42,654 nt of DNA from an uncultured Flavobacteriaceae bacterium (GTDB lineage Bacteria; Bacteroidota; Bacteroidia; Flavobacteriales; Flavobacteriaceae). This document shows, in pieces, positions 1 through 42,654 of the stretch. Each line of letters starts with the position of its first letter. Positions within the stretch are counted from its first letter, which is position 1. The notes beneath the pieces are model-generated. The model was given only the letters and a program-made list of their open reading frames with translations. It did not search any database and had not been told where the DNA came from. A program made the position numbers and the translations under genes. The DNA lies in contig CAJQMK010000029.1 in the NCBI GenBank assembly GCA_905479415.1, forward strand, positions 1 to 42,654. The letters run 5' to 3'.

Positions 1-2
1 CT

Positions 3-173
3 GTAAAATTGAGATTAGTTATGGGAGTTTATACATTTGTTTTTGGATGGAGATTATCTCTTTTTACAAAAACTAGACAGTTCTGGTCGGTTCCTTTTGT
101 GTCACAAGAAAAGAGAGAAAAATATCTAAAAACAGTTAAAAAAGATATTAAGAATGATATAGCATATGATTAA
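3..173 (+). CDS. C-terminal fragment of a hypothetical protein, truncated by window edge (VKLRLVMGVYTFVFGWRLSLFTKTRQFWSVPFVSQEKREKYLKTVKKDIKNDIAYD)
   Basis: Open frame from the window edge to TAA at 171-173; no family recognised. Confidence 0.45.
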   Translation, partial: VKLRLVMGVYTFVFGWRLSLFTKTRQFWSVPFVSQEKREKYLKTVKKDIKNDIAYD

Positions 174-183
174 ATAATTATAT

Positions 184-191
184 TATATTTG
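184..191 (+). promoter_or_regulatory. Bacteroidetes-type -7 box (TATATTTG) upstream of tRNA-Val
   Basis: Matches TAnnTTTG 12 nt before the tRNA; no clear -33 TTG at the expected distance. Confidence 0.45.
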
Positions 192-202
192 CCATCGTTT
201 TA

Positions 203-277
203 GGGCGCTTAGCTCAGTTGGTTCAGAGCACTTGGTTTACACCCAAGGGGTCAGGGGTTCGAATCCCTTAGCGCCCA
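203..277 (+). tRNA. tRNA-Val(TAC)
   Basis: Acceptor GGGCGCT/AGCGCCC, anticodon stem CTTGG/CCAAG with loop TTTACAC, T-loop GGTTCGAATCC. Confidence 0.95.
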
Positions 278-283
278 CAAAAA

Positions 284-313
284 AAACCCACTCATTTGAG
301 TGGGTTTTTTTAT
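284..313 (+). terminator. Rho-independent terminator after tRNA-Val
   Basis: aaaACCCACTCATTTGAGTGGGTTTTTTT hairpin plus T-run. Confidence 0.85.
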
Positions 314-368
314 ATTTCAATTCTAATTAAAAATTTTACTTTTCAAAGTTAATATCTGGTTTATTTAT

Positions 369-581
369 TTAGGGTAATTTGAAAATATCTTCTACTTTAC
401 AATCCAAGGTTTTTGCAATTTTTAATGCAAGAACAGTTGATGGAACATAAACTCCATTTTCTATAGCATTTATACTTTTACGAGAAACTTCAGCAGATAT
501 TGAAAGTTCTTGTTGAGTTAAATTAGCAGTTTTTCTTAGATCCTCTAAGTTATTTAAAAGCTTTTTATGGTTTTTACCCAT
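369..581 (-). CDS. Small XRE/Cro-CI family HTH transcriptional regulator
   Basis: 70 aa, HTH signature LRKTANLTQQELSISAEVSRKSINAIENGVYVPS. Confidence 0.85.
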   Translation of the reverse strand: MGKNHKKLLNNLEDLRKTANLTQQELSISAEVSRKSINAIENGVYVPSTVLALKIAKTLDCKVEDIFKLP

Positions 582-583
582 GT

Positions 584-973
584 TTATTGCTTTTCGAAAT
601 CGTCAACAGCATTTGTAAGCTCTTTTCCTGTATTTGGGTACAGGTAACCGGCTATCAAAGTCCCAACTCCTATTAATCCAACCATACCTCCAACTCCTTT
701 TAAAATAACTCCAAGTGCTATATAACCAAGAAGCCAGAGACCCGCACCAACAAAAATTGTTATTACTCCATTTCTACGATAATCAATAGGTTCCTTTTTT
801 CTTTCCTCAAAAATTTTTAATAACTCTTCTACTTTTGAAGTGTCCTCAAGATTTTTAGAGATTTCCAAAACTGTTTCTCTTTTTCCTTTTCCTTCATAGT
901 ATAACCATATGAACACAGCAACCGGTACAGCTGTTCCTGAGAGCATTCCGATTATTGGTATTAAATTTTCCAT
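584..973 (-). CDS. Small membrane protein (DUF6249-like), paired with the XRE regulator
   Basis: 129 aa, N-terminal and C-terminal hydrophobic segments; starts 2 nt upstream of the HTH gene. Confidence 0.65.
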   Translation of the reverse strand: MENLIPIIGMLSGTAVPVAVFIWLYYEGKGKRETVLEISKNLEDTSKVEELLKIFEERKKEPIDYRRNGVITIFVGAGLWLLGYIALGVILKGVGGMVGLIGVGTLIAGYLYPNTGKELTNAVDDFEKQ

Positions 974-991
974 AACTATAATTTATTTGAT

Positions 992-1043
992 TAATGTAAC
1001 GCAAACGTAATATTAATTTCAGTGATACGCAAACGTTACATTA
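992..1043. promoter_or_regulatory. Promoter/candidate operator: direct repeats ACGCAAACGT at 999-1008 and 1027-1036 inside inverted repeat TAATGTAACG (992-1001) / CGTTACATTA (1034-1043)
   Basis: On the minus strand reads TTTG-N20-TACGTTTG (-33 at 1030-1033, -7 at 1002-1009). Confidence 0.7.
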
Positions 1044-1071
1044 GTTAATTTTTAAATAGTATATTAATAGA

Positions 1072-1464
1072 ATGAAAAATATATTTTTAATCATTTCAAT
1101 TTTCTTTTTTAGTTGTGAAAAATCTGAAAATTTACCTACTATATATAATTCAATTGAAGGTAAATGGCTTGCACAAGGAACTATACCAGAGGGAAACACA
1201 ATGTATCTCTATGAAAATGGAGTGCGTTATACTTATTACTGTGTAGAAGGAGATTGTAATTCATTATACAATTCATACACAGCAAATGATGGAAATCACC
1301 TTCCGAGTATTCTTAATTACACATTTGAAAATGATATCCTAACTGTTGATTTGAATTTTGGCAGTGAATTAGTAACGCCTGTTACATTTGAATGTGATGG
1401 TGGTAAGGCAAACTTTACAACACCAGGTTACAGTCTAATTAGATTAAATTCTGATTGTAATTAA
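1072..1464 (+). CDS. Hypothetical lipoprotein
   Basis: N-terminal signal with lipobox-like FFFSC (MKNIFLIISIFFFSCEKSEN). Confidence 0.65.
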   Translation: MKNIFLIISIFFFSCEKSENLPTIYNSIEGKWLAQGTIPEGNTMYLYENGVRYTYYCVEGDCNSLYNSYTANDGNHLPSILNYTFENDILTVDLNFGSELVTPVTFECDGGKANFTTPGYSLIRLNSDCN

Positions 1465-2408
1465 TTTTCTTCCCAGTTCATTTTTTTAACTCCCAAAAAC
1501 ATAGAAACTTTTTTCTTGTATTGTTTATAATCAGGATATTTCTTTTCACTTATACTTTCTGTGTAATTAGCACTGTTATAAAAAAGAATGATAAGTAAAA
1601 CACACCCTATTATTGACCAATTTAAGTAGATTCCAGTAGCTGAAATTGAAAAAAGATAAAATGTAACCCAAATTAATTGCTCAGAAATAAAATTTGGATG
1701 CCTAGAAATACTCCATAGTCCTTTAGAAATAAATCCTCTTTTAAAATCTCCTGTTAAAGTTTCGTTATTATCAATTTTTTTGTACTTATTAAATTGAAAT
1801 TCAAATTGCTGTTTATCAGCTATTGACTCGGTAATAATAAATGATAACATTAATATTGCTATAATAATATCATAAACATTTATAGCGGAGCCCTCTCCTT
1901 GCCATGCTGCTAAGATAGGTAGACTGAAAAGAAAGATTAAGCCCATTTGATAAAGGCAAATAAATAATAAATTAAATATCGACCATACTATTTTTATATT
2001 AAAAATTGGAACCCGTTCTTTAAGTATTTTCCATCTGTAATCTTCTTCTCCTTTCCAAAAATAAATACTATATCCACTTTTTCTAGAAAAATTATATGTT
2101 AATCTAATCCCCCAAATAGTTACTAAAATTGACATCAAGATCATTCTTAGATTATAATCAGAATGATAGGTAAAAAACCACACATATATTATTGGTGCTA
2201 TGCTCCAAACTTTATCAACTTGACTGTAATTTCTAGAAATTTCACCAACTAAAAAACATGAGCCAGTGAGAAAGAGGTAAATAATTACAGAATCTTTGAA
2301 AACGGACATTTGAAATTTATTTAATTCAAATTCAAAAATGTTTCCATAAAAAATTAAATAAACTAGAACAATTAAACTTAGTATTAGTGTAATCACTTTT
2401 TTTATCAT
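1461..2408 (-). CDS. DUF1295 / steroid 5-alpha-reductase-like membrane protein
   Basis: 315 aa multi-pass protein with GLWSISRHPNFISEQLIW motif typical of the family. Confidence 0.8.
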   Translation of the reverse strand: MIKKVITLILSLIVLVYLIFYGNIFEFELNKFQMSVFKDSVIIYLFLTGSCFLVGEISRNYSQVDKVWSIAPIIYVWFFTYHSDYNLRMILMSILVTIWGIRLTYNFSRKSGYSIYFWKGEEDYRWKILKERVPIFNIKIVWSIFNLLFICLYQMGLIFLFSLPILAAWQGEGSAINVYDIIIAILMLSFIITESIADKQQFEFQFNKYKKIDNNETLTGDFKRGFISKGLWSISRHPNFISEQLIWVTFYLFSISATGIYLNWSIIGCVLLIILFYNSANYTESISEKKYPDYKQYKKKVSMFLGVKKMNWEEN

Positions 2409-2435
2409 AGAAACAAAATACTAAAATATATTGCA

Positions 2436-2463
2436 TAAAAAAAGCCGCATAATAGCGGCTTTA
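2436..2463 (-). terminator. Terminator downstream of the C4-zinc-ribbon-family gene
   Basis: AAAGCCGC-ATAATA-GCGGCTTT with T-run on minus strand. Confidence 0.75.
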
Positions 2464-2483
2464 AATTATATAGAAAGGAGTAA

Positions 2484-3263
2484 TTAAATACTAGTAAATA
2501 ATTTACTCATTTTTTCATTTTCTTCTTCGGCTAGTTCCTTATCAACTAAAATTCTTCCACTGTGTTCGTCAGTAATGAATTTTTTTCTAGATGCAATATC
2601 TAATTGAACCTGTGGAGGAATAGTGAAAAAAGATCCAGCAGAAGCACCTCTCTCTACAGCCACTACAGCTAAACCATTTCTAACACTTGCTCTAATTTTT
2701 TTATATGAAATAAGTAATGACTCATCAATTTTAGATTCAAAATCAGAGGATTTTTTTATAAGATCACTTTCTTCTTTTTCAGTTTCTTTTAAAATGTCTC
2801 CAAGTTCATTCTTTTTATGTTTTAAATGTTCTTTTCTTTCATTTAATTTAACATTATTTTCTTCAATAGATTGTTTTTTTAATTCAATCTGAGCTTGAAG
2901 CTCTCTAGTTTGCTTGGCACAAAGTTCTATTTCTAATTCTTGAAATTCAATTTCTTTACTTAATGATTCAAAAGCTCTATTATTTCTAACATTCTTTTGT
3001 TGCTCATTATATTTTTTAATCATTGTTTTGGCATTCTCAGTTGCAATTTCTTTTGCTTTGATATCATCTGAGAATTGATTTAAATCACCTTCTATTTTTG
3101 ATATTCTTACTTCTAATCCTGCTACTTCATCTTCTAAATCTTCAACTTCTAAAGGTAATTCGCCTCTAACGCTTCTAATTTTGTCAATTCTTGAATCAAT
3201 AAGTTGAAGGTCATATAATGCTCTTAACCTGTCTTCTACTGTAAATTCTGATTTTTTTGCCAT
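2484..3263 (-). CDS. C4-type zinc-ribbon (DUF164/CdsZ-like) family coiled-coil protein
   Basis: Coiled-coil body plus IPPQVQLDIASRKK...GRILVD tail; zinc-ligand cysteines absent. Confidence 0.8.
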   Translation of the reverse strand: MAKKSEFTVEDRLRALYDLQLIDSRIDKIRSVRGELPLEVEDLEDEVAGLEVRISKIEGDLNQFSDDIKAKEIATENAKTMIKKYNEQQKNVRNNRAFESLSKEIEFQELEIELCAKQTRELQAQIELKKQSIEENNVKLNERKEHLKHKKNELGDILKETEKEESDLIKKSSDFESKIDESLLISYKKIRASVRNGLAVVAVERGASAGSFFTIPPQVQLDIASRKKFITDEHSGRILVDKELAEEENEKMSKLFTSI

Positions 3264-3265
3264 AA

Positions 3266-4045
3266 TTAAAAATGATTAACTGGGTTCGTTTTAGTTTTTG
3301 ATATAATGCACGCAAACTTAGGAATTTTTTTGTTAAGAAAATCTAAAATTAATTGTTTTGTAAACTGTTCACTTTCATAGTGACCTATATCTGCTAATAT
3401 TATCTTTTTTTCAGCTTTAAAATAATCATGATATTTTAAATCCGAAGTCACATAACAATCAGCTTTTTGACAGATAGCTTCTTCAATAGCAAAACTTCCA
3501 GAACCTCCTAAAACTGCTATTTTCTTTATCTTTTTTCCTAATAGTGGAGAATGCTTAATATGTTTAACATTCATTTTAAGTTTCAAAAATTCAAAAAACT
3601 CAATTTCGCTGAGTTCATCATTTAAATCTCCAATCATACCCATTCCAACTTCATTATTATCTTTTTTTAATAATAGTGAGGTGTTTTTTAATGATAATCT
3701 TTCAGCAATTTTATAATTAACCCCTTTTGGATTATTATCTAAATTAGTGTGAACGGCATAGATATTTATATCGTTTTTTATTGCTTTTTCTACAACTCGC
3801 TCTACATAAGTTTTTTCTGTTATTTGTTTTATTCCAGAAAAAATAATGGGGTGAAATGTTATTACTAAATTACAATTTTGATTTATAGCCTCGTCAATAA
3901 CGTCTTCAGTAGCATCAATTGTAATTAGTGCTTTATCTATATTGTTATTTGGATTACCAACCAATAAACCAACATTGTCAAATGTTTCTGCATGCTCTAA
4001 AGGAGACCACTTTTCAATAATATTTGTTATGTCTTTTAATTTCAT
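3266..4045 (-). CDS. Nif3-like dinuclear metal centre protein (DUF34)
   Basis: FHPIIFSGIKQI, YAVHTNLDNNPKGVNYKIAERL motifs. Confidence 0.9.
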   Translation of the reverse strand: MKLKDITNIIEKWSPLEHAETFDNVGLLVGNPNNNIDKALITIDATEDVIDEAINQNCNLVITFHPIIFSGIKQITEKTYVERVVEKAIKNDINIYAVHTNLDNNPKGVNYKIAERLSLKNTSLLLKKDNNEVGMGMIGDLNDELSEIEFFEFLKLKMNVKHIKHSPLLGKKIKKIAVLGGSGSFAIEEAICQKADCYVTSDLKYHDYFKAEKKIILADIGHYESEQFTKQLILDFLNKKIPKFACIISKTKTNPVNHF

Positions 4046-4103
4046 ATTAATATGTAAAGTTAAAAATTATTATATGATTGAATTAAATTATAATTTAGTT
4101 GTA

Positions 4104-5111
4104 ATGAAAATGTTTAAATTTTTATTAATTCCCTTTGGAGTTTTGTATTATCTAATAACATCTATTAGAAATAAATTTTATGATTATAAATTGTTAAAAT
4201 CTATTTCTTTTAATGTTCCATTAATTGGAATTGGTAATCTAAGTTCAGGAGGAACTGGAAAAACACCAATGGTCGAATATTTGATTAGAAATTTTTCTAA
4301 AAAGTATAACACCGTATTAATAAGTAGAGGCTATAAGAGATCTACTAGTGGATATGTTAGAGCAACTAATAAAAGTAACCCAAGTTCAATCGGTGATGAA
4401 CCTTTTCAAATTTTCAAAAAGTTTAATAATATTAATGCTGCAGTTGATTCTAACAGGGTTGGAGGAGTTTCAAAAATCATTCTTGAAGAACCGCAAACAG
4501 AGTTAGTAGTTTTAGATGATTGTTTTCAACATCGAAAAATAAATTTAAAACTTAATATTCTTTTAACAATGTACAACTCTCCATTTTATGAAGATTTTGT
4601 AATTCCAATTGGTAATTTGAGAGAAAAAAGAAGAGGTTATAAAAGGGCAGACATTTTAGTTGTATCTAAATGTCCAGAAAAAATCTGTAAAGATGAAATG
4701 GATAGTATTCGAAAAAAAATCAATCTTTATGATCATCAAAACCTGTTCTTTACAAAAATTAAATATGATAATAATTTAAAAGGGGATGTCAAATTAAAAT
4801 TAGATCAAATAGAAAAATCTATCTTATTTGTTACAGGAATTGCTAACAGCGAACCTGTTATTAGTTTTTTAAACAAAAGTAGTGTTGATTTTGAACATAT
4901 TTCATTTTCAGATCATTATAATTATTCTCAAAATGATATTGATAAAATTGAAAAAGACAACAATAAATTAATCCTAACAACTGAAAAAGATTTTCAAAAA
5001 ATACAATTATTAAATAGAAAAAATAAATGGGTTTATTTAGAAATCAAAATTGAGTTTTTACAAGATGAGTCTCTTTTTAATTCAATAGTAAAAAAAGCTA
5101 TTATCAGCTGA
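4104..5111 (+). CDS. lpxK: Tetraacyldisaccharide 4'-kinase
   Basis: [20 protein letters not shown]-loop and [12 protein letters not shown]; start moved to internal ATG at 4104 (track ORF begins at 3942). Confidence 0.92.
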
Positions 5112-5979
5112 TATGTTTTTTTGCTTTATAAGATGATCTTACTAAAGGACCACTTTCTACATGTCTAAACCCTAAACCTTTAGCAAACAACTCATACTTT
5201 TTAAATTGATCTGGAGATATAAATTCTTTTACAGGTAAATGTTTTTTTGAAGGCTGCAGGTATTGTCCAAGTGTTACTATGTCAACATTATTTATTGATA
5301 GATCGTTAAGTGTTTCATAGACTTCATTTTCCATTTCGCCAAGACCAAGCATAATCCCTGATTTTGTTCTTTTTATTCCGTTGTCTTTCAAGTACTTTAA
5401 TACATTTAAACTTCTATCATATTTAGCTTGAATTCTTACCTCACGAGTTAATCTTCTTACTGTTTCCATATTATGGGAAACAACTTCAGGATTTACATCA
5501 ATAATTTTATCAAGATGTTTTTCTATTCCTTGAAAATCTGGAATTAGTGTTTCCAGAGTAGTTCCTGGACTAATTCTTCTAATGCTTTTTACTGTTTCGG
5601 TCCAAATAAGAGTACCCATATCCTTTAAATCATCTCTATCTACTGATGTTAAAACAGCATGTTGAATATTCATAATTTTAATTGAATTTGCAACTTTTTC
5701 AGGTTCTTCCCAATCAATTGTCTCTGGTCTTCCAGTTTTTACACCGCAGAAACCACATGATCGTGTACATATATTACCTAAAATCATAAATGTAGCGGTA
5801 CCTTCTCCCCAACATTCACCCATATTTGGGCAGCTTCCAGATGAACATATGGTATTTAGTTTATACTTATCAACTAAAGATCTTAGTTCTGTATATTTTT
5901 TACCAGTTGGTAGTTTTACACGAATCCATTTAGGTTTTTTGGCAATTTTAGGTTCAATAACATCTGTAATATCAGACAT
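5104..5979 (-). CDS. lipA: Lipoyl synthase
   Basis: Radical SAM motif [27 protein letters not shown] motif. Confidence 0.97.
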
Positions 5980-6001
5980 AAATTTAATTAAATTTTAGGA
6001 A

Positions 6002-6009
6002 CAAATATA
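6002..6009 (-). promoter_or_regulatory. -7 box (TATATTTG) for lipA
   Basis: TAnnTTTG on minus strand 23 nt before lipA ATG. Confidence 0.45.
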
Positions 6010-6030
6010 CAAACTGTTGTTTAAAAATCA

Positions 6031-7242
6031 TTATAAAATTGAAATATACCAAAGACTAAAACATGTTAAAAAGATTAGCCCGATAATACTAAGAATGTTA
6101 ATAAATTTTGATGGTCTATGTTCTTTTGGAGTGTATTTACTATTAATTAATTTATAATTAATGAATGCATAAAAAGGAGCAGTTATAAATGATAGTATAG
6201 TAGCTATCTTTACTAATAGTCCCATTTCAGAAATGAAAAATATAAAAATCATTAATGTCCCAATTGATAATATTATTATCCATAAATTATAATTTTTAAA
6301 ACCTTTGAAACCAAGAAGTTCTGAGCTGATTTTCATTGCTCTTGGAGATGCATCTAGACAAGTTATAGTTGTACTAAACATTGTAGTAAAAGCTGCTATT
6401 GCAATGATTAAGAATACCCCATCTCCAATAGACTTGGTGTAAAGATTAATTAATTGTTTAGCAAATTCTCCTCCGTTGTTTGAAAAATTTTCTCCGCTTC
6501 CAAACATCACAAATGCACCTAAACATAGAAAACATAATCCCAAAATAATCGTTGTTGTATATCCAACATTGAAGTCAAAGATTGCATTTTTTGTATTAAA
6601 TATTTTTTCTTTTTTTCTTTTTTCAAGAGTCCAAATGGACTGCCAAATTGAAACATCTAAAGGAGCTGGCATCCATCCCATAAATGCTGCTAGAAATGCA
6701 ATTCCAATTTCTGTTGTGGGAAAAACTTGTTTTATTTCAAATGAATTTGTAGATCCAAAACCTGCGAAAAATACAGCAAATATTGTACTAATAGTCAGTA
6801 GTATAATTACAAATTTCATCAGGTTGTCTAAAAACTTGTAACGGCCAATTATTAAAATAAACAAACACAAAATTGTTATAATAACTGCCCAGGTTGTGAT
6901 GTTAGATGAAATTCCAAAAAGTTCAATTGCTAAACCAGCTGTCACAATTGTTACTGCAGTCTGGATTGTAAACATTGTAACAATTGATAAAATAAAATAA
7001 ATTACTAAAACACTAGTATTCATTTTTTTATATCCATGAAGAAGAGTTTCACCAGTTGCCATAGCATATTTTGGTCCAAATAAAAAAAATGGATATTTGA
7101 TAATATTTGAAAGAATTAGCACCCATAATAAACTAAAACCAAAATCAGCTCCAGCTCGTGTGGATTGTACCAAATGTGAAACGCCAATAGCTGCTCCAGC
7201 AAAAAGTAAGCCTGGGCCTAATTTTTTTAATATATTAATCAT
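6031..7242 (-). CDS. Nramp family divalent metal transporter
   Basis: GPGLLFAGAAIGVSHLVQSTRAGADFGF and multi-pass topology. Confidence 0.88.
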   Translation of the reverse strand: MINILKKLGPGLLFAGAAIGVSHLVQSTRAGADFGFSLLWVLILSNIIKYPFFLFGPKYAMATGETLLHGYKKMNTSVLVIYFILSIVTMFTIQTAVTIVTAGLAIELFGISSNITTWAVIITILCLFILIIGRYKFLDNLMKFVIILLTISTIFAVFFAGFGSTNSFEIKQVFPTTEIGIAFLAAFMGWMPAPLDVSIWQSIWTLEKRKKEKIFNTKNAIFDFNVGYTTTIILGLCFLCLGAFVMFGSGENFSNNGGEFAKQLINLYTKSIGDGVFLIIAIAAFTTMFSTTITCLDASPRAMKISSELLGFKGFKNYNLWIIILSIGTLMIFIFFISEMGLLVKIATILSFITAPFYAFINYKLINSKYTPKEHRPSKFINILSIIGLIFLTCFSLWYISIL

Positions 7243-7786
7243 TTTCTGAAATTAATTGAAACAGAATTTTTTTTGCCCTTAAAACTTTTACTTTGATGTT
7301 ATTAATTGGCTGATTTAGTTTGATTGAAATTTCTTTATAACTAAGTTCATTGAAACACTTTAGTTCAATAACTTCTTTATAATGAGGTTTTAATTTATTT
7401 ATTTTAAATTTTAATGATTTTAGTTTTTGCTCATTAATTAAGTTATCCTCAGGACTTGGTGAATTTTCTTTAATTTGAATATTTTCATTTAAATGATTCA
7501 AGTCAAATCTATTTTTATTTTTTCTTAACTGATCAATATGAAGATTTTTTGAAATCGTAATTAACCAGGTTTTGAAGACGTATTTTTGATTATAAGTTTT
7601 TATCTTTTCAAAAGCTTTTGCGAAACTCTCAATAGTAATATCTTCAGCGTCAGCTTCGTTATTAGACCTTTTAAGCTGAAATTTATAAACATCATCCCAA
7701 TAGAGATTAAGCAAAAAGCTAAAAGCATTTTGGTTATTTTCTTTTGCTAAGTTGATTTGATTTATAACTGTAGTGTTGACAGACAA
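7235..7786 (-). CDS. ECF-type RNA polymerase sigma factor
   Basis: Sigma-70 region 2 (AEDITIESFAKAFEKIKTY) and region 4 (LSYKEISIKLNQPINNIKVKVLRAK); likely TTG start at 7786 just after the upstream stop, rather than the ATG at 7858 inside the upstream gene. Confidence 0.85.
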   Translation of the reverse strand: MSVNTTVINQINLAKENNQNAFSFLLNLYWDDVYKFQLKRSNNEADAEDITIESFAKAFEKIKTYNQKYVFKTWLITISKNLHIDQLRKNKNRFDLNHLNENIQIKENSPSPEDNLINEQKLKSLKFKINKLKPHYKEVIELKCFNELSYKEISIKLNQPINNIKVKVLRAKKILFQLISEND

Positions 7787-7790
7787 AAGA

Positions 7791-7994
7791 TTATTTTGTT
7801 TCAGGATTTTTGCATTCTGTTTCCGTAGGAAGTTTTCCGCATATTCCACACGGTTCATTGTCCTTATTTAAAAAAGGACTTGCGCTAGCGCATGTACCGG
7901 CAAATTTCCCATCTTTTTTTACAATAATTTTAATTGCAATTCCTGCGAACGCTAACCCAATTAATAAAAATGTTATAATAAATAATTCAACCAT
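7791..7994 (-). CDS. Small cysteine-rich membrane protein
   Basis: One TM helix then KDGKFAGTCAS...CGICGKLP; start overlaps murB stop (TAATG). Confidence 0.7.
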   Translation of the reverse strand: MVELFIITFLLIGLAFAGIAIKIIVKKDGKFAGTCASASPFLNKDNEPCGICGKLPTETECKNPETK

Positions 7995-9004
7995 TATTCA
8001 AATATATTAACTTCTTCTTCAAGCAAGATATTAAATTTTTTTAAAACACTTTTTTTAATGTTTTGTGAAAATTTATAAATTTCTTCTCCAGATGCTCCAC
8101 CATTATTTACAATAACAAGAGCATGTTTTTTATGTGTTCCGGTTTTTCCTTCAATTTTACCTTTGAAACCACATTCTTCAATTAACCATGCCGCTGGAAT
8201 CTTAACTTCATTTTTTGAAATTTTATAATTCGGAATTGTATTGAATTTTTTAAATAAATTTTTAAATTTTAAGTTTGAAATTATTGGGTTTTTGAAAAAA
8301 CTTCCACAATTTCCAATTTTTTTTGGGTCAGGCAGTTTATTAGTTCTAATCTCAATTACCAGTTTTGAAATATCCTGAATAGTTGGGGTTATAATTCCCC
8401 TTTCATTTAGTAAATTTTTCAATGGCTTATACTCAGAATTTATGACGTGGTTTGTTTTTGAAAGTCTAAAAGTGACTCTTGAAATTACGTACTTGTTTTT
8501 AAGTTTTTCTTTAAAGATTGAACTACGGTAAGTGAAATTACATTCATCCTTGATAAATGTTTTTATTATTTTATTATCAATAGAAATAGCTCTGCAGCTG
8601 TGAAAAACATCTTTTAATTCAGCTCCATATGCTCCAATATTTTGAATTGGAGCACTGCCAACATTACCAGGTATTAAACTTAAATTTTCAATACCTCCAT
8701 AATTTTTAGCTAAACTCCATCTTACAAAATCATTCCAATTTTCCCCAGCCCCAACAGAAACATATATAGAATTTTCATTTTCTTCAATGATTTGTATTCC
8801 TTTAATTTCAATTTTTAAAATAGGTTTATTGATATTGTTCTTGAAAAGTATATTAGATCCTCCACCAAGAATAAGCGGGTTGCATTTATTTTCTATTAAA
8901 AAATGTAGAATTTCATCCTCGTTTTTAGCTTTATTAAAATTATTAGCTAATACATCTATTCCAAAAGTGTTGAATTCTTTTAGTGAAGAGATATGCGTTT
9001 TCAA
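7994..9004 (-). CDS. murB: UDP-N-acetylenolpyruvoylglucosamine reductase
   Basis: PLILGGGSNILF, LIPGNVGSAPIQNIGAYG, NCGSFFKNP motifs; TTG start. Confidence 0.95.
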   Translation of the reverse strand: MKTHISSLKEFNTFGIDVLANNFNKAKNEDEILHFLIENKCNPLILGGGSNILFKNNINKPILKIEIKGIQIIEENENSIYVSVGAGENWNDFVRWSLAKNYGGIENLSLIPGNVGSAPIQNIGAYGAELKDVFHSCRAISIDNKIIKTFIKDECNFTYRSSIFKEKLKNKYVISRVTFRLSKTNHVINSEYKPLKNLLNERGIITPTIQDISKLVIEIRTNKLPDPKKIGNCGSFFKNPIISNLKFKNLFKKFNTIPNYKISKNEVKIPAAWLIEECGFKGKIEGKTGTHKKHALVIVNNGGASGEEIYKFSQNIKKSVLKKFNILLEEEVNIFE

Positions 9005-9033
9005 TTTTTATATATTAATTGAGAGTGAATGCT

Positions 9034-9450
9034 TTATTTGATTTTATACTTTTTACCTTCTTCATCTTCATCAGGTTCTGGCAAAACTTCTCCCTTTATT
9101 CTGAGTATAACATTTGTTGTTTTAGCATTGGACCTTACTGTAATTGCTTTTTGAAAAATTCCAGTTCTTTTCGTGTCGTAACTAACTTCGATTTCTCCAG
9201 ACTCACCAGGTAATACAGGTTTTTCTGGTTTTTTTGGAATAGTACAACCACAGGATGAAAAAATTCTAGTAAATATGAGTGGGCTATTCCCAATATTTTT
9301 AAATTTAAATATTCTGTTTCCATCTTCTCCGTTTTCAATTACGCCATAATCAATTACTGTTTCAGTAAATTTTATTTCAGCTAAATTTTCTTGACTAAAA
9401 AGGTTTGTTACAAAAAATAACAAAGCTGTGAATAATAATATTTTCTTCAT
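9034..9450 (-). CDS. DUF1573 domain secreted protein
   Basis: Signal peptide (MKKILLFTALLFFVTNLFS) then FKFKNIGNSPLIFTRIFSSCGCTIP; start shortened from 9498. Confidence 0.85.
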   Translation of the reverse strand: MKKILLFTALLFFVTNLFSQENLAEIKFTETVIDYGVIENGEDGNRIFKFKNIGNSPLIFTRIFSSCGCTIPKKPEKPVLPGESGEIEVSYDTKRTGIFQKAITVRSNAKTTNVILRIKGEVLPEPDEDEEGKKYKIK

Positions 9451-9557
9451 CTTAATTAAAATTAAAATTTCTTTTTTAAATATATTACAAAAATACAACT
9501 TACCTTTTAAATTACTTTTTAGTTAACTACTTTTGTTTCCAATTATGAAAAATATAT

Positions 9558-12167
9558 ATGGATATTTCTAAAAACTTTGATTCAAAAACTTTAGAGTCTA
9601 AGTGGTATGCATTTTGGATGGAAAACAATTATTTCAATTCCGTTCCAAACAATAAACCACCATATACTATCGTAATTCCTCCACCCAATGTCACAGGTAT
9701 TTTACATATGGGTCATATGTTGAATAATACAATCCAAGACATTTTAATTAGAAGAGCTAGATTACAAGGATTTAATGCTTGTTGGATACCTGGAACTGAT
9801 CATGCTTCAATTGCTACAGAGGCTAAGGTTGTAAATAAACTAAAATTAGAAGGAATTAATAAGTCTGATTTGTCTAGAAATGAATTTTTGGAACATGCTT
9901 GGAACTGGACTGATGAGCACGGTGGTTTAATTTTAGAGCAATTAAAAATATTAGGTTGCTCTTGCGATTGGGATAGAACTAAATTTACTTTAGATGATGA
10001 TATGTCTGAATCTGTTATTAAAGTTTTTGTTGATCTATACAATAAAGATTTAATTTACAAAGGTTACAGAATGGTTAACTGGGATCCTGAAGCTTTGACA
10101 ACTCTATCCAATGAAGAGGTAATTCATGAAGAAGTAAATAGTAAATTATTTTATATAAAGTATAAAATAGTAGATTCTGACGATTCAATAAGTGTAGCGA
10201 CTACTAGACCAGAAACCATTTTTGGTGATACTGCAATAGCTATAAATCCTAATGATGAAAGATATGTTCATTTGAAAGGTAATAAAGCCATAATCCCAAT
10301 TGTTAATAAGGAAATTCCAATCATTTTTGATGATTATGTTGAAATAGATTTTGGTACTGGGTGCTTGAAGGTTACACCAGCTCATAGTGAAAATGATAAA
10401 ATTATAGGCGATAAACATAATTTAGAAATTATAGATGTATTCAATGATGATGCAACATTAAACAATAATGGACTTCACTACAAGGGGCTTGACAGATTTG
10501 TTGTTAGATCTAAAATTTCAAAAGAATTAGATGAAATTGGAGCTTTAATAAAAACAAAAAATCATCTTAACAAAGTTGGTAAATCTGAAAGAACAAAATG
10601 CATAATAGAACCAAAACTCTCTGAACAATGGTTTTTAAAAATGGAAAAAATTTCAAAACCAGCATTGAATGCGGTAATGGATGATGATGTAAAACTATTT
10701 CCTAAAAAATTCAAAAACACATATAAGAATTGGATGGAAAATGTTAGAGATTGGAATATTTCAAGACAGCTTTGGTGGGGACATCAAATTCCTGTTTACT
10801 ATTATGGTGATAATAAATCAGATTTTGTAGTAGCTGAAAGTAAAGATCTCGCTTTAATTGAAGCAATTAAAAGAACTAAAAACTCTAATCTTGAATTGGA
10901 TGATTTAGTTCAAGAAGAAGATGTTCTTGACACATGGTTTTCATCATGGATTTGGCCAATTTCTGTTTTGGATGGAATTAGAAATCCTGAAAATCCTGAT
11001 TTTAAATATTATTACCCTACTAATGATTTAGTTACAGGACCAGATATTTTATTTTTTTGGGTTGCACGTATGATCGTTTCTGGTTTAGAATTTAAAGATA
11101 CAAATCCATTTAGTTCTGTTTATTTTACAGGTTTAGTAAGAGACAAACAAGGAAGAAAAATGTCTAAGCAATTAGGCAATTCACCAGATGCTGTGAAATT
11201 AATTAAAGATTTTGGCGCCGATAGTGTAAGAGTTGGATTATTATTAAGTGCCCCAGCTGGAAACGACTTGTTATTTGATGAATCTTTATGTCAACAAGGA
11301 AAGAATTTTTCTAATAAAGTATGGAATTCTTTTAGATTAATAAGCTCTTGGACTGTTTCTGATGAAATTGATCAAAGCGAACATTCCAAAGCAGGTGTTG
11401 AATGGTTTGAACAAAAATTTAATTTGAAATTACTTGAATTAGAAGACCATTTTGATAAGTACAGAATTTCAGATGCTTTAATGATAATATATAAATTAGT
11501 TTGGGATGACTTATGTTCATGGTATTTGGAAATAGTAAAGCCAGGTTTTGAAAAACCAATCGATAGAACTACATATAATCAAACAATTAGTTTTTTTAAA
11601 AAATGTATGACTGTAATGCACCCTTTTATGCCTTTTATTACTGAAGAAATTTGGTCGAAAATAAAATCAAAAGAAGAATTTCCCTTAATAATTTCAGATT
11701 GGCCACAATCTAATAAAGTTAATAAATCAATAATTAATGATTTCGAAAGTTTAACTGGCTTAATTAGTAGCATACGAAAATATAGAAAAGAAAAAAGTAT
11801 ATCTTTTAAAGAAAATTTAACCCTATTTTCTAAAGTGTCTTTAGACAAAAAAGGAGATGCTATTTTATTAAAACTAGCAAATACTGAAATAACAAACGAT
11901 TTTTCTAAAAAGCTAGAAAACTCAAGTTCTTTTATTGTTGGAAGTAATGAATTTCATTTCAATAACAAAACAAACGTTAAAGAGGACCTTTCAAAGATTC
12001 AACAAGATTTAGATTATAACTTAGGCTTTTTAAAGTCAATTCAAGCTAAACTTAGTAATAAAAGATTTGTTGATAATGCTCCACAAAATGTATTAAATAA
12101 CGAACTCAAAAAAGAAAAAGATACGTTAAGTAAAATTGAGATTTTAAAAAATAAGTTGAATAAATAA
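9558..12167 (+). CDS. valS: Valyl-tRNA synthetase
   Basis: PPPNVTGILHMGHMLN (HIGH) and GRKMSKQLGNSPD (KMSKS) motifs, 869 aa. Confidence 0.98.
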   Translation: MDISKNFDSKTLESKWYAFWMENNYFNSVPNNKPPYTIVIPPPNVTGILHMGHMLNNTIQDILIRRARLQGFNACWIPGTDHASIATEAKVVNKLKLEGINKSDLSRNEFLEHAWNWTDEHGGLILEQLKILGCSCDWDRTKFTLDDDMSESVIKVFVDLYNKDLIYKGYRMVNWDPEALTTLSNEEVIHEEVNSKLFYIKYKIVDSDDSISVATTRPETIFGDTAIAINPNDERYVHLKGNKAIIPIVNKEIPIIFDDYVEIDFGTGCLKVTPAHSENDKIIGDKHNLEIIDVFNDDATLNNNGLHYKGLDRFVVRSKISKELDEIGALIKTKNHLNKVGKSERTKCIIEPKLSEQWFLKMEKISKPALNAVMDDDVKLFPKKFKNTYKNWMENVRDWNISRQLWWGHQIPVYYYGDNKSDFVVAESKDLALIEAIKRTKNSNLELDDLVQEEDVLDTWFSSWIWPISVLDGIRNPENPDFKYYYPTNDLVTGPDILFFWVARMIVSGLEFKDTNPFSSVYFTGLVRDKQGRKMSKQLGNSPDAVKLIKDFGADSVRVGLLLSAPAGNDLLFDESLCQQGKNFSNKVWNSFRLISSWTVSDEIDQSEHSKAGVEWFEQKFNLKLLELEDHFDKYRISDALMIIYKLVWDDLCSWYLEIVKPGFEKPIDRTTYNQTISFFKKCMTVMHPFMPFITEEIWSKIKSKEEFPLIISDWPQSNKVNKSIINDFESLTGLISSIRKYRKEKSISFKENLTLFSKVSLDKKGDAILLKLANTEITNDFSKKLENSSSFIVGSNEFHFNNKTNVKEDLSKIQQDLDYNLGFLKSIQAKLSNKRFVDNAPQNVLNNELKKEKDTLSKIEILKNKLNK

Positions 12168-12172
12168 ATTAC

Positions 12173-12823
12173 TTACTTTTCTGCAATATTATCTTCTCCA
12201 CCTTTAACTATTTGGTTTAACTCCACCTTTATTTTGGAATCTAATGGAAGAAATAAGTCTACTCTAGATCCAAATTTAATAAAACCTGCATCTTCGCCTT
12301 GTACCACTTCATCGCCAACCTTTGCATAATTAACTATTCTTCTGGCTACCGCTCCAGCAATTTGTCTATACAGAATTTCACCAAAATTTTCGTTATCAAT
12401 AACTACAGTTGTACGTTCATTTTTTTCTGATGATTTGGGGTGCCATGCTACTAAATATTTTCCAGGGTGATATTTGCTAAATTTAATTGATCCACTTGCT
12501 GCATATCTTGTTACATGAACATTTATAGGAGACATGAAAATAGAAATCTGTATTCTTTCATCTTTAAAATATTCTTTTTCAAAAACTTTTTCAATTGCGA
12601 CAACTTTTCCGTCTACAGGAGAAATTATTAATTCATCATTAAGTTTAGTATTTCTTTTAGGATTTCTAAAAAATTGAAGAATTAATACTAATACAATAAT
12701 GGTAATACTACCAATTGACTTAGTAATTATTTCATTATCAATAAAATTAACTGACAACAGATTTATTATTGCAATAATAATAAATGAAACGGTAATGATT
12801 GTAAAACCTTCTTTATGAAACAT
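12173..12823 (-). CDS. psd: Phosphatidylserine decarboxylase family protein
   Basis: PVDGKVVAIE, MSPINVHVTR, IKFGSRVDLFLP (GS processing site). Confidence 0.93.
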   Translation of the reverse strand: MFHKEGFTIITVSFIIIAIINLLSVNFIDNEIITKSIGSITIIVLVLILQFFRNPKRNTKLNDELIISPVDGKVVAIEKVFEKEYFKDERIQISIFMSPINVHVTRYAASGSIKFSKYHPGKYLVAWHPKSSEKNERTTVVIDNENFGEILYRQIAGAVARRIVNYAKVGDEVVQGEDAGFIKFGSRVDLFLPLDSKIKVELNQIVKGGEDNIAEK

Positions 12824-13652
12824 TTTTAAATATAATTAATGATAAATAAACAAATGGCGAAGCAAATATAATACTATCCATCCTATCGTAAAGTCCTCCA
12901 TGACCTGGTAACCATTTTCCGCTATCTTTTACGCCAGCTTCTCTTTTAAATTGTGATTGCACAAGATCTCCAAGAGTTCCTAAACAGCTAGTCAATATAC
13001 CTAAAGTTATCCATTCCATTAGTTTAAGATCGAGATTCAAATATTTAAAAAATATTAATGAAAGTATAATGGAGAATATTAAACCTCCCAAAAATCCTTC
13101 AATACTTTTTTTTGGTGAAACTGATTTGAAAAGTGGTCTTTTTCCAAAGGTCACTCCAAATACATACGCTGCTGAATCTGAAATCCAAATCAATGCTAAG
13201 AAACAAAACACTAAATATGGATTGTAAAAATCATCAATATTTGGAATAGAGCAAAACAGTACTAGAGATCCAACAAGGTAAACGTGTCCAATGAATCTGT
13301 TTTTTAAAAGTGAAAATGAAAAAAATTTATTTTTTAAGAGTGAAAATCCTAAAATAATATTAGTTAAAACAATTACAACTAAAAATATCATTTCAAATAT
13401 TTGATTTTTTGATAGAATAAATAATGAAATATACAATGGAAACGTCATATATAATATGAAATTTGATTTTCCTGAATCTCTTGATAAAAACTTGTGATTA
13501 TATTTTGAAATTAATTTAATAAACTCGAAAACTAGGATTAAACTACAAATAAATCCAACTAGATAAAACATGTATTCATTATAAAATAATGGGAATAATA
13601 GAACAATTGCATAAGCAGTCGCTGTAATCGATCTTGTATAAAATTCTTTCAT
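12813..13652 (-). CDS. cdsA: Phosphatidate cytidylyltransferase
   Basis: SDSAAYVFGVTFGKRPLFKSVSPKKSIEGFLGG and KDSGKWLPGHGGLYDRMDSI. Confidence 0.95.
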   Translation of the reverse strand: MKEFYTRSITATAYAIVLLFPLFYNEYMFYLVGFICSLILVFEFIKLISKYNHKFLSRDSGKSNFILYMTFPLYISLFILSKNQIFEMIFLVVIVLTNIILGFSLLKNKFFSFSLLKNRFIGHVYLVGSLVLFCSIPNIDDFYNPYLVFCFLALIWISDSAAYVFGVTFGKRPLFKSVSPKKSIEGFLGGLIFSIILSLIFFKYLNLDLKLMEWITLGILTSCLGTLGDLVQSQFKREAGVKDSGKWLPGHGGLYDRMDSIIFASPFVYLSLIIFKNVS

Positions 13653-13655
13653 TTT

Positions 13656-14267
13656 TTATAAGTCTTCTAGTAGAAGCAAATACAAGTTTTTTGCTGAGCT
13701 TCCATATGTAAGAAAATTAGTATTTTCTTTTTCTTCACTATTAAAGTTTTTAATTGTGGTTATATTTGTAGGCAGGTTTTTTGGGTACTTACTTTTAATA
13801 CCATTTAGACCTAGACTTAAAGTTTCTGTAAACTGACTGATTTTAGCAAACACAATAAAATTTTTCGGAAGATCGTTGACTTTATGTGATTTGATTTGTT
13901 CGGCGCAAATTAGTAAGCTACCATCAATTGCAACTAAAAATTCACAAGTAGTTAAAAAAAACTTAGAATTTAAATTGGTCTTTGATATTAATAATTCAGA
14001 TTTTTTTGAAAATAAATTTTGAAGAGAATCATCATAACATAATATTTCAACATCTTTCCAATTATTCTCTTCTAATATTTTATTAAAAAATTCATCACAT
14101 TCGTTTTTGTCTTCGCAGTATAGAAATTTACCTCCATTTTTTGTAAAGTTATAAGTGAAACGCTCTTCAATTGGATCTTGAATTTTGGGCATGTATTTGC
14201 CACTTTCAGACCCCGACGTGTTAGACTCAGATGGTTTATTGAAAAATGATTTTATAAATTTTTTCAA
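13656..14267 (-). CDS. LUD-domain protein (LutC/YkgG-like)
   Basis: C-terminal pattern and position between cdsA and ftsH as in Flavobacteriia. Confidence 0.75.
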   Translation of the reverse strand: MKKFIKSFFNKPSESNTSGSESGKYMPKIQDPIEERFTYNFTKNGGKFLYCEDKNECDEFFNKILEENNWKDVEILCYDDSLQNLFSKKSELLISKTNLNSKFFLTTCEFLVAIDGSLLICAEQIKSHKVNDLPKNFIVFAKISQFTETLSLGLNGIKSKYPKNLPTNITTIKNFNSEEKENTNFLTYGSSAKNLYLLLLEDL

Positions 14268-14340
14268 AAAGTTTTTTTAAACAGGTGTAAATATAAAAAA
14301 ACTTGGTGTTAGAACACTAAATGTTAATAATTATAAATAA

Positions 14341-16269
14341 TTATTTTTTTGATAAATCTTTTAAATCAAATGGTCTTTCTCCATATATTCTAACTAAATC
14401 TTCTTTAAAAATCACTTCTTTATCAAGTAAAAAATCTGCAAGTTCAATTAATTTTTTCTTGTGTTTTTTAAGTAATTTAATTGCTCTTTCATATTGAGTT
14501 TCAATAATATTAGAAATTTCTTTATCAATAATTTGAGCAGTTACATCACTGTATGGTTTAGTAAAGCCATAATCGTTTTGACCGCTTGAATCATAATAGG
14601 TTAAATTACCAATTTTATCATTTAGTCCATAAACAGTAACCATTGATCTAGCTTGTTTGGTCACTTTTTCTAAATCGCTCAATGCCCCAGTAGATATGTT
14701 ATTGAACATTACTTTTTCTGCAGCTCTACCACCAAGAGCTGCGCACATTTCGTCTAAAATTTGTTCTGGCTTAACAATTTGTCTTTCTTCTGGTAAATAC
14801 CAAGCAGCTCCAAGTGATTGTCCTCTAGGAACAATTGTTACTTTAACTAATGGTGCAGCATGTTCTAAAAACCAACTAACTGTAGCATGTCCTGCTTCGT
14901 GGAAAGCTATAGTTTTCTTTTCTGATTCTGTAATTATTTTATTTTTCTTTTCAAGACCACCTACAATTCTATCTACTGCATCCAAAAAATCTTGTTTATT
15001 CACTGATTTTTTAGATTTTCTTGCTGCAATTAGAGCAGCTTCATTACAAACATTAGCAATGTCAGCTCCTGAAAATCCAGGTGTTTGCTTAGCTAAAAAA
15101 TCAGTATCCAAAGATTTAATTGTTTTAATAGGTTTGAGGTGAACTGCAAAAATTTCTTTTCTTTCTCTTACATCAGGGAGATCTACATAAATTTGTCTAT
15201 CAAATCTACCAGCTCTCATAAGGGCTTTGTCTAATACATCGGCACGATTTGTAGCAGCAATCACTATAACATTTGTGTTTGTTCCAAAGCCATCCATTTC
15301 AGTTAACAGTTGGTTTAGTGTGTTCTCTCTTTCATCATTACCACCGTTCATATTACTTTTACCTCTAGCTCTACCTATAGCGTCAATTTCATCAATAAAT
15401 ATAATTGCGGGGGATTTTTCTTTAGCTTGTTTGAAAAGATCCCTCACTCTTGATGCTCCAACGCCAACAAACATTTCAACAAAATCTGAACCTGAAAGTG
15501 AGAAAAATGGGACTTTAGCTTCACCAGCAACAGCTTTAGCGAGAAGAGTTTTTCCTGTTCCTGGAAGTCCTACTAGTAATGCTCCTTTTGGTATTTTTCC
15601 GCCGAGTTTGGTGTATTTTGTAGGGTTTTTTAAAAAATCAACAATTTCCTGAACTTCTTCTTTAGCACCTTCAAGGCCTGCCACATCTTTAAAAGTAATT
15701 TTAATATCACTTTTTTGATCAAATAATTTGGCTTTAGATTTACCAATACTAAAAATTTGAGATCCTGCTCCACCGCCACCTCCTGACATTCTTTTCATAA
15801 AAAATATCCATAATCCAATTAATATTAAAAGTGGTAAAAAGCCAATAAGAACATCAAACCATTTATTTTCTATTGTTTTAAAGTTATAGTTAAATTGAAT
15901 GCCTTTTTGTTCTGCTTCTTCAAGTTTATTTTGAAAAAGTTCTAAATTACCAATTTCGAAAATATAATGAGGACCATTAATATTTTTTTGACCTAAAAAA
16001 TTTACTGAATTAGCATTTTTGTGATCTGGACTGTTCAAAGCATCTCTTTGTAAAGTAACTTGTGCTAAATTCTTATTAACTACAGTTACTTCTTTAATCT
16101 CACCTTTATTTAAAAATCTTTCAAAACTTGAAATATTAATATTTTTTGAGGCTGTTGTAGTACTGTCCCCACCAACAAAATAGGTGCTTGCAAAAAATAA
16201 AATTATTAGACCATAAATCCAGTATGAACTTAATTTAGGTTTTTTATTGGGTTGTTTAGTGTTTTTCAT
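14341..16269 (-). CDS. ftsH: ATP-dependent zinc metalloprotease FtsH
   Basis: GLPGTGKTLLAKAVAGEA, FIDEIDAIGRARG, HEAGH. Confidence 0.98.
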   Translation of the reverse strand: MKNTKQPNKKPKLSSYWIYGLIILFFASTYFVGGDSTTTASKNINISSFERFLNKGEIKEVTVVNKNLAQVTLQRDALNSPDHKNANSVNFLGQKNINGPHYIFEIGNLELFQNKLEEAEQKGIQFNYNFKTIENKWFDVLIGFLPLLILIGLWIFFMKRMSGGGGGAGSQIFSIGKSKAKLFDQKSDIKITFKDVAGLEGAKEEVQEIVDFLKNPTKYTKLGGKIPKGALLVGLPGTGKTLLAKAVAGEAKVPFFSLSGSDFVEMFVGVGASRVRDLFKQAKEKSPAIIFIDEIDAIGRARGKSNMNGGNDERENTLNQLLTEMDGFGTNTNVIVIAATNRADVLDKALMRAGRFDRQIYVDLPDVRERKEIFAVHLKPIKTIKSLDTDFLAKQTPGFSGADIANVCNEAALIAARKSKKSVNKQDFLDAVDRIVGGLEKKNKIITESEKKTIAFHEAGHATVSWFLEHAAPLVKVTIVPRGQSLGAAWYLPEERQIVKPEQILDEMCAALGGRAAEKVMFNNISTGALSDLEKVTKQARSMVTVYGLNDKIGNLTYYDSSGQNDYGFTKPYSDVTAQIIDKEISNIIETQYERAIKLLKKHKKKLIELADFLLDKEVIFKEDLVRIYGERPFDLKDLSKK

Positions 16270-16270
16270 T

Positions 16271-16627
16271 TTAATAATTAGTTTCTACAAGGGTAGACTT
16301 TGCATCTCCCCATAATTCTTCAATATTGTAATATTCTCTAGTTTCTTTATTAAATACGTGTACAACAACGTCTACGTAATCAATTAACACCCACTTGCAA
16401 TTTTCTAATCCTTCAATGTGCCATGGTTTTTCAGAAAGTTCTTTACTTACACATTTTTTTATAGAGCTTGTAATTGCATTAACTTGAGTTGATGAATTTC
16501 CGGTGCAAATAATAAAGTATTTGCAAGCGACATTTTCAATTGATCTTAAGTCAAGTATGTTAATTTCTTCTCCTTTAACATTTTCTATTCCTTCAACAAC
16601 ATTGGATATTAAGTTATCTGTATTCAA
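16271..16627 (-). CDS. rsfS: Ribosome silencing factor
   Basis: ILDLRSIENVACKYFIICTGNSSTQVNAI, WVLIDYVDVVVHVF; TTG start. Confidence 0.93.
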   Translation of the reverse strand: MNTDNLISNVVEGIENVKGEEINILDLRSIENVACKYFIICTGNSSTQVNAITSSIKKCVSKELSEKPWHIEGLENCKWVLIDYVDVVVHVFNKETREYYNIEELWGDAKSTLVETNY

Positions 16628-16702
16628 ATTTATATTTATTAGATGTAAATTTAGGATATTTAGTTCTACTATTTTAGTTTTATTAAATATATAAACATAT
16701 AA

Positions 16703-17449
16703 ATGAATATAATCAAACTTAGTGCCATTGACTCTACAAATGATTATTTAAAAATAAATTTTTCTGAGCTAATCAAAAAAGAGATTCATATTGCATATAC
16801 TTTTAATCAAACTAATGGTAAAGGGCAGAGAGGAAATTCATGGGTTAGTGAACCAGAAAAGAATTTAGCTTTTTCCATTATATTTTCACCTAACAACTTT
16901 AATATAAAAAATCAATTTATAATCAATGTTATTTTTTCTTTATTCATTTTTAATACTCTAAAATCCTTACAAATTCCTGACATAAAAATCAAATGGCCCA
17001 ACGACATTATGTCAGGAAATAAAAAAATATGTGGAATATTGAATGAATTGAAAATAAAAGGTAACGAGATAAAGATGATAATAATTGGTTTTGGATTAAA
17101 TATTAATCAAGAAGATTTTGAAAATTTACCTAATGCAACCTCACTAAAAATATTAAAAGGAATAAATTATGATTTAAATAGTCTAACGATGCTATTTATT
17201 GAAAATTTAAATAAATATAACTATCTAGATTCATTAATTAATCTAAAATCCCACAATATAGAAACCTTTTTTTTAAAGTATAAAAAAAATCTTTTTGGTG
17301 TCGATAAATTATATAAATTTAACATGAAACATAACACTCATTTTTATGGAAAAATAGTGTCTGTTGATAAAGAGGGTATTATTAAAATAAAAAAAGATGA
17401 TCATAGTTTTGGGCACTATAATTTTGATGAAATTAAAATGATTTATTAA
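16703..17449 (+). CDS. birA: Biotin--[acetyl-CoA-carboxylase] ligase
   Basis: IDSTNDYLK, GKGQRGNSWVSEPEKNLAFS, KWPNDIM. Confidence 0.93.
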   Translation: MNIIKLSAIDSTNDYLKINFSELIKKEIHIAYTFNQTNGKGQRGNSWVSEPEKNLAFSIIFSPNNFNIKNQFIINVIFSLFIFNTLKSLQIPDIKIKWPNDIMSGNKKICGILNELKIKGNEIKMIIIGFGLNINQEDFENLPNATSLKILKGINYDLNSLTMLFIENLNKYNYLDSLINLKSHNIETFFLKYKKNLFGVDKLYKFNMKHNTHFYGKIVSVDKEGIIKIKKDDHSFGHYNFDEIKMIY

Positions 17450-17452
17450 ATA

Positions 17453-17902
17453 ATGGAGTCATTTGTTGAGTGGGGGTATTTGGGTTTATTCTTATCTAGT
17501 TTTTTAGGAGCTACCATTATTCCTTTAAGTTCTGAAATAGTTTTGAGTCTATTATTAACTCAAGGTTTTGACATAAAATTAAGTATTATTATTGCAACTA
17601 TTGGAAATTGGCTTGGTGGCTTAAGCAGTTATTACTTAGGAAGTTTAGGAAAGTGGGATTTTGTTGAAAAGTATTTTCGAATTAAAAAAGATAAAATCAC
17701 CGGCTTTAAAATAAAGATTGATAAATGGGGGAGTACCTATGCATTTTTATGTTGTTTACCATTTATTGGCGATCCAATAGCAGTTAGTTTAGGTTTTTTT
17801 AAAATAAATCTTTTGAAAGTTTCTTTTTGGATGTTTGTTGGCAAACTAGTAAAGTATATACTTTGGACTATAATTACAGTGTGGGGAATTTCAATTTTTT
17901 AG
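17453..17902 (+). CDS. YqaA/DedA-family small membrane protein
   Basis: Multi-pass, IGNWLGGLSSYYLG and FLCCLPFIGDPIAVSLG motifs. Confidence 0.8.
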   Translation: MESFVEWGYLGLFLSSFLGATIIPLSSEIVLSLLLTQGFDIKLSIIIATIGNWLGGLSSYYLGSLGKWDFVEKYFRIKKDKITGFKIKIDKWGSTYAFLCCLPFIGDPIAVSLGFFKINLLKVSFWMFVGKLVKYILWTIITVWGISIF

Positions 17903-18697
17903 CTCTTCATACCTTCCAGGAGCCAAAATATTTGATAATAAATCAAAAATAAATTGTGGAACAATCTTAATTAAAAACACTACTATTTTCCAGGTTTTTG
18001 TAGGTACAACAATTTTTTTTCCTTTTATCATTCCAATTACACCTTCCTCTGCAATTCTAGATGCAGGTTTTTTTAAAAATTTCGGAACACTATCCATTTC
18101 ATCTTGTACTCCACTTGCTGTATGAAAGTTAGTGACTGTATATCCAGGGCATAATGCTGTGGATGTTATTCCTTTTGAGTTGTAATTTATATTTAAGGCC
18201 TCACTGAATCGATTCATGAAAGTTTTGAGGGGACCATACATAACTTGAATTGCCGCCGGTGGAGCAAATGCCGCAACGGAGGAAACAATCATTATTTTTC
18301 CGTGATTATTTTTAATCATATCACGCACAAAAAGTTTTGTCAAAGAAATAACAGAAGTGCCTAACACTCTAATACAATTTTCTTCATCATCAACGGAATT
18401 TTTTTCAAAAGCGTCTGGAAGTGCGTACCCAGCATTGTTAACCAGAACATCAACTTGAAAATTTTTAGATTCACAAAAATTATAAATATTTTGTGGACCT
18501 TGTTTTTCAGCTAAATCACAAGAAAAATAAGTGGTTTCAACTCCGAATTCAGAATTAATTAATTCAGAAATTGTTTTTAACTTATTTTCGGATCTTGAGG
18601 TTAAAATTATATTATATCCTCTTCGAGCCAAAGAGTAGCATATTTGCAAACCAATTCCTGAACTAGCTCCTGTAACTAAAGCAAATCTTTTCATCAA
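17891..18697 (-). CDS. Short-chain dehydrogenase/reductase
   Basis: TGASSGIG, NNAGYA, S-YxxxK-like (MYGPLK) motifs. Confidence 0.9.
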   Translation of the reverse strand: MMKRFALVTGASSGIGLQICYSLARRGYNIILTSRSENKLKTISELINSEFGVETTYFSCDLAEKQGPQNIYNFCESKNFQVDVLVNNAGYALPDAFEKNSVDDEENCIRVLGTSVISLTKLFVRDMIKNNHGKIMIVSSVAAFAPPAAIQVMYGPLKTFMNRFSEALNINYNSKGITSTALCPGYTVTNFHTASGVQDEMDSVPKFLKKPASRIAEEGVIGMIKGKKIVVPTKTWKIVVFLIKIVPQFIFDLLSNILAPGRYEELKN

Positions 18698-19089
18698 ACT
18701 AACTTTGAAGTATTGATAGATAAATCGTCTATAAAGGATTGTAAAGGATTTTTCACCATCATTTGAATCATTGGATTTAGGTCTCCATTAAACTCTAGTT
18801 CAAAACTACAATTGTTATCATCAATTTTTTTTATATGTGCGGTTAATGAAAAACTAATTTTAGATTCGCTTGAATTTAAAACAATTGAAGATGGAGTTGT
18901 TTTTTCACCAATTACTAATTTGATAGCAGGCATTCCTTTTAAAGAAAAAATTAAAGTTTCAGTATCAATAATTTCAAATTTTGAAATATTTTCTGGCATA
19001 ATTTTTTTAAAATTTTCAATAATATTTAGTTTTTCAAATAATTGATTATCTGAAATATTAATGTTATTTACTTTACTATTTAGTTTCAT
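18694..19089 (-). CDS. SRPBCC-like protein
   Basis: 131 aa, START/SRPBCC-like pattern, immediately downstream of pyrE. Confidence 0.6.
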   Translation of the reverse strand: MKLNSKVNNINISDNQLFEKLNIIENFKKIMPENISKFEIIDTETLIFSLKGMPAIKLVIGEKTTPSSIVLNSSESKISFSLTAHIKKIDDNNCSFELEFNGDLNPMIQMMVKNPLQSFIDDLSINTSKLV

Positions 19090-19091
19090 AA

Positions 19092-19742
19092 TTAATTGCT
19101 ATTTGAGTTCCATTCACTTGGATTTTTTTTCCATTCCTTTAAGGTTTTGATTTCATTTTCAGTTATGTATTTAATTTCTAAAGCTTTCTCCAAAAGAAAA
19201 TCATATGAACTTAAAGTATGGAGTTCAACATTTTTATTTTTAAAGTTCTCATATGAAACATTAAATCCGTAGGTAAAAATACTAATCATTCCCTTAACAA
19301 TTAGCTCCTCGTCTCTTAAGGCGTCGACAGCCATCAAGCTACTGTTACCAGTACTTATCAAATCTTCAATTACAACAACTTTTTGAGATTTTGTGTATTG
19401 TCCTTCAATTTGATTTTTTCTTCCGTGTTTTTTTGAATTTGGTCTTACATAAATAAATGGTAGATTCATCACATCAGCGACTAACATTCCAATTCCTATA
19501 GCACCAGTTGCTACACCAGCTATGACATCAGGTTTACCGTAAAGTTCTTCGATTTGTTTCACAATTTGTTCTCTGACGAAAATTCTTATTTGTGGATGTG
19601 ATAGAATTATTCTATTGTCACAATATATAGGTGATATCCATCCACTAGCCCATATAAAAGGATTTTTTGAATTTAATTTTATTGCGTTAATTTGTAGAAG
19701 TAATTCAGCTGTTTTTTTTGCTGTATATTTATTTAAAACCAT
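19092..19742 (-). CDS. pyrE: Orotate phosphoribosyltransferase
   Basis: ASGWISPIYCDNRIILSHP, VVVIEDLISTGNSS. Confidence 0.96.
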   Translation of the reverse strand: MVLNKYTAKKTAELLLQINAIKLNSKNPFIWASGWISPIYCDNRIILSHPQIRIFVREQIVKQIEELYGKPDVIAGVATGAIGIGMLVADVMNLPFIYVRPNSKKHGRKNQIEGQYTKSQKVVVIEDLISTGNSSLMAVDALRDEELIVKGMISIFTYGFNVSYENFKNKNVELHTLSSYDFLLEKALEIKYITENEIKTLKEWKKNPSEWNSNSN

Positions 19743-19746
19743 AAAA

Positions 19747-19754
19747 CAAATGTA
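19747..19754 (-). promoter_or_regulatory. -7 box (TACATTTG) for pyrE, overlapping the start codon of the divergent NUDIX gene
   Basis: TAnnTTTG on minus strand ends 4 nt before pyrE ATG. Confidence 0.5.
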
Positions 19755-20328
19755 TAAAGTTTTTGTTAATGAAAACGTAATATTATTGACTAGTCAAATC
19801 CCTTTTGGTTCTAAAATTAATTTATATGATTTGAAAAAAATTTCTTTAGATGATATTTTATCTAATGTAAAAAAACATAAAAAAATATTTCTATTTCATA
19901 AAAGTTCTGAAAAATTAATTTCAAGTTTTAAAAAAAAAATAAAAGTAATTTCAGCAGGTGGAGGTGTAGTTAAAAATAGTTTTGATGAAACTCTTTTTAT
20001 TTTTAGAGGAAATAAATGGGATTTACCCAAAGGTAAAAAAGACAAAGGTGAAACTATTGATGAAACTGCATTAAGAGAAGTTAAAGAAGAAACAGGTATT
20101 ACTGATCTAAAAATTATTGATTTTAGAACAATAACATATCACCTTTTCAAAAAAAATAGTGAATATTGTCTAAAGGAAACTAGTTGGTATAATATGGTAT
20201 CAAATTTTGATGGAAAATTTACACCTGAAATTAAAGAAGATATAACTAAGGTAGTTTGGAAAAACGAAAATAAAATAAGAAAAATTAAAAATACTTTTCC
20301 AAATATTAAGTTGCTATTAAATATTTAG
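19750..20328 (+). CDS. NUDIX hydrolase
   Basis: NUDIX box GETIDETALREVKEETGI; start at ATG 19750. Confidence 0.93.
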   Translation: MYKVFVNENVILLTSQIPFGSKINLYDLKKISLDDILSNVKKHKKIFLFHKSSEKLISSFKKKIKVISAGGGVVKNSFDETLFIFRGNKWDLPKGKKDKGETIDETALREVKEETGITDLKIIDFRTITYHLFKKNSEYCLKETSWYNMVSNFDGKFTPEIKEDITKVVWKNENKIRKIKNTFPNIKLLLNI

Positions 20329-20780
20329 TCAATTTTAACTGACTTTGGAACTAAGAGTTTATAATCTCCGTTATTTGTAATTAATTCTCTCACAATGCCA
20401 CTGCTTATAAAGGATGTTTTTGCAGACGTTAACAAAAAAACAGTTTCAATTTTTGATAATTTTCTATTAGTCCTAGCTATAGCCTTTTCAAATTCAAAAT
20501 CTCCATTATTTCTTATTCCTCTAACTATAAAATTAGCATCATTTTTTTTACAAAAATCTATTGTTAAACCATCGTAGCTTTCAACTTTAATTCTAGATTC
20601 ATTTTTAAAACAATCTTTTATAAATGAAACTCTTTGTTTTTCGGAAAACATTGTTTTTTTGTTAATATTTTTTCCTACTCCGACAATAATTTCGTCAAAA
20701 AGCAATAAACTTCTTTTTAAAATATCTAAATGCCCCAAGGTGAAAGGGTCAAAAGATCCAGGAAATATAGCTTTTTTCAT
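20325..20780 (-). CDS. coaD: Pantetheine-phosphate adenylyltransferase
   Basis: FPGSFDPFTLGHLDILKR, FIVRGIRNNGDFEFE, SSGIVREL. Confidence 0.96.
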   Translation of the reverse strand: MKKAIFPGSFDPFTLGHLDILKRSLLLFDEIIVGVGKNINKKTMFSEKQRVSFIKDCFKNESRIKVESYDGLTIDFCKKNDANFIVRGIRNNGDFEFEKAIARTNRKLSKIETVFLLTSAKTSFISSGIVRELITNNGDYKLLVPKSVKID

Positions 20781-20798
20781 ATGAGTAAATATATAAAT

Positions 20799-21773
20799 TT
20801 ATATAATTGCTTGATGTATTATCTCATCACATATCTGAGTAATAGAAACTCCACTCATTTGTGCTTGCTTTGGGAATATACTTTCATTGGTCATGCCTGG
20901 AACTGAATTAATTTCTAAAAAATATGCAATGTCATTAATAATAATAAACTCACTTCTAGTAAATCCTTTCATACCAAGTTTTTTATAAATTTTAATGGAA
21001 AGATTAGTAACTATTTGTTTTTGTTTTTCTGAAATATTTGCAGGTGTAATCTCTTTTGAATTTCCATTGTATTTTGCGTCATAATCAAAAAAATCATTTT
21101 CTGTAATAAGTTCAGTTATTCCAAAAACTTTAATGTTCTTTTGATAGTTCATAACACCAACTGAAACTTCAATGCCATCTAGAAAAGATTCAATTAAAAC
21201 TTCATCATCATATTTTAAAGCTTTATAAATAGCATCTATTAATTTATTTTCATCATATATTTTATAAACTCCAAAACTACTTCCCGATCTGTTAGCTTTT
21301 ACAAAACAAGGTAAACCAACTTTTTGAATAATATCCTCAACTTTAAACTTTTCGTTTTTATTTATATGAAAAGAATTTGCTGTTGGTATATTGTGTTTTT
21401 CAAGAACAGATAAACAGTCCCTTTTGTTAAAAGTTAATGCAGATGTGTAAGGATCACAGCCAGTGTAAGGAATGTTTTTAAGTTCAAAAAAGGATTGAAT
21501 TAATCCATTTTCACCAGGTGATCCATGGATAATTATAAACGCAATTTCTAATTTGATTTTGGAATCATTTGAAATTATTGAAAAGTCTTCAAGATTAACA
21601 TTAGATTCTTCATTTTCACTATTTAAATAAATCCATTTTTCCTTATTCACTACAATTTTGAAAGGAGTATATTTTGATCTATTAATATTTTGGTAAATAA
21701 CTTCACCGCTTTTTAATGATATTTCTTTTTCGGATGAAAAACCGCCCATTAAAACAGCAACATTTTTTTTCAT
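20799..21773 (-). CDS. ddl: D-alanine--D-alanine ligase
   Basis: ATP-grasp; MGGFSSEKEISLKSG, HGSPGENGLIQ, EINSVPGMT. Confidence 0.96.
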   Translation of the reverse strand: MKKNVAVLMGGFSSEKEISLKSGEVIYQNINRSKYTPFKIVVNKEKWIYLNSENEESNVNLEDFSIISNDSKIKLEIAFIIIHGSPGENGLIQSFFELKNIPYTGCDPYTSALTFNKRDCLSVLEKHNIPTANSFHINKNEKFKVEDIIQKVGLPCFVKANRSGSSFGVYKIYDENKLIDAIYKALKYDDEVLIESFLDGIEVSVGVMNYQKNIKVFGITELITENDFFDYDAKYNGNSKEITPANISEKQKQIVTNLSIKIYKKLGMKGFTRSEFIIINDIAYFLEINSVPGMTNESIFPKQAQMSGVSITQICDEIIHQAII

Positions 21774-21778
21774 ATTAG

Positions 21779-21786
21779 CAAAAATA
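21779..21786 (-). promoter_or_regulatory. Possible -7 box (TATTTTTG) for ddl
   Basis: TAnnTTTG 5 nt before ddl ATG. Confidence 0.4.
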
Positions 21787-21827
21787 TCATTTATTTTTTT
21801 TCAAATCGTATTAGTAAGCTTATTTTA

Positions 21828-21835
21828 TATATTTG
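21828..21835 (+). promoter_or_regulatory. -7 box (TATATTTG) for the PASTA-rluD operon
   Basis: TAnnTTTG 16 nt before ATG at 21852. Confidence 0.5.
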
Positions 21836-21851
21836 TCTCATTGATTTTTTC

Positions 21852-22412
21852 ATGAATTTTATTAAATATATATTCTCTAAATATTTTTTTAAACAGTTGT
21901 TTAAGGCTATTGTTTTAACTCTTTTTTTTGTTCTAGTTCTTTATTTTTATTTAAATATTACAACTAATCACAATAAATATATTAATGTTCCTGAACTAAA
22001 AGGTGTTAACCTTAATAAAGCTAAAGTTATTTTAGAAGAAAATAATCTTTCATATATAATTCTTGATTCAGCTTTATATAATCCAGATTATCCAAAATTT
22101 TCAGTTTTAGAACAATTGCCAAAATCAAATTCTCAAGTCAAAAAAAATAGAAAAATTTACCTTACTTTAAATCCTAGCAATTACGGAAAGGTTTCTATTC
22201 CTAACATTATACAAATCACTCAAAGAAGTGCAAATTCTTCTCTTTTAGCTTCGGGCTTAGAAATTGGAGATGTTTCTTACGAAAATAATATTGGAAAAGA
22301 TATGGTATTAGAAATTTTATTTAACGGTAATAAATTAAATATTGGAGATATGGTTCCTAAAAAATCAAAAATTGATTTAATCTTAGGAAATGGCAAAACG
22401 GAAGAAAAATAA
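21852..22412 (+). CDS. PASTA-domain membrane protein
   Basis: N-terminal TM plus VPELKGVNLNKAKVILEENNL and related PASTA repeats. Confidence 0.88.
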   Translation: MNFIKYIFSKYFFKQLFKAIVLTLFFVLVLYFYLNITTNHNKYINVPELKGVNLNKAKVILEENNLSYIILDSALYNPDYPKFSVLEQLPKSNSQVKKNRKIYLTLNPSNYGKVSIPNIIQITQRSANSSLLASGLEIGDVSYENNIGKDMVLEILFNGNKLNIGDMVPKKSKIDLILGNGKTEEK

Positions 22413-22414
22413 TT

Positions 22415-23425
22415 ATGGAGGCAAGTGATAATTTAGATAGTGAATTATTTGAACATTTTCAATTTAAGGCAGATAAAGGACAAGAGCCATTAAGAGTTGA
22501 CAAGTATTTAATGAACAGAATTGAAAACTCCTCTAGAAATAAAATTCAGATTGCTGCTAAAAATGGATCTATATTTATTAATGAGCAAATTGTAAAATCA
22601 AACCATAAAGTAAAAGCTGGAGATTTGGTTAAGGTAATGTTTTCCCATCCACCTTATGAAAATCTTTTAGTTGGCGAAAAAATGCCGCTTGACATTATAC
22701 ACGAGGACAATAATCTTTTAGTTGTTAACAAACCAGCAGGTCTTGTAGTTCATCCTGGGCATGGTAATTACAATGGAACATTACTCAATGGATTAATTCA
22801 CCACTTTAATAATCTACCTCAAAATAAAGATGGTAGGCCGGGTCTTGTACACAGGATTGATAAAGATACTAGTGGACTTTTAGTAATAGCTAAGGATGAA
22901 ATATCTATGACTAATTTGGCTAAACAGTTCTTTTTAAAAACCTCTAAAAGAAAATATTATGCACTTGTTTGGGGAATTTTAGATGATGAAAAAGGAACAA
23001 TTAATGAGAGATTAGCTAGAGATCCTAAAAATCGTTTAATAATGAGTGTACCTGAAGATAACGAATCTGGTAAGAGTGCAATTACTCATTATAAAGTCAT
23101 CGAAAGATTTAACTATGTTACTTTAATAGAGTGTCAATTAGAAACTGGGAGAACTCATCAAATTAGAGCTCACATGAAACACATTGGTCATCCGATTTTT
23201 AATGATAGTAGATACGGAGGTGATAAAATATTAAAGGGGACTATTTTTAATAAATACAAACAGTTTGTATTAAATAGTTTTAAATTAATTCCTAGACAAG
23301 CTCTTCATGCAAAGTCTTTAGGTTTTGTTCATCCAGTTTCTAAAAAAGAATTAAATTTTGAATGTAATCTTCCTGATGATTTTGAACAGTGTTTAGAAAA
23401 ATGGAGGAATTACTCAAGTTTGTGA
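22415..23425 (+). CDS. rluD: RluD-family 23S rRNA pseudouridine synthase
   Basis: S4 domain, VVNKPAGLVVHPGHGN, LVHRIDKDTSGLL, GRTHQIRAH. Confidence 0.95.
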   Translation: MEASDNLDSELFEHFQFKADKGQEPLRVDKYLMNRIENSSRNKIQIAAKNGSIFINEQIVKSNHKVKAGDLVKVMFSHPPYENLLVGEKMPLDIIHEDNNLLVVNKPAGLVVHPGHGNYNGTLLNGLIHHFNNLPQNKDGRPGLVHRIDKDTSGLLVIAKDEISMTNLAKQFFLKTSKRKYYALVWGILDDEKGTINERLARDPKNRLIMSVPEDNESGKSAITHYKVIERFNYVTLIECQLETGRTHQIRAHMKHIGHPIFNDSRYGGDKILKGTIFNKYKQFVLNSFKLIPRQALHAKSLGFVHPVSKKELNFECNLPDDFEQCLEKWRNYSSL

Positions 23426-23458
23426 AAAATTTATTATTTTTCAATTAATGTTTTATTT

Positions 23459-24220
23459 ATGAAAATTATTATTTCTCCAGCAAAGTCACTAAATTTTGAT
23501 AGAGTTTTGCCGACTTTAGATTTTTCATTTCCAGAGTTTTTGAAAGAATCAAAAACAATAAATGATGTTTTAAAAACAAAAAATCCAAAACATTTGAAAG
23601 AATTAATGAAAATTTCAGATAAAATAGCAGAACTAAATTGGAATAGAAATTTAAATTTTGAAATGCCTTTTAATTCCAATAATGCTAGACCTGCATTATT
23701 TACTTTTGATGGAGATGTTTACTCTGGAATTGATTCATTTACTTTAAGTGAAACTAAAATCAAAAAAGCTCAAGCTTCTTTAAGAATATTATCTGGATTA
23801 TACGGTTTACTTAAGCCTTTAGACTTAATGCAAGCATACAGATTAGAAATGGGAACTAAACTAGTTGTAGGCAGCTCTAAAAATCTTTACGAATTTTGGA
23901 ATAATAAAATTACCAATAGCTTAAATAGAGAATTGGATATAAATGAACTGTTAATAAATTTAGCTAGTAATGAATATTCAGCTGTTATTAATAAAGATTT
24001 GTTAAAGGTGGATATGATTTCTCCAGTTTTTAAAGATTTTAAAAACGGAAAATTTAAAATAATTTCATTTTATGCAAAAAAAGCTAGAGGAATGATGACA
24101 AGATTTCTTTTAGATAATGATATTGAATCAGCTGATGATTTAAAGCAATTTGATTATGGCGGTTATTCATTTAGTTCTGAGCAAAGCGAAATTTCTCAAG
24201 AATTAGTGTTTACTAGATGA
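23459..24220 (+). CDS. yaaA: Peroxide stress protein YaaA
   Basis: MKIIISPAKSLNF, ILSGLYGLLKPLDLMQAYRLEMGT, KKARGMM. Confidence 0.95.
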   Translation: MKIIISPAKSLNFDRVLPTLDFSFPEFLKESKTINDVLKTKNPKHLKELMKISDKIAELNWNRNLNFEMPFNSNNARPALFTFDGDVYSGIDSFTLSETKIKKAQASLRILSGLYGLLKPLDLMQAYRLEMGTKLVVGSSKNLYEFWNNKITNSLNRELDINELLINLASNEYSAVINKDLLKVDMISPVFKDFKNGKFKIISFYAKKARGMMTRFLLDNDIESADDLKQFDYGGYSFSSEQSEISQELVFTR

Positions 24221-24985
24221 TTCTCCTCTGACTGAATTTATAAATTCAGCAATATTATCTTTATTGTTGTTTTTTAAAAACTTTATAAATGCTGATCCTA
24301 TTATAGCTCCTCTACTGTTTTTTGATGCGTCAAGAAAAGTTTTATTATTGCTAATTCCAAACCCAATTAATAATTTGGATTTTAAATCCATTGAATTAAT
24401 TCTTTTAAAATAATTTTTTTGATTTTCATCAAATGAATTTACCGCTCCTGTAATACTAAAACTACTAACCATATATATGAATCCTTTAGAAACTCTATCA
24501 ATAAACCGTATTCTTTCATTACTAGTTTGAGGAGTTATTAAAAACATATTTAATAAATTGTATTTATCGAATACAGATTTATATTCTTTTTCATATACCT
24601 CTACAGGTAAATCTGGTATTATTAATCCATCAATTCCAACAGTTTGACAATTTTTACAAAAATCTTCAACTCCAAATTGTAATATCGGGTTGAAATAACC
24701 CATTATTATTAAAGGAACATCTGTCTTTTTTCGAATATCTTTTAACTGATCAAAAAGTTTAATTGAATTCATTCCATTATTTAATGCTGTTGTAGAACTT
24801 TCTTGAATAGTTGGACCATCGGCTAGTGGATCACTAAAAGGAAGACCAATTTCAATCATGTCAACATTAGACCTAGTTAATTGAGTAATTATTTTTTCTG
24901 TATCATCAATGTTAGGGTATCCTGCAGTAAAATATATTGATAAAATATCTTTTTTTTCCTCTAAAACTTTATTTATTCTGTTCAT
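24203..24985 (-). CDS. trpA: Tryptophan synthase alpha chain
   Basis: YFTAGYP, IEIGLPFSDPLADGPTIQ. Confidence 0.97.
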   Translation of the reverse strand: MNRINKVLEEKKDILSIYFTAGYPNIDDTEKIITQLTRSNVDMIEIGLPFSDPLADGPTIQESSTTALNNGMNSIKLFDQLKDIRKKTDVPLIIMGYFNPILQFGVEDFCKNCQTVGIDGLIIPDLPVEVYEKEYKSVFDKYNLLNMFLITPQTSNERIRFIDRVSKGFIYMVSSFSITGAVNSFDENQKNYFKRINSMDLKSKLLIGFGISNNKTFLDASKNSRGAIIGSAFIKFLKNNNKDNIAEFINSVRGESSSKH

Positions 24986-24987
24986 TG

Positions 24988-26175
24988 TTATAATTTGAAA
25001 TAATCAATATAAGTATCTAAATCTTTATCCCCTCTTCCAGAGCAATTAAAAACCAAAACATCATTTTTTTTAAATTCTTTTTTATCTAAAACAGCAAATG
25101 CATGTGATGTTTCTATTGCGGGAATAATTCCCTCAAGTCTAGATAAGTTTAGCCCCCAATCCATAGCTTCAGCATCATTAATTGAGTAAAATTCGCCTCT
25201 TTTAGATTTATACAAATTTGCATGCATTGGACCAATTCCAGGGTAATCTAAACCAGCAGAAATAGAGTAAGGTTCTGTAATTTGTCCATCCTTAGATTGC
25301 ATGAGTAATGTTTTTGATCCGTGTATTATTCCTTGTTTTCCTAAGATTGAAGTTGCTGCACTTTTTCCAGATTTAATTCCTTTTCCTGCTGCCTCTACGC
25401 AAATGATTTTAACATTATTATTATCTAAATAAGGGTAAAATAGACCTGCAGCATTACTTCCTCCCCCAACACAAGCTATTACGTAATTTGGATCTTTTGT
25501 GCCTTCCAATGTTTCTAATTGATTCATGACTTCTTTACCAATTACTGATTGAAATCTAGCAACCATATCAGGATAGGGATGAGGACCAACAACTGAGCCT
25601 ATTATGTAATGCGTATCAATTGGATTATTTATCCAATCTCTAATCGCTTCATTAGTTGCATCTTTCAGAGTTTTACTCCCTGAAGTTGCAGGTCTGACTT
25701 CCGCACCTAGCATTTTCATTCTAGCAACATTTGGAGCTTGTCTACTTATATCAATTTCACCCATATAAATTATACATTCTATTCCCATTAACGCACAAAC
25801 AGTAGCTGTAGCTACGCCATGTTGACCGGCACCTGTCTCTGCAATAATTCTTGTCTTGCCCAATTTTTTAGCTAATAAAATTTGACCAATTGTATTATTA
25901 ATTTTATGTGCACCAGTGTGGCATAAATCTTCTCTTTTAAGATATATTTTGGTATTATATTTTTCTGAAAGTCTGCTTGCAAAATATAAAGGAGTAGGTC
26001 TACCAACATAATCTTTTAAAAGTTCATCAAACTCTTTCTTAAAACTAGTCTCTGAACATATTTTTATGTATTTTGATCTTAATTCTTCAATATTGGAATA
26101 CATCATTTCTGGAATGTATGCGCCGCCAAATTCTCCGTAATATCCTTTGTTATCAACGTTATAAGTACTGTTCAT
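24988..26175 (-). CDS. trpB: Tryptophan synthase beta chain
   Basis: [34 protein letters not shown]. Confidence 0.98.
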
Positions 26176-26178
26176 TAT

Positions 26179-26781
26179 TTAAATTTTATCAATTAATGAT
26201 TTTATTTTATCTCTGTCTTTTTTTAAATTAGGTAATTCAAACTTGCTGTTTATATCTATTCCGATAATTGGATAAATTTTTCTAATTTTTTTAATCTCTT
26301 CGATATCATTCTCACTTATCCCTCCACTCAAAAAAAAATATTTTTTTGAATTGTAATTTTTTAATATTTCCCAATTAAATTTTTTTCCACTTCCTCCGTG
26401 AAGATTAGTTTTTGTGTCAAACAAATAATAATCTGAAACATTTTCAAATTTTTTCACTTTATCAAAATTAAAAGTATCATCAATTTTAAACACCTTTATT
26501 ACTTTACAAATTGATTTTATTGATAAACAATATCTGACATCTTCTTCTCCGTGAAGCTGAACATAATCAAGTTTGTATTTTTTTATATTATCAATTACTT
26601 CATTGATTTCCTGATTCACAAAAACACCAACTCTATTTATTTTATCATTTAATATTAATTTTGATTCATTAAAAAATCTTTTTGATTTCTTGTAAAAAAT
26701 AAAACCCATAAAATCAGGCTTTAAGCTTTCAATTTCACTAATATTTTCTGAGAATTTCATCCCACAAACTTTTAATTTCAT
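26179..26781 (-). CDS. trpF: Phosphoribosylanthranilate isomerase
   Basis: KVCGM, MGFIFYKKSKR, VQLHGEED, LSGGI. Confidence 0.95.
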   Translation of the reverse strand: MKLKVCGMKFSENISEIESLKPDFMGFIFYKKSKRFFNESKLILNDKINRVGVFVNQEINEVIDNIKKYKLDYVQLHGEEDVRYCLSIKSICKVIKVFKIDDTFNFDKVKKFENVSDYYLFDTKTNLHGGSGKKFNWEILKNYNSKKYFFLSGGISENDIEEIKKIRKIYPIIGIDINSKFELPNLKKDRDKIKSLIDKI

Positions 26782-27560
26782 ATTATGTTTTGAATTAGAT
26801 TTAAAACTTCTTTTCCTGGATTATTATTTTTCATAAATAATTCTCCGATTAAAAAACCTTTAAATCCATTTTTTCTAAGTTTTATTATTTCATCGTAATT
26901 TGAAATTCCACTTTCTGAGATTGTTAAATAATTTTCAGGAATCATATTAGATAATTTTATACTTGTATTAATATCAACTTCAAAAGTTTTTAAATTCCTG
27001 TTATTAACTCCAATGATATCAATAGTGTCTATTAAACATTTTTTTAATTCATTTTCATCATGTACTTCAATTAACACCTCAAGTCCAATTTCTTTTGCTA
27101 ATGAGCTAAGACTCTTTATTTTATCTTTTTCAAGACATGCTGCAATCAACAGTATAACATCAGCACCATTTGCCTTGGCTTCGATTATTTGATATTCATC
27201 AATAATAAATTCTTTTCTTAAAATTGGAATATTTGTTAATTTTCTGGCATTTCTCAAGTCATTCAAACTTCCTCCAAAATATTCTTTGTCAGTTAATACA
27301 GAAATTCCGCAAACATTCGCATTATGATAACCAATAATTATTTCATTAATTGAAATAGAATTATTTATAATTGACTTTGAAGGAGATTTTCTTTTATGTT
27401 CAGCAATAATTCCATGTGAACTATTTTTTAATCTATCAACTAAAGAAATTGATTTCCTTTCAAAATCTGAAAGTTTTTTTAATTCTTCAATTGAAATTGT
27501 TTTTTTAACAATATCTAATTCCTTTTTTTTGGTTTCTATTATTTTTTCTAGAATAGTCAT
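26778..27560 (-). CDS. trpC: Indole-3-glycerol phosphate synthase
   Basis: IAEHKRKSPSK, LRKEFIIDEYQI, GVNNRNLKTF. Confidence 0.96.
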   Translation of the reverse strand: MTILEKIIETKKKELDIVKKTISIEELKKLSDFERKSISLVDRLKNSSHGIIAEHKRKSPSKSIINNSISINEIIIGYHNANVCGISVLTDKEYFGGSLNDLRNARKLTNIPILRKEFIIDEYQIIEAKANGADVILLIAACLEKDKIKSLSSLAKEIGLEVLIEVHDENELKKCLIDTIDIIGVNNRNLKTFEVDINTSIKLSNMIPENYLTISESGISNYDEIIKLRKNGFKGFLIGELFMKNNNPGKEVLNLIQNII

Positions 27561-28552
27561 TATTCACTTAAGTTTTTAAGTTTATTAAATGCCTCAAATG
27601 CTTTATTCGATTTTAAAGCTTCTTTTGCTTTTTCAATACCATCTTCAATTGAAATATTTAATGCGGTAGAAATAGCTAATCCTGCATTTGCAAAAATGAC
27701 TTGGTTTTGAGATTTAGTTCCTTTATTTTGTAAAATATTCATGAATATTTTTGCAGACTCTTTAATTGTTTCTCCTCCATTGATAGATTTTGAATTTAAT
27801 TTTTGTAAACTTAAACCTTGTGGCGAAAATATGTTTTCTTCATTTCTAGTTATTATTTTAACGTTTCCTGTTAGTGATATTTCATCATAACCATCTAAAG
27901 AATGAATTATCGCATAGTTTTTATTTGTTTTTTGAAATAAATAGGAATAAAGCCTGGCTAGCTCTAAATTAAATACACCTACTATTTGATTTTTTGGAAA
28001 AGATGGATTTACTAAAGGTCCTAAAATATTAAAAAAAGTTTTTAATCCTAGTTCTTTTCTTATTGGTGCAACATTTTTCATCGCGGGGTGAAAAAGAGGT
28101 GCATGTAAAATACATATTCCACTTTTTTCAATTGATTTTTTTAAAAAATCTTTATTATTTGAAAACTTGATACCTAAAAACTCCAATACATTACTTGATC
28201 CACAAGATGATGAAACTCCATAATTACCATGCTTTGAAACATTTACTTTAGCACCAGCAGTTACAAAAGCTGATAACGTAGAAATATTAAATGTGTCTTT
28301 ATTATCTCCTCCTGTTCCACATAAATCAATTGTATTATAATCAGATAAATCAATCTTAATACATAGTTCAAGTAATGCTTCTTTAAAACCTTGCAGTTCC
28401 TCCAAAGTAATATTTCTCATCATAAAAATTGTCAAAAACGAACTAATGTGACTATTGTTATACTTTCCTTTTGAAATATTTAATAGCACTTCTTTGGCTT
28501 CATCTTTAGATAAAGTATTATGTGAGCTTAGTTTGTTAATTATATCTTTCAT
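27560..28552 (-). CDS. trpD: Anthranilate phosphoribosyltransferase
   Basis: DLCGTGGDNKDTFNIST, KHGNYGVSSSCGSSN. Confidence 0.97.
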   Translation of the reverse strand: MKDIINKLSSHNTLSKDEAKEVLLNISKGKYNNSHISSFLTIFMMRNITLEELQGFKEALLELCIKIDLSDYNTIDLCGTGGDNKDTFNISTLSAFVTAGAKVNVSKHGNYGVSSSCGSSNVLEFLGIKFSNNKDFLKKSIEKSGICILHAPLFHPAMKNVAPIRKELGLKTFFNILGPLVNPSFPKNQIVGVFNLELARLYSYLFQKTNKNYAIIHSLDGYDEISLTGNVKIITRNEENIFSPQGLSLQKLNSKSINGGETIKESAKIFMNILQNKGTKSQNQVIFANAGLAISTALNISIEDGIEKAKEALKSNKAFEAFNKLKNLSE

Positions 28553-28555
28553 TAA

Positions 28556-29116
28556 TTAATTTTTTAACCAATTATTTAGAAGTGCTTTTCCTTCCTCAGT
28601 CAATATTGATTCTGGATGAAATTGGACTCCTCTAATATCATAATCCTTATGTTTTAAAGCCATTATTTGTTTGTTTTCATCATAGGCTAAAATCTCAAGG
28701 CAGTCCGGAATCGGTTCCTCTACAACCCAAGAGTGGTATCTACCAACATTTAGTGGATTTGATAGATTATTGAAAATATAATCTTTCTTTATAATATCAA
28801 TTTTACTAGCTACGCCATGAAAGACTTCGTCAAGGTTTTTGAGTTTAGCTCCAAAAACTTCTGCTATTGCTTGATGACCTAAGCAAACTCCAAGTATTTT
28901 TTTTGATTTTCCAAAATGATTAATAATGTTTTTCAATTCTCCAGCTTCGTCTGGAATACCTGGTCCTGGTGAGAGTACTATGCAATCATATTTCTCAATC
29001 TCTTTCAAAGTTACCTCGTCATTTCTTTTGACGGTAACTTCACAATTTAGTTCCTCAAAATAATGAACTAGATTATAAGTGAAAGAATCGTAATTATCTA
29101 TAACTATTAATTTCAT
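28556..29116 (-). CDS. trpG: Anthranilate synthase glutamine amidotransferase component
   Basis: DNYDSFTYNL, LSPGPGIP, GVCLGHQAI, FHPESILTEEG. Confidence 0.95.
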   Translation of the reverse strand: MKLIVIDNYDSFTYNLVHYFEELNCEVTVKRNDEVTLKEIEKYDCIVLSPGPGIPDEAGELKNIINHFGKSKKILGVCLGHQAIAEVFGAKLKNLDEVFHGVASKIDIIKKDYIFNNLSNPLNVGRYHSWVVEEPIPDCLEILAYDENKQIMALKHKDYDIRGVQFHPESILTEEGKALLNNWLKN

Positions 29117-29118
29117 GT

Positions 29119-30513
29119 TTAGATTTTTTCAGCTAGTTCTAAAGCCTTGTTTAAGGCCCCTAGTTTATTATTAATTTCTTGTAATTCACTAATAGGATTA
29201 GATTTTGAGACAATACCTGCTCCAGCTTGAAAAATGAGTTCATGATTTTTACTCAAAAATGATCTTATAATAATAGCATGATTAAAATTACCTTCAAAAT
29301 CCATAAACCCAAGTGCTCCACCATAAAATGATCTGTTACAATTTTCATATTTGGAAATTAATTGCATAGCTCTGTGTTTTGGAGCTCCTGACAATGTACC
29401 CGCAGGAAAGGTGTCAGCTGCAATTTGTAGGGTGGAGGAATTATTTTTTTTAGTAGCGGTCACTTTGGAAACTAAATGAATAACATGTGAATAAAATTGT
29501 ATTTCTCTATCTTTTTCAACAGTAACGTTATTACCATTTCTGCTCAAATCATTTCTAGCTAAATCCACAAGCATCATGTGTTCGCTATTTTCTTTTTTAT
29601 CAATAGCTAATTTTTTAGCTTCAATCGAATCTTTATTATCATTTCCTGTTCTTATAAAAGTTCCTGCTATTGGATGAATTTCTGCTTTATTATTTTCAAC
29701 AACAAGTTGAGCTTCAGGCGAACTTCCAAATATTTTATAACTACCATAATCAAAATAAAATAAATAAGGAGAAGGATTTACTGATCTTAGAGCTCTATAT
29801 AAATTAAACTCATCACCTTCAAATTTTTGTTTGAACCTTCTTGACAATACTATTTGAAATACATCTCCTCTTTCACAATGTTTTATTCCTTTTTTAACTA
29901 AATCCAAATACTCATTATCTTTTAAATTTGATCTTATTTCTCCAGATTTTGAAAAAGGATATTTAGACAATTTATTAGACTTTATATGTTCTTCAATTTC
30001 ATCTAAATTATTTTTTTCATCATAGCTGTGGTGCAGTAAAATAGCTTCGTTATTGAAAACATTAATTATAATAATATTTGAATAAAATGCATAAAAAATA
30101 TCCGGAATTTCAATATCATTTTTTTTAGATTTTAATGAAATTTTTTCAAAATGTTTTACTGCATCATAATTCATATATCCAATTAATCCGCTCTCGAAAA
30201 ATTTTGAATCTGACTTTAAAGTTTTAAATCTTTTACAAAATAAGTTTAACTCTGAAACAACGTTAACTCGTTTATCAATTTCTTTGTTTTGACTTTTTTT
30301 ATCAGGAAATGTTTGATTTATTTGATCTCCTTTAACTTTAAATGTTGAAATTGGGTTAAAACACACATATGCATAACTATTATCGTTAGCTCCATAATCA
30401 CTACTTTCTAAAAGTATTGAATTAGAAAATTTATCTCTAATTTTTTGATATATACTAACGGGTGTCATTGTATCAGCTAATATTTTTTTTCTAAAAGTTT
30501 TTATTTTATACAC
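29119..30513 (-). CDS. trpE: Anthranilate synthase component I
   Basis: Chorismate-binding domain; LLESS near N-terminus; FPAGTLSGAPKHRAM; GTG start. Confidence 0.96.
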   Translation of the reverse strand: MYKIKTFRKKILADTMTPVSIYQKIRDKFSNSILLESSDYGANDNSYAYVCFNPISTFKVKGDQINQTFPDKKSQNKEIDKRVNVVSELNLFCKRFKTLKSDSKFFESGLIGYMNYDAVKHFEKISLKSKKNDIEIPDIFYAFYSNIIIINVFNNEAILLHHSYDEKNNLDEIEEHIKSNKLSKYPFSKSGEIRSNLKDNEYLDLVKKGIKHCERGDVFQIVLSRRFKQKFEGDEFNLYRALRSVNPSPYLFYFDYGSYKIFGSSPEAQLVVENNKAEIHPIAGTFIRTGNDNKDSIEAKKLAIDKKENSEHMMLVDLARNDLSRNGNNVTVEKDREIQFYSHVIHLVSKVTATKKNNSSTLQIAADTFPAGTLSGAPKHRAMQLISKYENCNRSFYGGALGFMDFEGNFNHAIIIRSFLSKNHELIFQAGAGIVSKSNPISELQEINNKLGALNKALELAEKI

Positions 30514-30531
30514 TATTATATGTTTTTAATT

Positions 30532-30562
30532 AAAAAAGGCTTGTCGATAAACAAGCCTTTTT
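30532..30562 (-). terminator. trp attenuator terminator hairpin
   Basis: Minus strand AAAAAGGCTTGT-TTATCG-ACAAGCCTTTTTT: 12-bp perfect stem plus U-run, ending 18 nt before the trpE start codon. Confidence 0.9.
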
Positions 30563-30593
30563 ATATTTGAACAAACTAAAAGATTATCTCGAC

Positions 30594-30647
30594 TTAATTA
30601 AAATTAAGTAAACGCCACCAATTAGAATGTGATAATTTTTTAAACAT
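30594..30647 (-). CDS. trpL: trp operon leader peptide MFKKLSHSNWWRLLNFN
   Basis: 17-aa ORF with tandem TGG TGG codons (30620-30615), followed by an AU hairpin and the terminator, upstream of trpE. Confidence 0.85.
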   Translation of the reverse strand: MFKKLSHSNWWRLLNFN

Positions 30648-30651
30648 TATT

Positions 30652-30682
30652 CAAATATATAAACGAAAATTATACATAACAA
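30652..30682 (-). promoter_or_regulatory. trp operon promoter TTG-N20-TATATTTG
   Basis: -7 box at 30652-30659, -33 TTG at 30680-30682 on minus strand. Confidence 0.65.
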
Positions 30683-30721
30683 CAAATATTTAATAATTTT
30701 ATTTTTAAATTAAAATAATAA

Positions 30722-31027
30722 ATGGATTTAGATCAAATAAAATGGGCAAGTGAGTCTGTTGAGACAAATAATATTATTCTCGACGTTAGAACACCAGAAG
30801 AATTTAGTGAAGGTTATATTGCTAATGCTACTAATTTAAACATATACGATGCAAATACATTTATGTCCAAAATTCAATCATATAACAAAGAAAATAGCTA
30901 TTACCTATATTGTAAATCAGGTGCTAGAAGTGCCCAAGCCTGTCAGATAATGAGTCAATTAGGCTTTAATAATGTTTATAATCTTCTTGGCGGTATTACA
31001 AATTGGAAAGGAGAAATTTCAAAATGA
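30722..31027 (+). CDS. Rhodanese-like domain protein
   Basis: ILDVRTPEEFSEGYI, YCKSGARSAQA active-site Cys loop. Confidence 0.92.
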   Translation: MDLDQIKWASESVETNNIILDVRTPEEFSEGYIANATNLNIYDANTFMSKIQSYNKENSYYLYCKSGARSAQACQIMSQLGFNNVYNLLGGITNWKGEISK

Positions 31028-31245
31028 TGTTGCGTTTAAGGTATTTTTTTGAAAGACACGGTTATTCAGTTTGTTCAAGATTAGCTGATTGGTTGGGTAT
31101 GAAGAAAAAAAATGTTAGAATATTTTTTATATACAGTAGTTTTTTCTCACTTGGATTTGGTTTTTTTTTCTATCTGATTCTTGCTTTTTGGTTAAAGATT
31201 AAAGATTTAATTTCTTCTAAAAGATCATCAGTGTTTGATTTGTAA
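31024..31245 (+). CDS. PspC-domain-like small membrane protein
   Basis: 73 aa from ATG 31024; SRLADWLGMKKKNVRIFFIYSSFFSLGFGFFFYLILAFWL. Confidence 0.7.
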   Translation: MMLRLRYFFERHGYSVCSRLADWLGMKKKNVRIFFIYSSFFSLGFGFFFYLILAFWLKIKDLISSKRSSVFDL

Positions 31246-31313
31246 TAAAAAACATTTGAATTATTATTTATTATTTGCATCTTGTTAATTATTCTCACAC
31301 TTAACTAAAACAA

Positions 31314-32846
31314 ATGAAAAAAATATATTTATCCCTTTTGTTAATTTTATCTACTTCACTTTCTTTTTCACAGGAAAAAGGTATTGATCAAAAAATAGAT
31401 GAGGCCTTTGCTCCAATTTCTAATTTTTTTAGTGAAGTTGTTTTCTTTCAAGTTGGAGGATATCCTTTTGTAATATTATTACTGGTAGGTAGTGCGATGT
31501 TCTTCACTTTATATTTTGGATTTCCAAATATCAAGTATTTTTTTACTGCAGTTAATGTTGTTAGAGGAAAATACGACGATCATGATAAAAGTGAATCAAA
31601 CGATTCTGGTGAGGGAGAAGTGTCCCATTTTCAAGCATTAGCTACAGCAGTTTCTGGAACTGTTGGAAATGGAAATATCGCTGGAGTAGCTTTAGCTATT
31701 GCGCTTGGTGGTCCAGGAGCAACTTTTTGGATGATTATTTGTGGTTTACTAGGAATGTCAACAAAATTTGTTGAATGTACATTAGGTGTTCAATACAGAG
31801 ATGTTGGAGAAGACGGAACAGTGTATGGAGGCCCAATGTATTATTTGACAAAAGGACTAAAGGAAAAAGGTTTTGAAAATTTAGGTAAAATCGCGGCCGT
31901 TATTTTTGCAATATGTTGTATTGGAGGTTCTTTTGGTGGTGGAAATGCTGCTCAGTCTAATCAGGCAACTATTGTGGTTAAACAGTTATTAGGTTTTGAA
32001 AGTACAAGCGCCGGAGCTGTTATTGGAATAATTTTAGCAATTGTTGTTGGTGTGATAATTATCGGAGGGATTAAAAGAATTGCTTCAGTTACTGAAAAAG
32101 TAGTTCCATTTATGGCCCTTCTTTATTTATTTGCTTGTTTGTATATAATATTATCAAATTTCACATTTGTTGATGATGCAATTAGCTTGATTATATCAGA
32201 GGCGTTTAATCCTACTGCAATGGGAGTAGGTGGTGTTATTGGAGTTCTTATGGTTGGTTTTAAAAGAGCTGCATTTTCAAATGAGGCTGGAGCAGGTTCT
32301 GCTTCAATTGCACACTCTGCTGTAAAGACAAAGTATTCAGCTAGTGAAGGATTGGTAGCGCTTTTAGAACCTTTTATAGATACTGTAGTTATTTGCACAA
32401 TGACCGCTCTTGTTATAATAATTTTCAATTTTGGTGGATACTTTGAATATGGAGGTGATGGTTTAGGAACTGTAATGATTGATGGTGTTCCATATGAGGG
32501 TGCAGGAATAACATCTCAAGCCTTTGCCCAGTACATTCCATTTTCTGACGTGTTCTTGACAATTGCGGTAGTATTATTTGCTGTTTCAACTATGATTTCT
32601 TGGTCATATTATGGTTTACAGTCTTGGAAATTTTTATTTGGAAGAGGAAAAGCAGCTGATTTAACTTATAAATTATTATTTTGTTTATTTATTGTTATTG
32701 GTGCAGCTGCAAGTATGAATTCAATATGGGCATTTTCTGATGCAATGATTTTTGCTATGGTATTTCCAAATATGATTGGACTATACTTTTTATTTCCTGT
32801 TGTTAAGGAACAACTTAATAAATATTTGAAAGTTATTAAACAGTAG
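31314..32846 (+). CDS. Sodium:alanine symporter (AGCS) family protein
   Basis: SHFQALATAVSGTVGNGNIAGVALAI, FSNEAGAGSASIAHSA. Confidence 0.94.
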   Translation: MKKIYLSLLLILSTSLSFSQEKGIDQKIDEAFAPISNFFSEVVFFQVGGYPFVILLLVGSAMFFTLYFGFPNIKYFFTAVNVVRGKYDDHDKSESNDSGEGEVSHFQALATAVSGTVGNGNIAGVALAIALGGPGATFWMIICGLLGMSTKFVECTLGVQYRDVGEDGTVYGGPMYYLTKGLKEKGFENLGKIAAVIFAICCIGGSFGGGNAAQSNQATIVVKQLLGFESTSAGAVIGIILAIVVGVIIIGGIKRIASVTEKVVPFMALLYLFACLYIILSNFTFVDDAISLIISEAFNPTAMGVGGVIGVLMVGFKRAAFSNEAGAGSASIAHSAVKTKYSASEGLVALLEPFIDTVVICTMTALVIIIFNFGGYFEYGGDGLGTVMIDGVPYEGAGITSQAFAQYIPFSDVFLTIAVVLFAVSTMISWSYYGLQSWKFLFGRGKAADLTYKLLFCLFIVIGAAASMNSIWAFSDAMIFAMVFPNMIGLYFLFPVVKEQLNKYLKVIKQ

Positions 32847-32929
32847 ATTTTATTTATGTTATAATCATAAATTACCTTAATTTTGGCATTAATATTGTTA
32901 ATACGTTATTAGAATATTTCAATTAATTT

Positions 32930-34069
32930 ATGGATTTTAATTTAGACCCAAATAACAGTTTAGTAGCTGAATCTGCTAAATCTTTTGCAAACAAGTTTAT
33001 CAAACCCAATGTGATGGAATGGGATGAGTCTCAATATTTTCCAAAACATTTGTTTAAACAAGCGGGAGAGTTTGGCTTTATGGGTATACTAGTTCCTGAA
33101 TCACTTGGAGGTTCTGGTCTTGGTTATCACGAATATGTTTCTATAATTGAAGAAATTTCTAAAGTTGATCCGTCGATTGGACTCTCAGTTGCTGCTCACA
33201 ATTCATTATGTACAAACCATATCCTTCTTTTTGGAACCGATTTACAAAAAAAGAAATGGATACCTAAGTTAGCTTCAGGACGTCATCTTGGTGCTTGGGG
33301 TTTGACAGAAAATAATTCCGGTTCAGACGCTAGTGGTATGTCTTCAACAGCAATTAAAGATGGTGAAAATTGGGTTTTAAATGGAACGAAAAATTTTATT
33401 ACTCACGGAATTTCTGGAGATATTGCAGTTGCAATTTTTAGAACTGGAGAAAAAGGTCAAAAAAGAAATGCTACAGCTTTTGTTATTGAAAGAGGAACAA
33501 AAGGATTTGGTTCTGGAAAAAAAGAAAATAAGCTTGGTATGAGAGCTTCTGAAACTGCAGAAATGATATTTGACAATTGTATTATTAGTGACGATAATAG
33601 ATTAGGCGAAGTTGGAGAAGGATTTATTCAGTCTATGAAAATACTAGATGGTGGGAGAATATCTATTGCAGCACTTTCTCTTGGAATTGCGAAAGGTGCT
33701 TTTAATGCGGCTCTTAAATATTCTAAAGAACGTGTACAATTTGGAAAACCTATTAGTTCTTTTCAGGGAATTTCATTTAAATTAGCTGAAATGGCTACTG
33801 AAATCGAGGCTTCTGAACTATTGATACATAAGGCATCATTTGAAAAAAACAATAATAGACCGATGACAAAATTAAGTGCTATGTGTAAAATGTATGCATC
33901 TGAAGTTTGTGTCAGGGTTGCAAATGAGTCTGTTCAAATCCATGGTGGATATGGTTATATAAAAGAATTTCCAGTTGAAAAATTTTACAGAGATTCAAAA
34001 CTTTGTACAATAGGAGAGGGAACTACAGAAATTCAAAAATTAGTTATCTCAAGAAATATTTTAAAATAA
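32930..34069 (+). CDS. Acyl-CoA dehydrogenase
   Basis: WGLTENNSGSDASGMSSTA, ERVQFGKPISSFQ, QIHGGYGYIKEFPVEKFYRD. Confidence 0.95.
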   Translation: MDFNLDPNNSLVAESAKSFANKFIKPNVMEWDESQYFPKHLFKQAGEFGFMGILVPESLGGSGLGYHEYVSIIEEISKVDPSIGLSVAAHNSLCTNHILLFGTDLQKKKWIPKLASGRHLGAWGLTENNSGSDASGMSSTAIKDGENWVLNGTKNFITHGISGDIAVAIFRTGEKGQKRNATAFVIERGTKGFGSGKKENKLGMRASETAEMIFDNCIISDDNRLGEVGEGFIQSMKILDGGRISIAALSLGIAKGAFNAALKYSKERVQFGKPISSFQGISFKLAEMATEIEASELLIHKASFEKNNNRPMTKLSAMCKMYASEVCVRVANESVQIHGGYGYIKEFPVEKFYRDSKLCTIGEGTTEIQKLVISRNILK

Positions 34070-34094
34070 TTTCCCAGTAAATAAAAAATGTTTT

Positions 34095-34102
34095 TATATT
34101 TG
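34095..34102 (+). promoter_or_regulatory. -7 box (TATATTTG) for rpsU
   Basis: TAnnTTTG 19 nt before rpsU ATG. Confidence 0.5.
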
Positions 34103-34121
34103 CTGCCTAGAAAAAATATAT

Positions 34122-34316
34122 ATGTTAATTATTCCAGTTAAAGAAGGTGAAAATATCGATAGAGCTTTAAAGAGATTTAAACGTAAATTCGATAGAACAG
34201 GAGCTATGAAAAGTTTAAGATCTAGACAAGCTTTTATTAAGCCTTCAGTAAGAAATAGAGACAAGATCAAAAAAGCCTCTTATGTACAAGGCTTAAGAGA
34301 TCTTGAAAATATTTAA
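34122..34316 (+). CDS. rpsU: 30S ribosomal protein S21
   Basis: 64 aa, EGENIDRALKRFKRKFDRTGAMKSLRSRQ. Confidence 0.96.
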   Translation: MLIIPVKEGENIDRALKRFKRKFDRTGAMKSLRSRQAFIKPSVRNRDKIKKASYVQGLRDLENI

Positions 34317-34367
34317 TCTTTCCAACTTTTTTGCTTTAATTGCCTAACTTTACGTTAAGTAAGTTAG

Positions 34368-35249
34368 ATGTATTTACCAAACTTTTTTGATTACTTATCT
34401 AAAGAGAAAAACTTCTCTAGAAACACTGTTATAGCTTATAGAAAAGATCTTGAAACATTTAAATTGTTCTGCCTAGATCATTATGAAATTAGTAATATCT
34501 CAAAAGTAAGCTACCCGATTATAAGAGATTGGATTATTAACCTTTCTGAAAAAAATCTTTCTCCCTTAACTATTAATCGAAAAATATCCTCTTTAAATAA
34601 ATACTATGATTTTTTGTTGAAAACTCAAGTGAATAAAGTTTCTCCTCTTAAAAATCATAAAAGATTAAAAGTCCAAAAAAAGTTAATAATTCCATTTTCT
34701 GAGGATGAAGTTTTTAAAGTTATTGATGTTTTTAGCAATGATTTTGAGGGAAAAAGAAATTTATTAATTGTAGATACTCTATACTCTACAGGCATTAGAA
34801 GAGACGAACTTATAAACATCAAATTAAATGATGTTTTTTTGAGTGAGAATTTAATCAAAGTATTAGGTAAAAGAAATAAAGAAAGATTAGTGCCAGTCCT
34901 TGGCAATTTAAATAAACGAATAAAAGATTATTTAAGTCTTCGTAAGGAAGTTAGTTTAAGTAGTTCTTATCTTTTTATAACAAATAAAGGAAAATCGATT
35001 GGCCCTTCTTTGGTTTATCGAGTTGTGAAAAAATATTTTTCAAAAGTTTCGACAAAGGTAAAAACTAGTCCACATGTCTTAAGGCATTCCTTTGCAACTC
35101 ATATGTTAAATAATGGTGCTGATATAAATAGTATAAAAGAAATAATGGGGCATTCAAGCCTTGCGTCTACTCAAATTTATACTAAAATTAAGCTTCCAAA
35201 AATTATAAATGACTATAAGAAAAATCATCCAAGAGAAAGAAAAAAGTAA
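34368..35249 (+). CDS. xerC: Tyrosine recombinase, XerC/XerD-like
   Basis: YSTGIRRDEL, HVLRHSFATHMLNNGADI, MGHSSLASTQIYT catalytic motifs. Confidence 0.88.
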   Translation: MYLPNFFDYLSKEKNFSRNTVIAYRKDLETFKLFCLDHYEISNISKVSYPIIRDWIINLSEKNLSPLTINRKISSLNKYYDFLLKTQVNKVSPLKNHKRLKVQKKLIIPFSEDEVFKVIDVFSNDFEGKRNLLIVDTLYSTGIRRDELINIKLNDVFLSENLIKVLGKRNKERLVPVLGNLNKRIKDYLSLRKEVSLSSSYLFITNKGKSIGPSLVYRVVKKYFSKVSTKVKTSPHVLRHSFATHMLNNGADINSIKEIMGHSSLASTQIYTKIKLPKIINDYKKNHPRERKK

Positions 35250-35285
35250 TCATTTTATTTTTTTTTAAAAATTAGTATTTTTCTT

Positions 35286-35316
35286 TTGATTCAAAAAAAA
35301 TAAATCAATACATTTG
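35286..35316 (+). promoter_or_regulatory. Promoter of tRNA cluster, TTG-N20-TACATTTG
   Basis: TTG at 35286-35288, -7 box at 35309-35316. Confidence 0.65.
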
Positions 35317-35335
35317 CGATCCATTAATTGGAAAA

Positions 35336-35409
35336 GCCGATGTAGCTCAGCTGGCTAGAGCAGCTGATTTGTAATCAGCAGGTCGTGGGTTCGAGTCCCT
35401 CCATCGGCT
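35336..35409 (+). tRNA. tRNA-Thr(TGT)
   Basis: GCCGATG/CATCGGC acceptor, anticodon loop TTTGTAA. Confidence 0.95.
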
Positions 35410-35428
35410 CTTAGTTCTTTAAAATAAT

Positions 35429-35510
35429 GGGGAGATACTCAAGCGGCCAACGAGGGCAGACTGTAAATCTGCTGTTTTTAACTTCGCAGGTTCGAATCCT
35501 GCTCTCCCCA
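35429..35510 (+). tRNA. tRNA-Tyr(GTA)
   Basis: GGGGAGA/TCTCCCC acceptor, long variable arm, anticodon GTA. Confidence 0.95.
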
Positions 35511-35522
35511 CTAATTATTTAA

Positions 35523-35595
35523 GCGAGAGTAGCTCAGTTGGTAGAGCGTCAGCCTTCCAAGCTGAATGTCGCCGGTTCGAACCCGGTCTCTCGCT
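35523..35595 (+). tRNA. tRNA-Gly(TCC)
   Basis: GCGAGAG/CTCTCGC acceptor, anticodon loop CTTCCAA. Confidence 0.95.
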
Positions 35596-35606
35596 CAAAT
35601 TTTTCT

Positions 35607-35678
35607 GCCGGTGTAGCTCAGGGGTAGAGCGTTTCCTTGGTAAGGAAGAGGTCACGAGTTCAAATCTCGTCATTGGCT
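35607..35678 (+). tRNA. tRNA-Thr(GGT)
   Basis: GCCGGTG/CATTGGC acceptor (two G-U), anticodon loop TTGGTAA. Confidence 0.93.
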
Positions 35679-35712
35679 CTTCAAAAATTTATTAAAATAA
35701 AATTCTTTAAAC

Positions 35713-35736
35713 AAACTGCTTACAATAGCAGTTTTA
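35713..35736 (+). terminator. Probable terminator of tRNA cluster
   Basis: AAACTGCT-TACAAT-AGCAGTTTT hairpin with short T-run. Confidence 0.55.
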
Positions 35737-35794
35737 GCTAAATGTTTAAATTATTATATATTTAATATTCTAAATTAATACTCAAAATTTTATC

Positions 35795-38518
35795 ATGAAA
35801 TTATTTTTTAAATCTTCAATTCTATCGCTTTTATTTCTTGCAATAACTCAATTAAGTTCAGCTCAAATCAAAAAAACAGCTTCTGTTGAGGGTATAACGG
35901 AATATGTATTAGATAACGGATTAAAAGTACTTTTGTTTCCAGACAATTCCTCGCAGACCATTACTGTAAATATTACTTATTTAGTTGGCTCTCGACATGA
36001 AGGATATGGTGAAAAAGGTATGGCTCATTTGCTAGAACACCTTGTGTTTAAAGGTACGCCAACTCATAAAGATATTCCTAATGAATTGACAGAACGTGGT
36101 GCACGTGCTAATGGAACTACTTGGTATGACCGTACCAATTATTATGAAACATTTAATGCGACAGAGGATAATTTGGAATGGGCATTAGGTTTAGAGTCTG
36201 ATAGAATGATGAATTCTTATATAGCAAAAAAGGATCTTGAGTCAGAATTTAGTGTGGTACGTAACGAATTTGAAAGCGGAGAAAATTCACCTTCTAGAAC
36301 ATTATCTCAAAAAGTAATACGTGCAGCTTATATGTGGCATAATTACGGAAATTCAACAATTGGAAACCGTTCTGACATCGAGCGTGTGCCAATTGCAAAT
36401 TTGAAAGCATTTTATAAAAAATATTACCGACCTGACAATGCTGTATTAATGATTACAGGAAAGATTGATGACAAAAGAACCTTGGAATTAGTTGGAAAAT
36501 ATTTTGGACCCCTAAAGAATCCATCAATAAAGTTAACTGAAATGCCAACTGTGGAGCCAGCTCAAGATGGTGAAAAACGAGTTGAATTAAATCGAGTTGG
36601 TGATTTACAATTGTTAATGGCGTTATACCATTCTCCTGCAGGATCAGATGCAGATTATTCAGCTTTAACATTGGCTCAAAACGTTTTAAACGATGCGCCG
36701 TCCGGAAGACTTTATAAAGCTTTGGTGGAAACACAAATGGCTTCAAGTGTGTATGCATCGAATCCATTTACTAAAGAACCAGGTTATATTAATTTTAATG
36801 TGAGTGTTCCATCTGAAAAATCACTACCTAATGCTGAGAAAACTTTATTAAGTGTGTTGGATGATTTAAAAGATAATCCAATTACGTCAGATGAGTTGAA
36901 GCGTGCTCGATCAAATATCATGAAGCAATTAGATCAACTTAGTAGAAATTCTGGATATATGGGAACTTATATGAGTGAATTTATCGGGGCAGGGGACTGG
37001 CGTTTGGCATTTATTCACCGGGATCGGATTGAAAATACAACAGTTGAGGAAGTTAATGCTGCAGTTCAGAAATATTTTATTCCTACTAACCGTACAATTG
37101 GAAATTTTATTCCAACAGATAAGCCAGAACGTGTTGAGATTTTACATACAGAAGGATTGGCTGAAATGGTAGCAAACTATAAAGGTAAAGAGGCTATGGA
37201 CGTTGGTGAAGATTTCGATGTTAACTATGATAATATTCAAAATCGTTTGGATAGCGGAGTTTTACCAAAATCTGGTATTGAATATGGATTTATAAGTAAA
37301 GCGAATCGTGGCGAAACAGTAAACGTATCTTTTGTGATGAGATCGGGAAATGTAGATGACTATATGAACAAGGGAATGACAGCTGGATTCGTGGCAAACT
37401 TGCTTAATAAAGGAACGCAATCAAGGTCACGTCAAGACATTGAAGATGAGTTGAGTGCTATTAGTTCGTCTGTTGGTTTTAGCGGAACTAATGGTGGGGT
37501 TTATGTTAATGTTTCATCTACCAAAGAACATTTGCCTGCTGCTCTTGAAATTATGACAGACATGCTTAAAAATCCAAAATTTGAATTTAGTGAATTGGAT
37601 AAAATTAAAACACAACGTTTGGCTGGCTTGGAAAGCAGTGCTTCTGATCCTCAATTTGTAGCGGTTCAACGTATGCGTGAAATTAATCAGTTTTACTCTA
37701 AAGGTCATCCTAATTACAGTCCTAATATTGATGAACAAATTGCAATGATTAATGAGGTAAGTATTGAGAGTATTCAATCTTTTTATGATGAGTATTATGG
37801 TGTTACGAATAAAGCTTCTTTAGTAGCTATTGGAAGTATGGATGTTGATATGGTTAAAACTTATTTTGAGGATAATTTTTCCGATTTTAAATCTGACAAA
37901 CCATTTTCAGTAATTGAAAATCCATTTAAACAAAATATTGCTGCTAACGAAAACATTATTACACCCGATAAGAAAAATGCTTTTACAGTAGGTATGTTAT
38001 CTGCTAAAACAACTGAGACTGGAAAGGATAATGCTGCACTTCAAGTAGCGGGAATTATTTTTGGTGGTGGGTTTTTGAACTCCAGAGTTGCTACTCGTTT
38101 AAGACAGCAAGATGGTGTGAGTTATGGTGCTGGTGCTCAGGTTAGTATTGATAGTGATCCAGATGATAAAAACTCGGCTTTGATCATTTATGCTATTTAT
38201 GCGCCTATGAACGCTGAGAAGGTTCAGATTGGGTTCAAAGAAGAGTTAGAGCGTTTTATTACAGATGGTATAACTCAAGAAGAATTGGATAGTGCTATAA
38301 AAGGTTGGGTTCAAGGACAGACAGTTTCAAGGGCTAAAGATAATGAGTTGTCATCATTGATTAATAACAACCTTTATTTTGAAAGAGATATGGCTTTTTA
38401 CGCCGCGCTTGAATCTCAAGTTAGTTCGTTAACAGTAGAAAAAGTAAATGCTGTTATTAAAAAGTATTTTAAATCACTTGATCAATGGACGGTGGTAAAT
38501 GGAGGAGATTTTCAATAG
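35795..38518 (+). CDS. M16 family zinc metallopeptidase (two-module, secreted)
   Basis: Signal peptide, HLLEHLVFKG (HxxEH), LRQQDGVSYGAG. Confidence 0.95.
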   Translation: MKLFFKSSILSLLFLAITQLSSAQIKKTASVEGITEYVLDNGLKVLLFPDNSSQTITVNITYLVGSRHEGYGEKGMAHLLEHLVFKGTPTHKDIPNELTERGARANGTTWYDRTNYYETFNATEDNLEWALGLESDRMMNSYIAKKDLESEFSVVRNEFESGENSPSRTLSQKVIRAAYMWHNYGNSTIGNRSDIERVPIANLKAFYKKYYRPDNAVLMITGKIDDKRTLELVGKYFGPLKNPSIKLTEMPTVEPAQDGEKRVELNRVGDLQLLMALYHSPAGSDADYSALTLAQNVLNDAPSGRLYKALVETQMASSVYASNPFTKEPGYINFNVSVPSEKSLPNAEKTLLSVLDDLKDNPITSDELKRARSNIMKQLDQLSRNSGYMGTYMSEFIGAGDWRLAFIHRDRIENTTVEEVNAAVQKYFIPTNRTIGNFIPTDKPERVEILHTEGLAEMVANYKGKEAMDVGEDFDVNYDNIQNRLDSGVLPKSGIEYGFISKANRGETVNVSFVMRSGNVDDYMNKGMTAGFVANLLNKGTQSRSRQDIEDELSAISSSVGFSGTNGGVYVNVSSTKEHLPAALEIMTDMLKNPKFEFSELDKIKTQRLAGLESSASDPQFVAVQRMREINQFYSKGHPNYSPNIDEQIAMINEVSIESIQSFYDEYYGVTNKASLVAIGSMDVDMVKTYFEDNFSDFKSDKPFSVIENPFKQNIAANENIITPDKKNAFTVGMLSAKTTETGKDNAALQVAGIIFGGGFLNSRVATRLRQQDGVSYGAGAQVSIDSDPDDKNSALIIYAIYAPMNAEKVQIGFKEELERFITDGITQEELDSAIKGWVQGQTVSRAKDNELSSLINNNLYFERDMAFYAALESQVSSLTVEKVNAVIKKYFKSLDQWTVVNGGDFQ

Positions 38519-38549
38519 ATAGCTATATGTGAATATAATTATTTAAACA

Positions 38550-38681
38550 ATGATAAATTGGCATAAAAAGCAAGTAGAAAGAACTTTAAAAAGCTGGGGA
38601 TTTTCAAATTACCAGGCTTATTGGATTTCTTTTATAAAAGGGTTGATAATTGGCGGATTAATTGTGTATTTTTTTATTTAA
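38550..38681 (+). CDS. 43-aa single-TM small protein MINWHKKQVERTLKSWGFSNYQAYWISFIKGLIIGGLIVYFFI
   Basis: ATG to TAA ORF in the gap after M16; amphipathic N-terminus then hydrophobic C-terminus; not in ORF track. Confidence 0.5.
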   Translation: MINWHKKQVERTLKSWGFSNYQAYWISFIKGLIIGGLIVYFFI

Positions 38682-38749
38682 AATAAAAACCTTTTATTCC
38701 AATTATAAATTATACATTCGCAACGTTGATTTCCCAATCAACATGTATT

Positions 38750-38790
38750 AAAAGTTCAAGAGTTTTATGGTCATTATTCTTGAGCTTTTT
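38750..38790. terminator. Long imperfect hairpin near the helicase 3' end
   Basis: AAAAGTTCAAGA ... TCTTGAGCTTTT, 12-bp stem with one G-U or A-C pair. Confidence 0.6.
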
Positions 38791-40032
38791 CTATTTTCTA
38801 TAAGTGTTTCTTTTTTTATTTCGATTTGATCTTCCTTTATTTCTGTTAAAACTATTTCTGTTTTTTTGTTTAGTAGGCTCTGGAACTGCATTTGGATCAG
38901 GCTCAAATCCTTGTTTTATTTTCGAAGGAATTCTAAGATTTACTAGCTTTTCAATATCTTTCAAATATTGTTTTTCATCAATACAAACAAGAGAAATTGC
39001 CTCACCTTTTGCTCCAGCTCTTCCTGTTCTTCCAATTCTATGTACGTAGTCTTCAGGAATGTTAGGTAACTCAAAATTTATTACATGCGGTAATAGAGGA
39101 ATATCTAATCCTCTAGCTGCAATATCGGTAGCAACTAGTATTTCAACAGAACCATCTTTAAAACCAGCTAGCGCTCTTGTTCTTGCTCCCTGACTTTTGT
39201 TTCCGTGAATTGCAGCAGCAGAAATATCTGCTTTAATCATTTTTTTGCAAAGGTTATTCGCTCCGTGTTTTGTTCTTGTAAAAACTAAAACTTGCTTCCA
39301 TTTTCCCTCCTTTATTAATTGAATTATAAGACTTGATTTTTTGTTTTTGTCTACATTATACACATATTGAACAATAGCTTCAACGGTTGTGTTTTGAGGA
39401 GAGGTTTCTACCATTGCAGGATCATTTAAAATACCTTTTGCTAATCTTTTAATTTCTTTAGAAAAAGTGGCGGAAAAAAGTAGGTTTTGCCTTTTACTTG
39501 GCAATAAGTTCATTATTTTATTAATGTCTCTTTGAAAGCCCATGTCTAACATTCTATCGGCTTCGTCTAAAACTAATATTTCTACATTTCGTAATGATAA
39601 TAATCGTTGATTTTCAAGATCTAACAAACGGCCAGGGGTTGCAATTAAAATATCAATGCCGCTTCTTATTTTAGATACTTGTGGTTTTTGATTAACTCCG
39701 CCAAAAATAACCGTAGATCTTAGTTCAAGATGTCTACTGTATTCTATTACATTGTCATAAATTTGAGCTGCAAGTTCTCTTGTAGGAGTTAATATTAAAG
39801 CTTTAATTTTTCTATGATTCGAATTTGATTGTTTTGATAGAATTTGTAATAATGGTAATGTGAAGCCAGCTGTTTTTCCTGTTCCTGTTTGCGCTGATGC
39901 TAAAACATCTTTTCGTCTGAGGATTAATGGAATTGCTTTTTCTTGAATTGGAGAAGGGTTAGTATATCCTTTCTCATTAACTGCTTTTAAAAGTGAAGGC
40001 ATTAAGCCAAGTTCGTTAAATTTCATAGGCAT
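38791..40032 (-). CDS. rhlE: DEAD-box RNA helicase (RhlE-like)
   Basis: [39 protein letters not shown]; basic C-terminal tail; start could be ATG 40026. Confidence 0.93.
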
Positions 40033-40174
40033 TAAAGCAGAAATAGCTGCTTTGGATTTTGTTTTTTTTCTTTAAAATCAATAAAGATTTAAGAAATATT
40101 TTTTTGCAAACATAAAGTTTTCTGGTATAAAATTTGTAAGATTAACCTTGAATTAAATTTATTAAATTTATATA

Positions 40175-41479
40175 ATGAAAAATTACATATTAATTCTGTG
40201 TTTAATATTAATATCTTCTTGCCAGTATGAAGATTACGATGATAGTAAGGTTATTGATTCTCCATTAGCAACTTGTATCGATGGTTATGCTAAAATTCCT
40301 GGTACTGACTATGAATATTCCTGTCTTAATTATGATTTGATGGGGCAAATAACTCTTGAGGAAATGGATGCAGAGGCTGGTAATGATTGTTGGGGCTGGA
40401 CCGATTCAACAACTGGAAGAGAATATGCAATTATGGGAGTTAATAATGGTACTGCTTTTATAGATATTACTGATTCTACATCTCCAATTTATCTTGGTAA
40501 ACTTCCAACCTCAACAGTTGATAGTTCCTGGAGAGATATGAAGGTTTACAATGATTATGTTTACATTGTTAGTGAAGCCCAAGATCATGGTTTGCAAGTA
40601 TTTAACTTATCAAAGTTAAGAGGAGTTGAATCAGAGCAAATTTTCTCTGCTGATTTTATAGATAATTCATTTGGAAATGCTCATAATATTGCAATTAACG
40701 AAGACACTGGATACGCTTACATTGCAGGTGCAGGAACTAAAGGAATTTATGCTTTTAATTTGTCCGATCCAATAGCTCCAAAATTGGAACTTGAGGGCTC
40801 TCAGTTTGGTTACAGTCATGACGCTCAAATTGTAAACTACAAAGGTCCGGATCAAGACCATTTTGGTAAAGAAATTTACATTGGTAGCAATGAGGACAGA
40901 GTAGTTTTTGTTGATGTTACAAATAAATCTGAACCAAATCTTATAAGTACTTTCTTTTATGACCATCAATACACTCATCAATCATGGCTTACCAACGATC
41001 ATAAGTATGCTTTGCTAGGTGATGAATTGGATGAGTTAGATTCAGATTACGAATTAAAAATTGATGCCAAAACTAGAACTATAGTTATAAATTTAACTGA
41101 TTTAGACAACCCAGTTTTGCACCACAATTATGAAGCAGAAACAAAAGCTATCGATCATAATGGGTATGTAAATGGAACGGAATTTTTTCTTGCAAGTTAT
41201 ACAGCTGGACTTAGGGTTTTGGATGTTTTAAATATTGATCAAAAAAGTATATCCGAGTTAGGGTTTTTTAATACGTTTCATGATCATAGCGATCACGATC
41301 ATGGCTTACCTAAATTAACAGCTATAAAAAATCAAGATCCTGGAGGAGATCATAGTGGTAAAAAAGGTAATAGTGAGGCTTTTAATGGAGCATGGAGTGT
41401 GTATCCTTATTTCAAAAGTGAAAATATAATTATTAGCGATATTAATTCAGGATTATTTATTGTAAAAAAACAGAATTAA
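40175..41479 (+). CDS. Choice-of-anchor B / LVIVD-repeat lipoprotein
   Basis: Lipobox ISSC; repeated beta-propeller-like units (FIDITDSTSPIYLG, AFNLSDPIAPKL, FVDVTNKSEPNLI). Confidence 0.82.
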   Translation: MKNYILILCLILISSCQYEDYDDSKVIDSPLATCIDGYAKIPGTDYEYSCLNYDLMGQITLEEMDAEAGNDCWGWTDSTTGREYAIMGVNNGTAFIDITDSTSPIYLGKLPTSTVDSSWRDMKVYNDYVYIVSEAQDHGLQVFNLSKLRGVESEQIFSADFIDNSFGNAHNIAINEDTGYAYIAGAGTKGIYAFNLSDPIAPKLELEGSQFGYSHDAQIVNYKGPDQDHFGKEIYIGSNEDRVVFVDVTNKSEPNLISTFFYDHQYTHQSWLTNDHKYALLGDELDELDSDYELKIDAKTRTIVINLTDLDNPVLHHNYEAETKAIDHNGYVNGTEFFLASYTAGLRVLDVLNIDQKSISELGFFNTFHDHSDHDHGLPKLTAIKNQDPGGDHSGKKGNSEAFNGAWSVYPYFKSENIIISDINSGLFIVKKQN

Positions 41480-41574
41480 CTTAATTTTTTATCATTCAAA
41501 ATAATTTCTATTTGACTTTACATTTTTTATACGAAAAAAAAATCAAAACATTTAATATTTTAAGATAAAATTTA

Positions 41575-41582
41575 TATATTTG
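41575..41582 (+). promoter_or_regulatory. -7 box (TATATTTG) for tuf
   Basis: TAnnTTTG 34 nt before tuf ATG; no clear -33 found. Confidence 0.45.
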
Positions 41583-41616
41583 CACGCATTTTAAAAGTAA
41601 TAAAACAATATATCAT

Positions 41617-42654
41617 ATGGCTAAGGAAACATTTGATCGTTCGAAACCCCATTTAAATATAGGGACAATTGGACACGTAGATCACGGAAAAACTACCCTA
41701 ACTGCTGCTATTACAAAAGTATTAGCTGATGCAGGATTATCTGAAGTAAGAAGCTTTGACCAAATTGACAACGCTCCTGAAGAAAAAGAAAGAGGGATAA
41801 CAATTAACACTTCTCACGTTGAGTACCAAACAGCAAATCGTCACTATGCGCACGTTGACTGTCCTGGTCACGCGGATTATGTTAAAAACATGGTAACAGG
41901 TGCCGCTCAAATGGATGGTGCAATTCTTGTAGTTGCAGCTTCTGACGGACCAATGCCACAAACTAGAGAGCATATACTTTTAGGAAGACAGGTTGGTATT
42001 CCAAGAATAGTAGTTTTCTTAAACAAGGCTGATCAAGTTGATGATGAAGAATTATTAGAACTTGTTGAAATGGAAGTTAGAGATTTATTAAACTTCTATG
42101 AATATGATGGTGATAATGGACCAGTAATTTTAGGTTCTGCACTTGGAGCTCTTAATGGAGAACAAAAGTGGGTTGATACTGTTATGAATTTAATGGAATC
42201 AGTTGATTCTTGGATCGAACTTCCAACAAGAGAGGTCGATAAAGATTTCTTGATGCCAGTTGAAGATGTGTTTTCTATTACTGGTAGAGGAACTGTTGCA
42301 ACAGGAAGAATTGAAACTGGTGTAGCTAACACTGGAGATGCTGTTGACATCATTGGAATGGGTGCTGAGAAATTAACTTCTACCGTTACTGGAGTTGAAA
42401 TGTTTAGAAAAATTCTAGATAGAGGTGAAGCTGGTGATAACGTTGGAATCTTATTGAGAGGTGTTGAAAAAACAGATATTTCAAGAGGAATGGTTATTTG
42501 TAAACCAGGTTCAGTTAAACCACATGCTAAATTTGAAGCTGAAGTATATATATTAAAGAAAGAAGAGGGTGGAAGACACACTCCATTTCATAATAACTAT
42601 AGACCACAATTTTATGTAAGAACAACTGACGTAACTGGAAATATTGTTCTTCCT
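41617..42654 (+). CDS. tuf: Elongation factor Tu, truncated by window edge
   Basis: [53 protein letters not shown]; no stop before 42654. Confidence 0.98.

Follow-up and report, generated by a model that had tools for sequence, protein, structure and literature searches.

The window analysed here, the whole stretch of 42,654 nucleotides, comes from a marine flavobacterium known from an incomplete genome (80.9% complete) and carries on its minus strand a trpEGDCFBA operon, the ORFs of which almost abut and which is confirmed by Pfam. The region from the trp promoter to the end of the operon comprises the following features:

30659-30652, minus strand: predicted -7 promoter box TATATTTG (Bacteroidetes sigma-A, TAnnTTTG), read from the sequence, with a TTG 20 nt upstream as the -33 element
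30647-30594, minus strand: trpL leader ORF, 17 codons (MFKKLSHSNWWRLLNFN, then a stop codon), with Trp codons 10-11 at 30620-30615
30609-30592, minus strand: AU-rich protector hairpin (1:2), ACTTAAT-TTTA-ATTAAGT, lying over the leader stop and folding from the predicted transcription start site
30593-30589, minus strand: antiterminator element GTCGA, directly 3′ of the leader stop, supported by covariation, swap tests and ribosome-state folds
30588-30578, minus strand: GATAATCTTTT, continuation of the antiterminator helix against the terminator 5′ arm (UUGUU + AAAAGG) in the stalled-state structure
30562-30532, minus strand: intrinsic terminator with a 12-13 bp stem, a 4-6 nt loop and a U-tract
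30513-29119, minus strand: trpE, anthranilate synthase component I, with a GTG start at 30513 (Pfam Anth_synt_I_N and Chorismate_bind)
29116-24203, minus strand: trpG, trpD, trpC, trpF, trpB and trpA, the remainder of the operon (Pfam GATase, Glycos_transf_3, IGPS, PRAI, PALP and Trp_syntA)

The leader ORF, the AU hairpin, the terminator and the GTG start all lie on the minus strand exactly where the earlier note had placed them. The terminator stem is formed by AAAAAGGCTTGT (30562-30551) and ACAAGCCTTTTT (30544-30533), with T's continuing to 30532; one additional G-U pair lengthens the stem to 13 bp. The GTCGA element is complementary to TCGAC (30547-30543), which comprises the terminator loop and the top of the 3′ arm, and the 3′ strand of the AU hairpin overlaps this element. 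The LLES-type motif that had been noticed in TrpE is present as L34-L35-E36-S37 and is invariant across a nine-sequence alignment; we take this motif to be tied to feedback inhibition by Trp, so that control of the pathway may be dual. The leader promoter shares its intergenic region with a divergent gene (30722-31027, plus strand) for a single-domain rhodanese-like protein, and elsewhere in the window four tRNA genes are clustered on the plus strand (35336-35678).

TrpE relatives were taken from 60 genomes and from named genomes, which gave 110 upstream regions (109 distinct, L018 and L063 being the same record), nearly all from Flavobacteriaceae. A leader ORF with WW or WWW lies upstream of trpE at 109 of these 110 loci, of which 106 were found by script and three (L067, L069 and L116) have the leader further upstream; thus the conservation in relatives on which the earlier note had made its proposal depend is found. 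The remaining locus, L094, has a terminator only and no leader, and its contig starts there, in unrelated-looking GC-rich sequence. WW or WWW also occurs at all 10 extra loci drawn from genera at a greater distance and from other families within the order; one of these loci (L145) was read by eye. The residues flanking the Trp codons diverge freely while the Trp codons themselves are kept. An intrinsic-terminator hairpin is present at 105 of the 106 loci scanned, and by inspection the counterparts of the AU hairpin in relatives are short hairpins that vary. A covariance model built from the copies in the genus (R1) matches next to trpE in all 17 genus genomes that have trpE of this type, and the element is absent from all five that do not; one further weak match (G020) precedes a second trpE copy on a short contig.

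Several loci depart from this plan in ways that are of interest in themselves. The second trpE copy (L153, G020:C77:1-660) follows a leader with a single Trp codon (MNKNLNTISWYSSRNLTIVI), with the stop element and the terminator kept; the short contig is perhaps a contaminant, or the leader is decaying. L067 and L116 were considered as exceptions lacking a leader ORF, and this was rejected because the leader sits upstream behind an inserted ORF. In these two different genomes the ORF is found in the roughly 400 nt before trpE, downstream of the attenuator, which is kept; judged by eye, the inserted ORF resembles GIY-YIG-type endonucleases. Tandem trp attenuators occur in one genus of a different family within the order (L148:1-520, G037:C26; L144:200-560, G052:C169), in which two successive WWW leader ORFs precede one trpE and a separate terminator-like hairpin follows each of the leaders; of these hairpins, the second in L148 escaped the script and was read by eye.

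It might be supposed that the hairpin does no more than end an upstream or short transcript, as an ordinary intrinsic terminator, and that the ORF with two Trp codons arose by chance, with no sensing of Trp at all, and the thermodynamic dominance of the terminator would agree with this. The gene upstream is divergent, however, so there is no upstream transcript to end. Furthermore, dinucleotide shuffling of the 200 nt before trpE yields a WW-bearing ORF in only 0.125% of cases (0.045% when ATG starts only are counted), and the retention of WW or WWW at 109 of 110 loci, against the divergence of the rest of the peptide, is far stronger evidence of a real leader than this shuffle frequency. A plain terminator is accordingly a most improbable account of the locus.

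The identity of the element was approached through Rfam. In a scan of the window at the gathering cut-off the attenuator is not reported, and at a relaxed threshold the best family by bits is RF01692, Bacteroid-trp, the “Bacteroidete tryptophan peptide leader RNA” described by Weinberg et al. (2010; PMC2864571, Table 1). The window copy scores 29.6 bits against a curated cut-off of 49 bits, which is a detection threshold rather than an anatomical feature; the description of the attenuator as unannotated therefore holds at that cut-off. Nine family-level relatives score above it. Copies at the same position in three genomes of the same genus (G002, G004 and G014; TrpE 81-82% identical) reach 57-61 bits and align along their length with the window copy, which is thus a homologous, divergent member of RF01692. 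The arrangement of the Bacteroidetes motif, in which a Trp-codon leader ORF and then a terminator arm (AAAAGGCUUGU) lie upstream of trp genes, is present in the window. In common with RF01692 the element has its position upstream of trp genes, the Trp-codon leader ORF, the terminator 5′ arm (AAAAAAGGCUUGUC) and the homology via the same-genus copies; it differs in falling below 49 bits and in having WW instead of WWW. The Rfam consensus hairpin, between the Trp codons and the stretch after the stop, contains many non-standard pairs when the window copy is aligned to it by cmscan, and the fold from the predicted start gives a shorter AU hairpin inside a weaker stem. The window element is an unreported copy of a known element and not a new kind. 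The RF01692 model reports only 3 of the 17 copies in the genus; as shown in its alignments to the copies, it ends in the terminator 5′ arm and contains neither the terminator 3′ arm nor the antiterminator between the stop element and the loop. No experimental test of the Bacteroidetes trp motif was found in the literature searched.

Covariation is seen in the pairing between the stop element of the leader and the loop and upper arms of the terminator. The leaders of most family members close with (G/T)TCG-TGA, the stop codon often lying inside the element, and the terminator loop and the start of the 3′ arm read TCACGAC, the complement of the leader end. Both sides change together within the genus, as in GTCGATA:TATCGAC (L007 and L008), GTCGAAA:TTTCGAC (L005) and CGCGA:TCGCG (L014-L019). 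A locus with a different terminator (L031) has CCGTAA:TTAACGG with one bulged base, and in other genera and families of the order GTGAGA:TCTCAC (L147), GCGAG:CTCGC (L150) and GAGAAG:CTTCTC (L152) were read from the sequences; no clear element is seen in the order-level relative L032. Pair 5 of the antiterminator is U-A, C-G or A-U, and pair 6 is G-C, U-A, A-U or G-U; the window copy has a G-A mismatch at pair 6, which is bypassed in the fold.

The MAFFT alignment (A2) shifts the stop elements of the two genus subclades by two columns relative to each other, and counting of the antiterminator was therefore done on an anchored composite alignment (A3). This is anchored by consensus and not by complementarity, except for L010, to which the offset of the neighbouring rows was assigned manually. 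On A3, 13 double-change cells are counted versus 3.1 in shuffles, and the covariation score is 0.317 versus 0.127 (reached in 0 of 500 shuffles) and collapses when the partner is slid. Since related rows of A3 are not independent, swap tests were added. Across 23 diverse leaders, pairing with their own terminator loops gives -9.28 kcal/mol versus -5.82 kcal/mol with swapped loops (0 of 20,000 permutations), and in a swap of loops within the genus none of 2000 permutations matches the own loops; these permutations also retain relatedness, and the pairing holds over several unrelated loop sequences. The terminator stem shows no covariation within the genus because it hardly varies there.

Folding with the ribosome placed at different positions separates two outcomes, the footprint being assumed to extend 12 nt past the start of the A-site codon. 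When, in the window copy, the ribosome is set on Trp codon 10 and the polymerase has just passed the loop, the antiterminator has a probability of about 1 at -9.8 kcal/mol, and the loop, the upper end of the 3′ arm and most of the 5′ arm of the terminator are taken up in it. The GTCGA/TCGAC pairing proposed earlier is therefore right, though understated, as about 15 pairs are present in the fold and involve the loop and almost all of the 5′ arm. A ribosome at the stop codon precludes the antiterminator in the fold and leaves the terminator to form. Averaged over 105 loci, 13.1 antiterminator pairs are made in the stalled state, compared with 7.3 for shuffled spacers and 2.0 for a ribosome at the stop; at least seven pairs form at all 105 loci when the ribosome is stalled and at 4% when it is at the stop. 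The mean of 8.4 pairs in folds with no ribosome fits a competition of upstream structure for the element. The same procedure applied to E. coli trpL as a control gives 5.7 (stalled) and 0.0 (at stop) antiterminator pairs. As judged by folding and covariation, antiterminator and terminator are mutually exclusive and are selected by the position of the ribosome. The full terminator (-16.9 kcal/mol) is favoured over the antiterminator (-9.8 kcal/mol) at equilibrium, and this holds for a stalled ribosome too, which implies that the switch would have to be kinetic, the choice being made during transcription.

A gap of 4 nt separates the TATATTTG box from the leader ATG downstream of it, the TTG lies 20 nt before the box, and this arrangement is kept in most of the family. 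In Flavobacterium psychrophilum the TAnnTTTG box occupies -12 to -5 (PMC9723704), which would place the transcription start at the A of the leader ATG (30647). On the same reckoning, 13 of the 18 genus rows have a predicted 5′ UTR of 0 nt and four others one of 1-3 nt, and the value is -2 in the last (L011), where an upstream ATG inside the promoter is used; about half of the family set falls at 0-5 nt. Thus, judging from the promoter sequence, the trp leader transcript is probably leaderless, with its AUG at the predicted start. As only 5.5% of mRNAs are leaderless in F. psychrophilum (PMC9723704), a leaderless trpL would be a noteworthy trait.

The element is very probably a ribosome-mediated transcription attenuator of the trpEGDCFBA operon and a divergent member of RF01692, as the conserved WW or WWW leader, the covarying antiterminator and the ribosome-state folds together support the attenuation that had been proposed for the locus. 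From its parts, their conservation and their covariation, which come from the sequence and its comparison, and from the two computed folding outcomes, we infer a start site, ribosome stalling, termination and a response to Trp that may be combined as follows. Polymerase would start at or beside the leader AUG, so that a ribosome loads with about 0 nt of 5′ UTR. When charged tRNA-Trp is scarce, the ribosome would stall on the two UGG codons and mask the 5′ strand of the AU hairpin, thereby exposing the GUCGA that follows the leader stop codon. Upon emergence of the loop of the terminator, GUCGAGAUAAUCUUUU would pair with this loop, with the 5′ arm and with the upper end of the 3′ arm, and the antiterminator so formed would block the terminator and allow trpE to be transcribed. 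With an ample supply of Trp, the ribosome would proceed to the stop codon and cover the element, the 12-13 bp terminator would fold, and transcription would end near 30532.

Two further explanations concern what senses Trp and what the ribosome controls. A T-box, a leader-binding protein of the TRAP type or a riboswitch might be considered, given that the stretch 30690-30500 is structured beyond chance (z = -4.0), a value that was left out of the argument on mechanism and that takes in untranscribed promoter DNA. However, neither a T-box nor any other regulatory RNA family reaches its cut-off in the window, conserved in-frame Trp codons would be unexpected for any of the three, and no array of (G/U)AG repeats is visible in the sequence; a sensor of this kind is extremely unlikely. 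Alternatively, the ribosome may govern the translation of trpE, in addition to or instead of its transcription, by translational attenuation or reinitiation. The U-tract of the terminator ends only 18 nt from the trpE GTG at 30513, and reinitiation from leader to gene has been proposed in bacteria, including Bacteroidetes (PMC4833913). Against this, the leader stop is 80 nt from trpE, compared with a leader-gene peak at about 11-14 bp in Bacteroidetes (PMC4833913), a GC-rich stem with U's after it is the hallmark of intrinsic terminators, and L067 and L116 keep the attenuator despite a whole ORF before trpE. Translational control therefore seems very unlikely, and transcription attenuation is the reading adopted here.

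A ribosome-binding site lies in the 5′ UTR of E. coli trpL. The window leader differs from the latter in that its AUG is predicted to lie at the 5′ end of the transcript. The two systems (E. coli trpL: NC_000913.3, 1323038-1323082) share a short WW leader peptide, an antiterminator freed by stalling and a terminator favoured when the ribosome is at the stop, and no sequence homology between them is claimed. In the E. coli fold an upstream GGGC pairs with the terminator 5′ arm only, whereas the pairing in the window also takes in the loop and the top of the 3′ arm. A parallel for the start is Sinorhizobium meliloti, in which the attenuator RNA (rnTrpL) starts with the trpL ATG (PMC7298713). A leaderless trp leader ORF is common to both, being predicted for the window, although S. 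meliloti belongs to a different phylum and its trpL has a different sequence. In S. meliloti the terminated RNA and the peptide act in trans (PMC7298713).

What is new here is the covarying antiterminator, its tie to the leader stop and the terminator loop, the probable leaderless start, and the observation that the Rfam model misses most copies in the genus. The general picture of attenuation is unchanged. It is tempting to speculate that the trp attenuator of Flavobacteriales represents a distinct build, in which a leaderless or nearly leaderless mRNA is combined with a short element, lying across or next to the leader stop codon, that matches the loop of the terminator itself; we regard the case for this as evenly balanced. 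If it is true, finishing the translation of the leader would itself hide the element, and the attenuator would rest on a lock-and-key sequence that drifts while its pairing is kept and that is absent from the Rfam model, with variants such as GUCGUGA:UCACGAC, GUCGAAA:UUUCGAC, CGCGA:UCGCG, GUGAGA:UCUCAC and GAGAAG:CUUCUC. Trp control in Bacteroidetes rests on a computationally found motif, for which the comparison yields a concrete and testable lock-and-key model with natural compensatory variants. It also suggests leaderless translation as a route by which leaders may be read in bacteria that make little use of Shine-Dalgarno sites.
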